A DNA stretch of 64,000 nt from contig JAGXQV010000143.1 of assembly GCA_018336195.1 (NCBI GenBank), forward strand, positions 1 through 64,000, written 5' to 3'. The notes beneath the pieces are model-generated. The model saw only the letters and a list, made by a program, of their open reading frames with translations. It was not told the DNA's origin and ran no database searches. The stretch is from Sulfuricella sp. GTDB lineage: Bacteria; Pseudomonadota; Gammaproteobacteria; Burkholderiales; Sulfuricellaceae. The translations under genes and the position numbers were made by a program. Shown one piece after another: positions 1-64,000 of this stretch (positions within the stretch are counted from its first letter, which is position 1; every line of letters begins with the position of its first letter).

Positions 1-1
1 C

Positions 2-184
2 AAGGGTAAAGAAATGATTACCCGGCGCTTCGCCACCGTGGAACCGGTGTTCGGCAATATCCGGGGCAACAAGCGGTTGGATCGTTTCACCCTGCGCGGC
101 AAAACCAAGGTCGATGGACAGTGGAAGCTGTATTGCCTAGTGCACAACATCGAAAAGCTGGCGCATCATGGCTATGGGATGTAA
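2..184 (+). CDS. IS1182-family transposase, C-terminal end (partial at window edge)
   Basis: The reading frame is open from the window edge and ends at a TAA. The 60 visible residues contain VEPVFGNIRGNKRLDRF and YCLVHNIEKLAHHGYG, the conserved tail of IS1182-type DDE transposases, so the gene should catalyse cut-and-paste movement of its element. The DDE core lies outside the window, so activity cannot be judged. After the stop comes a short GC hairpin (CCCCG/CGGGG) and about 220 bases without a convincing gene before rsgA; the right end of the element should be there, but no terminal inverted repeat can be assigned from one end. The family call is from recognition of the tail only. Confidence 0.8.
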   Translation, partial: KGKEMITRRFATVEPVFGNIRGNKRLDRFTLRGKTKVDGQWKLYCLVHNIEKLAHHGYGM

Positions 185-407
185 CCCCCGCAGAACCGGG
201 GATCACCGTCCCAAAGGTGCCACAAGCCGTGGGAGGCCGATATGAACGGCTTATTGCAGACAGCCGGGCAAGAAATGAGAAGGCACTCCGTTGCCCGGTA
301 TTTCGAAAAAAATTGCCCCGAAATGATCCGGGGAGATCAGAATCGGGTTTTTCTACAGCGTCGTTATGCGCCGCAGCAGGTCGCGGACACTCGATGATCG
401 AAGATAA

Positions 408-1478
408 ATGAAGAACCAGTACCGTGAATTGAATGAACTGGGCTGGAACGACTGGCTCGCGCAGCGGGCAGACTGCAAGCCAACGGATATCGTCGCCCGG
501 GTTGCGGCGGTTGATCGCGATCAGTTGCTGCTCGTGGATCAAATCGGCCAATTCCGGGCAAAACTGGCCGGCAGCTTTTTGCACCGCCATGACCTGTCCC
601 ATGAGCTGCCGTGCGTAGGCGACTGGGTTTGTGTGGAGAAGCAGCCTGGCGAAGACTTCGGGGTGATCCACACGCTCCTGGAGCGCAGGACTTCGCTGCG
701 CCGGAAGTCGGCTGGAAATGACATTGAGTACCAGATGATTGCTGCGAACCTGGACTACGTGGTCATCGTTCAGTCCTGCCACTTCGATTTCAACCTGAAC
801 CACTTGGAACGTTATCTCGTGATGGTGATGGAAGGCGGGGCCGAGCCGTACATCCTGCTGACCAAATCGGACTTGGTGGAGCCTGCGGTGCTGGCCGCGC
901 AGTTGGCGGAAATACGGTCTGCCGGCATCACCGCGCCGATCGTGCCGTTGAGCAACGTAACGAGGGACGGTCTGGATGATCTCCAGCGGCTGCTGTTGCC
1001 CGGAAAGACCTATTGCTTCGTCGGATCGTCGGGGGTGGGCAAGAGCACCTTGATTAATCAATTGATTGGCCGCGAAAAGTTGGAAACGGGGGCCGTCAGC
1101 GGGACAGGCGAAGGGCGGCACACGACCGTTCGTCGCGAACTGATACGTCTCGACGGCGGCGCACTGGTCATCGACAACCCAGGCATGCGTGAATTCGGCA
1201 TTCTCGGCGCGGAAGGCGGGATAGAGGGCAGCTATTCCGGCATCACGGCCCTGTCGTCCCGCTGCCGCTACCATGGCTGTAGCCATACCGGCGAGCCGGG
1301 CTGTGCCGTACTCGCCGCCGTGCATGCCGGCGAAATAAGCCAGGAGTCTCTTGATAGTTTTCTCAAACTCAAGGAAGAATCCGCGTTCAACGACATGTCC
1401 TATGCCGAGAAAAGAAAGAAGGATCGGGACTTTGGTCGATACATCAAGTCGGCAAAGAACGACTTAAGGAATAGGTAG
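408..1478 (+). CDS. rsgA: Ribosome small-subunit-dependent GTPase A
   Basis: RsgA is a circularly permuted GTPase that checks late maturation of the 30S subunit. The permuted motif order is visible: an N-terminal OB-like region (about 25-110), then G4 TKSD (152-155), G1 GSSGVGKS (206-213) and G3 DNPG (256-259; DTPG is more common). A C-terminal zinc knuckle follows with Cys286, Cys291, His293 and Cys299. The 356-residue length is normal for the family. The ATG at 408 gives full N-terminal coverage, but no strong Shine-Dalgarno is seen before it. It stands alone between an IS1182 remnant and a lower-GC SRPBCC gene, so it is probably transcribed as a single gene. Confidence 0.95.
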   Translation: MKNQYRELNELGWNDWLAQRADCKPTDIVARVAAVDRDQLLLVDQIGQFRAKLAGSFLHRHDLSHELPCVGDWVCVEKQPGEDFGVIHTLLERRTSLRRKSAGNDIEYQMIAANLDYVVIVQSCHFDFNLNHLERYLVMVMEGGAEPYILLTKSDLVEPAVLAAQLAEIRSAGITAPIVPLSNVTRDGLDDLQRLLLPGKTYCFVGSSGVGKSTLINQLIGREKLETGAVSGTGEGRHTTVRRELIRLDGGALVIDNPGMREFGILGAEGGIEGSYSGITALSSRCRYHGCSHTGEPGCAVLAAVHAGEISQESLDSFLKLKEESAFNDMSYAEKRKKDRDFGRYIKSAKNDLRNR

Positions 1479-1648
1479 CGTGTTCGTGTCGGCGCATAAC
1501 CATCATTCGAGCGGACCTCGCGCGCGATAGTGCCCTCCCCTACCAATATTTTCATTTTTTGAGCGCGTTTTAGCGAGTCTACTTTACGTTGGGCGGCTTA
1601 TCCCGTCATCGACTATGCTTCAATTTCCGCAAATGCCAGGAGACCGAC

Positions 1649-2077
1649 ATGCCAGACATTCTTCACCGAGTAGGAATTGCTGCACCCCCTGAGCGCGTGT
1701 ATTCCGCCCTTGCGACGATTGATGGCCTTAGTCACTGGTGGGTCGTAGAAACCACGGGGAACGCGAACACTAGTGGCTCGATCAACTTTGGATTCTGCGA
1801 GATGGCGGTGATAAGTGCCGTGCCAAATGAACTCGTGCACTGGCGGTGTACACGCGGTCCTGATGAATGGGTTGGGACCGAGGTGATCTTTCACTTGGAG
1901 TGGAAGGAAAACCAGACATTCATCATCTTCAAACATGCCAACTGGAAAGAACCCGTTGAGTTCATGCACCATTGCAGCACCAAGTGGGCAACCTTTTTGC
2001 TGAGTTTGAGGGATTGGCTTGAACGGGCCGAGGGCCGTCCAACGCCATATGACATTAAAATTCATGTTGGTGACTAA
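1649..2077 (+). CDS. SRPBCC (AHSA1-like) domain protein
   Basis: A 142-residue protein made of one SRPBCC/START-like fold. It begins with the typical strand 'ILHRVGIAAPPERVYSALAT' and 'LSHWWV', and ends in the long C-terminal helix 'STKWATFLLSLRDWLE'. Such proteins bind small hydrophobic ligands; no ligand can be assigned. I chose the ATG at 1649 because CCAGGAG precedes it at good distance and the fold starts immediately; an in-frame upstream start would add 20 unmatched residues. Codon use is less GC-rich than in neighbouring genes, and a GTTGGGC core like an integron attC end lies 55 bases upstream, so arrival by transfer is plausible but not shown. Confidence 0.8.
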   Translation: MPDILHRVGIAAPPERVYSALATIDGLSHWWVVETTGNANTSGSINFGFCEMAVISAVPNELVHWRCTRGPDEWVGTEVIFHLEWKENQTFIIFKHANWKEPVEFMHHCSTKWATFLLSLRDWLERAEGRPTPYDIKIHVGD

Positions 2078-2099
2078 ACTGCCCGTGGACATCGAGGCG

Positions 2100-2290
2100 C
2101 TAAACGGTTCGCAATGATTGAGCCGTCGCCCACCCCATCATTCCACCGTTGAGGGTGCAGCCCTCCCACCCTCCCGAACCGGACGGGCATGATCCCGAGA
2201 ACGGAACTGCACGGGGAAGCGCTTGCTCCGCCTCAAACCGCCCCGCAAGACCGACGTAAAGCGCCCCTAACCGAGCTTTTCGAGTCCGTC
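2100..2290 (-). other. Possible group II intron RNA remnant in the rsgA/SRPBCC-acs gap
   Basis: The 286-base gap between the SRPBCC gene and acs has no convincing gene. Read on the minus strand it contains GCCCGTCCGGTTCGGGAGGG (about 2169-2188), resembling the conserved GGTTCGGAGGG segment found near domain IV of bacterial group II introns. No reverse-transcriptase ORF and no clear domain V hairpin were found, so at best this is a fragment. This is a resemblance from memory; a covariance-model search would decide it. Confidence 0.22.
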
Positions 2291-2310
2291 GTCTACAAGC
2301 CATAGTGACG

Positions 2311-2344
2311 AAAAAAAACCGCCGGTGTTGGCCGGCGGTTTTTT
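2311..2344. terminator. Bidirectional intrinsic terminator downstream of acs
   Basis: A 7-bp GC stem, CCGCCGG (2319-2325) with CCGGCGG (2332-2338), encloses a six-base loop. It is flanked by A8 on the left and T6 on the right, so it can end transcription from both sides. It lies 20 bases beyond the acs stop codon, the expected position for terminating minus-strand acs. Confidence 0.9.
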
Positions 2345-2363
2345 CTTAATACCCAAACAGCGT

Positions 2364-4334
<1,971 letters not shown>

Positions 4335-4479
4335 TTTCTCTCCTCACTGGAATATTTGCTACGATACGATTCAAAACAAAACTGGGCGATGATAATGCTT
4401 TTATTCGCCGCTTTCCATACTGCACGGCAATCTTATATAAGATAAGTCTTACACACCCCTTACAAATTCAGGACACTCC
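4335..4479. promoter_or_regulatory. Divergent acs/glnE promoter region with perfect 12-bp palindrome
   Basis: This AT-richer 145-base interval separates divergent acs and glnE. It contains the perfect palindrome TCTTATATAAGA (4431-4442), and a shortened form, TCTTATAAGA, occurs before the TlpA-like gene at 8545-8554. The glnE ribosome-binding site is AGGAC at 4470-4474. The stretch 4448-4479 is the protospacer of a spacer in the local CRISPR array. Promoter boxes were not assigned. Confidence 0.5.
4448..4479 (+). other. Protospacer perfectly matched by a spacer of the resident CRISPR array
   Basis: These 32 bases, ending one base before the glnE ATG and including its Shine-Dalgarno, are the exact reverse complement of the plus-strand spacer at 26302-26333. 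The CRISPR RNA is transcribed from the minus strand, so its guide is identical to this plus strand and would pair with the minus strand here. One extra base matches: position 4447 is T, and the adjoining repeat copy ends in T in crRNA sense instead of the usual G. Bases 4445-4447 are AGT; the canonical I-E motif AAG is at 4444-4446, one base out of register. Confidence 0.97.
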
Positions 4480-7197
4480 ATGAATCCCACGCAAAACCAT
4501 GCCGTGATCGCCGCTGCCCTTGAACTCAGCCATTTTGCGCGGCGCCTGGCGCAAGGCAGCGCAACGCTGGCGGACGACCTCGCCGCTCACCTGGAGGAAG
4601 CCTGGACACCCGCCGCGATGCGCGCCGCTCTCGAAGCAGCCGCCCCCGCCGACGAAACGGCGCTGAAAAAGGCTCTGCGCGTCCTGCGCAGCCGCGTGAT
4701 GCTGCGCACCATCGTGCGCGACTTGGGCGGCCTGGCGGACTTGCGCGAGGTGATGGTCACCGCCAGCAGCCTCGCCGAAATCACCATCCGCTTTGCCCTG
4801 GAAAAACTCGACGGCTGGCAACGCGGCATCTACGGCACGCCCTTCAGTGAGGACGGCCTGCGCGAGCAGGATTTGATCGTGGTCGGGATGGGCAAGCTGG
4901 GCGGCTATGAACTCAACGTGTCGTCGGACATCGACCTGATTTTCGCCTTCCCCGAGGAAGGCGAAACCAGCGGCCCGCGCAAGACCAGCAACCACGAGTA
5001 CTTCGCCCTGCTCGGCAAAAAACTGATCCAGGCGCTCAACGACAACACCGAGGACGGTTTCGTCTTTCGCGTCGACATGCGCCTGCGCCCCTACGGCGAA
5101 AGCGGGCCGCTGGTCGGCAGCTTCGCCATGCTGGAGGAGTATTACCTCACCCAGGGCCGCGAATGGGAGCGCTACGCCTGGATCAAAGGGCGCCCCATGG
5201 TAGGCACCCAGTACGGAGAACTGGCGGCGATGCTGCGTCCCTTCGTGTTCCGCAAGTACCTGGATTTCGGCGCGTTCGCCTCGATGCGCGAATTGCACGG
5301 CCAGATCAGGCGCGAGGTGGCGCGCCGCGACATGAGCGACAACATCAAACTGGGGCCGGGCGGCATCCGCGAAATCGAGTTCATCACCCAAGTGTTCCAA
5401 TTGATCCGCGGCGGCAAGGAAGCCGCGCTGCAAACCCGCTCCACCCTGGAAGCGCTGGACATCCTGGAGGCGCGCCAATTGATGCAAGCGGACGCGGTCG
5501 CCGAGTTGCGCGCCGCCTATTTCTTCCTGCGCAACCTGGAACATCGCCTGCAATACCTGGAAGACGCGCAAACCCAGACCTTGCCGACGCGCGAGGAGGA
5601 GCGCCGGATGATCGCACTGGGCATGGGGTACCCCGATTACCCGGCCTTCCTGGCGGCGCTCGACGCTCACCGCGGCAAGGTGACCCGCCATTTCGAGCAG
5701 GTTTTCGCCGCCCCGCAAAGCTCGCAGGATAGCCACCCGCTGGCGGGGCTGTGGCAGGGTTCCCCGGATGAAGGCGAAGCGCTGGAGACGCTCGGCGAAC
5801 TCGGCTACCGGCAGCCCGGCGAGGTCTGGGAACGCCTTGCCAAGATCAAGCTCAGCGGGCGCTACACCCAGTTGCCGGAAAGTAGCCGCGCCCGTTTCGA
5901 CGCGCTGATGCCGCCGCTCATCCAGGTTGCCGGGCAATATCCCAACCCCGACGCCACCCTGGAGCGCATCCTCAACCTCATGGAAGCCGTCAGCCGACGC
6001 GGCGCCTATCTGGCCCTGTTGCTCGAATACCCACAAACCCTGGCCCAGGTAGCACGCCTGGCAAGCGCCAGCCCGTGGGTCTCCGACTACCTCACCAAGC
6101 ACCCCATCCTCCTCGACGAGTTGCTCGACACCCGTGAACTTTACGCCGCACCCGACTGGGACAAACTGAAAATCGAACTGGAAAAGCAGTTGAACGAAGT
6201 CGCCGACGACACCGAACGGCAAATGGACGTGCTGCGCCACTTCAAGCAGGCCCAGGTCTTCCGCCTGGTCGCCCAGGATTTGGCGGGCGCCCTGACGGTG
6301 GAGAAGCTCTCCGACCATCTCTCCGGACTCGCTGACCTGATCCTCGCCGAAGTCCTGCGCCATGCCTGGATGGGCGTGCGCAACCGGCACCGCGACGAAC
6401 CGTGCTTTGCGGTAATCGGTTACGGCAAGCTGGGCGGCAAGGAACTGGGCTACGCCTCCGACCTCGACATCATTTTCCTCTACGATGACGACGCGCCCGA
6501 AGCGCCGGAAATCTATGCCCGTCTCGGCCAGCGCATCAATACCTGGCTGACCAGCTTCACCGCCGCCGGAGCGCTCTACGACACCGACCTGCGGCTGCGC
6601 CCGAACGGCGCTAGCGGCCTGCTGGTCAGCACCGTCGAAGCCTTCGAGGAATACCAGAAAAACCAGGCCTGGGTATGGGAGCATCAAGCACTGACCCGTG
6701 CCCGCTTCTGCGCGGGCGACGCCGGAGTGGGCGAACAATTCGAGCGGATCCGCCACGCCGTACTGATCGCCCCGCGCGATCAAGCAGCCTTGAAAAACGA
6801 GGTGATCGCGATGCGCCAGAAGATGCTCGACGCCCACCCCAACCGGAGCGGCCAGTTCGATCTGAAACACGACCGGGGCGGCATCATCGACGTGGAATTC
6901 CTGGTGCAATACCTGATCCTTGCCCATGCCGCCGCCCACCCCGAACTAACCCGCAACAGCGGCAACTTGGCGCTGCTCAAGGCGGCTGGCGAAGTGGGCC
7001 TGATCTCCACCGAATTCGCCGAACTGTGCCGCACGGCTTACCGCGAATTCCGCAAGCGCCAGCACCAGTTGCGCCTGCAGGGTGCGGAATTCGCCCGAAT
7101 CGATACGGACGAAGCGGATAGCTTCGCTGCGCCGGTCAGGGAACTGTGGGACAATGTCTTGGGGCAAGACAAATCCCCGGCAAATCTCGATAAATAA
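4480..7197 (+). CDS. glnE: Bifunctional glutamine synthetase adenylyltransferase / adenylyl-removing enzyme
   Basis: GlnE switches glutamine synthetase off and on by attaching AMP to a tyrosine or removing it by phosphorolysis, in response to PII and glutamine. The 905 residues carry two nucleotidyltransferase domains: the N-terminal adenylyl-removase with VGMGKLGGYELNVSSDIDL (about 133-151) and the C-terminal adenylyltransferase with GYGKLGGKELGYASDLDI (about 647-664). Each is followed by its helical GlnD/PII-uridylyltransferase-like segment. The N-terminus is slightly short but the first domain is complete. A modest AGGAC site precedes the ATG. Its leader is the target of a spacer in the local CRISPR array. 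It is divergent from acs, followed by a 104-base gap, and probably monocistronic. Confidence 0.96.
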   Translation: MNPTQNHAVIAAALELSHFARRLAQGSATLADDLAAHLEEAWTPAAMRAALEAAAPADETALKKALRVLRSRVMLRTIVRDLGGLADLREVMVTASSLAEITIRFALEKLDGWQRGIYGTPFSEDGLREQDLIVVGMGKLGGYELNVSSDIDLIFAFPEEGETSGPRKTSNHEYFALLGKKLIQALNDNTEDGFVFRVDMRLRPYGESGPLVGSFAMLEEYYLTQGREWERYAWIKGRPMVGTQYGELAAMLRPFVFRKYLDFGAFASMRELHGQIRREVARRDMSDNIKLGPGGIREIEFITQVFQLIRGGKEAALQTRSTLEALDILEARQLMQADAVAELRAAYFFLRNLEHRLQYLEDAQTQTLPTREEERRMIALGMGYPDYPAFLAALDAHRGKVTRHFEQVFAAPQSSQDSHPLAGLWQGSPDEGEALETLGELGYRQPGEVWERLAKIKLSGRYTQLPESSRARFDALMPPLIQVAGQYPNPDATLERILNLMEAVSRRGAYLALLLEYPQTLAQVARLASASPWVSDYLTKHPILLDELLDTRELYAAPDWDKLKIELEKQLNEVADDTERQMDVLRHFKQAQVFRLVAQDLAGALTVEKLSDHLSGLADLILAEVLRHAWMGVRNRHRDEPCFAVIGYGKLGGKELGYASDLDIIFLYDDDAPEAPEIYARLGQRINTWLTSFTAAGALYDTDLRLRPNGASGLLVSTVEAFEEYQKNQAWVWEHQALTRARFCAGDAGVGEQFERIRHAVLIAPRDQAALKNEVIAMRQKMLDAHPNRSGQFDLKHDRGGIIDVEFLVQYLILAHAAAHPELTRNSGNLALLKAAGEVGLISTEFAELCRTAYREFRKRQHQLRLQGAEFARIDTDEADSFAAPVRELWDNVLGQDKSPANLDK

Positions 7198-7301
7198 GCG
7201 CCGCTTATGCCAGCATAGGAAAATTAGTTGGCATATCGGGTTGCGATTCGAGGAATTTCGATTAGAATTTTTGCTCCTTAAATGGAGGAGACAAAATAAT
7301 T

Positions 7302-8414
7302 ATGGAAACGTCAGGACTCGCAGCAACTATCTCATGGTGGGGTTTCGGCCTCGGCCTGGTATTCGGCTTCATTGCCAACAAGAGCAACTTCTGCACCATG
7401 GGTGCGGTATCCGACATCGTCAACATGGGGGACTGGGGGCGTATGCGCGCCTGGTTGTTGGCCATCGCCATCGCGATGATCGGCACCAATGCACTGGCCT
7501 ACCTGGGCTACATCAACCTCGACAAAACCATCTATACCGGCGCCAGCTTCCCCTGGCTGGCCTACATCGTAGGCGGCGCGATTTTCGGCGTCGGCATGAC
7601 GCTCGGCTCGGGTTGCGGGAACAAGACCCTGGTGCGCGTCGGTGGCGGCAACCTGAAATCGGTGGTGGTATTCATCTACATGGGCTACGCCGCCATGCTG
7701 ACCTTGAAAGGCATTTTCGGCGCGTTCCGCGTCAAAGTGCTGCAAGCCCCTGCCGTGACCCTGCAACTCGACCATGGACAGACGCTTCCGGAATTGCTCA
7801 GTGGAATCGGCGGACTTGATCCGAAAACCATGCTGCTGGCAGTGACCGCCGTAATCTCCCTGGCGATCCTGATTTTCGTGTTCATCGATCGCGAATTCCG
7901 CCAACATCTCGACAACAACCTGGCCGGCCTGATCCTCGGCCTAGTGGTAGTCGCCGGCTGGTACGTGACCGGCCACATGGGGCTGGCGGAAAATCCGGAA
8001 ACCCTGGAAATCACCTATTTCGGCACCAACTCCCATCTCGCCGAATCGATGTCGTTCGTCGCTCCGACCGCCTATACCATGGAATACTGGGCTTACTGGA
8101 CCGACACCTCGACGGTGATCACTTTCGGCATCGCCACCGTGTTCGGGGTCGGTATCGGCTCCTTCATCTACTCGCTGATTACCAAATCCTTCCGCTGGGA
8201 GCATTTCTCCTCGTCACAGGACATGTTCCGCCACATCATCGGCGGCACGCTGATGGGGTTCGGCGGCGTCACTGCCATGGGCTGCACGATCGGACAGGGC
8301 ATGACCGGCGTCTCAACGCTTTCATTGGGTTCGATTCTGGCTTTCGCCTCAATTGTCGCCGGCGCGGCAATCACCATGAAAATCCAGTATTACATGATGA
8401 TGCGCGAAGCCTGA
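7302..8414 (+). CDS. YeeE/YedE-family membrane transporter for thiosulfate or other sulfur species (TsuA-like)
   Basis: A 370-residue polytopic inner-membrane protein. YeeE/TsuA proteins take up thiosulfate through a pore lined by conserved cysteines. Three such cysteine motifs are visible: NKSNFCTMG (Cys31), GSGCGNKTLVR (Cys105) and MGCTIGQGMTG near residue 328. Hydrophobic segments run throughout, with one longer periplasmic insertion around residues 140-165. A strong GGAGGAG ribosome-binding site precedes the ATG, and an intrinsic terminator follows. The thioredoxin-like and DUF302 genes immediately downstream suggest a function in sulfur metabolism; the exact substrate is inference. Confidence 0.88.
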   Translation: METSGLAATISWWGFGLGLVFGFIANKSNFCTMGAVSDIVNMGDWGRMRAWLLAIAIAMIGTNALAYLGYINLDKTIYTGASFPWLAYIVGGAIFGVGMTLGSGCGNKTLVRVGGGNLKSVVVFIYMGYAAMLTLKGIFGAFRVKVLQAPAVTLQLDHGQTLPELLSGIGGLDPKTMLLAVTAVISLAILIFVFIDREFRQHLDNNLAGLILGLVVVAGWYVTGHMGLAENPETLEITYFGTNSHLAESMSFVAPTAYTMEYWAYWTDTSTVITFGIATVFGVGIGSFIYSLITKSFRWEHFSSSQDMFRHIIGGTLMGFGGVTAMGCTIGQGMTGVSTLSLGSILAFASIVAGAAITMKIQYYMMMREA

Positions 8415-8441
8415 TCGGCCTCACGAATCTCAACCATCGAA

Positions 8442-8467
8442 AGCCCGCCTCGCGCGGGCTTTTTTTT
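8442..8467 (+). terminator. Intrinsic terminator after the sulfur transporter gene
   Basis: The 7-bp stem AGCCCGC (8442-8448) with GCGGGCT (8454-8460) encloses a five-base loop and is followed by a run of seven further T residues. It begins 27 bases after the stop codon of the YeeE-type gene and separates that gene from the TlpA-like gene. Confidence 0.92.
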
Positions 8468-8591
8468 GCTCTCCGCTGGAAAGATTCAACATAATCCCGA
8501 CTTATAGCGCCATAAAAAATTAGACATTCTAAAACTGCTAAACCTCTTATAAGATGAACCCCTCTTTCATGTCGGATATCCCCTTACGACA

Positions 8592-9104
8592 ATGCCGAAT
8601 CGCTTCAAAGCGCTGTTGCTGTTCTGGCTCTTCCTGGCTCTGCCTCATGCAGTCCAGGCAGCCGAAGCGATCAACTTCAATTTCACCGATACCGTAGGCA
8701 AGCATTACCAACTTTCCGACCTCAAGGGCAAATGGGTATTGGTCAACTTTTGGGCTCCCTGGTGCCCCCCCTGCTGGAAGGAACTTCCCGACCTCAACGA
8801 CCTCCAGAAAGCCCGCCGCGACATCGTCGTCATCGGCATTGCGATGGACTACAAGGACGAAGATTCGGTGTTATACTTGCTCAAAAAACACAAGATAGAT
8901 TTTCCGGTAGTTATGGGGGGAAAGTCGCGCGGCGACAACAATCCGATCAAACAGGTCGGTCCGGTTCCTTTTTACCCCACCTCTTATTTATATGCCCCCG
9001 ACAACCAGATTGTCATGGTGAAAATGGGCATGGTCGACCAGGACATGGTCAACCACTTCATTTACGACTATATGCAGGACAACGATTTGAAAAAGTGGAA
9101 TTAA
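8592..9104 (+). CDS. TlpA-like periplasmic thiol-disulfide oxidoreductase
   Basis: A 170-residue thioredoxin-fold protein with a cleavable signal peptide (hydrophobic core 7-19, likely cut after VQA at residue 23). The active site is WCPPC (Cys58-Cys61), and the cis-proline loop appears as VPFYPTSY. TlpA/ResA-like proteins reduce disulfides in the periplasm, often for cytochrome c, copper or sulfur-carrier proteins. It is the first gene of a likely three-gene unit with the methionine-rich protein (76 bases downstream) and the DUF302 protein. The palindrome TCTTATAAGA (8545-8554) is upstream. The ribosome-binding site is weak. Partner proteins cannot be named from sequence. Confidence 0.88.
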   Translation: MPNRFKALLLFWLFLALPHAVQAAEAINFNFTDTVGKHYQLSDLKGKWVLVNFWAPWCPPCWKELPDLNDLQKARRDIVVIGIAMDYKDEDSVLYLLKKHKIDFPVVMGGKSRGDNNPIKQVGPVPFYPTSYLYAPDNQIVMVKMGMVDQDMVNHFIYDYMQDNDLKKWN

Positions 9105-9180
9105 GTTTGCATCAATTCAAGCACCCGCAGAGGTGTAGCGGTTTTTTTATCAATAATCCATCCAAAAAAGGAAGAGACAA

Positions 9181-10380
9181 ATGAATCTGAAAAAGTCCGT
9201 TATTTCCCTTACCGTTGCTCTCTGCTGCCAAGCCGGCCTGACCTATGCCGCCCCCGCAGTTCCGGACACCGCCGCCATGACCAAGACCACCACCGACATG
9301 GCCAAGTCCACTGCCGACTGGGCCAAGTCCTTCTCCGACCCGAAGATGATCGAAGGCATGACCAAGATGGCCGATCCCAAGATGATGACGCAATGGATGA
9401 CCATGATGGCTGATCCCAAGATGATCAACGCCATGATGAAAATGGCCGATCCCAAGATGATGGATCAATGGATGAAAATGGCCACCGATCCGAAAATCAT
9501 GGAATCCATGATGAAAATGGCCGATCCCAAGATGATGAATCAGTGGATGGGCATGATGAGCGATCCCAAGATGATGGCCTCCATGATGAAGATGGTTGAT
9601 CCCAAGCTCATGGAAGGCATGATGAAGATCGCCACCGATCCCAAGATGATGGATTCCATGATGAAAATGGCCGATCCCAAGATGATGGAAGGCTTCATGA
9701 AGATGGCCACCGATCCTAAGATGATGGATTCCATGATGAAAATGGCTGATCCCAAGCTCATGGAAGGCATGATGAAGATGGCCACCGATCCCAAGATGAT
9801 GGATTCCATGATGAAAATGGCCGATCCGCAGTTGATGAACCAGTGGATGGGCATGGCCACCGATCCCAAGATGATGGAAGCCATGATGAAAATGGCCGAT
9901 CCCAAGATGATGAACCAGTGGATGTCCATGGCCACCGATCCCAAGATGATGGACTCCATGATGAAGATGGCCGATCCGGCAATCATGAATTCCTGGATGG
10001 GCATGATGACCGATCCCAAGATGATGGAATCCATGATGGCGATGGTCGATCCTAAGATGATGAATCAGTGGATGGCCATGATGACTGATCCCAAGATGAT
10101 GCAATCCATGATGCAAATGGTTGATCCGAAGATGATGGGCCAATGGATGGGCATCATGACCGATCCGAAGATGATGGATTCCATGATGAAGATGATGGAC
10201 CCCGCCATGATGAGCAACATGATGTTCGCCATGATGTCGATGATGAACATGGGCGTGAAATCGATGGACGACATGAACAAGGGCGTCGCCAAGAGCGCCG
10301 GCTCCATGAGCAAGTCCATGAAACCCAAGGCCAAGGCCAAAGCCAAGCCGGCGGAAGCCAAAGCTGCTGACGCAAAATAA
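9181..10380 (+). CDS. Secreted methionine-rich tandem-repeat protein (DPKMM repeats), unknown function
   Basis: I do not recognise a named family. The 399-residue product has a signal peptide (likely cleavage after LTYA, residue 23), a linker, then 24 tandem units starting DPKMM or a close variant. The units alternate strictly between 12 and 13 residues, so the true period is 25 residues (75 bases). The 13-residue units usually carry Trp (QWM) and the 12-residue ones SMMKM. By hand count about 118 of 399 residues (about 30%) are Met, and no Cys remains after signal cleavage. The tail is rich in Lys, Ala and Pro. Met-rich periplasmic repeats can bind Cu(I)/Ag(I) or scavenge oxidants; that role here is inference. 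GGAAGAG precedes the ATG. Confidence 0.9.
   Translation: MNLKKSVISLTVALCCQAGLTYAAPAVPDTAAMTKTTTDMAKSTADWAKSFSDPKMIEGMTKMADPKMMTQWMTMMADPKMINAMMKMADPKMMDQWMKMATDPKIMESMMKMADPKMMNQWMGMMSDPKMMASMMKMVDPKLMEGMMKIATDPKMMDSMMKMADPKMMEGFMKMATDPKMMDSMMKMADPKLMEGMMKMATDPKMMDSMMKMADPQLMNQWMGMATDPKMMEAMMKMADPKMMNQWMSMATDPKMMDSMMKMADPAIMNSWMGMMTDPKMMESMMAMVDPKMMNQWMAMMTDPKMMQSMMQMVDPKMMGQWMGIMTDPKMMDSMMKMMDPAMMSNMMFAMMSMMNMGVKSMDDMNKGVAKSAGSMSKSMKPKAKAKAKPAEAKAADAK
9337..10197 (+). repeat. Coding tandem repeat, 75-bp period, inside the Met-rich gene
   Basis: Twenty-three complete protein units (residues 53-339) are encoded by tandem DNA of 36- and 39-base half-units, together a 75-base period. GATCCCAAGATGATG recurs at nearly every unit boundary. 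Neighbouring copies are nearly identical in places (for example around 9650-9830), which suggests recent expansion by slippage or unequal recombination. A twenty-fourth, diverged unit follows. Confidence 0.95.
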
Positions 10381-10400
10381 TCAGCTAGTTTGGCAAAATA

Positions 10401-10430
10401 CGGTACTGACGGGTTCGCCCGTCCGTACCG
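10401..10430 (+). other. Intercistronic hairpin with TTCG tetraloop
   Basis: The stem GACGGG/CCCGTC closed by TTCG (10408-10423) is extended by CGGTAC (10401-10406) with GTACCG (10425-10430). There is no T-run, so it is unlikely to be a full terminator. It lies between the Met-rich gene and the DUF302 gene. It may protect the upstream mRNA from 3' decay or set the ratio of the two products; that is inference. Confidence 0.7.
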
Positions 10431-10466
10431 CTGAGCACTTCTCCCGGAACTAGCAAGGATTGAGTC

Positions 10467-11201
10467 ATGCGTAACCTACTCAGCAAACTGTTGCTGCTCG
10501 CCGCGACCATCAGCTTCGCCGCATCGCCGGCCTTGGCCGCCGACGCCCCCAAAGGCGACGCTCCCAAAGCCGCCGAGCAGAAAGCCGACGTCGCCAAGGC
10601 AGATGCACCCAAGGCAGCCGCCGGACAAATGCAACTGCCGTTCTTCACCATGCCGCACGTCCCCAAGAAGGACATCGAGCCCAACACCGTGTCGGAAGGC
10701 ATCTCCAAGGAAGCCAAAACCAAGGCGATCCAGAGCATGATGATGGCCAATCCGCTGTCCATCCGCGACATGATGGGTCTGATGACCTACAAGGTCAAAG
10801 CCAAGCCCGGGGTCAGCTTCGACGATGTGGTCACGTCGATGAAGCTACGCGCCAACTTCCACAATTACAAATACGTGGGGCACAGCCCCATGAGCAAGGA
10901 TGTGGAATCGATCACCGGCAAACCGTCACCGCGCGTCGAAGTCTTCAGCTTCTGCGACTCCGTGGTGGCGCGCCGCCTACTCGACTACGCCCCCGAGTTG
11001 ATTGCCTTCCTGCCCTGCCGTATCGCAGTTCTGGAAGACGCCAAGAAACAAATCTGGCTGATTACCATCGATTGGGATATCTCCTGGGTCGACTACAACC
11101 AGAACCCCAACAAGATGGACGCCGACCTCTACAAAGAAGCCAAACGCATCCGCGAAGTCATGGAAGACATGATGAACGCCGGCGCCAACGGCGACTTGTA
11201 A
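10467..11201 (+). CDS. DUF302-domain secreted protein
   Basis: A 244-residue protein with a signal peptide (about 1-24, cleavage near ALA), an Ala/Lys/Asp-rich linker with repeated 'DAPKA' words (25-55), and a C-terminal DUF302 domain (about 105-220). Recognisable segments are FHNYKYVGHSPMSKDVE, VEVFSFCDSVVARRLLDYAP and FLPCRIAVLED. DUF302 proteins are small alpha/beta domains of unknown biochemical role, often found beside genes for sulfur-compound oxidation. CAAGGA precedes the ATG, and an intrinsic terminator follows. The DUF302 call is from motif recognition. Its place behind TlpA-like and Met-rich genes suggests a shared periplasmic process. Confidence 0.85.
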   Translation: MRNLLSKLLLLAATISFAASPALAADAPKGDAPKAAEQKADVAKADAPKAAAGQMQLPFFTMPHVPKKDIEPNTVSEGISKEAKTKAIQSMMMANPLSIRDMMGLMTYKVKAKPGVSFDDVVTSMKLRANFHNYKYVGHSPMSKDVESITGKPSPRVEVFSFCDSVVARRLLDYAPELIAFLPCRIAVLEDAKKQIWLITIDWDISWVDYNQNPNKMDADLYKEAKRIREVMEDMMNAGANGDL

Positions 11202-11226
11202 GAGTCCGCGACACCTGCCTGATTCA

Positions 11227-11251
11227 AGCCTGCCTTGTGCAGGCTTTTTTT
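11227..11251 (+). terminator. Intrinsic terminator after the DUF302 gene
   Basis: The 7-bp stem AGCCTGC (11227-11233) with GCAGGCT (11239-11245) encloses the loop CTTGT and is followed by T6. It closes the TlpA / Met-rich / DUF302 unit. Confidence 0.92.
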
Positions 11252-11388
11252 CGCCCGCCGCCCGCCCGCCATCCCAGCTATCTCATGTCATTTGCCGCGG
11301 CAATTCGGTATTATTGACCCCCTGTGGAATGCCGGGCTTCCGCATTTCCCGAGCTTCTCCTTATCCGAATTCTGCCAGGACCGCCGCC

Positions 11389-12909
11389 ATGACACTGATC
11401 CGCCAGGAAGACCTGATCGCCAGCGTTGCCGATGCGCTGCAATACATTTCCTACTATCACCCGCTCGATTACATTCAAGCCCTGGGCAAGGCCTACACCC
11501 AGGAAGAATCGCCCGCCGCCAAGGACGCCATCGCTCAGATCCTCACCAATTCACGAATGAGCGCCGAGGGGCGCCGCCCACTCTGCCAGGATACCGGGAT
11601 CGTGGTGGCTTTCGTCAAGATCGGCATGAACGTGCGCTGGGAAGGCGGCCAGAACCTCTCCGACGCGATCAACGAAGGCGTGCGACGCGCTTACCTGCAC
11701 CCCGACAACGTGCTGCGCGCCTCGGTGCTGGCCGACCCGGCCGGTGGACGCAAGAACACCCGCGACAACACCCCGGCGGTAATCCATTACGACCTGGTGC
11801 CCGGCGACAAGGTGGAAATCACCGTTGCCGCCAAGGGCGGCGGTTCGGAAAACAAGTCCAAGTTCGTCATGCTGAATCCTTCCGACTCCATCGTCGAGTG
11901 GGTGATGAAAACCGTGCCGACCATGGGTGCCGGCTGGTGTCCGCCGGGGATACTCGGCATCGGCATCGGCGGCACCGCGGAAAAAGCCATGCTGCTCGCC
12001 AAGGAGTCGCTGATGGATCCCATCGACATCCACGAACTGAAGGCGCGTGGCCCCGCCAGCCGCATCGAGGAATTGCGCCTGGAGCTTTACGACAAAGTCA
12101 ACGCGCTGGGTATCGGTGCGCAGGGCTTGGGTGGACTCACCACCGTGCTCGACGTAAAGATCAAGGATTACCCGACCCACGCCGCCAGCCTGCCGGTGGG
12201 CATGATCCCCAACTGCGCCGCCACCCGCCATATCCATTTCACCCTGGACGGCAGCGGCCCCGCCGTGCTCACCCCGCCGAACCTGGACGACTGGCCCAAG
12301 GTCGATTGGCAGCCCGCCGCCGACGCCCGCCGGGTCAACCTCGACGCCGTCACGCGCGAGGAGGTCACCACCTGGAAACCCGGTGAAACCCTGCTGCTCT
12401 CCGGCAAGCTGCTCACTGGACGCGACGCCGCCCACAAGCGCATCGCCGACCTCATCGCGAAAGGCGAACCGCTGCCGGTGGACTTCACCGGACGCTTCAT
12501 CTACTACGTCGGCCCGGTCGATCCGGTACGCGATGAAGTGGTCGGCCCCGCCGGCCCCACTACCGCCACTCGGATGGACAAATTCACCGACATGATGCTG
12601 GGAAAAACCGGCCTGATCGGCATGATCGGCAAGGGCGAACGCGGCCCCGCCACCATCGCGAGCATCAAGAGCCATCGCGCGGTCTACCTGATGGCGGTGG
12701 GCGGCGCCGCCTACCTGGTCGCCAAGGCGATCAAGGCTTCAAAGGTGCTGGCGTTCCCCGAACTGGGCATGGAAGCCATCTATGAATTTACCGTGGAAAA
12801 CATGCCGGTCACGGTGGCCGTCGATAGCCAGGGCGAATCGGTGCATGAATCCGGTCCCAAGGAATGGCGCATGAAGATCGGCAAAATCACCCTCGCCGCA
12901 AAAGCCTAG
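11389..12909 (+). CDS. fumA: Class I (iron-sulfur) fumarate hydratase
   Basis: Catalyses reversible hydration of fumarate to L-malate in the TCA cycle using an oxygen-sensitive 4Fe-4S cluster. The single chain holds both the alpha part (TtdA-like) and beta part (TtdB-like). Three candidate cluster cysteines are visible: CQDTG (Cys66), GAGWCPPG (Cys184) and NCAATRH (Cys276). The 506-residue length fits the FumA/FumB class. I place the start at 11389, after CCAGGA; an upstream in-frame ATG at 11314 would add 25 residues unlike the family. It is followed after three bases by an alpha/beta hydrolase gene, so the two are probably co-transcribed. Confidence 0.93.
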   Translation: MTLIRQEDLIASVADALQYISYYHPLDYIQALGKAYTQEESPAAKDAIAQILTNSRMSAEGRRPLCQDTGIVVAFVKIGMNVRWEGGQNLSDAINEGVRRAYLHPDNVLRASVLADPAGGRKNTRDNTPAVIHYDLVPGDKVEITVAAKGGGSENKSKFVMLNPSDSIVEWVMKTVPTMGAGWCPPGILGIGIGGTAEKAMLLAKESLMDPIDIHELKARGPASRIEELRLELYDKVNALGIGAQGLGGLTTVLDVKIKDYPTHAASLPVGMIPNCAATRHIHFTLDGSGPAVLTPPNLDDWPKVDWQPAADARRVNLDAVTREEVTTWKPGETLLLSGKLLTGRDAAHKRIADLIAKGEPLPVDFTGRFIYYVGPVDPVRDEVVGPAGPTTATRMDKFTDMMLGKTGLIGMIGKGERGPATIASIKSHRAVYLMAVGGAAYLVAKAIKASKVLAFPELGMEAIYEFTVENMPVTVAVDSQGESVHESGPKEWRMKIGKITLAAKA

Positions 12910-12912
12910 CGG

Positions 12913-13755
12913 ATGGAAAACGCGCTCAAGGACACCCTGCAACTCCCCGCCCAGACGGTTTTCTACCGCCTCCTGCGGCGCCCCGCCCTACCGTCGCGCC
13001 GCCTCCTGTTGCTCCACGGCGGCGGGGTGGCGGGCAAGCTCACCTGGGGAGGAATCCTCCCCCACCTCGAACACTGGGACGAAATCCTGGTTCCCGACCT
13101 GCGCGGCGGCGGCAAGACCCACTACCCCGACCACCACGACCATAATTTCGTCGCCGAGGAGGTGGTCGGCGACCTCGAAGCCCTGCTCGACCATCTCGGC
13201 TGGACGGAATTCGACCTCGGCGGCTACTCCTTCGGCGGTCTGATCGCCATGCTCCTCAAGACCGTGCGCCCGGCGGCGGTGGGCAGCACCTACCTGCTTG
13301 AACCGGCCCTGTTCGGCAAGATGAGCGACGCCGAAACCGTAGCCAGCCGCGAACTGATGCTCCACGCCGCCAAGCGTCTGCGCCAACTGGAATACGTCGA
13401 CGAAGGACTGCAACTGTTTCTCGATGCGGTCGCGCCGAATCGCAACCGTGGCTCGAAAAACGAGGAAATCGTCCGCGGCCGCCTTGCCCACCGCCCGGCG
13501 GGACTGGCCTGCGCCATCGAATGCGTGTTCGAGGCGAGCCGTCGCCTCGACCGCCGCGCCCTGGTAACCGCCCAGCACGACGTCAGCGCCTTCATCGGCG
13601 AACGCTCCCACCCCGAAGTCTATCGCCTCTGCCAGGACATCGCCGCCTCCCGCGACGACTGGCACTGCCACCTCATCCAGGGTGCCGACCACGCCCTGCC
13701 CTTCCAGAAACCGGAAGCCATCGCGGCATTGATTAATGCCACCCGCGGCATTTGA
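12913..13755 (+). CDS. Alpha/beta-fold hydrolase
   Basis: A 280-residue alpha/beta hydrolase with the oxyanion strand LLLLHGGGVAGK (31-42), the nucleophile elbow GYSFGG (Ser106) and the catalytic His in GADHALPF (His260). The acid residue should lie in the stretch before it. No signal peptide is seen, so it is cytoplasmic. The substrate cannot be deduced; serine esterases, lipases and C-C hydrolases all share this architecture. Its ATG is three bases after the fumarase stop, which indicates one transcript, but a metabolic link to fumarase is not evident. Confidence 0.82.
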   Translation: MENALKDTLQLPAQTVFYRLLRRPALPSRRLLLLHGGGVAGKLTWGGILPHLEHWDEILVPDLRGGGKTHYPDHHDHNFVAEEVVGDLEALLDHLGWTEFDLGGYSFGGLIAMLLKTVRPAAVGSTYLLEPALFGKMSDAETVASRELMLHAAKRLRQLEYVDEGLQLFLDAVAPNRNRGSKNEEIVRGRLAHRPAGLACAIECVFEASRRLDRRALVTAQHDVSAFIGERSHPEVYRLCQDIAASRDDWHCHLIQGADHALPFQKPEAIAALINATRGI

Positions 13756-13914
13756 TTGTTGGCGATGGGCGTAGCGAAGCCCAACATCCATGCCTTGCGC
13801 TTCTCAGAAGGCTGAAAAACGCCCCGAAACAAATATGACTTCCAATTAATATTAATTCAATATAATCTCCTCCATAGGCATTAATTTCAATTAATATTAA
13901 TCAAAAGTCATACC
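13756..13914. promoter_or_regulatory. AT-rich promoter/operator region with 14-bp direct repeat and REP-like palindrome
   Basis: This gap begins with a REP-like inverted repeat (13757-13786; GATGGGCG...GAAGCCCAAC), then becomes sharply AT-rich. CAATTAATATTAAT occurs twice in identical form, at 13843-13856 and 13888-13901, 45 bases apart, immediately before the two-ATPase cassette. The paired identical sites look like operator copies; no regulator is encoded next to them. Confidence 0.55.
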
Positions 13915-15063
13915 ATGCAAAAGGTGCGCGATGGCTTTATGTTCCGCAGTCTGGAAACCGAACGCACGCGGAACACCCTCGCGGAGGGACGCAGCGTGTT
14001 GATCGTCGGATTGCGGCGTATTGGTAAAACCTGGCTGATGGGCGAAGTCGGCGCCCGTCTGGAAAACAGTGGACGTGAAGTAATCTGGCTGGATGTGCAA
14101 GACCTGCCCGAACCGGGACATTTTTACCTGGAATTGCTGGGCGCGCTGCCGAAGGGCTGGCGCGAGAGATTGATTAGCGCAATCGCCCACACTCGCACCA
14201 TGCCGACCCGCTTGTTGAACGGCATCCGCGAACACATCGGAAAGTTCTCGGTCGCCGGCCAAGGAGCGGAATTTCGCCAGGGATTGGCCGACTACGCCGG
14301 GCCACTCTCCTCCGCCATCGAAGAAATCATTGCGCAAGGTGGGCCATTACCCATCCTGGTAATCGACGAGTTACCGTTTTTCCTGGAAAACCTGCTGGAA
14401 CGCGGCTACCCCGCCGAAGAAATCCGCCGCTTGCTCGCCACCCTGCGGTCTTGGCGCGAAAAGGGCCTGCCGATGTTGATAGGCGGTTCGATCAGTCTGG
14501 AGCACCTCCTGGAAAGCATACAAGTGCCCCGCACCGTACTCGGCGGGCTAAAACCCATCCGCGTCCACCCCTTCACCCTCGACGAAGCGCGTCAATTCCT
14601 GCTCGCGCAAGCCTCTGAACACGCCCGGACCATGCTCGACGAAGCAAGCTGCGACCTGATTCTGGAGCACATTCCCGATCACATCCCCTTCCTGCTCCGG
14701 GTCGTACTCGACAATTTCCATGCCGTCCATGTCCAGAAGGAACTCGAAGCCTTTCTCGCCAACGACGTATTACCTGAAATCCACCGCAGCTTTTTCACCC
14801 AATTCGACGAACGCCTGAGTTTGCGCTTCGATGAAAGCGAACAACAAATGGTCAAGCGCCTCCTCGACTACCTGTGCAAGACGGGCGAAGCCAGCCTGAC
14901 CGATTTCGAAAACCTGCCCTTGCCCCACCCCGGAAAACTCGGCGCGGTGCTCGCCAAAATGCAACTCGACGATTTCGTAATGGAGACACCGCAAATGCGT
15001 TACCGTTTCTCTCTCGAACTGCTCAGGCGCTGGTGGTGCGGACGCAGGGGAATCAAGGCATGA
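13915..15063 (+). CDS. P-loop ATPase with winged-helix C-terminus (archaeal-type ATPase family), unknown role
   Basis: A 382-residue protein with Walker A GLRRIGKTW (32-40) and Walker B LPILVIDE (Asp151-Glu152). An AAA-type core is followed by a winged-helix-like C-terminus ending 'MRYRFSLELLRRWW'. This layout matches the PF01637/STAND-related ATPases that act as nucleotide switches. No effector domain (nuclease, protease, TIR) is visible. The stop codon overlaps the next start (ATGA at 15060-15063), so the two ATPases are translationally coupled. The preceding region carries two identical AT-rich 14-mers. A defence, toxin-control or plasmid-like origin is possible but unproven. Confidence 0.8.
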   Translation: MQKVRDGFMFRSLETERTRNTLAEGRSVLIVGLRRIGKTWLMGEVGARLENSGREVIWLDVQDLPEPGHFYLELLGALPKGWRERLISAIAHTRTMPTRLLNGIREHIGKFSVAGQGAEFRQGLADYAGPLSSAIEEIIAQGGPLPILVIDELPFFLENLLERGYPAEEIRRLLATLRSWREKGLPMLIGGSISLEHLLESIQVPRTVLGGLKPIRVHPFTLDEARQFLLAQASEHARTMLDEASCDLILEHIPDHIPFLLRVVLDNFHAVHVQKELEAFLANDVLPEIHRSFFTQFDERLSLRFDESEQQMVKRLLDYLCKTGEASLTDFENLPLPHPGKLGAVLAKMQLDDFVMETPQMRYRFSLELLRRWWCGRRGIKA

Positions 15064-17621
15064 ACAACCCCAACTGGATCGCCCGTTTCAATCCTTACCA
15101 GATGGCGCCGGAGACCGTGCGGGCGCTCGCCGTTGGGCGCGAAGCCTTGCTGGATCAGGTGCTCGGCGATATCCGCGCGCGCCTCGACGGCAAGGTGCCA
15201 GATCGCCACCTGCTGCTCACCGGCCCGCGCGGCGCGGGAAAATCCTATTTCCTGCGCCTGCTGGAAATCGAATTCGCCGAAAATTTCAGCGGCACCGCCA
15301 CCTTCGTCCTGCTCCCCGAGGAACAGCCCAATTTGTTCGGCGTTGCCAACTTGGTTGCCAACATCCTCGAACGGCTCGGCGACATCCCGGAAAGCGGCCT
15401 CACCAGCACCTGGGAAGAAGACGGCGAGGAAACCACCCAAGCCCTGAGACGGCTCATGGCGCGCTGGCAGACACTACATCCCGAAGCGCGGCTGCTGGTG
15501 ATCGGCGTGGAAAATTTCGATGTCGTGCTGCGCGCCGCGTTTCCCGACAAGGCCCGCGAATCGGTGCTGCGCAAAATCCTGCAAAATGAGCCGCGCCTGA
15601 TGCTGGTCGCCACCACTCTCGACGACGCCTTCGACAACGACAGCGGCAAGCGCCTCTTCCGCAATTTCGTCCACCTCCACCTCGCCCCGTGGACGCCCGA
15701 CGAACACACCACCTACCTGGACAAGCGTGCCGAACTGGCGAAACGCCAATCCACCAGTGCCATGCGCGGCAAAATTCGCGCCTATGCCCGCTTTACCGGC
15801 GGCAGCCCGCGCATCGGCGCAGCACTGGCCGATTTGCTGCTGGAAGAAACCGACCTCCACGGCGCGGCGGTCAACCTGCAAACCCTGGTGGACGACCTTA
15901 CCGACTATTACCGCAACCTCTGGGAACGGGTTCCCCCCAACAGTCGCAAACTCCTCGACGCCCTGATCCGCCAGGGCGAACCGTGCTCGCAAAGCGCCCT
16001 CGCGGCGCGGGTCCAGGCCCAGCAGAACCAGATATCCCGCGCCTTCCAATGGCTGCGCGACATGGGCTACGTGCGCGAAATCGCCGAAAAGACCAAGGGC
16101 CGCGACAAGCTCTACCAAGTCGGCGACCGCCTGTTCGTGCAATTCTACCGGATGCGTTACATCCACCCCGGCGCCCCCACGCCGCTGGTCGCGATGTCCG
16201 ACCTACTCGCCGACCTCTACGATTCCCAGGAAAAACTCGACGTGGCGCGCAAGCTCATGACCGACGGCCATGCCGACGATGCCTATTTTTTGAACTGTCT
16301 GGGGCTAAGGGATTTCGCGGTGGATGAACGCAAGTTGCCGGCGGGGAGCCGGACGCCGGAACGGGTGGCGGCGTTGCACGAGTTGCTGGTGTTGAAGTCA
16401 GTGGGCGGGATGACGATATCCGAAAACATGGCCTTCTTCACCGGCCTGCTCGACCAATGCAAGGACGATGCTTCCTTGCAGCGTGCCTACGATGATTTGC
16501 TGGCGGCGTTGGCGGCACGGATTCCCCATGGGAGCACCGCCGAAATTGGAGCAGAGTTGGTAGCAGATCTAGATAGGACTGACCTTATTGCTTGGCCGCA
16601 AAAAATGTTTATTGCGCATTTTATGGCTACCGCTCCGCGTACAGAGCGATGGGACGAGGGGGGGGAATTACTGGGGCATACTCTGGATGTGATTCGCAAA
16701 GTCGAGACTGCACTTGGCGCTGGCGCAAATAACAAGAAAATGCTGCCCAATCGGGAACCACTATACCTTCCTTTCGTAGCCCAAATAATCTGGTTTGTAA
16801 TCCTTGAGGAAGGCGGGGCAAAAAACGCTATTGACTTGACACAAAAGGTCGAACCAGCGCTTCGTGAACAATTGGGGAAAGAGACGCTGCTGCAAGCAAC
16901 CTCGCTTGGATTGCCAAAGTATTTTGAAACCCAACAAGTCTTTGTCAAGGAAGCCATCCTCTACTGGCGAACTTTTGGCAATGAGCGGCTAGCCGTTGAA
17001 TGTCTTGATTATCTTGGCATCGAATTGATCCGTCATAGTTGCTTTGAAGATGCGATCACGGTATTTCAGGAAGTTTTGTCACTGTGTAAGGAGACGAACT
17101 CAGTGCTTCTGGTGCCGCTTGCCGCTGGCTCTATTGCGTATTCCCACTTACTGCTTGACGAAACTGACAAGGCTTGGGGTGTCGCCGATACTCTTCAATG
17201 GAGAAAAAGCAACCATTTCTTCATTGCGGTACTCACCATGGCGAGCGCCATTCCTCGATGCGCCAGCATAAACAGCCCCGCCCAGGCGTTTTCCGTTGCG
17301 ATGTCGTTATTGGAAGGACTGGCTGCTCGTCGTAACCGCTTTGCCCACATCGAAGTTCTAAGAGGAATCTTTGTGGTTTTCTTGCGCCTTCAACTAGCCA
17401 TCCCTCTCTTCCGCGACATCCTCGCGGAAGCCACCACCATATTCGGCGAGCCGTTCGCCCCGCTGGCGCGGGTTTTCACAGCAGCACTAGACTATCTGCA
17501 ACAAGGCGCCGTACGCGAAGACTGGCTGGCACGCCAGGATCCGGATTTGGCGACCACGGTGCGCGCCATCCTTGAAGAATCCGGCTTGGTCGGGGAGCGC
17601 TTGGCGGACTATCCGCTTTAG
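15060..17621 (+). CDS. Large STAND-like ATPase with wHTH and helical-repeat C-terminal half, unknown role
   Basis: An 853-residue protein. The N-terminal AAA/STAND module has Walker A GPRGAGKS (55-62) and a Walker B-like strand LLVIGVENFD near residue 145 (IGVEN instead of the usual acidic pair). A winged helix follows (about 300-375, 'SQSALAARVQAQQNQISRAF'). The C-terminal half is all-helical and TPR-like, as in STAND sensors. I start it at the ATG overlapping the previous stop; upstream in-frame sequence is only shadow. From about 16550 to 17400 the DNA becomes clearly less GC-rich than the ATPase part, as if the sensor half had a different origin. No effector is recognised; the partner ATPase upstream is the obvious interactor. 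Confidence 0.8.
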   Translation: MNNPNWIARFNPYQMAPETVRALAVGREALLDQVLGDIRARLDGKVPDRHLLLTGPRGAGKSYFLRLLEIEFAENFSGTATFVLLPEEQPNLFGVANLVANILERLGDIPESGLTSTWEEDGEETTQALRRLMARWQTLHPEARLLVIGVENFDVVLRAAFPDKARESVLRKILQNEPRLMLVATTLDDAFDNDSGKRLFRNFVHLHLAPWTPDEHTTYLDKRAELAKRQSTSAMRGKIRAYARFTGGSPRIGAALADLLLEETDLHGAAVNLQTLVDDLTDYYRNLWERVPPNSRKLLDALIRQGEPCSQSALAARVQAQQNQISRAFQWLRDMGYVREIAEKTKGRDKLYQVGDRLFVQFYRMRYIHPGAPTPLVAMSDLLADLYDSQEKLDVARKLMTDGHADDAYFLNCLGLRDFAVDERKLPAGSRTPERVAALHELLVLKSVGGMTISENMAFFTGLLDQCKDDASLQRAYDDLLAALAARIPHGSTAEIGAELVADLDRTDLIAWPQKMFIAHFMATAPRTERWDEGGELLGHTLDVIRKVETALGAGANNKKMLPNREPLYLPFVAQIIWFVILEEGGAKNAIDLTQKVEPALREQLGKETLLQATSLGLPKYFETQQVFVKEAILYWRTFGNERLAVECLDYLGIELIRHSCFEDAITVFQEVLSLCKETNSVLLVPLAAGSIAYSHLLLDETDKAWGVADTLQWRKSNHFFIAVLTMASAIPRCASINSPAQAFSVAMSLLEGLAARRNRFAHIEVLRGIFVVFLRLQLAIPLFRDILAEATTIFGEPFAPLARVFTAALDYLQQGAVREDWLARQDPDLATTVRAILEESGLVGERLADYPL

Positions 17622-17632
17622 CCCGGCACGCC

Positions 17633-19339
17633 CTACCCCAAGCGTTTGCCGCTTCGCAGCAACTCCAGGAATGCTGGAGCGGGCAGCGGCTTGCTGAAGT
17701 AAAACCCCTGGATTTCGTCGCAGTCTTCCTGACGCAGGATCGCCAATTCTTCGGGGGATTCGACGCCTTCGGCGATGAGGTGGAGATTGAGGTCGCGGCC
17801 CATGCGGGCGATGGCGCTGACCATGGCGGTGGCCTGTTTGGAGGTGTGGACATTGCGCACGAAGCTTTGGTCGATCTTGAGGGTGTCGAGCGGGAGTTTC
17901 TTGAGATAGCTGAGCGAGGAATAACCGGTACCGAAGTCATCAAGGGAAACCTTGACCCCCATTTCGCGCAGACGGGTGAGGATGGCGTTGCCCTGGTCGA
18001 GGTCGCGCATCAGGACGCTTTCGGTGACTTCCAGTTCCAGCCATTCGGGCGGCAAGCCGGATTCGGCGAGCGCGTCGGCGAGCAGCGCGGTAATGTCGGA
18101 ATGGGTGAACTGGCGACCCGACAGGTTCACCCCCATGCGCAGGTCGGTATAGCCTTGCGCGCGCCACGCCTGCGCTTGGCGGCAGGCGCTGCGCAGCACC
18201 CATTCGCCCAAGGGGGCGATCAGCCCGGATTCTTCCGCTGCCGGAATGAATTCGCCGGGCGAGACGAAGCCGCGTTCCGGGCTTTGCCAGCGGATCAGCG
18301 CTTCCATGCCGACCACCCGGCCTTCCTTGAGACTAACCTGGGGCTGGTAGTAGAGAACGAATTCATCGCGCTCCAGGGCGCGCAGCAAGGCGGTTTCCAG
18401 TTCGATACGACCGGTGCGGGGCAAGTGTTTGTCGGCGCAAAAGCGCCGCCAGCAGTTGCCCCCGAGCAGGATCGATTCGTCGGCAGCCAGGCTGGCATGG
18501 CGCGCCAGGGTGTCGATATCGGTGCCGTCTTCGGGATAGCAGGCCACCCCGATGCTGCACGACAGGTAAATCTCGCGGCTGCCGACATGCAGGGGCTGGG
18601 CCGCCGATTCGAGGACGCGGGCGGCGGTCGCGTCGGGCGTCGCAGAGGGAATCAGGGCGAGCAGTTGATCGTAACGCGGACGGGTGAGCATCCCTTCGCC
18701 GCTGGCTTGGCCGAGCCGCTCGGCGAGCGAGCGGAACAGGCCGGCGGCTTCTTCCGCCGGTAGATTGGCGAGGATCGCGTCGAGGCGGTCGGGGCGGATT
18801 GCCACCACGGCAACGCCGACGCCCATTCCCAAGGCATTTTCCAGCACTTCGGCGAAATTCTCGCGCAGCGACATGAGGTTGGGTAGGCCGGTGACGGGGT
18901 CGTGATACAGGTAATACTGGGCTTTTTCCTCGGCTTCGCGCACCTGTTCCTGGTAGACCTGGGTCAGGCTTTCCTGGCGGTGCAGACGGGCCTGCACGGT
19001 TTCCAGCACTTCATTGCGAGAAAAGGGCTTGACCAGGTAGTCGTCGGCCCCCAGGTTCATGCCGGTGCGGAAATCGCTGCGGTCGGCCAGCGCGGTGAGA
19101 AAGACGAAGGGAATCGAGGCGGTTTCCGGTTTTTCACGCAGGGCGCGCAGCACGCCGTGGCCGTCGAGCACCGGCATCATCACGTCGCTGAGGATCAGAT
19201 CGGGCTGCTCGGCACGGGCAACATCCAGGCCGACCTGGCCGTTTTCGGCGGACAACACCTGATAGCCCTCAACCCGCAGCATCATGGCGAGATTGTTGCG
19301 TAACGGCGCTTCGTCTTCGATCACCAGAATTTTTTTCAT
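17633..19339 (-). CDS. Response regulator with degenerate GGDEF and intact EAL domain (c-di-GMP phosphodiesterase)
   Basis: A 568-residue regulator. The N-terminal receiver has phospho-acceptor Asp in LILSDVMMP and Lys in LVKPFS. The GGDEF-type domain starts at YHDPVTGLPN but lacks the GGDEF catalytic loop (RPRYDQLLAL stands there), so it should be inactive. The EAL domain is complete: EALIRW, NLSGRQF, ELEVTES, DDFGTGYSSLSYLK and AEGVES, predicting hydrolysis of c-di-GMP. I prefer the ATG at 19339 (MKKILVIEDE) over the TTG four codons upstream. It is the last gene of a minus-strand unit with the PP2C regulator (15 bases away) and the sensor kinase, which probably phosphorylates both regulators. 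Confidence 0.92.
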   Translation of the reverse strand: MKKILVIEDEAPLRNNLAMMLRVEGYQVLSAENGQVGLDVARAEQPDLILSDVMMPVLDGHGVLRALREKPETASIPFVFLTALADRSDFRTGMNLGADDYLVKPFSRNEVLETVQARLHRQESLTQVYQEQVREAEEKAQYYLYHDPVTGLPNLMSLRENFAEVLENALGMGVGVAVVAIRPDRLDAILANLPAEEAAGLFRSLAERLGQASGEGMLTRPRYDQLLALIPSATPDATAARVLESAAQPLHVGSREIYLSCSIGVACYPEDGTDIDTLARHASLAADESILLGGNCWRRFCADKHLPRTGRIELETALLRALERDEFVLYYQPQVSLKEGRVVGMEALIRWQSPERGFVSPGEFIPAAEESGLIAPLGEWVLRSACRQAQAWRAQGYTDLRMGVNLSGRQFTHSDITALLADALAESGLPPEWLELEVTESVLMRDLDQGNAILTRLREMGVKVSLDDFGTGYSSLSYLKKLPLDTLKIDQSFVRNVHTSKQATAMVSAIARMGRDLNLHLIAEGVESPEELAILRQEDCDEIQGFYFSKPLPAPAFLELLRSGKRLG

Positions 19340-19354
19340 ATCCCTCCCCAACGC

Positions 19355-20482
19355 CTAATTCAGTGCCAACTCCGCCAGGGCGATGTCGTCGTGTTGCGGC
19401 TGATTGCCCAGGTACCCGGCAATGGCCTCATCGATCCGCGCCATGCGGTCTTCCTGATGAAAAAAAGCCGCGATGCTGTCCCGCAGACGTGCCATCCCGA
19501 ACATCTCGCCGCCGGCGCCGTGGCTTTCCGGAATGCCGTCGGAGCAGGCGTAAGCGCGGCTGGCCGGCGGCAAGTCGAGATGCTCGAAGTGCCATTCGGC
19601 GTCCTCGACGACCCCCAGCGGCAAGTTGCGCGACGGCGCTTCGCCGAGATGCGTGCCGTCCGGCCCGAACAACTGGATGGCCGGCATCCCGCCGTTCCAC
19701 AAGGTAAAGCGGTGCGCCTCGGGATGGCTCTCGATCAACACTGCGGCAAGGAACATCCCGGCCGGCAGGAGGCGTTTCAACACCCGGTTCACCAACCCGA
19801 GCAATTCCGCGAGATTGGCGTCGCGCGCGATGCCTTCGTCAAAGACCCGCGCCACCGGCAAGGTGGCGATTGCCGCGGTCAGGCCATGACCGGTGGCATC
19901 GCCGAGCAGGAACACGGTGTTGCCGTTGGCGCGGCGCCGCGCCAGCAGGAGGTCGCCGCCGGCAATTTCGCGGGGCCGCATCAGGCACGCCAAATGGGGA
20001 ATGTCCGCAACGCCGGGATCGACGAAGTTGGCGACCAGGCGCTGGGCTTGGTCGATCTCGTGGCGCAACTGTTCGCGGGAGTGTTCCAGCGCGGCGGTTT
20101 CACGCCGGCGCGCCTGGCTTTTATGGAGGCGCGCCGCCACGGTTTGCAGGACGTCCTCGCGGGTAAAAGGCTTGGTCAGGTAATCGTCGGCCCCCAGCGC
20201 CATGCCGCTGCGGAAGTCGCTTTTGTCGGCACGGGCGGTGAGAAACACGAAGGAAATCCCCGCAGTCGCCGGCTCGGCCTGCAAGGCTTTCAGGACGCCA
20301 TGCCCGTCGAGGCGCGGCATCATGATGTCGCACAGCACCAGATCCGGCTGCTCGGCGCGCACCAGCGCCAGGCCGGCCTCGCCGTCGGACGCCATGCGCA
20401 CCTCGTGGCCCTCGATCCGGAGCAGCATGGCGAGATTGTTGCGAATCGCTTCCTCATCCTCGATAACGACGATTTTCGCCAT
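19355..20482 (-). CDS. Response regulator with PP2C/SpoIIE-type serine phosphatase output
   Basis: A 375-residue protein with an N-terminal receiver (VVIEDEEAIRNN, acceptor Asp in LVLCDIMMP, Lys in YLTKPF) and a short coiled linker (about 125-155). A PP2C-like SpoIIE/RsbU phosphatase domain follows, with metal-binding signatures GGDLLLARR, LGDATGHGLTAA, CSDGIPE and QHDDIAL. RsbU-type phosphatases usually dephosphorylate anti-sigma antagonists in partner-switching pathways. No such partner is encoded nearby, so the target is unknown. The stop and start spacing to the kinase gene is one base, consistent with a common transcript. The receiver is clearly related to that of the EAL regulator downstream, suggesting duplication. 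Confidence 0.9.
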   Translation of the reverse strand: MAKIVVIEDEEAIRNNLAMLLRIEGHEVRMASDGEAGLALVRAEQPDLVLCDIMMPRLDGHGVLKALQAEPATAGISFVFLTARADKSDFRSGMALGADDYLTKPFTREDVLQTVAARLHKSQARRRETAALEHSREQLRHEIDQAQRLVANFVDPGVADIPHLACLMRPREIAGGDLLLARRRANGNTVFLLGDATGHGLTAAIATLPVARVFDEGIARDANLAELLGLVNRVLKRLLPAGMFLAAVLIESHPEAHRFTLWNGGMPAIQLFGPDGTHLGEAPSRNLPLGVVEDAEWHFEHLDLPPASRAYACSDGIPESHGAGGEMFGMARLRDSIAAFFHQEDRMARIDEAIAGYLGNQPQHDDIALAELALN

Positions 20483-20483
20483 T

Positions 20484-23219
20484 TCAGTCTTCCCGCGACA
20501 CCGGCAGGCGCACCGTGAAGCGGGTGCCCTGCCCCACCGCGCTGGTTACGCCGATGGTGCCGCCATGCAGGTCGACGGCGTGCTTGACGATCGACAGCCC
20601 CAGCCCGGTGCCGGAGATGTTGCCGACGTTGCCGGCACGGTGGAAGGTTTCGAACAGGCGCTCCTGGTCTTCGGCGGGAATGCCGATCCCCTGATCGGCC
20701 ACCTCGATTTGCGCGACGTCGGCGCGGCACGTCAGACTGAAAGCGATTTCCCCGCCGTCAGGCGAATATTTGATGGCATTGGAAAGCAGGTTACCGAAGA
20801 TATGGTGCAGGAGTTTTGCATCCGCGGGCACTTCCGCGCAGCCCGCTTCGGCGCGGAATTCCAGGCGCTGGGTGGCGGAAAGGTGGCGCTTGAATTCGTT
20901 GGCCAGCCCGCCGCAAAACTCGTTCAGGTCGAGCGGGGCGGGACTGAAATGCATTTTGCCGGCCTCGACCCGCCCGATTACCAGCACGTCTTCGAGCAGG
21001 CTGGTCATGCGGCCTACCGCCATCTGGATGCTGTGGAGGATTTCGGCACGGTCGGCGGGACTGAGCTTGTCGGCGTAATGTTCGAGCAGTTCGGCGGAAG
21101 ACAGGATGGTGGACAGCGGGGTACGGAATTCGTGGGAAGTCATCGACACGAATTTGGATTTCAGCTCGTTGAGTTCCTTCTCCTTTTCCAGGGCGCGGCG
21201 AATTTCCTCCTCGGCGCGCTTGCGCTCGGTGATCTCCACGAAGCCCCCGACCATCGCCTCGATGGTACCGTCCCGGTCGTAAATCGGGGTCACCGCCACA
21301 TCCACCCAGACCACGCTGCCATCCTTGCGCAGATAGCGTTTTTCCATACGGGTAGCGGAAACCTGTTTATCCATCAGGCGCCCCATGTTCTGCTGGCTGG
21401 TGGGCCGTTCTTCGGGATGGGTGATGTCGAATATGGTCATGCCGGCAAACTCTTCCACCCCGTAGCCCAGCGTCCTCGCCCAGCAATCGTTGACTTCGAG
21501 AAAGCGCCCCTGGGGGTCGGCCAGGCTCATCGCCACCGCCGCATTGTTGAACATGGCATGGAAGCGCGTCTCGCTGTGGAGCAAGGCATCCTCGGCGTCC
21601 TTGCGCTCGGTCACGTCGCTGAGGAAATTCAGGGTCGCCGGCTGTTTTTCCCATTCGATGGCCACCGCGCTGATCTGCAGCCAGCGCCTTTCCCCGTCGA
21701 GGCGCAGTACCCGGAACGTGTAATGGTTTTCCACGGTATCCCCGGCCAGCCTCCGCCGGTAATTCTCAACGATGCGGGGACGGTCGTCGGGATGGATGAA
21801 TTCGATGAATGGGGTGCGGTAGATCTCTTCGAGCGGCCTGCCGATCAGCGCCACGCACTTGGCGTTGGCGAACTTCAAGCACGGCCCCTGCGCCACCGCC
21901 AACCCTTCGTTGGCGTATTCGACCACCAGCCGATACTTCTCCTCGGACTGGCGCAGCGCCAGTTCATAACGCTCGCGTTCGGCGATTTCGGCGGTGAGAT
22001 GATGATTGGCGGCCTGCAATTCGGCAGTGCGCTCCTCGACGCGCCGCGTCAGGTCGGCGTTGAGCCGTTTCACTTCCTGCTGGGCTTCGATCAGGCTGGT
22101 GATGTCGGTCATCGAAAACACGTTGCCCAACTCGGGACGCTGCGGATCGAAAGGCGCGCCGGTCACCAGGGTGGGAAACACCTCGCCGTTGCGACGGCGG
22201 TAATAGACCACGTGAGGCTCGGCGCGGGCGCGTCCGGCGGCGTCGTAAATCGCCGTCCTGGCCGCCAGGAATTCCGCCTCGGAGGGGAAGAACGCCTGCA
22301 TCGACACGCCTTCCATCTCCTCGCGCGTATACCCTACCATGTGGCACCAGCCATCGTTCATCCAGTGGAGGTGGCGGTCGCGCACGTACAGCACCGCCCC
22401 GGTGGTCACCCGCATGATCGCCTGCTGGAGCGACACGACGCGCTGGAAAGCCTCTTCCGCCAAGCGCCGCTCGGTGATGTCGCGGCCGATCACCACCACC
22501 CGCGACACCTCGCCCTGCGCGTCGAAAATTACGTTGGACTGGGATTCGATAAAGCGAACGCTGCCGTCGGACAACATGTAGCGGTATTCTTCGCGTGCGC
22601 CCTTGCCGCTTTCCACCACCCGCTGGAATACCGCGCGGATACGCTCGCGATCCTCGGGATGGATGGCGTCGAAAGAATACTGTCCCGGCACGATCCGCTC
22701 GTCGCCCAGCACCCGCCGGTACGAGCGGCTGTTGAAAAGGCGTCGGCCCTCGCGATCCAGGACCGCGATGAGATCGTCGATATTCTCCTCGATCAGGCTG
22801 AACACCTCCTCGCGCGCGCGCATCTCGCTCTCGATGAACTTGCGCACCCCGATATCCTGCCCCGTCGCAACCAGCGCTTCGAGATGACCGGGTTCGGCAA
22901 ACACCGGCGTCACGGTGAATTCCACCCGATGCGCCGCCACTTCCGCCTCGAAACGCACCTTCTCGCCAGCCATGCACCGCGCCACCTGGGCTTCCGGCGC
23001 GTTGTCCGCCTTCCACCACGGCAGTTCGGTGAAACGTTGCCCAGTCACCTGCGCCTGGTCCAGCCCAGACAGAAACAGGGTGGCGCGATTCACGGAGGCC
23101 ACCATCCCATCCGGCGTGAGCACCATCGACAAGCTGGCGGAATAATCGAAAGCAAGACGCAGAAAACGCGCTTGGTCGGCAGGGGGAAATGATGCGCTGG
23201 AAGTTGAATCGGGAAACAT
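20484..23219 (-). CDS. Multi-PAS sensor histidine kinase
   Basis: A 911-residue, apparently soluble kinase with about five PAS/PAC modules in series. PAC endings such as VVVIGRDITERR, FSMTDITSLI, LNFLSDVTERK and VGGFVEITERKRAEEE are visible, with a coiled segment after the third. Then come HisKA with MTSHEFRTPL (phospho-His near residue 690) and a HATPase with N-box NLLSNAIKYSPDGG, DQGIGIP and GTGLGLSIVKH. There are no transmembrane segments, so it should sense a cytoplasmic signal such as redox or a ligand bound in PAS. A GTG four codons upstream is an alternative start. It leads the operon with two response regulators and probably feeds both the phosphatase and the c-di-GMP outputs. Confidence 0.93.
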   Translation of the reverse strand: MFPDSTSSASFPPADQARFLRLAFDYSASLSMVLTPDGMVASVNRATLFLSGLDQAQVTGQRFTELPWWKADNAPEAQVARCMAGEKVRFEAEVAAHRVEFTVTPVFAEPGHLEALVATGQDIGVRKFIESEMRAREEVFSLIEENIDDLIAVLDREGRRLFNSRSYRRVLGDERIVPGQYSFDAIHPEDRERIRAVFQRVVESGKGAREEYRYMLSDGSVRFIESQSNVIFDAQGEVSRVVVIGRDITERRLAEEAFQRVVSLQQAIMRVTTGAVLYVRDRHLHWMNDGWCHMVGYTREEMEGVSMQAFFPSEAEFLAARTAIYDAAGRARAEPHVVYYRRRNGEVFPTLVTGAPFDPQRPELGNVFSMTDITSLIEAQQEVKRLNADLTRRVEERTAELQAANHHLTAEIAERERYELALRQSEEKYRLVVEYANEGLAVAQGPCLKFANAKCVALIGRPLEEIYRTPFIEFIHPDDRPRIVENYRRRLAGDTVENHYTFRVLRLDGERRWLQISAVAIEWEKQPATLNFLSDVTERKDAEDALLHSETRFHAMFNNAAVAMSLADPQGRFLEVNDCWARTLGYGVEEFAGMTIFDITHPEERPTSQQNMGRLMDKQVSATRMEKRYLRKDGSVVWVDVAVTPIYDRDGTIEAMVGGFVEITERKRAEEEIRRALEKEKELNELKSKFVSMTSHEFRTPLSTILSSAELLEHYADKLSPADRAEILHSIQMAVGRMTSLLEDVLVIGRVEAGKMHFSPAPLDLNEFCGGLANEFKRHLSATQRLEFRAEAGCAEVPADAKLLHHIFGNLLSNAIKYSPDGGEIAFSLTCRADVAQIEVADQGIGIPAEDQERLFETFHRAGNVGNISGTGLGLSIVKHAVDLHGGTIGVTSAVGQGTRFTVRLPVSRED

Positions 23220-23400
23220 CACAATAACCACACTATGACAGTGTTCTTATTCTAACAATTTTCCCTGCGAATCACATAATTACATTTCCCCACGCCGTTC
23301 GAGACGGATTGTGAAGGCGGATTTTCCCCATCCACTCCCTGCTGCGAAGGCGCGAGTGCACGCAACGCCCCCGCCTTCGCTCCCTGATTCGATATCGCCG

Positions 23401-24012
23401 TTATGCCGCGAGCTTGGCGGCAATGCCCGCGACGTGCCGCCCCTGGAAGCGGGCGGCTTCCAGTTCGTTCGGGCTGGGCATGCGTTCGCCCTTCCCGCCG
23501 GCGATGGTACTGGCCCCATACGGAGAGCCGCCGGTGATTTCATCCAGGCGCATCTGCCCCTGGAAGGTATAGGGCAACCCCACCAGTACCATGCCGTGAT
23601 GCAGCAAGGTCGTGTGGAAGCTCAGTATCGTCGACTCCTGTCCGCCGTGTTGGGTGGCGGAACTGGTAAAGACGCTTCCCACCTTCCCGACCAGCCCGCC
23701 CGACATCCAGAGATGCCCCGTGGCATCGAGAAACTGGCGCATTTGTCCGCACATATTGCCGAAGCGGGTGGGCGTGCCGAAGATCACCGCGTCCGCGCTG
23801 CCTAATTCCTCGACGCGACAAACCGGGATATGCGCGATCGCCTTCTGCGCCTCGACGGCGCCCATCTTTTCCAGCACCTCGGGGGGGAGTGTTTCCGGCA
23901 CGCGGCGCATTTCCACCACCGCGCCATCCACGCTTTTCGCCCCTTCCGCAATGGCCTCGGCCATGCGGTGGATATGACCATACAGAGAATAGTAAACCAC
24001 TAGGATTTTCAT
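23401..24012 (-). CDS. wrbA: NAD(P)H:quinone oxidoreductase, flavodoxin-like WrbA
   Basis: A 203-residue flavodoxin-fold enzyme that reduces quinones by two electrons with FMN, limiting semiquinone stress. Visible family signatures are the FMN phosphate loop YSLYGHIH near the N-terminus, [29 protein letters not shown] and the C-terminal [13 protein letters not shown] place the start at 24012 (MKILVVYYS) because GGAGGG precedes it at good spacing; an upstream extension is Arg/Ser-rich and unlike the family. It is followed downstream by 180 bases without a gene, and preceded by the DUF4426 gene, 49 bases away on the same strand. Confidence 0.94.
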
Positions 24013-24061
24013 TTTCTTACCCTCCATGTCGCGGGTTGACCAACTAATCGGATAACCTCGC

Positions 24062-24499
24062 CTAGTACGCCTGGAAGTCCTTCTGGAACTCGACCTTGTA
24101 GGCTTTCTTGGCATCCGTTTCGGTAATGTTGATGACGAACCTCAACCGGTCCGGCGGTGCGATGGCAAAGTCGCCGATGTAGTAGGTAGCGCCGCCTTCG
24201 GTGATGCTGCGTATTTTTATGTCGTGCAATTGCTCAACCATGTTGATGACCGTAGCGCTGACATTGGCACCCACATGTTTGAGTTGACCGCCGTCACTGG
24301 GCTGGGTAAGCGCGATCGTGAGCATGCCGCGCAGATTGCTGCGCTTGATGCCGTAAGCCTTGGCCATGGCGGGGGAGAGGGTGTCGGTCGTGATGACGTT
24401 GTAGTTCACGTCGACATTGCCGAATTTCTCGATCTCGGCGTAGGCCGGGACAGAAAGCATCAACAATGGGAGCAGGAACAGGCGAATAAAGGTTTTCAT
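24062..24499 (-). CDS. DUF4426-domain secreted protein
   Basis: A 145-residue protein with a signal peptide ([21 protein letters not shown], cut after residue 21) and a single beta-rich DUF4426 domain. Typical segments are [18 protein letters not shown] at the start of the mature protein and '[18 protein letters not shown]' near the end. The family is periplasmic and of unknown function, often encoded near redox or metabolic genes. A strong AAGGAGG lies eight bases before the ATG at 24499. It may share a transcript with wrbA downstream. Confidence 0.82.
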
Positions 24500-24558
24500 T
24501 TGGCACCTCCTTCTTCTACTTGTTGGCTTTGATTCGACAAGCATGGCGGGCGGCAAGT

Positions 24559-24735
24559 TCAAGAATCAGGCTGTGCGGGTTCGGATAATCTCGGCAACCG
24601 GTTTTTTTGCTGCCCCTCCACCATTGCCGAAACATCCCTGTAGCGCACAATATCGCTTCTTTGTTTGAGGCGGACCCAATATGCGCGAACCGGTGCGGCG
24701 GGCACGAAAATAATACGATTTAAGTGTCCCGTTTT
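24559..24735 (-). pseudogene. Short open frame of unknown identity, possible gene remnant
   Basis: The gap between the DUF4426 gene and the ISNCY remnant holds a minus-strand open frame of 58 codons. It begins after a TAA and reads 'RIIFVPAAPVRAYWVRLKQR' then RSDIVRYRDVSAMVEG before its stop. It looks protein-like (balanced composition, charged helices) but has no clear start codon or ribosome-binding site, and I do not recognise a family. It lies next to a truncated HTH regulator, so it may be debris of the same displaced locus. Confidence 0.3.
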
Positions 24736-24809
24736 TTAAAAAATTGGCGAACTATTGTGCGGCAGAAGCGGCTCTTGGCTGTCAATCAGCAAGCACTATT
24801 TGACGCAAA

Positions 24810-24965
24810 TCACGCAGCCTTGCGCATTACAAAACGGGTACGGATTTCATCGAAGGGTACGCAAACGCCTTCATTGCATTTCTCGATCAAACCGATCTCC
24901 AGCAAAGCCTGAACATCGCCATGAACATTCTTGAAATCGCGGCGCAAGCGGCGCGCCAACTCGTG
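24810..24965 (-). pseudogene. Truncated HTH regulator (HVO_A0114-like), C-terminal 51 codons
   Basis: On the minus strand the frame reads HELARRLRRDFKNVHGDVQ, then ALLEIGLIEKCNEGVC and VPFDEIRTRFVMR before a stop. This is the wing and C-terminus of the HVO_A0114-type/MarR-like DNA-binding family, which often accompanies small toxin genes. An in-frame TAA lies just upstream of HEL, so the N-terminal half is gone. The break falls about 70 bases from the ISNCY transposase start, so insertion of that element probably truncated it. Confidence 0.6.
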
Positions 24966-25033
24966 TTAGCGCAAAGTAGTAATGTCCCCTAAGTTGCTAA
25001 ACTCAGCTTCTGTAAAAACCAGAGGCGGGCGGC

Positions 25034-25671
25034 ATGATGATGAGTCAGAAAGAAGCGAAACCGGCGCAGGTGATGGAACAACTGACGGCAGGCAAAATTA
25101 CCAGAAACAGGCCGGGAAACTGCTTGCGGTGAGCGTGCGTCAGATAAAGCGTATCGTCAAACGTTACCATGCTGAAGGATTGCCTGGCGTGGTCAGCAAA
25201 AAGCGCTGCGTCCCCTCAAACCGGAGGCTGAGCGAGGAAACGAAACGGCTGGCCATTGACCTGGTCGGCGCGCACTACCGCGACTTTGGCCCGACGCTGG
25301 CCGGCGAGAAACTCGCTGAGCGGCATGGTCTTGGCTTGTCCGTCGAAAGTACCCGCCAGCTGATGATTGCGGCGGGGTATTGGCGGCCCCGGAAAGGCGC
25401 CAAGGCGAGCGTCCACCCGATGCGCGAGCGCCGAGCGCGACTGGGGGAATTGATCCAGATCGACGGTTCGCCGCACGACGGTTCCAGGGGCGAGCCGAAC
25501 GCTGCACGTTGCTGGTGTTCATCGACGACGCCACCGGGCGGCTGATGCGATTACGCTTTGTCCCCACGGAAGGCACACTGGAGTATATGCGCGTCCTGCA
25601 TGACCACATCCTCGCCCATGGCCTGCCGATGGCACTCTACAGCCACAAGCACAGCATCTTCCGCGTCAACG
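25034..25671 (+). pseudogene. ISNCY-type transposase, frameshifted and cut off by the CRISPR array
   Basis: The reading runs MMMSQKEAKPAQVMEQLTAG, then shifts frame near 25100 to 'LLAVSVRQIKRIVKRYHAEG' and GPTLAGEKLAERHGL. It shifts again near 25480-25490 to RCTLLVFIDDATGRLMRLRF and ALYSHKHSIFRVNA. These are the N-terminal HTH and first part of the integrase-like DDE core of ISNCY transposases (full length about 450 residues; about 215 remain). Homology ends exactly where the first, half-length CRISPR repeat begins (25672). The gene is dead: two frameshifts and loss of its 3' half. Confidence 0.85.
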
Positions 25672-28255
25672 CCCACGGGCGGGGGGAACGCCTGGCGCCG
25701 TAGCCGTGCCATTTGGTGCGGCTCGGTTCATCCCCACGGGCGGGGGGAACACTGCTTCTGGTTTTTCCCGGTAAACCCGGAATCCGGTTCATCCCCACGG
25801 GCGTGGGGAACACGTAATGCCGAGGTCTCCGCCAGCGCCAACTGTCGGTTCATCCCCACGGGTGTGGGGAACACTCCTCAAAATCGTCTTGCTGATGCTT
25901 AATTTCCGGTTCATCCCCACGGGCGTGGGGAACACGCGACGACGGGGTGCTACGTTGAGCCGAATAGAGGTTCATCCCCACGGGCGTGGGGAACACCACC
26001 CGCAGTTGATCGTTTCGGAGGCCGGCGCCGGTTCATCCCCACGCTCGTGGGGAACACGCTATCCAACTCAGAGTTGGTTCCGTCCTGAGCGGTTCATCCC
26101 CACGCTCGTGGGGAACACGTATTCGGCCAATTCCAGCGCCTGGGCGCGGTCGGTTCATCCCCACGCTCGTGGGGAACACGGCAAAAAGGTGTTTATCCCG
26201 GCGTCCCTGATCGGTTCATCCCCACGCTCGTGGGGAACACACATACTATCGGGGTACCACTGGCTGTATAACCGGTTCATCCCCACGCTCGTGGGGAACA
26301 CGGAGTGTCCTGAATTTGTAAGGGGTGTGTAAGAGGTTCATCCCCACGCTCGTGGGGAACACTCAATAACTACCGGGAATTGCGCCGGATGTAACGGTTC
26401 ATCCCCACGCTCGTGGGGAACACTCGCATGGTGTGGTAGCAGCAGTCGACGACGGCGGTTCATCCCCACGCTCGTGGGGAACACTGATACCTGGATCGCA
26501 CCTCTGGATGTCGTTTCGGTTCATCCCCACGCTCGTGGGGAACACCGTGCCTCGACGCGGGGTACCGCCCGCGCCCTCGGTTCATCCCCACGCTCGTGGG
26601 GAACACGTACGCGGTAATCCTTCATAAAGCGTGATAGGCGGTTCATCCCCACGCTCGTGGGGAACACTTGGGTGTCGATGTAGACGATCATGGGTTCCCC
26701 GGTTCATCCCCACGCTCGTGGGGAACACAACGCCAGCCGTATTTGCGCAGCGCTGACATACGGTTCATCCCCACGCTCGTGGGGAACACATCGGCATCGG
26801 CTGTGACCGCTGCGCGGCCATCGGTTCATCCCCACGCTCGTGGGGAACACGCGTGACGGAAGCCGTGACGCTCCTCAATCACAAGGTTCATCCCCACGCT
26901 CGTGGGGAACACGATAAAAGCATCGTGGTACTTGATGAAGCTGGCGGTTCATCCCCACGCTCGTGGGGAACACGGTGTTGAGCCACGAATTCGCCACCCC
27001 GGTTGCGGTTCATCCCCACGCTCGTGGGGAACACTTTACACGCGGGCCGGGCATTACGTCTGCCCGCGGTTCATCCCCACGCTCGTGGGGAACACTGCAA
27101 GGGAGAGGCGGAAATGCTGGGGTCTTCCGGTTCATCCCCACGCTCGTGGGGAACACCGCTGCGGCGATCAGCATCGCATTACCAATTGCGGTTCATCCCC
27201 ACGCTCGTGGGGAACACAGCTGCCTATCTAGCAAGCCTTGATTGAATATCGGTTCATCCCCACGCTCGTGGGGAACACTAGCGCACCCGCCGTGCAGGGC
27301 ATGGGTGGGACGGTTCATCCCCACGCTCGTGGGGAACACTGCACCCGCCGCACCCGTCCATCCAGCCTATCCGGTTCATCCCCACGCTCGTGGGGAACAC
27401 GAGCCAACATTTCCAGAGCTTGTGCAAGCCTACGGTTCATCCCCACGCTCGTGGGGAACACCAGCAAAACCTCAATCCCAACCTGATTTCCGGCGGTTCA
27501 TCCCCACGCTCGTGGGGAACACCTGTCGGCGATGCGCTTGCGCGCGGAGATTTCCGGTTCATCCCCACGCTCGTGGGGAACACAATTACCTCCTCTCCGG
27601 TAATCGCGCTGACGGCGGTTCATCCCCACGCTCGTGGGGAACACACCAGCGCCGCCGGAAAACCCGGTTGCACACGTCGGTTCATCCCCACGCTCGTGGG
27701 GAACACATGCGGCCCTCGCCGCCGCCGGCGTGAAGCGGCGGTTCATCCCCACGCTCGTGGGGAACACAATTCCAACACCGTCGGCAGGCGCGGGGTGTTC
27801 GGTTCATCCCCACGCTCGTGGGGAACACACTATAAATCCGTTGCCAATCGGGAAATTTCCCGGTTCATCCCCACGCTCGTGGGGAACACTTCTTCAAACT
27901 CTTCGAAAGATTCTTTACTTGCGGTTCATCCCCACGCTCGTGGGGAACACATGACATATGGGATGGTGCTGCCGATATTATTCGGTTCATCCCCACGCTC
28001 GTGGGGAATACAAAACGGGAAAGAAAACCATCCTCCATCATCCCGGTTCATCCCCACGCTCGTGGGGAACACGTTATGGCTATATTACGTCATGGCCCGC
28101 AATGCGGTTCATCCCCACGCTCGTGGGGAACACTCACCAATTCCATGAATTGCTGGCGGCTTTCCTGGTTCATCCCCACGCTCGTGGGGAACACTTGGTG
28201 CCGCCAATCCGTCTACATACTGTCCGCGGTTCATCCCCACGCTCGTGGGGAACAC
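25663..28255 (-). CRISPR. Type I-E CRISPR array, 42 full repeats plus one half repeat, 42 spacers
   Basis: The plus strand shows a 29-base repeat with core TTCATCCCCACGCTCGTGGG, repeated every 61 bases from 25724 to 28255 (two 62-base intervals, after 26822 and 27616). Its reverse complement, starting GTGTTCCCCACGAGCG and ending GATGAACCG, matches the I-E repeat form, so transcription is minus-strand from the leader at 28256. Spacers are 32 bases (two are 33). The five oldest full repeats (25724-25996) differ in the hairpin loop (GGG for GCT on the plus strand), with further decay in the two end copies. The copy at 25663-25691 is half transposase sequence. Four repeats vary at the base adjoining the spacer (25968, 26334, 26884, 28166), and the copy at 27983 ends AATAC. 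Confidence 0.99.
26302..26333 (-). other. Self-targeting spacer matching the glnE leader
   Basis: This 32-base spacer, eleventh from the trailer and thirty-second from the leader, is identical over its full length to 4448-4479 (reverse orientation on the plus strand). The neighbouring repeat copy (26334) carries the rare terminal variant that extends the match by one base. See the protospacer entry for the PAM register. Confidence 0.97.
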
Positions 28256-28360
28256 ACCAATTCCTTCCCATTGATTTAAAAAAGAAATTGGCGACAGTGG
28301 ATTTCCACCGATTTTTGCGTTGCCGAGTGGGGGCTATTTTCCCACTTCAATTCCGGATTG
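28256..28360 (-). promoter_or_regulatory. CRISPR leader
   Basis: The 105 bases between the cas2 stop and the first repeat are AT-rich near the array, with AAATTTC, then TTTTTTAAATCAATGGG read on the minus strand. They also hold a short hairpin (GTGGGAAAATAGCCCCCAC). Position and composition identify it as the leader that drives pre-crRNA transcription and polarised spacer insertion. No exact IHF consensus was found; AATCAA is present without the TTR half. Confidence 0.85.
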
Positions 28361-29564
<1,204 letters not shown>

Positions 29565-29573
29565 GGCTAGCGG

Positions 29574-29744
29574 TCAGGCGTCGCCTGATTTGCGCTGAAG
29601 CAGGCGGCTGGCGTTGCGCAACTTGCGAACATCGAATTCCGGCTCCGTGTCGGCGAAACTTTCCAGCGGGTTCAGACGCTCAAAAAACGCCGTGGCGTCG
29701 GCGACCGGAGTTTGCCGGATGGCGGCTTTCCGGGGGTGGTGCAT
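29574..29744 (-). CDS. Small 56-residue protein of unknown function directly upstream of cas1
   Basis: The frame starts MHHPRKAAIRQTPVADAT and contains AFFERLNPLESFADTEPEFD and VRKLRNASRLLQRKSGDA. AGAGGAG sits eight bases before the ATG, a good ribosome-binding site, and the stop is nine bases from the cas1 start, so expression with cas1-cas2 is likely. The protein is charged, without membrane segment or signal peptide; it probably forms two helices around an acidic middle. I do not recognise a family, and it is not a standard I-E component. It could be an adaptation accessory, a remnant antitoxin, or unrelated cargo. Confidence 0.6.
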   Translation of the reverse strand: MHHPRKAAIRQTPVADATAFFERLNPLESFADTEPEFDVRKLRNASRLLQRKSGDA

Positions 29745-29780
29745 GTCTCGCTCCTCTTGTGTTAAGTAATAGCAGTTCTT

Positions 29781-29891
29781 AGTTTTGAGTGTTTAGTGTT
29801 GAGTTGTGGAATGCGCTTCGCGCCTGATTCAAATCCGACGCGCTTTGCGCGGCGACATCAACTAAACACTCAACACTAAACATTCAAAACT
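29781..29891. repeat. Inverted repeat of the dispersed AGTGTTTAGTGTTGAG family
   Basis: The left arm AGTTTTGAGTGTTTAGTGTT (from 29781) pairs with the right arm ending AACACTAAACATTCAAAACT (29872-29891), 19 of 20 bases complementary, around a GC-rich centre. It fills most of the 253-base gap between the toxin gene and the 56-codon ORF. Related copies lie at 49521-49625 and 53455-53488. The rest of this gap shows no gene. Confidence 0.85.
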
Positions 29892-29997
29892 GTTTTTGCC
29901 TTTCACTTATGCAGGTTTTCATACGTTGTGGTGAAGCATCGTCTGTCGGCGCAGGCCGAAACTGCGGCCATTGGCAGGGGGGCCACCTTCCCCATGC

Positions 29998-30480
29998 TTA
30001 TTCGCCGGAAGCTGCCAACGCGGCAGCAATGATCTCCCCGCTCAGAAAGTAACCGGAGGCTGCAAGCACTTCCAACAGCGGCTTAACCAGCGGAACCAAG
30101 CCCTTGCGTTTCGCCAGAACCAGCACACCCACCGTGCCGATCACCGGTATGTCGGCATTCTTCACAATTTTGCGCCCTGCTTTATCCTCCATCAGAACGC
30201 CGCAGCCAAAGTCGATGGCTACCGCAATCGCGCTCGCCTCGCCGCCATCAATCTTTTGTGCGTAGGCAGAAAAATCCGGCGCGGCACACAATACCAACTG
30301 CTTCTTGTCCACCGCTTCCCGAATCAACGGACTCTCGGGAAAATCCACTCTTCCGGCACACTCGGCAAATACGACATCGGTCACAAACACACCGTCGAAA
30401 ATCTGCGGCAACAAACCCAGTTGATCGAGACGGGAAAACGCGATCAACGGGCCGGCATCCGCAATGACGATCTTATTCAA
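29998..30480 (-). CDS. PIN-domain toxin (DUF3368 type)
   Basis: A 160-residue PIN-like predicted ribonuclease. The first acidic residue lies in IVIADAGPLIAFSRLDQL at the N-terminus, the second in DGGEASAIAVAI, and a third in GVLMEDKAGRKIV, the DUF3368 pattern. Such proteins act as VapC-like toxins that cut RNA and are paired with UPF0175 antitoxins. The gene overlaps its antitoxin by eight bases, the normal coupling. It is inserted between cas6e and cas1 in an otherwise canonical I-E operon. All visible acidic residues are intact, so it may be active. Target RNA unknown. Confidence 0.85.
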   Translation of the reverse strand: MNKIVIADAGPLIAFSRLDQLGLLPQIFDGVFVTDVVFAECAGRVDFPESPLIREAVDKKQLVLCAAPDFSAYAQKIDGGEASAIAVAIDFGCGVLMEDKAGRKIVKNADIPVIGTVGVLVLAKRKGLVPLVKPLLEVLAASGYFLSGEIIAAALAASGE

Positions 30481-30796
30481 AGGCCGCCAACTCCTGCTGC
30501 AACTCTTCCTTGCCGTAACGCACCACCGGAATTTTCAGCGCGCCGAGATAGTCGATGAATTCGCCCTGCGGCATCCCGGAAAGCTTCGCCGCCTTGCCCA
30601 GACTAATCACTTCATCGTCAAAAAGTTTAACGGCCAGTGCCACGCCCACCCCTGCCTTGAGCAAAGTTTCATCAAACGGCACCGCCACAAATACCGGTTG
30701 ACCATGTTTGGTCACGATGGAGAGCTTGCCCGCCTCGGCATCGCGGATCAGTTCGCCGGTGCGTTCGCGTAAATCGCGGACTGTAAAAGCGTCCAT
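30473..30796 (-). CDS. Antitoxin: Phd-like N-terminus fused to UPF0175 domain
   Basis: A 107-residue protein. Residues 1-45 resemble Phd/YefM DNA-binding antitoxins (TVRDLRERTGELIRDAEAGK, then VTKHGQPVFVAVPFDE). The remainder is a UPF0175 helical domain (LAVKLFDDEVISLGKAAKL, then MPQGEFIDYLGALKIPVV). It should neutralise the DUF3368 toxin encoded directly after it and repress their shared promoter. GGTAAGCC precedes the ATG; a clear AGG is in CAGGTAAG. It begins 49 bases after the cas6e stop, so read-through from the Cascade genes could also express it. Confidence 0.83.
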   Translation of the reverse strand: MDAFTVRDLRERTGELIRDAEAGKLSIVTKHGQPVFVAVPFDETLLKAGVGVALAVKLFDDEVISLGKAAKLSGMPQGEFIDYLGALKIPVVRYGKEELQQELAAFE

Positions 30797-30845
30797 GGCT
30801 TACCTGCCTTTCAAGTAATTGTGCTATCAAATGGTAGCACAATAT

Positions 30846-31571
30846 TTATGGGCGTCGCACCAGCAGCAAGCCGCAGCCGAAGCTCTTGGCGTGGCCCAGC
30901 CCGTTAAATAGCGCCTGTTGGAATAATTCGGGATCGGTCACCAGCAACTCCCCTGAAAAATCCACTGTACTGAACTGAATAAGGTGTCCGCGCTTGCCTG
31001 CCTTACTTTGCTCATAGGCATCGACTTGTACCTTGCGTTGCGGTTCATCGTTAACCGTCAGCGCGATTTCGAAGCCATTTCTTTTCGCCACCCCGTCAAG
31101 CCATGCTGCGCAATGTTCTTGCACCAGTTCATACAACAACGGCTTGTCGCTGCCGTCTTTCCAGTCCTTCCATTTTGCTTCCTGGCTGTGCCCGTGTTCA
31201 GCCAGCAACTGTTTTTTGGCTTGCATGACGACATCGTGGCGCCGGGATTTTCCATCGGCACTTTTCCTGGTGATCACCGGGTTGGCGCGAAGCTGGAAAG
31301 ACAAGTGTTGGCCTGCCTGCAATTGCGGATCATAGCGGCGGCTTTGAACCTGCCACGCCTCGCTGAATGCCATGGGTGGCCGTTGTGACACCACGTAAAA
31401 ACGCGGCATCTGTTCGAGCTCATGACGGCGAAAAACAAAATCGCGCACCTGATCCGCACTGCTGGGGAAGAACTGCCACAGCCACTGGTGCTCGGCATAA
31501 GGCGATTGAGCCAATTCATGCGCGGCTTGCCGCAACAGATGTTCTTCCGGGGTAATGACGCTGAAATACAT
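30846..31571 (-). CDS. cas6e: Cascade endoribonuclease Cas6e
   Basis: Cuts pre-crRNA at the repeat hairpin and stays bound to the 3' end of the crRNA in Cascade. The 241 residues form two ferredoxin-like folds. The catalytic His is in YAEHQWLWQFF (His28, with Tyr25), corresponding to the conserved E. coli site, and the C-terminal Gly-rich loop GLGHAKSFGCGLLLV is present. The array repeat keeps a six-base stem (CCCCAC/GTGGGG), a suitable substrate. It starts five bases after the cas5e stop. It is the last Cascade gene before the inserted toxin-antitoxin pair. Confidence 0.97.
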   Translation of the reverse strand: MYFSVITPEEHLLRQAAHELAQSPYAEHQWLWQFFPSSADQVRDFVFRRHELEQMPRFYVVSQRPPMAFSEAWQVQSRRYDPQLQAGQHLSFQLRANPVITRKSADGKSRRHDVVMQAKKQLLAEHGHSQEAKWKDWKDGSDKPLLYELVQEHCAAWLDGVAKRNGFEIALTVNDEPQRKVQVDAYEQSKAGKRGHLIQFSTVDFSGELLVTDPELFQQALFNGLGHAKSFGCGLLLVRRP

Positions 31572-31576
31572 GGCTT

Positions 31577-32341
31577 TTAGTCCTTAACTAGCAAGGCGAT
31601 ATGTTCGCTACGGTCGGCAAACTGCCAGCCTTGGCGGGTAATTACCTGGTCTTTGCGGACGATGCTCAAGTCGCGTTGCACGCCGATGGTTGAGCTATCA
31701 TCCGAACCGAAATCATCGCCCCAAGCTATCTTGTTAAGCGCTAGACCGGTTGGCAGCGGCTGCTTGGGGACGTGTTGCAGCCACAGCGCCGACAATGCTT
31801 CCTGGTAATCCGAAAATGCCGCGCTGATGGTGTCGGCACTCACGATGCAGGGATGCAAAGGTGCCGCGACAGGGCAGGACTTGCGCCCCAGATACAGCAC
31901 AAATTTGGGGATTTTCAACGCCTCGGCCAACTGTGCCAAAGCGTATGGCGCATTCGCCAGCATTTGTACCGCCACCAAAGAGGCAGCACCTTGCCGATAA
32001 TCACGGCTCGATAAAATGGTGTTGAGGTCTGTTTTCGGTAACGACAATTCGTCCCGCCGCGTCGCGTGGGGGCGCTTTTTCAGATCGGTGCGGCTGGGTA
32101 CTTGCGCAGTGTGATAGTCGCGCATGAGCCGCCCCTGGCTCAATACGCCCACGGCCAGGCGATAGCCCGCCCGCAACGAGGCTTGTGCCCCATCATCGTC
32201 CCGATCCACGCCCAATGCCGCTCCCAGCAAGCCGTGCAGGGCGGACTGGCTCGGATATTCCGCGCTGGGCCGATATTCACCCACGGCCACTTCGCCCCAC
32301 GAGGACAAGGGGGCTTGCAGTTGGAAAATCAAGGTTTCCAT
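31577..32341 (-). CDS. cas5e: Cascade subunit Cas5e
   Basis: A 254-residue RAMP protein that caps the 5' handle of the crRNA. It opens with LIFQLQAPLSSWGEVAVGEY and has EYPSQSALHGLLGAALG, RLMRDYHTAQVP and the thumb 'RDELSLPKTDLNTILSSRDY'. The Cas5e signature FVLYLGRKSCPVAAPLHP follows. The length is standard. It sits five bases after cas7e and before cas6e, the canonical order. The residues contacting the 5' handle appear conserved, so it should assemble normally. Confidence 0.97.
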   Translation of the reverse strand: METLIFQLQAPLSSWGEVAVGEYRPSAEYPSQSALHGLLGAALGVDRDDDGAQASLRAGYRLAVGVLSQGRLMRDYHTAQVPSRTDLKKRPHATRRDELSLPKTDLNTILSSRDYRQGAASLVAVQMLANAPYALAQLAEALKIPKFVLYLGRKSCPVAAPLHPCIVSADTISAAFSDYQEALSALWLQHVPKQPLPTGLALNKIAWGDDFGSDDSSTIGVQRDLSIVRKDQVITRQGWQFADRSEHIALLVKD

Positions 32342-32346
32342 GGCGG

Positions 32347-33417
32347 CTATTCCACTATGAAATCGGCAATCGCACTCAAGCTGCCTTCACCCGTTTCCAC
32401 GTTGAATTGCGCGCTTGCTTCGGCGCAATCGCCGTAAACCGCATTGAAATTGTTGCGTCGATCCATCAATGCCTTGATGGCGCGGGTCATGGTGTCCTCG
32501 CCTTTTTTAGGATGGGGTTTGACCGGCCTGAGAAAAGCTTGCGCCAGGCTGCGTGGCTGTTGGTCGCCTTTTTCAGCCAGCACAAAACCGGCATAGGCGC
32601 GCGAAGCGAAGCTGTTTTGCTTGCCGGTCGGCGACACCTTGGTGACCGCTTGCATGAAGGCATTCAAGGCCTTGTGCGTCAATTCGGCATCGCCCCCCAG
32701 GTTTTCCTGCAATAGCTCGCGGTTGATGCAGATATACAAATAAAACACGCCCGCGCCAAAACCCAGTTCGCCGATATGCGCGGCACCACGGTCTTCCTCG
32801 CCGGTATTGAGGTCATCGACGGCAATAAAATAATCGTCTTCGACGGCGGCTTTATGCACGGTGATGGCATGTGCCACCTGGATGGCTGCTTCGGTATTGA
32901 AAGCCGGCGATGAAGCCAACATCCGGCCAAACATCGCGATATCCACTGCGGTATGTTGCTTGCGCAACAGCTTCAAATCGTCCTCTGTCGGTGCCGTATC
33001 AGTTGTCGCCAATTGGCTCACCAAGTCGGCAATCGCCTTTTCTTCTTCCGGGCTAAAATGCACCAATTGTTCAACGTGCAGGTCTTCATTGTTTTCGGTC
33101 TTCTTGTCGGATTTCAATTTGCCAAACTGGTTGGCAATTGTTTTTGCCCATTCGCGCGCATTTTTCTCACTGACGCCCTGCTTGATCAGCGCCTGATAAA
33201 CACTGATACCCTTTTCCTTGGTGCGTGTGCCGATGTGCCCTTTCAATTCAGACTCAAAAATGTCAGAAGTGCGCCAGGCTCGCTTCAAGCTTTGCGAAGA
33301 AATGCGCAAACGGGTGCAATCGCCGATCACAGCGGTCTTTGGCCGTCCGGTATCGTCGCGATTCAGGTTTGAGGGGGGATAGCTGGTGAGGATATGCAAT
33401 TGCACGAAGCGGGACAT
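32347..33417 (-). CDS. cas7e: Cascade backbone subunit Cas7e
   Basis: A 356-residue protein; six copies form the helical backbone on the crRNA spacer and kink the target strand. It starts FVQLHILTSYPPSNLNRDD and has 'VIGDCTRLRISSQSLKRAWR', the typical Cas7e finger, and a C-terminal ELGFGAGVFYLYICINRE strand. I use the ATG at 33417, preceded by CAGGAG; an upstream in-frame start would add 29 unrelated residues. It lies 44 bases after cse2. No truncation or motif loss is seen. Confidence 0.97.
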   Translation of the reverse strand: MSRFVQLHILTSYPPSNLNRDDTGRPKTAVIGDCTRLRISSQSLKRAWRTSDIFESELKGHIGTRTKEKGISVYQALIKQGVSEKNAREWAKTIANQFGKLKSDKKTENNEDLHVEQLVHFSPEEEKAIADLVSQLATTDTAPTEDDLKLLRKQHTAVDIAMFGRMLASSPAFNTEAAIQVAHAITVHKAAVEDDYFIAVDDLNTGEEDRGAAHIGELGFGAGVFYLYICINRELLQENLGGDAELTHKALNAFMQAVTKVSPTGKQNSFASRAYAGFVLAEKGDQQPRSLAQAFLRPVKPHPKKGEDTMTRAIKALMDRRNNFNAVYGDCAEASAQFNVETGEGSLSAIADFIVE

Positions 33418-33461
33418 GGTTTTCTCCTGGGTGGTTTTTCGTAAAGAGTCTGTTTGGGAAA

Positions 33462-33974
33462 TCAGGCGGGCTGCTTGACCGGCCAGCGGTAGCTGTAAGC
33501 CCATTTCTTCCTGGTGTCGTCATTCCACCAATAGACATCGTGCGCCAGTTGCTCGATGCTGGCTTGATAGCCGATCAAGGGCAGGATGCGGCGCAAACCG
33601 ACAAACAGATCAGCGGTAGTCTCGATCTTGAGCAAATCGCGAAAACGCAGTTCCGACACCAACGGCTTGTCGCCGGACAGCTCGGACATCTTGACGGGCA
33701 GGCGTTGCGTGTCTTCGGTTTTGACGCTTGCCAACAATCCGGCAATGGCGGCCAGCTTGTCTCTTTGCCATTCACCGGCATTTTCAGGCCAGGCATTGCA
33801 GGCCAGCAGGTAGCGGTAAAAACGCTGATAGGCGTCGCTTAACGCCACGGCATCCAGCGTTGCGCAACGCCGCAACACGGCCCGACTGGCGCGGTCGTCT
33901 TCCAGCCCTTGCCACCATTTGTGCAACGTCTTCCCCAAATGGCTTTCTGCGTTCCAACTGATTTTCTCTTCCAT
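33462..33974 (-). CDS. casB: Cascade small subunit Cse2 (CasB)
   Basis: A 170-residue, all-helical protein; a dimer stabilises the displaced strand of the R-loop. Family features are HLGKTLHKWWQGLEDDRASR near the start, AVLRRCATLDAVALSDAYQR and the C-terminal YWWNDDTRKKWAYSYRWP. Lengths of 160-200 residues are usual. It lies 11 bases after cse1, inside the Cascade operon. Confidence 0.95.
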   Translation of the reverse strand: MEEKISWNAESHLGKTLHKWWQGLEDDRASRAVLRRCATLDAVALSDAYQRFYRYLLACNAWPENAGEWQRDKLAAIAGLLASVKTEDTQRLPVKMSELSGDKPLVSELRFRDLLKIETTADLFVGLRRILPLIGYQASIEQLAHDVYWWNDDTRKKWAYSYRWPVKQPA

Positions 33975-33985
33975 GATTCGGCCCT

Positions 33986-35668
33986 TTACAATGACAATTG
34001 AGCTTGTGGTGCAGCGGATAATTTGGCTTTCTTGCCTTCTTTGGCAGGCTTGCCTTTTTTCTCGGTCACCGGCAAACGCAAGATGGTTTTAATTGCATCG
34101 TCTTTCAGATTCCTTTGCAGGCCGTTATAGGCTTCGGCAATACGGCGTGGGTCTTGCTGGCCGATAGCGCCTGCGCCGACAATATCCGCATCAAACAGCC
34201 GGATTGCGCATTGGCTCAAGACCTTGAGCCAGGTTTCGCCCAGAACAATGATGAAGTTGGCATCATCCATGTCGATGCCCGCCTCGGTGCGCGCCTGTTT
34301 GATCAGATCGTTCAGTTGCCGATAAAAATCGGTTTCCGTGCTGTCCCAGAACGCCTTGTCGACGAAACTCAAATCGCCGCGCAAGTCGCTTTCGCCAAAC
34401 CAGGCCTGTTTGACGGCTTGGCGCAAGTAAAAGACGGCTTGTTCCGTGGCTTCGATTCGGTTGGCGACAAGGTTCTGAATCTGCGCCTGGGCAGCCCGCG
34501 TAGCGTCCTCCAGGCCGTACAAAGGAAAGGTGGTTTCGTACCAGCAGCGGGGTTTCATGTTGTCCATGTCATAGCCAAACACCCATACCCTGAACTGGCC
34601 GGACTTTTGGTATTTCTTGCGCTCTTGGAGGAAATAATCGACGATCCCGGCTGCTTGAACGGATTTTTTCCCCTGCTTGACCCCCAACACCCATGCCAGC
34701 CAGTTCTTGTAGCTGAACCCACCCGGTTGAGGGTGGACGGGCAACCAGCCCTCCTTGGTTTCGTAATAGGGCGAAAACGGATGCCGCCACACGCCCTTGT
34801 AATTCAGACCCTGCGGCTTGGTGACGTAACGGTGCAGCAGTTGTGTCGAAGCGCGCTTGCAGATGTCGCACCGCCCGGTTTGCACATCCGCGAAATCCAC
34901 GCGAATACGGCGCGGCATGGCCCAAAACACATGATGCGGATGCACTTGCAGCGGCTGGGTCTCGCCGCCTGCGGGCTGAATCTTGCTGATCTCGGCAAGC
35001 CATGGAAAGGTGAAGTGCTTCGCTGTTTTCTGAGTATCACCGCCACGTTGCAAAAATACCCGTTGCGGCTGGACATTGAGCCACAAGTCTTGCCACAAGC
35101 TGCGCGATGGCGTGGCAACGACTAGCGTGGTTAATGGCCCACCTCCTCTTAAAGAAGTGTAGTTCCCCGCACCACCTTCTGGCGCATTGGTTTGCAATGT
35201 AAAAAGTGCGGTTGCCGCACAATGCGGACATAGCCCTTTAACTTGACCACACTTCACAAAAAGATCCTTATTATCTTTTTGTGTGGACACACCTGGAGCC
35301 TCAATAAGCAATAAAGATATTTCCTTAAGTTTTGATGGCGCAATGGCGCTAATATCAAGGCTGAAATCCTGCATGAACCGCGCGCCGTCGCCATCCAGCA
35401 CGAAAGCCTCGGCAATCGGGGCAAACCATTCCCGTAGGACTTCGGCTGTAGGCGGCGCGTCCAGCAAGCCTTCCCAGTCGCCTTCGTCATCAATGGGCGT
35501 AGTTGTTTGCAACAGGCCTATCAGCCATTGCGCCAACGCCCCGTTGAAGTCGGCCCGGTTGGCGGCAAACGCCACAATATCCGGCTCGCTGATTTGGTGC
35601 GGCGCGATCCAGTCGGTCTGCCCTGTACTACGGCGAACAGGTAGCCAATTCTCTTCCAATAAATTCAT
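33986..35668 (-). CDS. casA: Cascade large subunit Cse1 (Cas8e)
   Basis: A 560-residue protein that reads the PAM and recruits Cas3. It opens with NLLEENWLPVRRSTGQTDWI, the Cas8e start. A zinc-like cluster CGQVKGLCPHCA (about 148-160) and a second Cys pair CDICKR are visible, and the C-terminal helical bundle is present. A Lys/Ala-rich tail (PVTEKKGKPAKEGKKAK) follows. It overlaps the end of cas3 by four bases (ATGA). Its PAM preference cannot be read from sequence alone; the self-target protospacer shows AAG one base out of register. Confidence 0.96.
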   Translation of the reverse strand: MNLLEENWLPVRRSTGQTDWIAPHQISEPDIVAFAANRADFNGALAQWLIGLLQTTTPIDDEGDWEGLLDAPPTAEVLREWFAPIAEAFVLDGDGARFMQDFSLDISAIAPSKLKEISLLLIEAPGVSTQKDNKDLFVKCGQVKGLCPHCAATALFTLQTNAPEGGAGNYTSLRGGGPLTTLVVATPSRSLWQDLWLNVQPQRVFLQRGGDTQKTAKHFTFPWLAEISKIQPAGGETQPLQVHPHHVFWAMPRRIRVDFADVQTGRCDICKRASTQLLHRYVTKPQGLNYKGVWRHPFSPYYETKEGWLPVHPQPGGFSYKNWLAWVLGVKQGKKSVQAAGIVDYFLQERKKYQKSGQFRVWVFGYDMDNMKPRCWYETTFPLYGLEDATRAAQAQIQNLVANRIEATEQAVFYLRQAVKQAWFGESDLRGDLSFVDKAFWDSTETDFYRQLNDLIKQARTEAGIDMDDANFIIVLGETWLKVLSQCAIRLFDADIVGAGAIGQQDPRRIAEAYNGLQRNLKDDAIKTILRLPVTEKKGKPAKEGKKAKLSAAPQAQLSL

Positions 35669-38433
35669 TCCGTTGCCGCTCCCTCTTGAGGTTCTGCCAC
35701 CCGCAAACCAAAATCCGCGTCGTATAGCCAGGTCAGAAGTTGCGGCTTCTTTCCCAGCTTCTCATTTCCCGCAGTCCAGCCCTGCCCTACCCACACCCCG
35801 TCCTCACGTTGCTTCAACGGCAGCAGCACACACCATTTGCCCTGGCTGGGCAAAGCCTGCTGCAAATTCGTATAGGCCATTTTCCGCGTTGGGTCGGATG
35901 GCGCATCTACGTTTGCCAGCAAGCGGGCCGCCACTTTGACCATGCTGTAGGCCCACGCGCCTTCCGCCCAAGGCTGCAAATTGCCGTCCACCCACTTTGC
36001 CAGCATGACCTCCATGGTTTCTTCGCCCAGGCGGGACGGCGTTTTCGCCTCACTCCACCAGTCGCCGATTTCGCCGCGCTTATATCCGCCGTCGATTTTC
36101 AGGGTGTATAGCTGCGCCAAACTGGCTTCGGACATTTCCTGGCCTTTCGCTTTCATGGCGTTTTTCGCAAGGGTTTCCGGCAGGGTTTCCGTTTCCGAAA
36201 AAACGTTTTCAATCAGGTTTCTGGCGTCGGACGGCATGGTGAATCCGCCTCTCTGCAATACCTTGGCGGTCAGCCACAACTGCCCGTGATGGTCATACAC
36301 GTATTGGGCTTTTTCGAATGCGGCGCCGTACCAATCCGCGCGCGGCTGTTCTGTCCACACGGGAGCATATACCCAGAGACATAGCGCCGGACGCTGATCC
36401 TTGGCGTCGCTGGCAAGCAGACGATTGCCCTCGGCATCGCGCACATGACGCTGCAAACGCCCCGCCCGCTGCAAGACGCGGTCTATCGGCGCCAAATCGG
36501 TGACCAGCACGTCAAAATCCACATCCAGGGATTGCTCGGCGACCTGCGTGGCAATCATCAAGCGCCCCTGGCGATCAGGCTGCTTGCTGTCTTCGCCAAA
36601 TGAGGCCAATACCCGCGCTTCTTTTTCCAGCCTGTCGCGCAGGGCAAATCGGGCGTGAAACAGCGTGATGTTTTTCGGGGAAACCGTTCGGGATAAGCGC
36701 TCGTAGGCATCCATCGCATCGGCAACGGTGTTGCGTATCCATCCCACGCACCGCCCTTGTTGCAGCCCCGCAATAATGTACGCAAAGACTTTTTCAACGT
36801 CGGCTTCGTAATGCACTTGCACGGTGCGGGAGACATTGGCGCGAGAGGCAAGCGGCTCTTCCCGTAAAACCGTTAACCCATCGTGCCAGCGTGTGGCCAG
36901 CGGGTAGGCGTCCGAGCGCTGCGCGGGTGCCGAAACATGGTTGCGGCCCTTGGCATAAGCGTTGAGTAAGGCCTGTTTCATGCGGCTGGGCAAGGTGGCT
37001 GACAACAGAATCACCGGGCCGCCGGTGCGCGCATGGAATTCCAGCAACACTTCCAGAACGCCTTGCATATAGGCATCGCAGGCATGCACCTCGTCAACGA
37101 TCAGTACTTTGTTGAACAGCCCCAGCAAGCGCAACGATTGGTGTTTACTGTGCAACACCGCCAACAACGCCTGGTCTATCGTCCCTATCCCGGCGGATGC
37201 CAGTAATGCACGTTTGCTATGGTCGGCCAGCCATGCCGTGCAACGCGCTGAAGCGGTTTCATCCAGTTGAGCGCCATCCTGTTCTGGGCTGTCCGCAGGC
37301 AAGACCGAAGCGGCAAACTCTTCCACCAGCTTTCTATGACCGTGCGCCAGCACCAGATTGGCATTATCCACAAAGAGCTTTTGATAGACCTCGGCAACGC
37401 GCCGATACATGGCATTGGCAGTCGCCATGGTCGGCAAGCCGATAAAAAAGCCTTCCGCCAACTCCTGTTCCATCAGGCGGTAAGCCAACATCAGCGCGGC
37501 TTCGGTTTTCCCGGCTCCAGTCACATCCTCCAGCAAATAGATTTGCGGCGCTTGCGGGATGTCCACCGACATGGCCCATTGCTGCAATGGCGAAGCTTCT
37601 TGAATGTTCTGGAACAGCGCCTTGAAAGAACACCCTTGGGCGATGGTGGAGGGTGAAACCCCGGAATGGGACAGTGCTTCGATTGCCTGGCCTTGCGCAC
37701 CTTCCCAATATGCCCCCAAAGCCATGGACGGGGCTTGATAAGGGAAAAACCGGGTATTGGAGCCCAGCCAGTCGGCCAATACCGTGACGCCCGCAAACCA
37801 CCACGACATCATTTCACTGGCGATTTTGAAATTGGGGCTGGCGGGAATGCGGCGCGCCTCTTCGGTGAGCAGCAACTGCGCCATCGCTTGCACAAAATCC
37901 GCAGCAGCCTGCTTGTCTTCGCGTCGAAAAAAACTGTCTGTATTGCCGCTGGGTTTGGGCGGCATACCGTGATGCCCGGTTACCGCCAGCAGCCAGCACT
38001 TGAGGCTGCGCTGGGTGTTACGCGAAGCGTCGATGCCGATTTTTGGCAGCACCTCATCAACCAGATAATCTTCCCAAAGCCAGAAACCCAGGGAATCGTG
38101 GCGTTCACTGTATATTTTGGTCGGGTTCGGCGTGCGCATTTGCAACGCTAAAATCAAATCGGGTCGTTGCGATTGAAACGCCTCGCTGAACTTGCCCAAA
38201 TCATGCAATACCAACAATAAAGCCGACCATGACAAAAATGCCTGTTCAGAACAGCCCAGTAACCCGCAGCAGGACTTAAGCAAAGAAGACCGTTCAAGAT
38301 AAGCCACGCCGACCGCCGCCACATCCAAACAATGGTAGGGCAACAAATGCCAGCCCGGCTGACCTTCCGATGCAGACACATCATCCGCCTTGCCCCAGTA
38401 TTGAAAAATCAAATCGCTTTGCCGGTCAGTCAT
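35665..38433 (-). CDS. cas3: CRISPR-associated helicase-nuclease Cas3 (type I-E)
   Basis: Degrades target DNA after recruitment by Cascade. The 922-residue protein has an N-terminal HD nuclease with metal ligands H34 and D37 (YHCLDV), HD in LHDLGK (77-80) and GHHGMP (about 153). An SF2 helicase follows with Walker A TGAGKTEAAL (about 305), DEVH box (about 445), SATLPS and motif VI QRAGRLQRH (about 660). All catalytic motifs are intact, so interference should work. This matters because one spacer matches the host's own glnE leader. It is the first gene of the minus-strand operon; its promoter should lie in 38434-38745. Confidence 0.97.
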   Translation of the reverse strand: MTDRQSDLIFQYWGKADDVSASEGQPGWHLLPYHCLDVAAVGVAYLERSSLLKSCCGLLGCSEQAFLSWSALLLVLHDLGKFSEAFQSQRPDLILALQMRTPNPTKIYSERHDSLGFWLWEDYLVDEVLPKIGIDASRNTQRSLKCWLLAVTGHHGMPPKPSGNTDSFFRREDKQAAADFVQAMAQLLLTEEARRIPASPNFKIASEMMSWWFAGVTVLADWLGSNTRFFPYQAPSMALGAYWEGAQGQAIEALSHSGVSPSTIAQGCSFKALFQNIQEASPLQQWAMSVDIPQAPQIYLLEDVTGAGKTEAALMLAYRLMEQELAEGFFIGLPTMATANAMYRRVAEVYQKLFVDNANLVLAHGHRKLVEEFAASVLPADSPEQDGAQLDETASARCTAWLADHSKRALLASAGIGTIDQALLAVLHSKHQSLRLLGLFNKVLIVDEVHACDAYMQGVLEVLLEFHARTGGPVILLSATLPSRMKQALLNAYAKGRNHVSAPAQRSDAYPLATRWHDGLTVLREEPLASRANVSRTVQVHYEADVEKVFAYIIAGLQQGRCVGWIRNTVADAMDAYERLSRTVSPKNITLFHARFALRDRLEKEARVLASFGEDSKQPDRQGRLMIATQVAEQSLDVDFDVLVTDLAPIDRVLQRAGRLQRHVRDAEGNRLLASDAKDQRPALCLWVYAPVWTEQPRADWYGAAFEKAQYVYDHHGQLWLTAKVLQRGGFTMPSDARNLIENVFSETETLPETLAKNAMKAKGQEMSEASLAQLYTLKIDGGYKRGEIGDWWSEAKTPSRLGEETMEVMLAKWVDGNLQPWAEGAWAYSMVKVAARLLANVDAPSDPTRKMAYTNLQQALPSQGKWCVLLPLKQREDGVWVGQGWTAGNEKLGKKPQLLTWLYDADFGLRVAEPQEGAATE

Positions 38434-38745
38434 TTTGTTGACTTTCGCTTCATCGAATGCGGATCACTATATACCCGGCATGGCTCACCACGTGAGCCTG
38501 CAATAAGATTTTTCAAAAGAATTTTTGGTTTAAATATTCCCCTTTCCATGGAGCCGCCCCCCCCCTGCACCATCATTCTTGCGGAACTGAAATTTTCCGT
38601 GGGCATGAAGCTCATCCGAGCCTTAATCAAGGGAAATCCCACTATTGCGCAGACTTATGTAGTGCGGTCATACTCTCACTTGAAGATGAATTGATTCTTG
38701 GTTATTTTTGAGCCATCACGATTGAAGACAGAAGGAAATTACACC
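38434..38745. promoter_or_regulatory. Divergent region between cas3 and the CBS gene
   Basis: A 312-base AT-richer interval with no convincing gene, expected to hold the promoter of the cas operon (minus) and of the CBS gene (plus). A run of nine C residues (38557-38565) lies about 125 bases before cas3. No operator was recognised. GAAGGAAATT is the ribosome-binding region of the CBS gene. Confidence 0.5.
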
Positions 38746-39186
38746 ATGAATATTCGCGAAATTCTGGCATCCAAGCATAGCAGGCAGATTTACAGCATCG
38801 GCCCGGATCGCCTCATTCACGAGGCCGTGGCAATGATGACCGAGCACGACATCGGCTCATTGGTGGTGATGGAAGACGGCAAGATGGTGGGCCTGCTCAC
38901 CGACCGCTGCGTGGTGCGCGGCTTGAGCAAAACCGGCTGCAACCTGTGCAGCACGCTGGTCGGCGAGGTGATGTTCAGCGACCCGGCAGTCGGGCATCCC
39001 GACGACCCGATCGATCAGGCGCGCCGCCTGATGATCGAAAGACATACCAACCACCTGCCGATCGCCGACGAAAACGGTCTGGTGGGCATTATTTCCTTCT
39101 ACGATGTGGCGAAAACCGTCCTCAGCGAGACCGAGTTCGAGAACAAACTGCTCAAGGGCTACATCAAGAACTGGCCGGAGTCCTGA
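38746..39186 (+). CDS. Tandem CBS-domain protein
   Basis: A 146-residue protein made of two CBS motifs (about 8-60 and 70-130). Visible signatures are IYSIGPDRLIHEAVAMMTEH, IGSLVVMEDGKMVGLLTDR and NHLPIADENGLVGIISFYDV. CBS pairs bind adenine nucleotides and regulate partner proteins. Stand-alone copies are common, and the target here is unknown. The ATG at 38746 follows GAAGGAAATT; an upstream start would add 16 residues with no domain match. It lies between the divergent cas operon and convergent mogA. Confidence 0.85.
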   Translation: MNIREILASKHSRQIYSIGPDRLIHEAVAMMTEHDIGSLVVMEDGKMVGLLTDRCVVRGLSKTGCNLCSTLVGEVMFSDPAVGHPDDPIDQARRLMIERHTNHLPIADENGLVGIISFYDVAKTVLSETEFENKLLKGYIKNWPES

Positions 39187-39191
39187 AATAT

Positions 39192-39257
39192 GGTCATGGG
39201 TGATAAGTAATGGGGGATGGAAATAACCAACCGCCCATTACCCATTACCCATTACCT
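39192..39257. repeat. Inverted TAATGGG/CCCATTA repeat between the CBS gene and mogA
   Basis: On the plus strand GGTCATGGGTGATAAGTAAT is followed by ACCGCCCATTACCCATTACC, which is three tandem CCCATTA units (39231-39255). The right half runs into mogA: its last codons (VMGNG and stop) are encoded by the tandem GGTAATGGG units. Convergent gene ends make a terminator or insertion element equally possible. Confidence 0.65.
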
Positions 39258-39804
39258 GCTTCACCGCCGATTTCGGGCGAAACGCCTTCACCACTTCCTC
39301 GTTGGTCTCCAGGTACGGCCCGCCGATCAGGTCGATGCAATAAGGGACGGCGGCAAATACGCCATCTAGGGTTTCCTTGATCGCTTTGGGTTGTCCGGGC
39401 AGATTGATGATCAGGCATTTTCCCCGTGTCACCCCGACCTGCCGCGAGAGTATCGCGGTCGGCACGTATTTCAGGCTGACCGCCCGCATCTGCTCGCCGA
39501 ATCCCGGCAATACCTTGTCCGCTACCGCCAGCGTGGCTTCCGGCGTGACGTCGCGCGACGCGGGACCGGTACCACCAGTGGTCAGCACCAGACAACACCC
39601 CGCTTCATCGGCGAACTCACGCAAGGTCGCCTCGATCACCGGCTGTTCGTCGGGAATCATCCGCGTCACGGCCCGCCACGGCGTAGTGAGGGCGCTATCC
39701 AGCCACGCCTGCAAGGCGGGGATCCCCTTGTCCTCGTAAACGCCCTGGCTGGCGCGGTCGCTGATCGTGACCAGCCCGATCAATGCTTCTTGGTCTTTAT
39801 TCAT
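39238..39804 (-). CDS. mogA: Molybdopterin adenylyltransferase
   Basis: Activates molybdopterin by adenylation before molybdenum insertion. The 188-residue protein has the MoCF fold with GLVTISDRASQGVYEDKG at the start and the catalytic LTTGGTGPASRDVTPEAT motif. 'INLPGQPKAIKETLDGV' and a C-terminal IDLIGGPYLETN, typical of MogA, follow. Length agrees with the family. Its final residues VMGNG derive from a TAATGGG tandem repeat that continues into the intergenic DNA, so the native C-terminus may have been replaced. The SDR gene is 19 bases upstream on the same strand. Confidence 0.93.
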   Translation of the reverse strand: MNKDQEALIGLVTISDRASQGVYEDKGIPALQAWLDSALTTPWRAVTRMIPDEQPVIEATLREFADEAGCCLVLTTGGTGPASRDVTPEATLAVADKVLPGFGEQMRAVSLKYVPTAILSRQVGVTRGKCLIINLPGQPKAIKETLDGVFAAVPYCIDLIGGPYLETNEEVVKAFRPKSAVKQVMGNG

Positions 39805-39823
39805 GTTGTTTTCCTTCTAATGG

Positions 39824-40696
39824 TTAGCGTTTTCCATCGCCACTGGCCTTCAACAGCGCCCAATCCATGGCGCGCTGCGGCAGAATGCGCTTGAGAAAGG
39901 CGAACAGGTGGGTAGGCACGGTGACCGGGTAGCGCGCCTTGGGGCGCCGGCTTTCCAGGGCGTGGATGACTTTTTCCAGCACCGCTTGGGGCGGCAGGGT
40001 GAAAGGCGCGGCGGGGCCGGGCTTTTCGAGGCGGCGCACCATGGCGAGGTATTTTTCACGGTGGACGCTGTGTTCGGCGTCGATGTTGCGCTGGTAGGCC
40101 GCGTAAGCGTTGGCGCGGAAGCGACTCTCGATGGGACCGGGTTCGATGAGGCTGACGAATATGCCGCTCCCCGTCAGTTCCAGACGCAACGTGTCGGTCA
40201 GTCCTTCCAGAGCGAATTTGCTGGCATTGTAGGCTCCCCGGAACGGCATGGCGGCAAACCCCAGTATCGAGCTGTTCATGACGATGCGGCCATGCCCTTG
40301 GGCGCGCATCACGGGAATGACCAGGTTGGTCAGTTCCAGGGTGCCGAACAGGTTAGTTTCGAACTGTTCGCGCAGGACTTCACGGCGCAGGTCTTCGACG
40401 GCGCCGGGCTGGCCGTAGGCACCGTTATTGAACAGGGCATCCAGCCTTCCGCCGCTGCACCGCAAGACTTCCTGCATGGTTTGCCGGATGGAGACGGAAT
40501 CAGCCAGATCGAGCGGCAAGCTTTCCAGTCCGCGCCCCTGCAATTTTTGTACGTCCTCCGCGCGGCGCGCGGTGGCAAAAACCCGGTACCCCCGCGCGGC
40601 CAGCCCCTCTGCCACGCACAGTCCGATCCCGCTGGAACATCCGGTGATAAGGATAGAGCGCGGGCATGAGTTATGCTTGTTTGTCAACGAGTGCAT
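39824..40696 (-). CDS. Short-chain dehydrogenase/reductase
   Basis: A 290-residue SDR with the nucleotide loop ITGCSSGIG near residue 21, the NNGAYG-type motif (FNNGAYGQPG), catalytic Ser in IVMNSSILG and YNASK. The fold favours NADP(H) (arginines in ATARRAED). Substrate unknown; the closest general class is the sugar/retinol-like classical SDR group. I place the start at 40696 (MHSLTNKHN), since the 54 residues that a longer frame would add do not look like SDR. It is divergent from the 60-residue protein gene and possibly co-transcribed with mogA. Confidence 0.87.
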   Translation of the reverse strand: MHSLTNKHNSCPRSILITGCSSGIGLCVAEGLAARGYRVFATARRAEDVQKLQGRGLESLPLDLADSVSIRQTMQEVLRCSGGRLDALFNNGAYGQPGAVEDLRREVLREQFETNLFGTLELTNLVIPVMRAQGHGRIVMNSSILGFAAMPFRGAYNASKFALEGLTDTLRLELTGSGIFVSLIEPGPIESRFRANAYAAYQRNIDAEHSVHREKYLAMVRRLEKPGPAAPFTLPPQAVLEKVIHALESRRPKARYPVTVPTHLFAFLKRILPQRAMDWALLKASGDGKR

Positions 40697-40760
40697 CAAG
40701 TTTTCCGTTAAGTAGTCGTTATATTTTACACGGCACTCCAAGTATTTAAGGAGAAACATC

Positions 40761-40943
40761 ATGGGAAAAGATGACATGATTATGCGTTTACTCAGGGAAG
40801 TCGAATCCGATTTTTCATTGGCTTTGCGCATGGGAAAAATTGACCGGTTACAGTTCAATCAGGCGATCAAGACGGAAATGGCTCATCTGCGGCAAAAGAG
40901 CTATATCGAGATTGAGGAGCTTTACTACACGGCCGCCGCCTAA
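40761..40943 (+). CDS. Small 60-residue protein of unknown function
   Basis: The product starts MGKDDMIMRLLREVESDFSL and ends with a short Ala tail. It is acidic-basic amphipathic, probably two helices, with no signal peptide or cysteine. AAGGAG at optimal distance precedes the ATG, which supports a real gene. It resembles small conserved helical proteins without function. The promoter must lie in the 64 bases shared with the divergent SDR gene. Confidence 0.65.
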   Translation: MGKDDMIMRLLREVESDFSLALRMGKIDRLQFNQAIKTEMAHLRQKSYIEIEELYYTAAA

Positions 40944-41097
40944 GTTTCGCCTACAAACCAAAGCGGTGAACGTGGCGCACACGGTTGCGCCACTTCGCCA
41001 TAAAGATTTTTATTCCGGTCGCGTCTTCTCCTCACGCCTTCACCCTGCCCTCATCGCCCAGCGGGGTTGCCGGCCCCCACCAACCCCTACGACACCC

Positions 41098-41639
41098 GAA
41101 TTCGAGGAAGGCCTGCCTTGGCTCTACGTGAGCCGTCCGCTGACCATTAAAACCCTGCGGGGCAAGGCGGTGCCGGCAGCGCACGCTTTTCCACTCCGCT
41201 AGGAATGCGTTTCGGCAACGGTAAGATGGAAAATCCCCGTGGCTAGGAATACGCTGCGACCCGAAAACCGCGAAACTCCATTGGTTCGCAGGAAGCGGGG
41301 GGAGGAATTGAGAGACGGCTCGCTGGTCGGCAGCGGCTTGTTCGATTTTGGTAACCGCGATGGAGATTTACGTAGCACCCGCCTCCAGCACTGCTGGGCA
41401 TGGCGGTCCTCGACGAGACACGTATCGTGATTGCCGACACCTACAATCACAAGCTGGCGGCACGCACCCTTACCACCCAGGCGGGAAGCGGGAGGCCGGG
41501 AAGCGAAACGGACTTGAAGGAGCCGGGCGGTTTGGCGATATGCGGTGACAAGGTGTTGATCGCCGGCACCAACGACAACCGCATCGTTCAATACGATTTA
41601 AATACCCGGAAACTGACGGACTGGCCGATCACCGAATAG
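41098..41639 (+). pseudogene. Decayed NHL-repeat/thioredoxin-like protein gene
   Basis: Three pieces of one protein family are visible in order. At 41098 EFEEGLPWLYVSRPLTIKTL and RGK is the start of the redoxin domain of NHL-thioredoxin proteins. From about 41335 GLFDFGNRDGDLRSTRLQH, in another frame, is an NHL repeat. From 41400 MAVLDETRIVIADTYNHKL, DLKEPGGLAI and DNRIVQYDL continue the NHL propeller to a stop. A one-base loss near 41390 (CACTGCTG where CACCCGCTG is expected) accounts for the second frame change. Most of the thioredoxin domain and several blades are missing (intact relatives have about 480 residues). The 250 bases before it show no gene. Confidence 0.7.
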
Positions 41640-41651
41640 CCCGGACGGGCT

Positions 41652-42050
41652 TTACTTGACGACTTTGAGTTGCGGCTTGCCGCGTGGTGGAGTGGTCGGT
41701 TCGTCCGGCTCGCCGGATTCGCCGTTTTCCGGCAGCAATTCCTTGGGAAAAGACAAGCCCTGCCCGTTTTCCCGTGCATAAATGCCGATCACATTGCCAA
41801 CCGGCACCTCGATCTGTCGTGGCACGCCGTTAAAGCGCGCCGAAAACGTGATCAAGTCATTACCCATTTGCATATTGCGTACCGCGCCTGGACCGGCATT
41901 CAGGACGATTTCACCATCCTTGACGAATTCCATCGGCACGCTGGCGCGGCGATCCACCGCTACCGCGAGATACGGCGTATAGCCGTTATCCATGCACCAT
42001 TCGTATATGGCGCGGATCAGGTAGGGCTTGGTGGAAATTTCGGTGCTCAT
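41652..42050 (-). CDS. sspB: ClpXP protease specificity-enhancing factor SspB
   Basis: Adaptor that tethers ssrA-tagged proteins to ClpXP. The 132-residue protein has the SspB substrate-binding fold: KPYLIRAIYEWCMDNGYTPY at the start, the central VLNAGPGAVRNMQMGNDLI and FSARFNGVPRQIEVPVGNV. It ends in an acidic/Pro linker and the ClpX-binding tail PQLKVVK. I take the ATG at 42050; a longer frame has no family match. It follows sspA after 64 bases, the usual pair. Confidence 0.94.
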   Translation of the reverse strand: MSTEISTKPYLIRAIYEWCMDNGYTPYLAVAVDRRASVPMEFVKDGEIVLNAGPGAVRNMQMGNDLITFSARFNGVPRQIEVPVGNVIGIYARENGQGLSFPKELLPENGESGEPDEPTTPPRGKPQLKVVK

Positions 42051-42114
42051 GGGCGATATTTTCTGAATTAGCGACACCGACGGGCACGGCAACCCGCGTC
42101 CGCCGGCTGGCTGG

Positions 42115-42714
42115 TTACTTACGCATGGCCTTTTCCGAAGCGGTCAAGGCCTCGATGAAAGCCGGACGGCCGAACAGGCGTTCGCCGTACTTGAGCAACG
42201 CGGCTGCCTGTTTGGGCAGAACGATGCCGTAATGGTCGAGACGCCACAGGAGCGGAGCAATCGCCACGTCGAGCATGGAAAACTCGTCACCCAGCATGAA
42301 TTTCTGCTTGGCGAACAGCGGGGCGATTTGCGTCAGGTTGTCGCGAATCGCCGTGCGGGCCTTTTCGGCAGCCTTGGGCGCGCCGCTCTCGATGGCTTCC
42401 ACGTGGCAGAACAGTTCCTGTTCGAAACGATGCAGGAACAGGCGGGTGCGGCCACGCATCACCGGATCGGCGGGCATCAGTTGCGGATGGGGAAAACGCT
42501 CGTCGATGTATTCGTTGATGATGTTGGCTTCGTGCAGGATCAGATCCCGCTCGACCAGCACCGGCACTTTGTTGTAGGGATTCATCACGGCCAGATCTTC
42601 GGGCTTGTTGTGGATATCCACGTCTATGATCTGGAAGTCCATACCCTTTTCGAATAGCACGATACGGCAGCGCTGACTGAAGGGGCAGGTGGTGCCGGAA
42701 TATAAGGTCATCAT
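42115..42714 (-). CDS. sspA: Stringent starvation protein A (glutathione S-transferase fold)
   Basis: SspA binds RNA polymerase and affects stress and stationary-phase genes. The 199 residues have the GST fold, with an N-terminal thioredoxin-like half (LYSGTTCPFSQRCRIVLFEK) and NPYNKVPVLVERDLILHEAN. A helical C-terminal half with FSMLDVAIAPLLWRLDHYG follows. GAGAG precedes the ATG pair. Position after petC and before sspB is the normal betaproteobacterial arrangement. A perfect hairpin lies between petC and sspA. Confidence 0.93.
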   Translation of the reverse strand: MMTLYSGTTCPFSQRCRIVLFEKGMDFQIIDVDIHNKPEDLAVMNPYNKVPVLVERDLILHEANIINEYIDERFPHPQLMPADPVMRGRTRLFLHRFEQELFCHVEAIESGAPKAAEKARTAIRDNLTQIAPLFAKQKFMLGDEFSMLDVAIAPLLWRLDHYGIVLPKQAAALLKYGERLFGRPAFIEALTASEKAMRK

Positions 42715-42742
42715 GTTTGAAACTCTCCTGTCGGGAAGGCAA

Positions 42743-42772
42743 ACGGGGACGGGTCCGTAGACCCGTCCCCGT
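42743..42772 (-). terminator. Perfect 13-bp hairpin between petC and sspA
   Basis: The stem ACGGGGACGGGTC (42743-42755) with GACCCGTCCCCGT (42760-42772) is perfect, with loop CGTA. Downstream on the minus strand only GTTT follows, so termination would be weak; it may instead be an attenuator or mRNA-stabilising element for petABC. Confidence 0.6.
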
Positions 42773-42802
42773 CTGGGGTTACTTAAGCCAGGTGCGGGTA
42801 GA

Positions 42803-43531
42803 TCAGTGCACGTCCTTCCAGTATTCCTTCTTCAACTGATAGGAAACTGCAAACAAGGCAAACAGCAACAGCATGGCGATGATCCCGTAGGTACCACGCT
42901 TCAGCTTGGCGGGTTCACCCATGAACACCAGGTAATTGACCAGGTCGCCGACCATGGCGTCATACTCGGCAGGTTTCATTTTGCCGGGCTTGTCCAGGGT
43001 CAACTTGGCTGCACCATGCTCGCCACCTTCGTGCGACAACACCTGCTCGCCTTGCAGTTCGTAAAGAACGTGCGGCATGCCAACCTTGTCGAAGGCGATG
43101 TTGTTCCAACCGGTGGGGCGGCTTTCGTCGCGATAGAAGCCGCGCAGGTAGGTATACAGCCAATCGGCACCGCGTGCACGAGCGATCACCGACAGATCGG
43201 GCGGTGCCGCCCCGAACCAGACCTTGGCTTCCTTCTTGTCGATCGCGACCTTCATCAGATCACCGATCTTAGCATCGGTGGTAATGATGGTGTCCTTGAT
43301 CTGCTGCTCGGTCATACCGATATCCTGCAAGCGGTTGTAACGCATGGAGGCAGCACTGTGGCAGTTCAGGCAGTAGGTGGCAAAGGTCTTGACACCGCGT
43401 TGCAACGACGCCTGGTCGCCCAGATTGACCGGCGCCTTATCGAGGTTGATCTCGCTCGATGCAAAGGCTGCGGCGGATGCCAACATGCCCAGCAGGAGCA
43501 ATCCCTTTTTGGCAATATTAAGCGTATTCAT
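42803..43531 (-). CDS. petC: Ubiquinol-cytochrome c reductase, cytochrome c1
   Basis: Carries electrons from the Rieske protein to soluble cytochrome c. The 242-residue precursor has a signal peptide (likely cut after AAFA, residue 24), the haem site CLNCH (Cys54, Cys57, His58) and a C-terminal membrane anchor (YGIIAMLLLFALFAVSYQL). I use the ATG at 43531, whose first base overlaps the last base of the petB stop (TAATG). A longer frame lacks family similarity. Third gene of petABC. Confidence 0.96.
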   Translation of the reverse strand: MNTLNIAKKGLLLLGMLASAAAFASSEINLDKAPVNLGDQASLQRGVKTFATYCLNCHSAASMRYNRLQDIGMTEQQIKDTIITTDAKIGDLMKVAIDKKEAKVWFGAAPPDLSVIARARGADWLYTYLRGFYRDESRPTGWNNIAFDKVGMPHVLYELQGEQVLSHEGGEHGAAKLTLDKPGKMKPAEYDAMVGDLVNYLVFMGEPAKLKRGTYGIIAMLLLFALFAVSYQLKKEYWKDVH

Positions 43532-44772
43532 TATCCTGTTACCCTTTCCGGTTCCGGTTTGCATTTGGCGTTGTCGAGCTTGGTAAACCACGGCATCAGG
43601 AAGAAGAAGGCGAAGTAAACCAGGCTGAGAAACTGTGCGAACTTGGTGTACAGCGGCGTTGCCGGTTGCACGCCTAGCCAGCCCAGGCCAACGAAACTGA
43701 TAATGAAGGCGGTCAGCGCATACTTGAAAATCGGACCGCGATAGCGAATCGACTTGACCTTGCCCTTATCCAGCCACGGCAGGAAGAACAGAACCACCAC
43801 GGCCGCGCCCATCGCGATCACGCCCCACACCTGAGTGCCGGCAAACGACGGCACCGCACGCAGAATCGCGTAGAACGGGGTGAAATACCAGACCGGCGCA
43901 ATGTGCGGCGGGGTCTTGAACGGATCGGCAGGAAGGAAGTTGTTGTCTTCGATGAAGTAGCCGCCCATTTCCGGCGCGAAGAACACGATCGCAAAGAAAA
44001 TGATCAGGAACACCGCCACGCCGACAATATCCTTCACCGTGTAATATGGATGAAAGGGAATGCCATCAAGCGGAATGTGCGTAACCGGATCCTTGTTCTT
44101 CTTGATCTCGATGCCGTCCGGGTTGTTCGAGCCGACTTCGTGCAACGCGAGAATATGCGCCACGACCAAGCCCGCCAACACAAAGGGAATGGCAATCACA
44201 TGGAAGGCAAAGAAACGATTCAGCGTGGCATCGGAGATCACGTAGTCGCCGCGTATCCACACCGACAGATCAGGACCGATCACCGGAATCGCATTGAACA
44301 GATTGACGATCACCTGGGCGCCCCAGTAGGACATCTGGCCCCACGGAAGGAGGTAGCCGAAGAAGGCTTCCGCCATCAGCGCCAAGTAAATGAACATGCC
44401 GAAAATCCACAACAGTTCACGCGGACCACGATATGAACCGTAAAGCAGGGCGCGGAACATATGCAGATACACCACCACGAAGAACATCGAAGCGCCGGTG
44501 GAGTGCATGTAGCGAATCAGCCAGCCGCCCGGCACGTCGCGCATGATGTACTCGACCGAGGCGAAAGCCATTTCGGCGTCCGGCTTGTAGTTCATGGTGA
44601 GGAAAATGCCGGTCAGAATTTGAATCACTAGCACCAGCAGGGCCAACGACCCGAAGAAATACCAGAAATTGAAATTCTTCGGCGCATAGTATTCGGAAAG
44701 ATGCTCTTTCCACATTTTGGTCAGGGGGAAACGATCATCCACCCAACCCAACAATTGAGTCATTTTATCCAT
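43531..44772 (-). CDS. petB: Ubiquinol-cytochrome c reductase, cytochrome b
   Basis: The quinol-oxidising core of complex III. The 413 residues have eight membrane spans, the paired haem histidines in the second and fourth helices (MHSTGASMF, AFHVIAIPF) and the Qo motif as PDWY-like 'APVWYFTPFYAIL' (PVWY where PEWY is usual). The single-chain length, including subunit IV, is standard for proteobacteria. It starts four bases after petA ends and is coupled to petC by TAATG. Confidence 0.96.
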   Translation of the reverse strand: MDKMTQLLGWVDDRFPLTKMWKEHLSEYYAPKNFNFWYFFGSLALLVLVIQILTGIFLTMNYKPDAEMAFASVEYIMRDVPGGWLIRYMHSTGASMFFVVVYLHMFRALLYGSYRGPRELLWIFGMFIYLALMAEAFFGYLLPWGQMSYWGAQVIVNLFNAIPVIGPDLSVWIRGDYVISDATLNRFFAFHVIAIPFVLAGLVVAHILALHEVGSNNPDGIEIKKNKDPVTHIPLDGIPFHPYYTVKDIVGVAVFLIIFFAIVFFAPEMGGYFIEDNNFLPADPFKTPPHIAPVWYFTPFYAILRAVPSFAGTQVWGVIAMGAAVVVLFFLPWLDKGKVKSIRYRGPIFKYALTAFIISFVGLGWLGVQPATPLYTKFAQFLSLVYFAFFFLMPWFTKLDNAKCKPEPERVTG

Positions 44773-44776
44773 TTAA

Positions 44777-45370
44777 TCAGGCTCCCTTGCTGTCTTCGCC
44801 GATCAACAGGCGAGTGTCGCTAATATACTTGTGAGGGGGAACTTCCAGATTGGTCGGGGCGGGGACATCCTTGTACACCCGCCCGGCCAGATCGAACTTG
44901 GAACCGTGACAGGGGCAGAAGAATCCACCCGGCCAGTCAGCACCCAGATCGGCGGCGCCAACATCCTTGCGGAAGGTCGGCGAACATCCCAGATGGGTGC
45001 AAATGCCGACCAACACCGAGATATTCGGCTTGATCGAGCGACCGGCGTTCTTGCAATAATCGGGCTGCTGCTTGGCTTCCGACTTCGGGTCGGTCAACTT
45101 GTCGTCATGCTTGACCAACAAATCCATCATTTCCGGACTGCGGTTGACTACCCACACCGGCTTGCCGCGCCATTCCACGTTGAGCAACATGCCCGGCTCG
45201 ACTTTGCTGATATCCACTTCGACTGGTGCCCCGGCTGCTTTGGCGCGTTCGCTCGGGAACATGCTCATTACAAAAGGCACCGTACCCCCTAGCGCAGCCA
45301 CACCGCCAACAGCGCTGGTAGCCGCGATAAGGAACCGCCTTTTACTGCGATCCACTGTTTTTTCACTCAT
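44777..45370 (-). CDS. petA: Ubiquinol-cytochrome c reductase, Rieske iron-sulfur subunit
   Basis: The 197-residue protein has a twin-arginine signal (SKRRFLIAATSAV) that stays as membrane anchor. The 2Fe-2S ligands lie in CTHLGC (Cys124, His126; Cys129 disulfide) and CPCHGS (Cys152, His155; Cys154 disulfide). Export needs the Tat system, whose genes lie about 2.6 kb upstream on the same strand. It is the first gene of petABC. The 256 bases between it and nif3 hold no convincing gene and are AT-rich, so the pet promoter is probably there. Confidence 0.97.
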   Translation of the reverse strand: MSEKTVDRSKRRFLIAATSAVGGVAALGGTVPFVMSMFPSERAKAAGAPVEVDISKVEPGMLLNVEWRGKPVWVVNRSPEMMDLLVKHDDKLTDPKSEAKQQPDYCKNAGRSIKPNISVLVGICTHLGCSPTFRKDVGAADLGADWPGGFFCPCHGSKFDLAGRVYKDVPAPTNLEVPPHKYISDTRLLIGEDSKGA

Positions 45371-45626
45371 ATCCTGATCCCCAATGACGGAAACTTTAAG
45401 TACAAAACCCCGCGATTGTACAGAATTCCCCTCAAGAATTTAACCCATTTATGAACAAAATCTAATATTGCAACATAAAACAATTTTATGACCCTGGCAA
45501 TTTTCCGCAAAAAGGCGCACCCAACCGATTGGCCCGCTTGCGCATTTACCGCGTCGCGATAAATTTTGCGCAGAGTCTGTTTGAGTTGTCGACGAACGAA
45601 TCCGGGGTAATTTTTTTCGAAGCCGC

Positions 45627-46373
45627 TTATATTGGATTGGCGATTTCCAGGTATTCGAAGTCCACCCCGCATTGCGCCGCCAGATATCCGCCCAACGCCT
45701 GCACACCGTAACGTTCGGTGGCATGATGGCCGGCGCAGACGAACGCCTTGCCGGTTTCGCGGGCCAGATGGTAATGCTGCTCGGAAACTTCACCAGTCAA
45801 ATAAACATCCACCCCCAGTTGCAGGGCGTCCTCGAAATAGCCCTGCGCACCGCCGCTGCACCAGGCGACGCGGCGTATCGTCTGGTTTGGGTCGCCGAGG
45901 ACCAGAGGCTGGCGCCCCAATGCCGCCGAGATCTTTTCCGTCCATTGCCCCAAGGAAGCGGGATCGAGCAGACGGCCATAGGCGGCAATGTTCTGCTCGC
46001 CGAACCAGCCTTCGATTTCCAGCCCCAAGCGGGATGCTAGCTGGGCATTGTTGCCCAGTTGCGGATGCGCATCCAGCGGCAAATGGTAGGCCAGCAGATT
46101 CAGGTCATGGCGCAACAGCCATTCCAGGCGCGCCTTCTTGATGCCGACGATGCGCGCGTCCTCGCCTTTCCAGAAATATCCGTGATGGACCAGCACAGTA
46201 TCCGCCCCGGCCTGATGCGCGGCCTTGAGCAATTCGAGACTGGCGCTTACTCCGCCAACGATGCGCCGAACTTCCCGGCGCCCTTCCACCTGCAGGCCGT
46301 TTGGGCAATAATCACGAAACCGGTCGGTTTCCAGCAATTGCCCGATCACCTTTTCCAAATCGTGTACCAACAT
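45627..46373 (-). CDS. Nif3-like dinuclear metal-centre protein (GTP cyclohydrolase I type 2 family)
   Basis: A 248-residue YbgI/Nif3 protein that forms a toroidal hexamer with a dinuclear metal site. Visible motifs are DYCPNGLQVEG, VHHGYFWKGE (metal His pair), LAYHLPLDAHPQLG and AGHHATERYGVQAL near the C-terminus. Biochemical role is unsettled. Its position between degS and petABC is the usual one in betaproteobacteria. It starts 19 bases from the divergent protease gene, so both promoters overlap each other's 5' ends. Confidence 0.92.
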   Translation of the reverse strand: MLVHDLEKVIGQLLETDRFRDYCPNGLQVEGRREVRRIVGGVSASLELLKAAHQAGADTVLVHHGYFWKGEDARIVGIKKARLEWLLRHDLNLLAYHLPLDAHPQLGNNAQLASRLGLEIEGWFGEQNIAAYGRLLDPASLGQWTEKISAALGRQPLVLGDPNQTIRRVAWCSGGAQGYFEDALQLGVDVYLTGEVSEQHYHLARETGKAFVCAGHHATERYGVQALGGYLAAQCGVDFEYLEIANPI

Positions 46374-46392
46374 TTAGGCTTCTCCGATAACC

Positions 46393-47538
<1,146 letters not shown>

Positions 47539-47639
47539 TTCAATTCAACGCCCTGGAGAAACGGTGCGCAAGTTCCGCGCCGCAGCCGTCCGGCCCTCCG
47601 TCGCGGCGGCACGGCGTAATTTGCAGTGGGTTAAACTCG

Positions 47640-47936
47640 CAGGTATTGCTCAACGCCAAGGATGCAATCAAAGCCCAAAGCCATCCGGGAACCATCGCCA
47701 TCTGCATCGAAATCCGGGTCGGCCTGGGAATGTTGCGGATTCGCGACTGCGGCGACGGCATTCCCGCCGATGTATTGCCGAAAATTTTCGCCCCCTATTT
47801 CACCACCAATGAAAGCGGATTGGAGATTGGGCGGTACATGTCGCGCATGATTCTGGATCACTTGCACGATCACATCGAGGCGAATAACGTCGGTGCCGGC
47901 ACTGAAATCGTTGTTTCCGCACCGGCCTTGATTTAG
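47640..47936 (+). pseudogene. Histidine kinase ATP-binding domain remnant
   Basis: The frame contains QVLLNAKDAI (N-box), RIRDCGDGIP (G1) and KIFAPYFTTNESG, then MSRMILDH and GTEIVVSAP (C-terminal strands). Together these cover almost a whole HATPase domain of an NtrB/ZraS-like sensor kinase. No sensor or HisKA region precedes it: the 100 bases to the protease stop lack the rest. The possible ATG at 47646 gives a 96-residue protein, but without a dimerisation domain it should not function as a kinase. Confidence 0.6.
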
Positions 47937-47947
47937 AGGCTCAGGAT

Positions 47948-48781
47948 TCAGCTACCGCTATTTTTCCGCTGCTCGTCGATGCGGTTGAGTTCGCTATCCA
48001 TTTCCGCATCGGAAAGCGGGCGGTAGTCGGTGGTAGAAGGGGAAGACTCCTTCTCCTCATTCTTCGCCAGGAATCCGGCGACGATCACCCCGACTTCATA
48101 GAGCAGCCATAACGGAATCGCCAGCATGATCTGGGAAACCACGTCCGGCGGGGTGAAAATCGCCCCGATCACGAACGCGCCGACGATCACGTAAGGACGT
48201 GCCTCCTTGAGTTGGACAATGCTGACTATGCCGAAACGAGCCAGCAACACCACCGCCACCGGCACCTCGAAAGTCACGCCGAAGGCGACGAACAGGGTCA
48301 GCACGAAATCCAGGTACTTGTTGATGTCGGTCATCCAGCTCACGCCTTCCGGCGTGAAAGCGGTCATCGCGGAAAACACCACCGGGAACACCAGGAAATA
48401 GGCGAACGACATGCCGCACAGGAACAACAGGGTACTCGCCACCACCAGCGGCACAATCAGCTTCTTTTCGTGGGCGTACAGCCCCGGCGCGACGAACGAC
48501 CACACTTGGTAAAGCACATAGGGCAGGGCAATCAGGAAAGCGGTGAGCATCGTCACCTTGACCGGGACGAAAAACACCCCGACCACGTCGGTGGCGATCA
48601 TCTGCCCGCCCTTGGGCAGCGAAGCCAGCAGCGGCTGGGCGATCAGGGTGTAGAGATCCTTGGCGAAAGGAAACAGGCACACGAATACCACTGTCACCGC
48701 GATCACTGCCCGCAACAAGCGGTCGCGCAGTTCGATCAGGTGGGAAATAAACGTTTCGCTGGCGTCTTCCGGCGTAGTCAT
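47948..48781 (-). CDS. tatC: Twin-arginine translocase subunit TatC
   Basis: The 277-residue receptor for twin-arginine signal peptides. Six membrane spans are visible, with the conserved FISHLIELRDRLLRA N-terminal motif, the periplasmic FFVPVKVTMLTAF region and the FEVPVAVVLLARFG loop. A soluble Glu/Ser-rich tail (about 240-277) is longer than in E. coli. It overlaps the tatB stop by one base, in the order tatA-tatB-tatC. Likely substrates in the window include the Rieske protein. Confidence 0.96.
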   Translation of the reverse strand: MTTPEDASETFISHLIELRDRLLRAVIAVTVVFVCLFPFAKDLYTLIAQPLLASLPKGGQMIATDVVGVFFVPVKVTMLTAFLIALPYVLYQVWSFVAPGLYAHEKKLIVPLVVASTLLFLCGMSFAYFLVFPVVFSAMTAFTPEGVSWMTDINKYLDFVLTLFVAFGVTFEVPVAVVLLARFGIVSIVQLKEARPYVIVGAFVIGAIFTPPDVVSQIMLAIPLWLLYEVGVIVAGFLAKNEEKESSPSTTDYRPLSDAEMDSELNRIDEQRKNSGS

Positions 48782-49173
48782 CAGGCGGGTTTATCCAGTT
48801 TGGGGCTGCTGTCCAGGCCCAGTTCGAGTTGCGGGGATGCCGGGGGTACGGCCTGCGGCGCCGTCTCGGCGGCGGGCAAGGCCGGCTGGGCGGCCTCGGC
48901 GGCTTCTTTGAACTGCTGGCTGGCGCTGTTGATCTCGTCGGTCATGGTGTGCTCCATGTGCTGCGCGCTTTGGCGCATATCCGCCTCGATCTTGCGCAAC
49001 TCTTCGAGCTTGAGTTCGCGGTTGATGTCGGACTTGACCTCCGACACGTAGCGTTGCGCTCGCCCGAACAACAGGCCGACAGTACGCGCCACCTTGGGCA
49101 GGCGTTCAGGCCCGACCACGATCAGGGTGACGATGGCAATGACCAGCAGTTCTGTGAAACTGACGTCGAACAT
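48781..49173 (-). CDS. tatB: Twin-arginine translocase subunit TatB
   Basis: A 130-residue protein that begins MFDVSFTELLVIAIVTLIVV, the TatB membrane helix with Glu8. The hinge GPERLPKVART, an amphipathic helix and a long Ala/Pro-rich variable tail follow. I use the ATG at 49173 because the membrane helix starts there; upstream frame is a shadow of tatA. No clear Shine-Dalgarno is seen before it, so expression may depend on the upstream tatA transcript. An imperfect CTAGGGG/CCCCTAG inverted repeat lies in the 86-base gap to tatA. Confidence 0.92.
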   Translation of the reverse strand: MFDVSFTELLVIAIVTLIVVGPERLPKVARTVGLLFGRAQRYVSEVKSDINRELKLEELRKIEADMRQSAQHMEHTMTDEINSASQQFKEAAEAAQPALPAAETAPQAVPPASPQLELGLDSSPKLDKPA

Positions 49174-49259
49174 AGTTTTAAGGACCAGCAGCGCTACGGG
49201 GCTAGGGGCTGGAACAAGAGGATTCCTCCTTTGCCTCCATCCCCCTAGCCTCCGAATAT

Positions 49260-49499
49260 TTAAGAAACAGTTTTGTTTTTGACTTCGCCTTCGATGGTCT
49301 GGCCGGCGGGCGCTGCGCTCTGCGGGATTTGCTGCGAGGCCGGCGTCGCCTGCGGCTGTTCGCCTTCCTTCACGGCATCCTTGAAGCTTTTCACCGCGCC
49401 GCCCAGGTCGCCACCCACGTTGCGCAGCTTCTTGGTACCGAATATCACCAGCACGATTACCAGAACGATCAGCCAATGCCAGATGCTGAATGAACCCAT
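49260..49499 (-). CDS. tatA: Twin-arginine translocase subunit TatA
   Basis: A 79-residue pore-forming subunit: [19 protein letters not shown] membrane helix, [20 protein letters not shown] hinge and amphipathic helix, and a polar tail. AGGAGACGG precedes the ATG. It is the first tat gene after hinT, with an intervening dispersed inverted repeat (49521-49625). Confidence 0.93.
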
Positions 49500-49520
49500 T
49501 TCCGTCTCCTCATTTAATTC

Positions 49521-49625
49521 AGTGTTTAGTGTTGAGTGCTTAGTGCTGAGTTTTGGAGCGCTCCGCGCGCTTTATAAAACGCGCAGCAACCTCGACTAAA
49601 CACTCAAAACTTAACACTCAACACT
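49521..49625. repeat. Inverted repeat of the dispersed AGTGTTTAGTGTTGAG family
   Basis: The left arm AGTGTTTAGTGTTGAGTGCT (from 49521) and the right arm ending AAAACTTAACACTCAACACT (49606-49625) face each other around GCGCGC-rich DNA. The words match the copies at 29781 and 53455. It fills the hinT-tatA gap. Confidence 0.85.
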
Positions 49626-49629
49626 GCTT

Positions 49630-49965
49630 TTACTCCAAATGCGCCAGCTTGCCGCCGCCGTAAACATGGACGTGCAGATGGAACACCACCTGCCCGCCTT
49701 CCTTGCCGGTGTTGATGGCGGTCTTGAATCCGCTCAATCCCAACTCTTTGGCCAGTTTTGCCGCCAGCAGCAACAGGCGCCCCAGCATCCCCTCCTCGCC
49801 CGCCGCGCATTCCTGCAACGAGGCGACATGGCGCTTGGGAATAATCATGAAATGCACCCTCGCGATAGGGTTGATATCGTGAAAGGCAAAAAATTCCTCG
49901 TCTTCGTAAACTTTTTTGCAGGGAATCTCGCCCGCCATGATCTTGCAAAAGATGCAATCGCTCAT
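49630..49965 (-). CDS. hinT: HIT-family nucleotide hydrolase (HinT-like)
   Basis: A 111-residue histidine-triad protein: [19 protein letters not shown] at the start, [12 protein letters not shown], and the triad HLHVHVYGG near the end. HinT hydrolyses adenosine phosphoramidates and acyl-adenylates. It overlaps hisE by four bases (ATGA) and ends the his operon, as in many betaproteobacteria. Confidence 0.94.
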
Positions 49966-50282
49966 TTGTCGCCTCTCGCGGCCTTTTCGGCGATGCCTGA
50001 CAATCCCTCGCGGCGCGCCAGTTCGTTCAATACATCATCGGGATGGAGACCCTGGTCGGCCAGCAGTACCAGACTGTGAAACCACAGGTCGGCCATTTCA
50101 TAAACCAGTTGTCCCTTGTCGCCGCCCTTGGCGGCGATCACGGTTTCCGTGGCTTCCTCGCCGATTTTCTTGAGGATGCTATCCAGTCCCTTGGCATACA
50201 GCTTGGCCACGTAGGAACTGGTCGGATCGGCGCTCTTGCGCTGCTCCAGGGTCTCGGCCAGACGGTTCAGGATATCGCTCAT
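49962..50282 (-). CDS. hisE: Phosphoribosyl-ATP pyrophosphatase
   Basis: Second step of histidine synthesis: cleaves PR-ATP to PR-AMP and pyrophosphate. The 106-residue MazG-like protein has [29 protein letters not shown] and [16 protein letters not shown], with the metal-binding Glu and Asp residues. A longer frame is a shadow of hisI. Four-base overlaps on both sides (hisI before it, hinT after it) show tight translational coupling. Confidence 0.95.
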
Positions 50283-50668
50283 TTTTTGTAAATTTCGTGC
50301 GGGTCTTTGAGGATCGGCTCGGTGGTCACCCACTGCTCCTTCTCCAGCTTCTGGAAAAAACAGTTGTGGCGCCCGGTATGGCAGGCAATTCCGCCCTTCT
50401 GCTCGACCTTGAGCAGCACCACGTCCTCGTCGCAATCGAGGCGAATTTCCAGGACTTTCTGGATATGCCCGGATTCCTCGCCCTTGTGCCAGAGTTTCTT
50501 GCGCGAACGCGACCAGTAAATGGCTTCGCCCTTGGCGGCCGTCAATTTCAATGCTTCGCGATTCATCCAGGCGAACATCAATACCGTGCCGCTTTCGGCA
50601 TCCTGGGCAATCACCGGCACCAACCCCTCGTTGGTCCAATTGACTTTGTTCAACCAGTTTTCGCTCAT
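50279..50668 (-). CDS. hisI: Phosphoribosyl-AMP cyclohydrolase
   Basis: Third step of histidine synthesis: opens the adenine ring of PR-AMP. The 129-residue monofunctional enzyme shows [30 protein letters not shown], the metal site [12 protein letters not shown] and the zinc-binding [11 protein letters not shown]. It overlaps hisE and hisF by four bases each, so hisF-hisI-hisE are translated in tandem. Confidence 0.96.
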
Positions 50669-51438
50669 AGCCGCACCTCGATACCGTGTTTCGCCATGTG
50701 ACGCTTGGCCTGCTCCACCGTATATTCACCATAGTGGAAAATACTGGCGGCGAGTACCGCGTCGGCATGACCGATGGTCACGCCTTCCACCAAATGGTCA
50801 AGATTGCCCACCCCGCCGCTGGCGATCAGCGGAATGCTCACCGCGTCTGCGATGGCGCGGGTCAACTCCAGGTTGAAGCCGATCTTGGTGCCGTCACGAT
50901 CCATGCTGGTCAGCAGGATTTCGCCAGCCCCCAGCGATTCCATTTTCTTCGCCCATTCCACGGCGTCCAGCCCCACGTCCTTGCGCCCCCCGTGAGTAAA
51001 CACGTTCCAGCGCAACGCTTCGCCCGGCGCGGAAACCTGCTTGGCGTCGATGGCCACCACGATGCACTGCGAACCGAAGCGCGCCGAAGCATCGGCCACC
51101 AGTTGCGGATTGGTGACCGCCGAGGTGTTGATACTGACCTTGTCCGCGCCGGCATTGAGCAGGCGCCGCACATCCTCGACCTGGCGCACGCCGCCGCCGA
51201 CCGTAAGGGGAATGAATACCTGGGAAGCAACATCCTCGATGATGTGGAGGATCAGGTCGCGGTTGTCGCTGGACGCGGTGATGTCGAGAAAGGTCAACTC
51301 GTCGGCGCCCTGCTCGTCGTAACGGCGGGCGATCTCCACGGGATCACCGGCGTCGCGCAGCGCGATGAAATTGACGCCCTTGACCACGCGACCGTTGGTC
51401 ACGTCGAGGCAGGGGATGATGCGCTTGGCCAGTCCCAT
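50665..51438 (-). CDS. hisF: Imidazole glycerol phosphate synthase, cyclase subunit
   Basis: With HisH it makes imidazole glycerol phosphate and AICAR. The 257-residue TIM barrel has the two catalytic aspartates in [15 protein letters not shown] and [14 protein letters not shown], and phosphate loops LTVGGGVR and IASGGVGN. The ATG at 51438 overlaps the last base of the hisA stop. Normal length. Confidence 0.96.
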
Positions 51439-52178
51439 CAGGCGCCCAGCTCGTCGGCGAGTTTCTGCGCCGCTGCGAAATCCAGGGTACCCTGGTAGAT
51501 CGCCCGTCCGGTGATGGCCCCCATGATGCCTTCGGCTTCCACGCCGCACAGGGAAGTCACATCGTCGAGATTGGTGATGCCGCCGCTGGCGATCACCGGA
51601 ATGCTCAGTTGCTGGGCAAGCTTGACGGTGGCCTCGATATTCACGCCGGAAAGCATCCCGTCGCGACCGATGTCGGTGTAGACGATAGCTTCCACGCCGT
51701 AGCCTTCGAACTTCTTGGCTAGGTCGATGACGTCGTGGTGGGTCAGTTTCGACCAACCGTCCACCGCCACCTTGCCGTCCTTGGCATCCAGGCCGACGAT
51801 GATGTGGCCGGGGAAAGCGTTGCAGGCGTCGTGCAGGAAGCCCGGGGTCTTCACCGCCGCAGTGCCGATGATCACGTAGGTGATGCCGTCGTCGAGATAG
51901 CGTTCAATGGTATCGAGGTCGCGAATCCCGCCGCCGAGTTGCACCGGGATGTCGCTACCGACCGCAGAGACGATGCTCTTGATCGCCTCTTCGTTGACCG
52001 GCTTACCGGCGAACGCGCCGTTCAAATCGACCAGATGCAGGCGGCGCGCGCCCTGATCCAGCCAGTGCTTGGCCATGGCGCCGGGGTCTTCGGAAAAGAC
52101 CGTGGCTTCTTCCATCAGGCCTTGCTTCAAGCGCACGCAGTGCCCGTCTTTCAAGTCAATCGCAGGAATAATCAGCAT
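51438..52178 (-). CDS. hisA: Phosphoribosylformimino-AICAR-phosphate isomerase
   Basis: Amadori-type isomerase of histidine synthesis, a 246-residue TIM barrel related to HisF. It has [15 protein letters not shown] (catalytic Asp), [20 protein letters not shown] (second Asp) and IASGGITN phosphate loops. It lies 32 bases after hisH in the operon. Confidence 0.96.
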
Positions 52179-52210
52179 GATGTCGAGTCGCTAAACGTTG
52201 GTAACAAAAA

Positions 52211-52858
52211 TTAGTTGGTCGCCCCATCCCACCGAGAGAAATTGGCGAGAAGCTGCAATCCCGCCGTCTGGCTCTTTTCCGGGTGGAACTGCACGGCGAA
52301 TACATTGGCGCGTGCTACCGCGCAGGTGAAGGCAAAAGGATAATGGCTGTAGGCGGCGATAAGACTGGATTCGCCGGCTTCCACGTAATAGCTGTGGACG
52401 AAGTAGAAGCGCGCTTCGGGTGCGATGCCTTGCCACAACGGGTGTGCAACAGCTTGGTGCACCTGGTTCCAGCCCATGTGCGGCACCTTGAGTTTCTCGC
52501 CGTGGGCATCGACCATCGCATCGGCGGGGAAACGCACCACCTTGCCGGGCAGAATGCCCAATCCGGGCACGCCACCTTCTTCCGAAAACTCGAAAAGCAT
52601 TTGCATGCCCAGGCATATCCCCAGAAACGGCTTGGCTTGCGCGGCATCCAGCACCGCCTGGCGCAGGCCGCGTAGCTCCAGTTCCTTCATGCAATCGGGC
52701 ATCGCCCCAACGCCGGGAAATACCACCCGCGCGGCGCCGGCAATGACGCCGGGATCGCTGGTCACGACGATGGAAGCATCCGGCGCGACATGTTCGAGCG
52801 CCTTCGACACCGAGCGCAGATTGCCCATGCCGTAGTCGATTACCGCGATATCGGCCAT
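52211..52858 (-). CDS. hisH: Imidazole glycerol phosphate synthase, glutaminase subunit
   Basis: Delivers ammonia to HisF. The 215-residue class I glutamine amidotransferase shows VIDYGMGNLRSV, oxyanion FPGVGAM, nucleophile FLGICLGMQM and the His-Glu pair VQFHPEKSQ. It starts two bases after the hisB stop. Confidence 0.96.
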   Translation of the reverse strand: MADIAVIDYGMGNLRSVSKALEHVAPDASIVVTSDPGVIAGAARVVFPGVGAMPDCMKELELRGLRQAVLDAAQAKPFLGICLGMQMLFEFSEEGGVPGLGILPGKVVRFPADAMVDAHGEKLKVPHMGWNQVHQAVAHPLWQGIAPEARFYFVHSYYVEAGESSLIAAYSHYPFAFTCAVARANVFAVQFHPEKSQTAGLQLLANFSRWDGATN

Positions 52859-52860
52859 GG

Positions 52861-53448
52861 TCAGAGAGTTCCCTTGGTCGAAGGCATTTGTCCGGCGGCG
52901 CGCGCGTCGGCTTCGACCGCCATGCGCACGGCGCGTCCAAACGCCTTGAAGACGGTTTCGGCTTGATGATGGGAATTCACCCCGCGCAGGTTGTCGATAT
53001 GCAACGTCACCTGGGCATGATTGACGAAGCCCTGGAAGAATTCGCGCACCAGGTCGGACTCGAATTCGCCGATGGTCGCCCGCGAGAATGGCACTTCGAA
53101 AACCAGGCCGGGACGCCCGGACAAGTCGATCACCACCCTTGAGAGGGCCTCGTCGAGCGGCACGTAGGCATGGCCGTAACGGCGAATGCCTTTCTTGTCG
53201 CCGACCGCCTGGGCAAAAGCCTGCCCCAGCGTGATGCCGATATCTTCCACGGTGTGGTGGTCGTCGATGTGCAAGTCGCCGGCGGCGCTGATGTCCAGGT
53301 CGATCAGGCCATGACGGGCGATCTGGTCGAGCATGTGATCAAGGAAGGGCACCCCGGATTGCAGCGTGGCACGCCCTTCTCCGTCGAGATTGAGGGTCAC
53401 GCTGACCTGGGTTTCAAGGGTATTGCGGGTGACTGTGGCGGTACGCAT
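52861..53448 (-). CDS. hisB: Imidazoleglycerol-phosphate dehydratase
   Basis: Sixth step of histidine synthesis. The 195-residue monofunctional dehydratase (no phosphatase domain) has the manganese-binding [24 protein letters not shown] and [16 protein letters not shown] repeats. It lies 174 bases from hisC, the longest gap in the operon, which contains a dispersed repeat arm. Confidence 0.96.
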
Positions 53449-53454
53449 AAATTT

Positions 53455-53488
53455 CAGTGTTTAGTTTTGAGTGCTTAGTGTTTAGTTG
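53455..53488. repeat. Single arm of the dispersed AGTGTTTAG repeat in the hisB-hisC gap
   Basis: CAGTGTTTAGTTTTGAGTGC and the following TTAGTGTTTAGTTG repeat the words seen at 29781 and 49521. No opposing arm was found within the 174-base gap, so this copy looks truncated. The rest of the gap shows no gene. Confidence 0.75.
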
Positions 53489-53622
53489 CGGTGAGGTTTG
53501 CGGCAACCGTCACTTTGACCCAACAACAGCCCCGGTATGTCGAGGCCGAAAAATATCGTTTCATTCTAACCCAAGAAGGCAAGGCGACAAAGCACACCTC
53601 CAGGATTTGAGCGATAAACCAA

Positions 53623-54684
53623 TCAGGAAAGGATTTCTCTCAACGCTGCAACCAATGCGGCACACTGCGCGTCAGTACCCACCGTGATACGCAGGAACGG
53701 CGCAATGCGCACGGGATTCTTGAAATGGCGCACGATGATGCTGCGCTCTCGCAGCTTGGCGGTGAGTGCCGCGCCCTCATGGGCCGGATGACGGGCAAAC
53801 ACGAAATTGGCGGCGGAGGGCAGCACCTCGAACCCCAGCGCTTCCAGATCGGCTACCAAGTGGGTGCGGGTGGCGATCACCTTGGCGCAGGTTTCCGCGA
53901 AATAGGCTCGATCTGCCACCGCCGCTGCTCCTCCGGCCAGCGCAAAACGATCCAGCGGGTAGGAATTGAAACTGTCCTTGACCCGATCCAGCGCTTCGAT
54001 CAGGTCGGGATGACCGATGGCGTAACCGACCCGTAATCCCGCCAGGGAGCGCGATTTGGAAAGGGTATGGATCACCAGCAACTGCGGGTAGCGATCCACC
54101 AACGCCACGGCGGATTCGCCGCCGAAGTCGATGTATGCTTCGTCGATCACCACCACCGAATCGCGATTGGCCTGCAAGAGGCGCTCGATTTCACCCAACG
54201 CCAGCAGCCGCCCGGTGGGGGCGTTAGGGTTGGGGAAGATGATCCCGCCGTTGGGCTGAAAATAGTCATCGACGCAAATCTCGAACGATTCGGTCAGCGG
54301 CAACTGGCGGGACGCTATGCCGTACAGCCCGCAATACACCGGATAGAAACTATAGGTGATATCGGGAAACAGTAGCGGCAGATCGTGCTTGAGCAAGGCC
54401 AGAAAGGTATGCCCGAGCACCTCGTCGGAACCGTTGCCGACGAACACCTGGCGCGGCGTCACGCCGTAAAAGTCGGCCACGGCTTGTTTGAGCTTTTCCC
54501 CGCTGGGGTCGGGATAGAGGCGCAGCGTATCGGCGGCTTCCGCACGCAACGCCTCCAGCACCTTGGGGCTGGGGCCGTAGGGGTTCTCGTTGGTATTCAG
54601 CTTGACCAGGTTTGCCAGCTTGGGCTGCTCGCCCGGCACGTAAGGGGTCAGCTCATGAACGACGGGACTCCAGTAACGACTCAT
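53623..54684 (-). CDS. hisC: Histidinol-phosphate aminotransferase
   Basis: PLP-dependent aminotransferase of histidine synthesis, 353 residues. Seen are [37 protein letters not shown] and the PLP-lysine segment [19 protein letters not shown]. It follows hisD after 10 bases. Confidence 0.95.
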
Positions 54685-54694
54685 GACAAATGCC

Positions 54695-55999
54695 TCACTG
54701 GCCCTTCATGCGGTATTCCGCGGACTGGGCATGGGCTTGCAGGCCTTCGCCGTAAGCCAGCACCGTGGCCGCCGCGCCCAGCGTCTTGGCACCGGCTTCG
54801 GAAACAAAAATCAGGCTGGAACGCTTCTGGAAATCGTAGACCCCCAGCGGCGAGGAAAAGCGTGCGGTGCGCGAAGTCGGCAGCACATGGTTCGGCCCGG
54901 CGCAGTAATCGCCCAACGATTCGCAAGTCATGCGCCCCATGAAAATCGCCCCGGCGTGCTTGATCTTAGGCAGCATCGCGGTCGGGTCGGCAATCGACAA
55001 CTCCAGGTGTTCCGGCGAAATGTAGTTGCAGATGCGCGCCGCCTCGTCGAGGTCTTTGACTTCGATCAGTGCGCCGCGACCTTCCAGCGCCGCGCGGATG
55101 ATGTCCTGGCGCGGCATGGTGGGCAGCAGCTTTTCAATGCTGGCCTGTACCGCGTCGATAAATTCCTTGCCGGGCGCGAGCAGGATGGACTGCGCCAACT
55201 CGTCGTGCTCGGCCTGCGAGAACAAATCCATGGCAATCCAGTCGGGGTTGGTCTGACCGTCGCAGATCACCAGAATCTCGGAAGGTCCGGCCACCATGTC
55301 GATGCCCACCACCCCGAAGACACGGCGCTTCGCGGCCGCCACGTAAGCGTTGCCGGGGCCGACGATCTTGTCCACCTGCGGCACGGTTTCGGTGCCGTAG
55401 GCCAAGGCACCCACGGCTTGCGCGCCGCCGATGGTGAACACCCGATCCACCCCGCACACGGCGGCGGCGGCGAGCACCAGTTCGTTGACCACCCCGCCGG
55501 GCGTGGGCACCACCATAATTAACTCTTTCACCCCGGCCACCTTGGCGGGAATCGCGTTCATCAGCACCGACGAGGGATACGCCGCCTTGCCACCCGGCAC
55601 GTACAGCCCGACGCGATCCAGCGCCGTCACCTGCTGGCCGAGCAGGGTACCGTCGGCTTCGGTGTAGTTCCACGACTGCATCAACTGCTTTTCGTGGTAC
55701 ATCCGCACCCGGTCGGCAGCCAGTTGCAACGCGGTTTTCTGGTCGGCGGGCAGGTTGTCGAGCGCCGCCTGCAAACGCGCCGGCGGCAACTCCAACTCAG
55801 CGGAAGAGGCCGCATCAAGCTGGTCGAAACGCTTGGTGTATTCAAGCACCGCCGCATCGCCACGATGCTTCACGTCGCGCAGGATGCCCGCCACGACGGT
55901 GTCGATGTTGTCGTCCTGCGCGCCCTCGAAAGCCAGCAAGGTTTCCAGCTGTTTTTCAAAATCGGCCTGGGAAGTGGAATAGCGTTTGATGTTCAACAT
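54695..55999 (-). CDS. hisD: Histidinol dehydrogenase
   Basis: Last two oxidations to histidine, zinc and NAD dependent. The 434-residue protein has [35 protein letters not shown] and the zinc/base region QAEHDELAQ. '[20 protein letters not shown]'-like sequence ([16 protein letters not shown]) is near the C-terminus. I choose the ATG at 55999 ([10 protein letters not shown]). It is the first his gene here; hisG, usually just upstream, is absent and toxin-antitoxin genes occupy that place. Confidence 0.95.
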
Positions 56000-56090
56000 G
56001 ATGGTATGCCAGCAAAAGTTTCGGAATGGCGCGATTTTACAGGAAAAAAGCACGCGGCGCGCACGCTTCCAGACAGCCCGAACAAAGGGA

Positions 56091-56504
56091 CTACGCTGCT
56101 TTTCCCTTGAAGGGCAACGCCTCCTGCTTTAGCGAGATCGCCGTAAATTCCGGGTCCTTGTGCAGGAGCGTGGCCCCGTGAAGCACAGTGCAAGCGGCAA
56201 TCCAGGCATCGGCCAGAAAAACGCGCTGATGCGCCTTGATCTCCGCAGCCTTGACGAGCAAGTCGGAAGATTCATGTATCCAGGCAATCGGCAAAGACAG
56301 ACACTGTTCATAAGCCAGATGCCCGGCGCTTTCACCTTCGTCCCGCCACACCCGGCAAAGCTGTTCCATCAGGGAGATGAAACAGCCGAAGCAAGTCACC
56401 TCGCCTCGCTGCGCAAGGGTAAGCACCTCCGCTGCGCGATCCGCCCCCGGCTCATCGTCGCGCAACGTCGGAAGCGCCGAGGTATCGAGCAACCAGGCGT
56501 TCAT
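56091..56504 (-). CDS. VapC-family PIN-domain toxin
   Basis: A 137-residue PIN ribonuclease. It starts [20 protein letters not shown] with the first acidic residue in LDTSAL; others lie in [13 protein letters not shown] (Glu) and [20 protein letters not shown] (Asp). It ends '[10 protein letters not shown]', the typical fourth acidic site. It overlaps the upstream AbrB-like antitoxin ORF by four bases. It lies 91 bases before hisD on the same strand, so read-through into the his operon is possible. Confidence 0.87.
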
Positions 56505-56725
56505 TCGCGCCCTTGATCTTCCAGCCGCTCCGCCACCAAACGTCGCGTCCCGCCGCCCTTGCCCTGGCCGCGAAATGCCGCAATCGGGTTTTCCCGCACC
56601 GGCACGACGCGAATACCATCCGCGTCCACGAACCACTCCAGCCGGTTGGCGGGCGTCAGATGGGACGCGCGCCGAATATCGGCGGGAACAACGGTTTGCC
56701 CTCGGGCGGTGATGGTGCTTCTTAT
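56501..56725 (-). CDS. AbrB/SpoVT-type antitoxin with no standard start codon
   Basis: The frame reads IRSTITARGQTVVPADIRRA, then LEWFVDADGIRVVPV and a Gly/Arg-rich tail to a stop overlapping vapC. It is a swapped-hairpin AbrB antitoxin of usual length (74 residues). At the place where relatives have Met the codon is ATA (56723-56725), and no ATG, GTG or TTG occurs in frame between the upstream stop and the domain. Either ATA or another rare codon starts translation, or the antitoxin has lost its start by a G-to-A change. Confidence 0.6.
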   Translation of the reverse strand: MRSTITARGQTVVPADIRRASHLTPANRLEWFVDADGIRVVPVRENPIAAFRGQGKGGGTRRLVAERLEDQGRE

Positions 56726-56800
56726 GGGAGTTGTTTTGCCGAATTAGCTTGCTGCCACTTTATTTTTCTTCCGGTAAAGCTGAAGACTTACCCTACCGAA

Positions 56801-57217
56801 TCACACCATCTCGACCCTCAACCCGGCGCGGGTGGCGGCTTCGCGCTGGCGCGCGGCGGCGGTAACGAAAACATCGGCTTGCAGGGCCACAGCGCTGCCG
56901 ATGTGGATGGCGTCCATGCCGCGCAGCACGTTGGTTTCGAGACTCGCCACCGTGTGTCCCAACACCACCGGCGTCAGGTCGCAGATGGCGGCGTCCTCGA
57001 TGTCGGCCAGCAACAGGGATTTCGGTTGCCGGTATTGCGTGGCGGTGATTTTGGCCTCGCGATGCAGGCGGCAAAATGCCGAAACGATCTCGGGCAGCGC
57101 GATGCCGGACAAACCGATCTCGGTTGCCCGGTCGCACCATTCGAGCACCGCGCCGGTTCCTGTTTCGCTGATATAGCGCTTGACGAAGGCGGAGGTGTCG
57201 AAAAAGACGCGGATTAC
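56801..57217 (-). pseudogene. Second VapC-type PIN toxin, start codon apparently lost
   Basis: The frame reads VIRVFFDTSAFVKRYISETG from 57217, including the catalytic Asp of FFDTSAF. It continues through GIALPEIVSAFCRLHREA (Glu) and LRGMDAIHIGSAVALQADVF (Asp) to a stop. The codon where GTG or ATG is expected is GTA (57215-57217), directly at the antitoxin stop. The first usable in-frame start, GTG at 57148, would remove the catalytic N-terminus. All other motifs are intact, so loss is recent or a rare start is used. Confidence 0.6.
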
Positions 57218-57441
57218 AAACCCGCTTCGCGCTCTTCGAGGATCATGCGGCTGACGGAAACGCCATCCAGCACCAGGGGTTGCGCCTGGCGGCGTTTCCA
57301 GGAGGGCGATTCGGCAGGAATGGGAACGATGTCGGCAATCGGTTTGCCATTGCGCAACCCCCGCACGGATTCGCCCGACTCGACAATGTCGAAATACTGC
57401 TTGGCGTGATTGCGGACTTCGGTGAAAGTAGCTTGTCTCAT
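57214..57441 (-). CDS. Phd/YefM-type antitoxin
   Basis: A 75-residue antitoxin: QATFTEVRNHAKQYFDIVES is the DNA-binding N-terminus, GLRNGKPIADIVPIPA the middle strand, and RRQAQPLVLDGVSVSRMILE the toxin-binding tail. It overlaps the PIN frame downstream, as expected for a pair. The 206 bases before it (57442-57647) hold no gene I can support; the DUF2145 gene upstream ends there. Confidence 0.83.
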   Translation of the reverse strand: MRQATFTEVRNHAKQYFDIVESGESVRGLRNGKPIADIVPIPAESPSWKRRQAQPLVLDGVSVSRMILEEREAGL

Positions 57442-57647
57442 GGCAATCTCGGTATGTACAGAATGATGCGATTGTAGGTGTTCATTTTCGAGCTTGCCAG
57501 CACTGCACTAGCACCGTCGCAGAGCATGGCTCGCGTACCCCGGTTTGGGTATGCCCGCGGCAAACGCTGCCACGGAAGCACACCATCCAACCCGGAGAAA
57601 TCCTCAGGGTGAGTGTTCCCTGAAAGAACTCAACCTCCCCTCACCCG

Positions 57648-58874
57648 CTATTTGAAATTCCGCACGCTCGGACAGGCGTTGCCCTGGGCGTTCCGCGCCA
57701 CTTGGCCGCGTTTCGCGTAGGCGGAATCCACCGCTTCCACGGCGCAGTAGCCGATTTCCTGCATTTGCTGCATGGCCTCCTGTTCCGGGCCGGAGAACAA
57801 TTGCTGATCGGAAACCGTGGCGAAGCAGCGCAATATCGCGTCGTTGATCTGTTGCTCGCAATCGCGGCGTTCGATCCGCCTGCATTGCTGGAGATAACCT
57901 TGCTGACGGCAGGCGTAGGGAACGATGAGGCCTTGCATGGCTTGCAATATCTGGGCGCGGCTTTGCCCTGCCGGTGCCGCTGCGCCGGGCGGGGGAAGCT
58001 GGGCCTTGACCACGGGTGGTTCGTAGGGCGAGGCGAGCGCTTGCCGGGGTTCCGCCATCGGCCTGGCGGCGACCGCCGGGCGCGCATCCAGCCTTTGCGT
58101 CACCAGGCGGGAATCCGTATCCGTGGCGCGGATGAATTCGAATACCGAGTCCCCGGTGTTGACCTCGTAGCGCTGGGTCTGCCAGGCGCTGTCGGGGTGG
58201 TCGCCGAAATGGACGTTGGGCGAGAACAGCCGGGCGCCGGCGCGCTCGCCGCCGCCGATGGTGATTTGGCTGGGACGATATCCCTTGCCGCGCAACCAGC
58301 GTTGGGCCGACGCGCGGCTCTCCACATCCCCCGGCGCTGCGGCGGCGGCATAGATTTCCAGCACCCAGCCGTTGGAATTCTGGTATTTGGTGGCCCACGG
58401 ATTGGCGATGGAACTGTAACTCGCTTCGTGCAGCGCCCGTTTGGTCGGGCTGAGGAGGACTTTGGCGAGGCTTTCCTGGATGGGCGGGGAAGGAATGACA
58501 ATGCGCGTCTCGAAATCAAAGGGGTCGTCCATGAAGAAGTTGGCGAGCCCATCGTCGAAAAGATCGGAATTGCCGCTGCCGCAGCCGTTCAATTGATGGA
58601 CGACCGTCCACGGGCCGGCGGGATGATCGCGAAAGGCATAACCGACGTGGGTATAACGAACGCCCCGCTTGGATTGGTCGGAACCCACCCGCCCGATGAC
58701 CGCGAGGTGGGCGCCGCTCAATTCCAGGGTGTCGCGAACCTGGGTGGCGAAGCGGATGGCTTTCTGGGTCTTCGCCGGGTTGGGATTTTCGTTACAGTTT
58801 TGTCCGGCGTTGCCCGCCGCCGAAAAACACAGGGTGAGGCATAACAACAGGTACGCCAGTAATCTTGCCGACAT
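57648..58874 (-). CDS. DUF2145-domain secreted protein
   Basis: A 408-residue protein with a signal peptide (MSARLLAYLLLCLTLCFSAA, cut near NAG). A DUF2145 domain (about 25-245) follows, with AVIGRVGSDQSKRGVRYTHV, YAFRDHPAGPWTVVHQLN, GLANFFMDDPF and TKYQNSNGWVLEIYAAA. A Pro/Ala-rich linker leads to a cysteine-bearing tail (CRQQGYLQQCRRIERRDC). The domain is of unknown function; His and Asp residues in RYTHVGYAFRDH could suggest an NlpC-like amidase fold, but this is speculative. It lies 17 bases after a small secreted protein gene. Confidence 0.82.
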   Translation of the reverse strand: MSARLLAYLLLCLTLCFSAAGNAGQNCNENPNPAKTQKAIRFATQVRDTLELSGAHLAVIGRVGSDQSKRGVRYTHVGYAFRDHPAGPWTVVHQLNGCGSGNSDLFDDGLANFFMDDPFDFETRIVIPSPPIQESLAKVLLSPTKRALHEASYSSIANPWATKYQNSNGWVLEIYAAAAAPGDVESRASAQRWLRGKGYRPSQITIGGGERAGARLFSPNVHFGDHPDSAWQTQRYEVNTGDSVFEFIRATDTDSRLVTQRLDARPAVAARPMAEPRQALASPYEPPVVKAQLPPPGAAAPAGQSRAQILQAMQGLIVPYACRQQGYLQQCRRIERRDCEQQINDAILRCFATVSDQQLFSGPEQEAMQQMQEIGYCAVEAVDSAYAKRGQVARNAQGNACPSVRNFK

Positions 58875-58891
58875 GGTGTGACTCCTTGATT

Positions 58892-59308
58892 TCAGGAACT
58901 GCGCTTGGAGCGAATGAGCGTTTGTTCATCCTTGCCTGGGACATGGCACAGCACTTTGCCACCGGCGTAAAGCACATAGCCGCTCCCCTCGGCGACGACC
59001 TTGACGCTTTGTCCGGCAACCAGCGCAACGCCACTGGCTGCGGCGGCGGTGACCGTCACCACCGCGCGGCTGGCATTGGCGGTGCCTTTGAATACCACTT
59101 CCACCACGTTTCCGATGGTGCGCACCGATTCGACCACCATCACCCCGCCGACGTATAGCGCCAGCACCGGCAACGACGCGGCGGTGACCGATACGGCCAG
59201 CGTCGATGCCGCCGATATCCCGGAGGCGCGCCCCGAATCCTGGGCCAGCGCCAGGTTGGTTGAAACGAGAAGGCAAAATACCGAGACCAAGGTTTTTCGG
59301 AATTTCAT
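58892..59308 (-). CDS. Small secreted Ala/Val/Gly-rich protein, possibly STM0539-like
   Basis: A 138-residue product with a signal peptide (MKFRKTLVSVFCLLVSTNLA, cut after LALA). The mature part has a hydrophobic segment (about 40-60) and VVFKGTANASRAVV, VALVAGQSVKVVAEGSGYVL and a C-terminal GGKVLCHVPGKDEQ. It resembles small proteins encoded with DUF2145 genes (STM0539 family), but I hold this weakly. The ATG at 59308 follows GGGAGAAAAACC. It sits between the PEP-utilising enzyme and the DUF2145 gene on one strand. Confidence 0.65.
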   Translation of the reverse strand: MKFRKTLVSVFCLLVSTNLALAQDSGRASGISAASTLAVSVTAASLPVLALYVGGVMVVESVRTIGNVVEVVFKGTANASRAVVTVTAAAASGVALVAGQSVKVVAEGSGYVLYAGGKVLCHVPGKDEQTLIRSKRSS

Positions 59309-59331
59309 GGTTTTTCTCCCAAAGATTGGCG

Positions 59332-61836
59332 TTATGTTACGACCCGTCCTGCGGTACCGTCCACCGTAACCACTTGACCATTTTCCAGGGCTTCCAGTAC
59401 GCCGCGCACGCTCATCACCGCCGGCAGGCCGACTTCGCGAGCGGTGACGGCACCGTGGGAAAGCGGGCCACCGCTTTCCGTGACGATGGCCGCCGCTTTG
59501 TAAAACAGGGGCGTCCAGGCCGGATTGGTGGTGCGCGCCACCAGCACCGCGCCTTGCGGAAAGGCCGCAAAATCGTCGCTGGAAAACACCTTGAAGACCG
59601 CGCCCCGCGCCGTTCCGGGGCTGCCCGGCAGACCCGCGAGGCCGCCTGCGGCAACCACGCAGCGGATCGCCTTGCCGAGTTCCCATTCAGGCGAACGCAA
59701 ACGATTTTTCAGATAGACGGCTTTTTTCTCCTCGATGCCGGCCTTCAGCTTTGCCCATAATTCACCGTCATCGCGCGACACTGCCTCATCCAGGCCGGTT
59801 GCCGTTGCGAAGAAAACGTCCATGGGTTCGGCCACCACTCCCCTGCCCTGCAAGGCTGCGCCCAAGGCGCGCAGGCCGCGGCGGAAAGGCAGGGTGAGCC
59901 GCGTCGTCTGGTAGTGTTCGATGTCGTCCAGCGCGGTATAGGCGCGCGCCAGACGCAGCAATTCCTGGACGGAAAAGCGCAGTTCCTGGGGCAGACCGGC
60001 CAGCAACCGGCGCTCGGTTTCGGTCATCGCGAGCTTGAGGACACGTTCCTTTTCGGCGGGGTCCTCCAGTTCGGAATCCAGCATCGCCTTCAAGTTTTCC
60101 ACCACCAGCCAAGGCGCTTCCAGCCAAGTCGGGTGGTAGGGGTCGAATTCCACTTCGCGGTGGCCGTGATCCTGCAAGAAGCGCAGGAAAGCCACGTTTA
60201 CCGGCGCATCCTCCTGAAAGCCGCCGGCGGCGAGGAATTCCTGGCCGCCCAGCGCGCGGAGTTTTTCCGCCAAGGCGGGGCGTTGGGCAATCTTGCGGGC
60301 AAGACGATACAGCTCCTTGTTGACGAAGCCGGTCTTGGTCTCGCAATAGGCCAGCAGGCGGTCGAAGCAGGCTGGCGCGGCGGGCTTGCCGACACTGGCT
60401 TCGACGATGCTGTAAACCAGTTTGTAGAGGGTGCGCTGGGTAATCGAGATGGCGATGTTGGGCAGGAAGTATTCGGCGCCGAGCCGCTTGACGCGCTGCA
60501 CGTAGTCCCATAATTCCGGGATGGGACGGCCCGCCAGCGGCTCCGCCATCAGCTCGCCCAGACCGAGCAGGTAGCGATCCAGGTCGCGCGACCAGGCCAG
60601 CGGGAGTTCCTGCACCCAGGCATAGCGCTTGCGCAGCATCGGCAAGGCCGCCACCAGTTCCGCGACGGAACGCACATTCAGCGCATTGGCGGTGCCTTCG
60701 GCATATATCTCGACGGCATTCTGGTTGCCGTAGACATAGTGGTCGAACAGCGCAAACCATTTGCCGCGGAATGGCGGCAAGCCCATCAACTCAAATGAAT
60801 GGGCCAACGATTGGTGAAAGCCCTCCTCCACCAAATCCCAGGCCAGCGGGGTGATTACCGAAGGAAAGCGCTCCGCCGCTTCGTCGCGCGTCCAGCGCGG
60901 CGGAATGCGCGTTACCGGGCGCGCCTGGAGCAGCCAGAGCGTGCCGTTTTCGATGCCCCACTCGATGTCCTGCGGATAGCCGTAGAGCGCCTCGACGCGC
61001 CGCATCAGGCCGGATAGATCGGCCAGTTCCGATTGCGTGAGGCAGGGAACATCGGCTTCTTCCGGCGGAACCGTTTCAACGCGCGTGGCGGCGCGGTCGG
61101 CGACCACCCGCGCGGTTTTGCGGGCGATGTTGGCTTGTTTGATCCGCCCGCCGGCCTTGTCGAGTATCCAGTGATCGACCGGATATTCGCCGCCGACCAC
61201 GGATTCGCCGAGGCCATAGTTGGCGTCGATGGATTGTTCATCGGGGGCGCCGCTCACCGGGTTGATGCAAAAACCCACGCCGGCAACGCGATTGAAGGCC
61301 ATTTGCTGGACGACCACCGCCATGGCGGTATCGAGCAGCCCGACCCCGGCCTGCAAGCGGTAGCTGACGGCGCGCGCGCTCCACAGCGACACCCAGCAAT
61401 CGCGGATGCGCGCCGCAATCTGCTCAAGCCCCATGCAGTTGAGATAGGTTTCGTGCTGGCCGGCGAACGCCGCGCCGCCCGTGTCTTCCGCAGTCGCGGA
61501 ACTGCGCACCGAAAAAGCCGTTCCCACCGGAAAGCGGGCAAGCGCCTCACAGAGCTCCCCGCGCAGGGAATCCGGCACCGGCCAAAGCGCCATGCACGTA
61601 CATAGTTGCTCGCAGGCCGCCTCCATGGCCGCCGGATCGCCGAGCGGCAAGCCGCGCAGCACTTGCGCAAAGCCGGGATCGTGCGCCAGAAAGGCCGAGT
61701 AGGCTTGCGGTGGCAGCACGAAACCGGGCGGCACCGCAAAGCCGCCCTGAGTCAGGCGGGCCAGATTCGCGCCTTTGCCGCCGGCCATCGCGGCGTCGAG
61801 GAGTAGCGGCGAGTTGAAGTCATGCAGTAGCGGCAT
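59332..61836 (-). CDS. PEP-synthase/rifampicin-phosphotransferase-like phosphohistidine enzyme
   Basis: An 834-residue protein with three parts. An N-terminal ATP-grasp domain (about 1-315) has GGKGANLARLTQGGFAVPPG, FSVRSSATAEDTGGAAFAGQ, GLGESVVGGEYPVD and LLQARPVTRI. A middle helical region (about 330-700) follows. The C-terminal swivelling domain has the phospho-His in TESGGPLSHGAVTARE. This is the layout of rifampicin phosphotransferase and PEP-synthase-like proteins; true PEP synthase has a C-terminal TIM barrel, absent here. The acceptor substrate is unknown. It stands just after a PAP2 phosphatase gene and an acyltransferase gene, which suggests a lipid-linked or small-molecule phosphorylation role; this is inference. 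Confidence 0.85.
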   Translation of the reverse strand: MPLLHDFNSPLLLDAAMAGGKGANLARLTQGGFAVPPGFVLPPQAYSAFLAHDPGFAQVLRGLPLGDPAAMEAACEQLCTCMALWPVPDSLRGELCEALARFPVGTAFSVRSSATAEDTGGAAFAGQHETYLNCMGLEQIAARIRDCWVSLWSARAVSYRLQAGVGLLDTAMAVVVQQMAFNRVAGVGFCINPVSGAPDEQSIDANYGLGESVVGGEYPVDHWILDKAGGRIKQANIARKTARVVADRAATRVETVPPEEADVPCLTQSELADLSGLMRRVEALYGYPQDIEWGIENGTLWLLQARPVTRIPPRWTRDEAAERFPSVITPLAWDLVEEGFHQSLAHSFELMGLPPFRGKWFALFDHYVYGNQNAVEIYAEGTANALNVRSVAELVAALPMLRKRYAWVQELPLAWSRDLDRYLLGLGELMAEPLAGRPIPELWDYVQRVKRLGAEYFLPNIAISITQRTLYKLVYSIVEASVGKPAAPACFDRLLAYCETKTGFVNKELYRLARKIAQRPALAEKLRALGGQEFLAAGGFQEDAPVNVAFLRFLQDHGHREVEFDPYHPTWLEAPWLVVENLKAMLDSELEDPAEKERVLKLAMTETERRLLAGLPQELRFSVQELLRLARAYTALDDIEHYQTTRLTLPFRRGLRALGAALQGRGVVAEPMDVFFATATGLDEAVSRDDGELWAKLKAGIEEKKAVYLKNRLRSPEWELGKAIRCVVAAGGLAGLPGSPGTARGAVFKVFSSDDFAAFPQGAVLVARTTNPAWTPLFYKAAAIVTESGGPLSHGAVTAREVGLPAVMSVRGVLEALENGQVVTVDGTAGRVVT

Positions 61837-62680
61837 CCTGGTTCTCCTTGGTGTGATGGGCGAGCGCGTAACGGTGGGATTCGTAGAGTGCGAACGCGGC
61901 GAGCGCGAAGCCGCTCACTACGTCGATAAAATAGTGGTAACGCAGGTACAGGGTGGAAAACCACAGCCCGGCGAGCGGCAGCAGCAGCCACAGGAATTCG
62001 CGGCGATGATGGCGCCAGGCGAAGCCCAGGATGAAGGTGGATACCGCGCAATGCAGGCTGGGCCAGACATCCACCCGGTTGCTGCCCTGCACCACCATAG
62101 TCTGGTTGAGAGCGGTGACCGGCCCGCCGGCAAGTGCCGCGTCGAACAGTTCGGGATAAGCCAGCCACGGCCCCGCCGCCGGCACCAGCAGGTAGCCGAG
62201 GAACCCCAGGCCGTACACGCTGAACAGCCCCGCGTAAAATTCGCCCAGCAATTCGCGGCGCCGGAAGAAATAGCGCAGCAGGCTGACCAACAGCAAGGGC
62301 ATGAAGAAGAAATAGCACACGCTCAACAGCTCGGTCAGCCACGGGATGGCGAAGCGCGCCAGCCACGCCGACGGCGTTTCCCCCAGCAACCAGCGATCCA
62401 GTGCCAGCAGTTCTGCGTCGAAACGCACCGCGCGCACCGCCGGCACCGCCCCGGCCATCGCCTGATAGGACACGTTCATGGCGATGGCGAGAAACGCGCA
62501 AACGGCGGCCAGCCTCCCCCAGCCGGGACGGCGTGCATGGCGCAGGGCGAGCCATAACAGCGCCGCCAGCATGGCGCCGAACAGCACGGCCCAGAGCGTA
62601 AAGCGCAGCGCATTGGTGCCGGCCATGGCGGCGATATAGGCGCTGAAATAGCGCAGCGGCAAGGCGAACAACTCAATCAT
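61820..62680 (-). CDS. PAP2-superfamily membrane phosphatase
   Basis: A 286-residue protein with about six membrane spans. The PAP2 motifs are VWPSLHCAVSTF (PSxH) and TLYLRYHYFIDVVSG (HxxxD), as in inositol-phosphorylceramide synthase-like and lipid-phosphate phosphatases. The first motif is less clear. The start at 62680 (MIELFALPLRYFS) overlaps the acyltransferase stop by eight bases; a longer frame is a shadow of that gene. It probably removes phosphate from, or transfers a head group to, a lipid in the inner membrane. Confidence 0.85.
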   Translation of the reverse strand: MIELFALPLRYFSAYIAAMAGTNALRFTLWAVLFGAMLAALLWLALRHARRPGWGRLAAVCAFLAIAMNVSYQAMAGAVPAVRAVRFDAELLALDRWLLGETPSAWLARFAIPWLTELLSVCYFFFMPLLLVSLLRYFFRRRELLGEFYAGLFSVYGLGFLGYLLVPAAGPWLAYPELFDAALAGGPVTALNQTMVVQGSNRVDVWPSLHCAVSTFILGFAWRHHRREFLWLLLPLAGLWFSTLYLRYHYFIDVVSGFALAAFALYESHRYALAHHTKENQDAATA

Positions 62681-63860
62681 GCGGCACTTCCTCCAGCAGT
62701 TTGAGGTAAGCCTGCAACAAGGCGGGGCGGGCGGCAGATCGGAACAAGCCGTTGCACAGCGCCACCGACAGCTTGCGAAAGCGATACCAGGCGCCGATGC
62801 CGGCCAAACTGATGCCCCAGTAGACGGCCACACCGGCAAGCCCATACCCCGCCGCGCAGGCCGTGCTCGCCAGCCCCGCCCACGCCCCCCCCGTCGGCAA
62901 CCCCATCGCCATGCGCCAGAACGCCACGACATTGGGCGCATCCGGCAGTTTCCGGCTGGCGATGAACCCAGCGATGAGCACCGGCGCGTTGAGCGCGCAA
63001 AACCCCACCACCAGCGGTGCCAGGATCAGCCAGTACAGCGCATACAGCGGCCACGGCCCGACCGGCACCAAGGGTACGCCCTGATGCAGACACAGGCGCT
63101 CGCGCCGCGCCAGCGTCGCCAGGGGCGCCGTGATTCCGCCTAGTGCATCCGGCGCGATTTGCTCGAAATGCTTCAGGGCCGGCGCATAGTGGACAGAGGT
63201 TCCCAAGGTCGCCGCGTAAGCCAAAGTCTCGGCGCTACGCCGGGCCTCCTCGTCGGCAAAGTTGGCGCCGACCGCCTCCAACCCCGCCACGACGAGGCGA
63301 TGGATGGCCGCAACATCGGCATCCGGCAGAATTTGCCGAGGCTCGCCTACCAGCACCTCCACCCGGCTTTGCCAGGCGGTTGGGTCTTCGTAATGCACGC
63401 CGAGCGCAACTATGGTCAGCTTGACCCCGGCCTCGACGGCGGCCTGGGCGATTCTCGCCGCGCCGCGCTGGAAAGGCAGATGGCGGAAACCCAGCGCGCT
63501 GCTTCCCTCCGGCATCACCAGCACCCGGCCACCACCTTGCAACACGGCTATGCAGCGCTGGACGGCATCGCGGTTGTCCGCCGCCATGCCGCGCGCACGA
63601 TCCTTGGCGCGCGCCACCGCGATGCCCCGGAACAGGAAACGCCCGAGCGCGCTACGCTGCAATTGGGCGGAAACCATCGGGATCGCATCCGGCACCGCCA
63701 GCGCATACGGCGCTGCGTCCAGCGCCCCGTTGCGGTGGGTCGCCACGTAGAGCACCGCGCCGGATGACGGCAGGCGCTCGCGCCCCAGCACCGTGATGCG
63801 GTTGAAGGCGAGGCGGCCTATGATGCGCCACGCATAGCAACTGGCTGAATGTTGTCCCAC
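62673..63860 (-). CDS. PlsC-like acyltransferase with C-terminal membrane part
   Basis: A 395-residue protein. The N-terminal part (about 20-210) is a glycerolphosphate-acyltransferase domain: catalytic THRNGALDA (the H-x5-D subtype), block III VMPEGSSALGFRHLPFQRGA and ALGVHYEDP. The C-terminal part (about 265-370) has three or four hydrophobic segments. Proteins of this subtype acylate lysophospholipids or similar acceptors. It is coupled to the PAP2 gene by overlap, making a lipid-modification unit. Confidence 0.83.
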   Translation of the reverse strand: MGQHSASCYAWRIIGRLAFNRITVLGRERLPSSGAVLYVATHRNGALDAAPYALAVPDAIPMVSAQLQRSALGRFLFRGIAVARAKDRARGMAADNRDAVQRCIAVLQGGGRVLVMPEGSSALGFRHLPFQRGAARIAQAAVEAGVKLTIVALGVHYEDPTAWQSRVEVLVGEPRQILPDADVAAIHRLVVAGLEAVGANFADEEARRSAETLAYAATLGTSVHYAPALKHFEQIAPDALGGITAPLATLARRERLCLHQGVPLVPVGPWPLYALYWLILAPLVVGFCALNAPVLIAGFIASRKLPDAPNVVAFWRMAMGLPTGGAWAGLASTACAAGYGLAGVAVYWGISLAGIGAWYRFRKLSVALCNGLFRSAARPALLQAYLKLLEEVPHD

Positions 63861-63889
63861 GAGAATGCGCCTCTGGCGATGACTAGCGG

Positions 63890-64000
63890 TTAAGCGCCCT
63901 TAGCGGCTTCACGCGGCTTTTTCCCGCGCTTGCCCAAACGCCGCTTCACCCCCACCACCGCGACCATCAGCCCCAGCCCAGCGCCGCCGACCGGCAGCGG
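63890..64000 (-). CDS. C-terminal membrane-anchor tail of a protein running off the window
   Basis: The last 36 codons read PLPVGGAGLGLMVAVVGVKR and a Lys/Arg-rich end before TAA. A Pro-containing start, a Gly/Val hydrophobic helix and a basic cluster resemble C-terminal sorting signals (PEP-CTERM-like) or a simple tail anchor. The body of the protein lies outside, so function cannot be assigned. It precedes the acyltransferase gene on the same strand by 29 bases. Confidence 0.5.
   Translation of the reverse strand, partial: PLPVGGAGLGLMVAVVGVKRRLGKRGKKPREAAKGA

Follow-up and report, generated by a model that had tools for sequence, protein, structure and literature searches.

The window analysed here, a stretch of 64,000 nucleotides, belongs to contig C143 (67,364 bases) of a MAG of 4.77 Mb that comprises 211 contigs and is 99.5% complete, with 7% estimated contamination. 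Read from right to left along the minus strand, it encodes cas3, cse1, cse2, cas7, cas5 and cas6e (30846–38433), followed by cas1 (28644–29564) and cas2 (28361–28663), next to which lies the leader end of a type I-E CRISPR array (25663–28255, minus strand). The reading frames of all eight I-E cas genes are open, and each gene scores above the cut-off for an I-E or Cas family (NCBIfam), which bears out the original prediction that cas3, the Cascade genes, cas1 and cas2 are intact. Cas3 passes both the cas3_core and the cas3_HD models, with the equivalog PRK09694 just under its cut-off (523.8 vs. 569), and the HD, Walker A, DEVH, SAT and QRAGR motifs are recognizable by eye. Of the 306 residues of Cas1, 7–306 can be aligned to 5vvk, a solved Cas1 of E. 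coli (E = 8e-148), over a stretch that includes the catalytic residues and the C-terminal tail. Cse1 shows no more than a distant similarity to the solved CasA (54.6 bits), so that its PAM tolerance may differ.

Between cas6e and cas1, on the same strand, are a UPF0175 gene (30473–30796) and a DUF3368 gene (29998–30480), a toxin-antitoxin-like pair by virtue of a weak Phd match (antitoxin) and a PIN-like character. In four genomes of three families (G000, G011, G065, and G086; loci L136, L139, L141, and L146), I-E loci have this pair inserted between their effector genes and cas1-cas2. In the family relative G011 (L136), its members are 64% and 40% identical to those of the window and separate the effector genes from cas1 (85%) and cas2 (89%); the effector genes found there by tblastn, in the order cas6e-cas7-cas5, are only 25–31% identical, and cse1 was not found by tblastn. 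Thus, when 28361–38433 of the window is compared with L136, cas1, cas2 and UPF0175 are conserved (85%, 89%, and 64%) whereas the effectors have diverged and are reordered, a pattern of module exchange in which the effector module was probably replaced in one of the two lineages. Among 250 genomes of the order (a sample without G011), the DUF3368 protein was found at 12 places in 10 genomes; besides its own place, the pair adjoins cas1-cas2 at 2 of 11 (G065 and G086, from two other families), where cas5 and cas6e are 46–53% (G065) and 28–33% (G086) identical to those of the window. In G140, where UPF0175 has a close relative (64%), this gene and the DUF3368 gene run into the contig end, and the remaining eight DUF3368 places comprise five with a UPF0175 match of 26–35% and three without any. 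The UPF0175 proteins linked to cas genes are 54–64% identical to that of the window, against 26–35% for the five located away from cas genes. Word matching in open-licence papers found no paper on UPF0175 or DUF3368 together with CRISPR. Between cas1 and the DUF3368 gene, inspection by eye suggests a small ORF of some 55 codons (29577–29744, minus strand), in a gap that measures about 10 bases in G086 and G065.

The array consists of 42 clear repeats (25724–28255) and, by eye, one degenerate distal repeat, which together delimit 42 spacers. Its geometry is typical of type I-E (repeats of 28–29 nt, spacers of 32–33 nt, period of 61–62 nt), and the repeat, read on the minus strand, is similar to the E. 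coli I-E repeat. The oldest repeats (1–5; 25724–25996) have GGGCG or GGGTG in the middle, like the G011 repeats, and repeats 6–42 (26029–28255) have GCTCG, a change that appears to be a mutation copied into all later units. Transposase-like ORFs at 24982–25703 run into the degenerate distal repeat; their HTH matches are below the Pfam curated cut-offs, and the second ORF has no family. Spacer 11 (26363–26394) is similar, with 5–7 mismatches of 32, to a dispersed sequence with the core CATCCGGCGCAATGCCCG that is present at four places in three genomes of the family (G000, G001, and twice in G015; L011, L020, L021, and L023) and is possibly a REP- or MITE-like repeat; since this match is imperfect, spacer 11 was left out of the self-match count.

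Spacer 10 (26302–26333, minus strand) is the reverse complement, at 32 of 32 bases, of positions 4448–4479 on the plus strand of the same contig. This protospacer abuts the start codon of glnE (4480–7197, plus strand), the A of the ATG being position 4480; the ORF encodes the glutamate-ammonia-ligase adenylyltransferase of 905 amino acids (Pfam GlnE, 7.1e-138), whose closest relatives (70–71% identity) mark the MAG as that of a Sulfuricellaceae-like betaproteobacterium. The 20-base prefix of the spacer occurs twice in the window at up to 2 mismatches, compared to 0 occurrences in 100 shuffles. At up to 3 mismatches, the 32-mer is represented in the whole MAG by the array and glnE-leader copies only, and the reversed control pattern by none. 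Accordingly, the perfect self-match that had been reported from a first inspection is confirmed, with no further copy in the genome, and the description of the spacer as an old one, about 32nd from the leader and yet retained, agrees with the repeat count, which makes it the 32nd of 42. The alignment to the own genome and to relatives that had been proposed as a check recovers the two own copies, whereas the sequence is absent from 398 other genomes of the order (up to 3 mismatches). The spacer 10 crRNA, transcribed from the minus strand in the direction away from the leader beside cas2, is identical to the plus strand of the glnE leader and hence sense to the glnE mRNA. Being of the same sense, it cannot pair with this mRNA; only the template DNA strand could pair. 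No sigma-70-like promoter was found on the plus strand in 4250–4600 around the glnE start.

Because the crRNA has the plus-strand sequence of the glnE leader, its PAM has to occupy 4445–4447 on that strand. The genome sequence in crRNA orientation reads AAGT immediately before the protospacer, which begins CTTACA, that is, AGT at the position where AAG is expected, with an AAG one base further upstream (4444–4446; a slip of +1). In E. coli, all 64 PAMs of the I-E system have been assayed: interference was measured on two protospacers, and priming on one of these, G8 (PMC6568314). The G8 protospacer has AA before the PAM, so that AGT in this context carries the same off-register AAG, and AGT was classified as “stable” and gave no priming, even when the AA was replaced (PMC6568314). 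The same source indicates that an off-register AAG can give some interference (the AGA case), that CAA primes, and that AGG belongs to the interfering group (PMC6568314). Thus, judged by its sequence and by the E. coli rules, the glnE target has no functional PAM. The original prediction had held that a full self-match next to intact cas genes should be lethal; given that type I-E requires a PAM and that the target has AGT, which is inert in E. coli, in place of AAG, this expectation falls away. Its other contention, that the cell must tolerate the spacer, is correct: a perfect, old self-match has been retained beside an apparently intact I-E system.

The repeats themselves carry a record of capture. 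In type I-E systems, the repeat base at position -1, which adjoins the spacer, is derived from the PAM of the captured fragment (PMC8482600). In crRNA orientation, this base is G for 38 of the 42 spacers (p about 3e-16 vs. the local base composition) and at 132 of the 138 repeats of G011, so that a PAM-derived G marks the end of the repeat in both arrays. In repeat 11, by contrast, the first plus-strand base (26334) is A instead of C, which in crRNA orientation is T instead of G, and this T equals the genomic T4447; therefore, the G of AAG was not the first base of the captured glnE fragment, which was one base off. A flipped capture at the ATG on the other strand would leave identical letters and would be indistinguishable from the slip of +1. 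Spacer 4 also has a non-G repeat base, without a perfect self-match.

Comparison of the array with its own genome, in a search that scored 40 of the 41 first-look candidates, revealed three further perfect matches, all on other contigs, which brings the count to 4 self-matches among 42 spacers. Spacer 19 (26851–26883, minus strand; 33 nt) matches a gene for a rhodanese-like domain protein on contig C142, with CGT at the PAM position; neither end has an AAG in the register or up to 3 bases from it, so that this spacer fits neither a slip nor a flip. Spacer 21 (26974–27005, minus strand) matches a PAS/HisKA/HATPase sensor kinase gene on contig C30, with CGG at the PAM position and CTT across the 3′ end, equivalent, on the opposite strand, to an AAG in precisely the canonical register; the spacer looks like a fragment that was cut correctly and would have been inserted backwards. 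Spacer 40 (28134–28165, minus strand), the second from the leader, matches a response-regulator/PAS/GGDEF/EAL gene on contig C91, with CAA at the PAM position and AAG shifted by -1; its harmlessness would be less secure, in that CAA primes in E. coli. An in-register AAG is found at none of the four perfect self-matches, the flanking bases being AAGT, CGT, CGG, and CAA; CGT (spacer 19) and CGG (spacer 21) were judged by the missing in-register AAG and not by their E. coli class. The three additional targets lie within unrelated coding sequences, and of the four self-spacer crRNAs, two have the sense orientation relative to the targeted gene and two the antisense one.

The other target contigs have a GC content of 0.60, and their tetranucleotide correlation with the window (0.81–0.87) compares with 0.665–0.845 among chunks of the window itself and 0.78–0.79 for two Sulfuricella loci; in addition, parts of them are matched in the genus's one other genome. 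They look native, although this composition would be compatible with a close relative as the source too. A second perfect match was not found on any of the four target contigs, the two additional ones being at chance level (spacer 30 at C143:12428–12450, 23 bases, 91%, E = 0.9; spacer 21 at C91:23382–23410, 29 bases, 83%, E = 6), so that these contigs appear to bear no clear trace of self-priming. Other weak self-matches (E = 0.04–6) were set aside as chance.

The association between self-matching and the base recorded in the repeat is pronounced: a self-match is seen for 3 of the 4 non-G spacers vs. 1 of the 38 G spacers (Fisher p = 0.0014), so that G occupies the recorded position in 1 of 4 self-spacers compared to 37 of the 38 others. 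Furthermore, AAG at +1, at -1 or in the flipped canonical position accompanies three of the four self-matches, whereas chance provides it at 4.2% of sites (199,698 sites on both strands of the window and three other stretches), which gives P(at least 3 of 4) = 2.8e-4; all these values rest on four self-matching spacers and on tests framed after inspection of the data. The frequency of self-matches, 4 of 42, also exceeds the 0.4% of spacers quoted for nature in the literature (P = 2.5e-5), and this excess is not accounted for by capture error alone. The 137 spacers of G011 have no perfect match in their own genome (85% complete), a single 25-base stretch at 96% having been set aside; therefore, G011 offers no case in which the relation between self-matching and non-G bases could be replicated. 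Another relative, G008, has only 4 repeats. For a wild-type type I-F system, canonical PAMs have been reported for 66–70% of chromosomal vs. 93–95% of plasmid spacers, in a study that describes slipping and flipping and explains the chromosomal PAM deficit by survival (Staals et al., 2016; PMC5059440).

Searches for foreign targets returned little. An exact scan of 7 of the 42 spacers against IMG/VR (10, 15, 16, 20, 36, 37, and 41; spacer 10 whole, the other six as parts of 24–26 bases) found no target. A foreign origin of spacer 10 was considered and rejected: there is no exact copy of it in IMG/VR, and none of the 9 matching phage records covers it. Among these records, the one match wholly inside a spacer is that of spacer 38 (28012–28043; fourth from the leader) to the primase/helicase gene of Pseudomonas phage MiCath (two records; L150), with identity at 27 of 29 central bases, 5 mismatches of 32 overall and a BLAST E of 0.2. 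The phage has AGG instead of AAG at the PAM position, the G of which agrees with the recorded repeat base; this would be a weak candidate foreign target and does not establish the PAM. The array matched 66 plasmid records, and among the 60 inspected most matches are long or in multiple pieces at 60–80%, a form that suggests other arrays; two plasmid matches of at least 95% at the border of spacer 33 and repeat 34 (24 and 28 bases; E = 0.7 and 0.2) were taken as chance. Megablast of the array gave no plasmid match, and megablast of the G011 array no phage.

Taken together, these observations make it very probable, in our assessment, that spacer 10 is a fragment of the bacterium's own chromosome that was captured one base out of register and has persisted as tolerated, inert and neutral baggage. 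Under this scenario, Cas1-Cas2 would have taken up a piece of the chromosome with a slip of +1 from a genuine AAG, and this piece would have been inserted as an ordinary I-E spacer. The resulting crRNA would fit the glnE leader perfectly and yet meet AGT instead of AAG, so that Cascade would fail to license Cas3 and, to judge from E. coli, would not initiate priming either, leaving the spacer to be retained without consequence. The other three self-spacers are probably tolerated likewise, by virtue of different capture errors (a slip of -1, a flip, and a case with no AAG nearby). An AAG requirement, working interference and crRNA production in this organism are presumed. The pattern fits imprecise chromosomal acquisitions that survive through their inability to cut. 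Two processes could underlie it: self-spacers with an in-register AAG would kill the cells, so that only errors survive, or foreign spacers would stem mainly from accurate, interference-driven acquisition and chromosomal ones from a sloppier naive acquisition. Each of these would yield the pattern by itself, and both presuppose a working system.

This presupposition would be void if tolerance of the spacers simply reflected a CRISPR-Cas system that is silent, that an anti-CRISPR blocks or whose swapped effector module does not cooperate with the rest. A frequency of 4 self-matches among 42 spacers is indeed high, and the contrast in G011 between the effector genes (25–31% identical) and cas1/cas2 (85–89%) is compatible with such a swap. 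Nevertheless, we regard this explanation as very unlikely, given that all eight cas genes are open and have family matches and that with interference off the self-spacers should carry G like the rest of the array, whereas 1 of 4 does so, against 37 of 38. An artefactual origin, namely that the array and glnE come from different organisms joined by mis-assembly or strain mixture, could be invoked in view of the 211 contigs of the MAG and a contamination estimated at 7%. We give it almost no credence: the array spacer and its glnE target are located about 22 kb apart on the one 67 kb contig, spacer 10 is embedded within regular 61-base units, and the other self-target contigs agree with the window in composition.

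The original prediction had also raised the prospect that the cell uses the spacer. Specifically, Cascade might bind the glnE leader without cutting, lower glnE transcription and thereby tune the adenylylation of glutamine synthetase. The 32 bases that precede the ATG are all protospacer, which would suit a roadblock, whereas the other three self-matches are within ORFs; extra base pairing can partly overcome a non-AAG PAM in Cascade binding (PMC5904413); and repression of hut genes in Klebsiella has been attributed to a PAM-less self-spacer of a type I-E* system (PMC12188710). These precedents notwithstanding, among 399 genomes of the order, only the spacer's own contains the spacer/target sequence (up to 3 mismatches), the 398 others including 12 of the family, so that there is no conserved spacer-target pair of the kind expected for crRNA-guided endogenous regulation. 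Nor is the protospacer stretch conserved in nine aligned glnE leaders (its own and those of 8 of 19 relatives), among which a GATAAG motif just upstream of the protospacer recurs in six (its own and five others). Furthermore, the signatures of capture error are common to self-spacers in unrelated coding genes, AGT is inert in E. coli (PMC6568314), and the sense orientation of the crRNA excludes antisense action. Regulation of glnE therefore strikes us as highly improbable, and the suggestion of use is left without support by the unconserved pair, the sense crRNA and the unrelated genes hit by the other self-spacers. A combined version, in which the capture error made spacer 10 a non-cutting guide whose weak, PAM-less binding dampens GlnE production, would be slightly more doubtful still; if true, it would link a CRISPR system to nitrogen control and make mis-registered self-acquisition a source of new regulators. 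The glnE spacer shares with the hutT self-spacer of Klebsiella an I-E-like system, a PAM-less self-match and a metabolic target (PMC12188710). The Klebsiella repression, however, is reported from a cascade deletion, whereas the glnE case is read from the sequence and the pair is unconserved.

Tolerated capture error thus remains the preferred account of spacer 10, and its interest lies in the combination, within one natural array, of a complete type I-E system and four perfect self-matches. Three of these can be read as out-of-register or backward captures, and for three a non-G base has been kept at the end of the repeat. Such a base might flag harmless self-spacers in other I-E genomes even when the target has not been found, and the four spacer-target pairs offer ready test pieces for the PAM tolerance of this Cascade. 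Word matching in open-licence papers found no report of this glnE self-spacer.

Among known systems, one close parallel is with the PAM-less self-targeting spacers described previously (Stern et al., 2010, as cited in PMC6990116), which share with the present case the perfect match to the own chromosome, the intact system and tolerance through a missing PAM. The present case differs in that three of the four spacers reveal a likely cause (slip of +1, slip of -1, and flip), and the off-register or non-G base has been preserved in the repeat for three. The second parallel is with slipped and flipped acquisition (Shmakov et al., 2014, as cited in PMC6568314; Staals et al., 2016, PMC5059440), in which the same capture one base off was observed, as was the same reverse insertion that leaves the PAM exactly registered on the opposite strand. 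Those observations come from laboratory acquisition experiments, whereas here the errors appear on self-derived spacers, in the naturally formed array of a Sulfuricellaceae-like bacterium that is uncultured.
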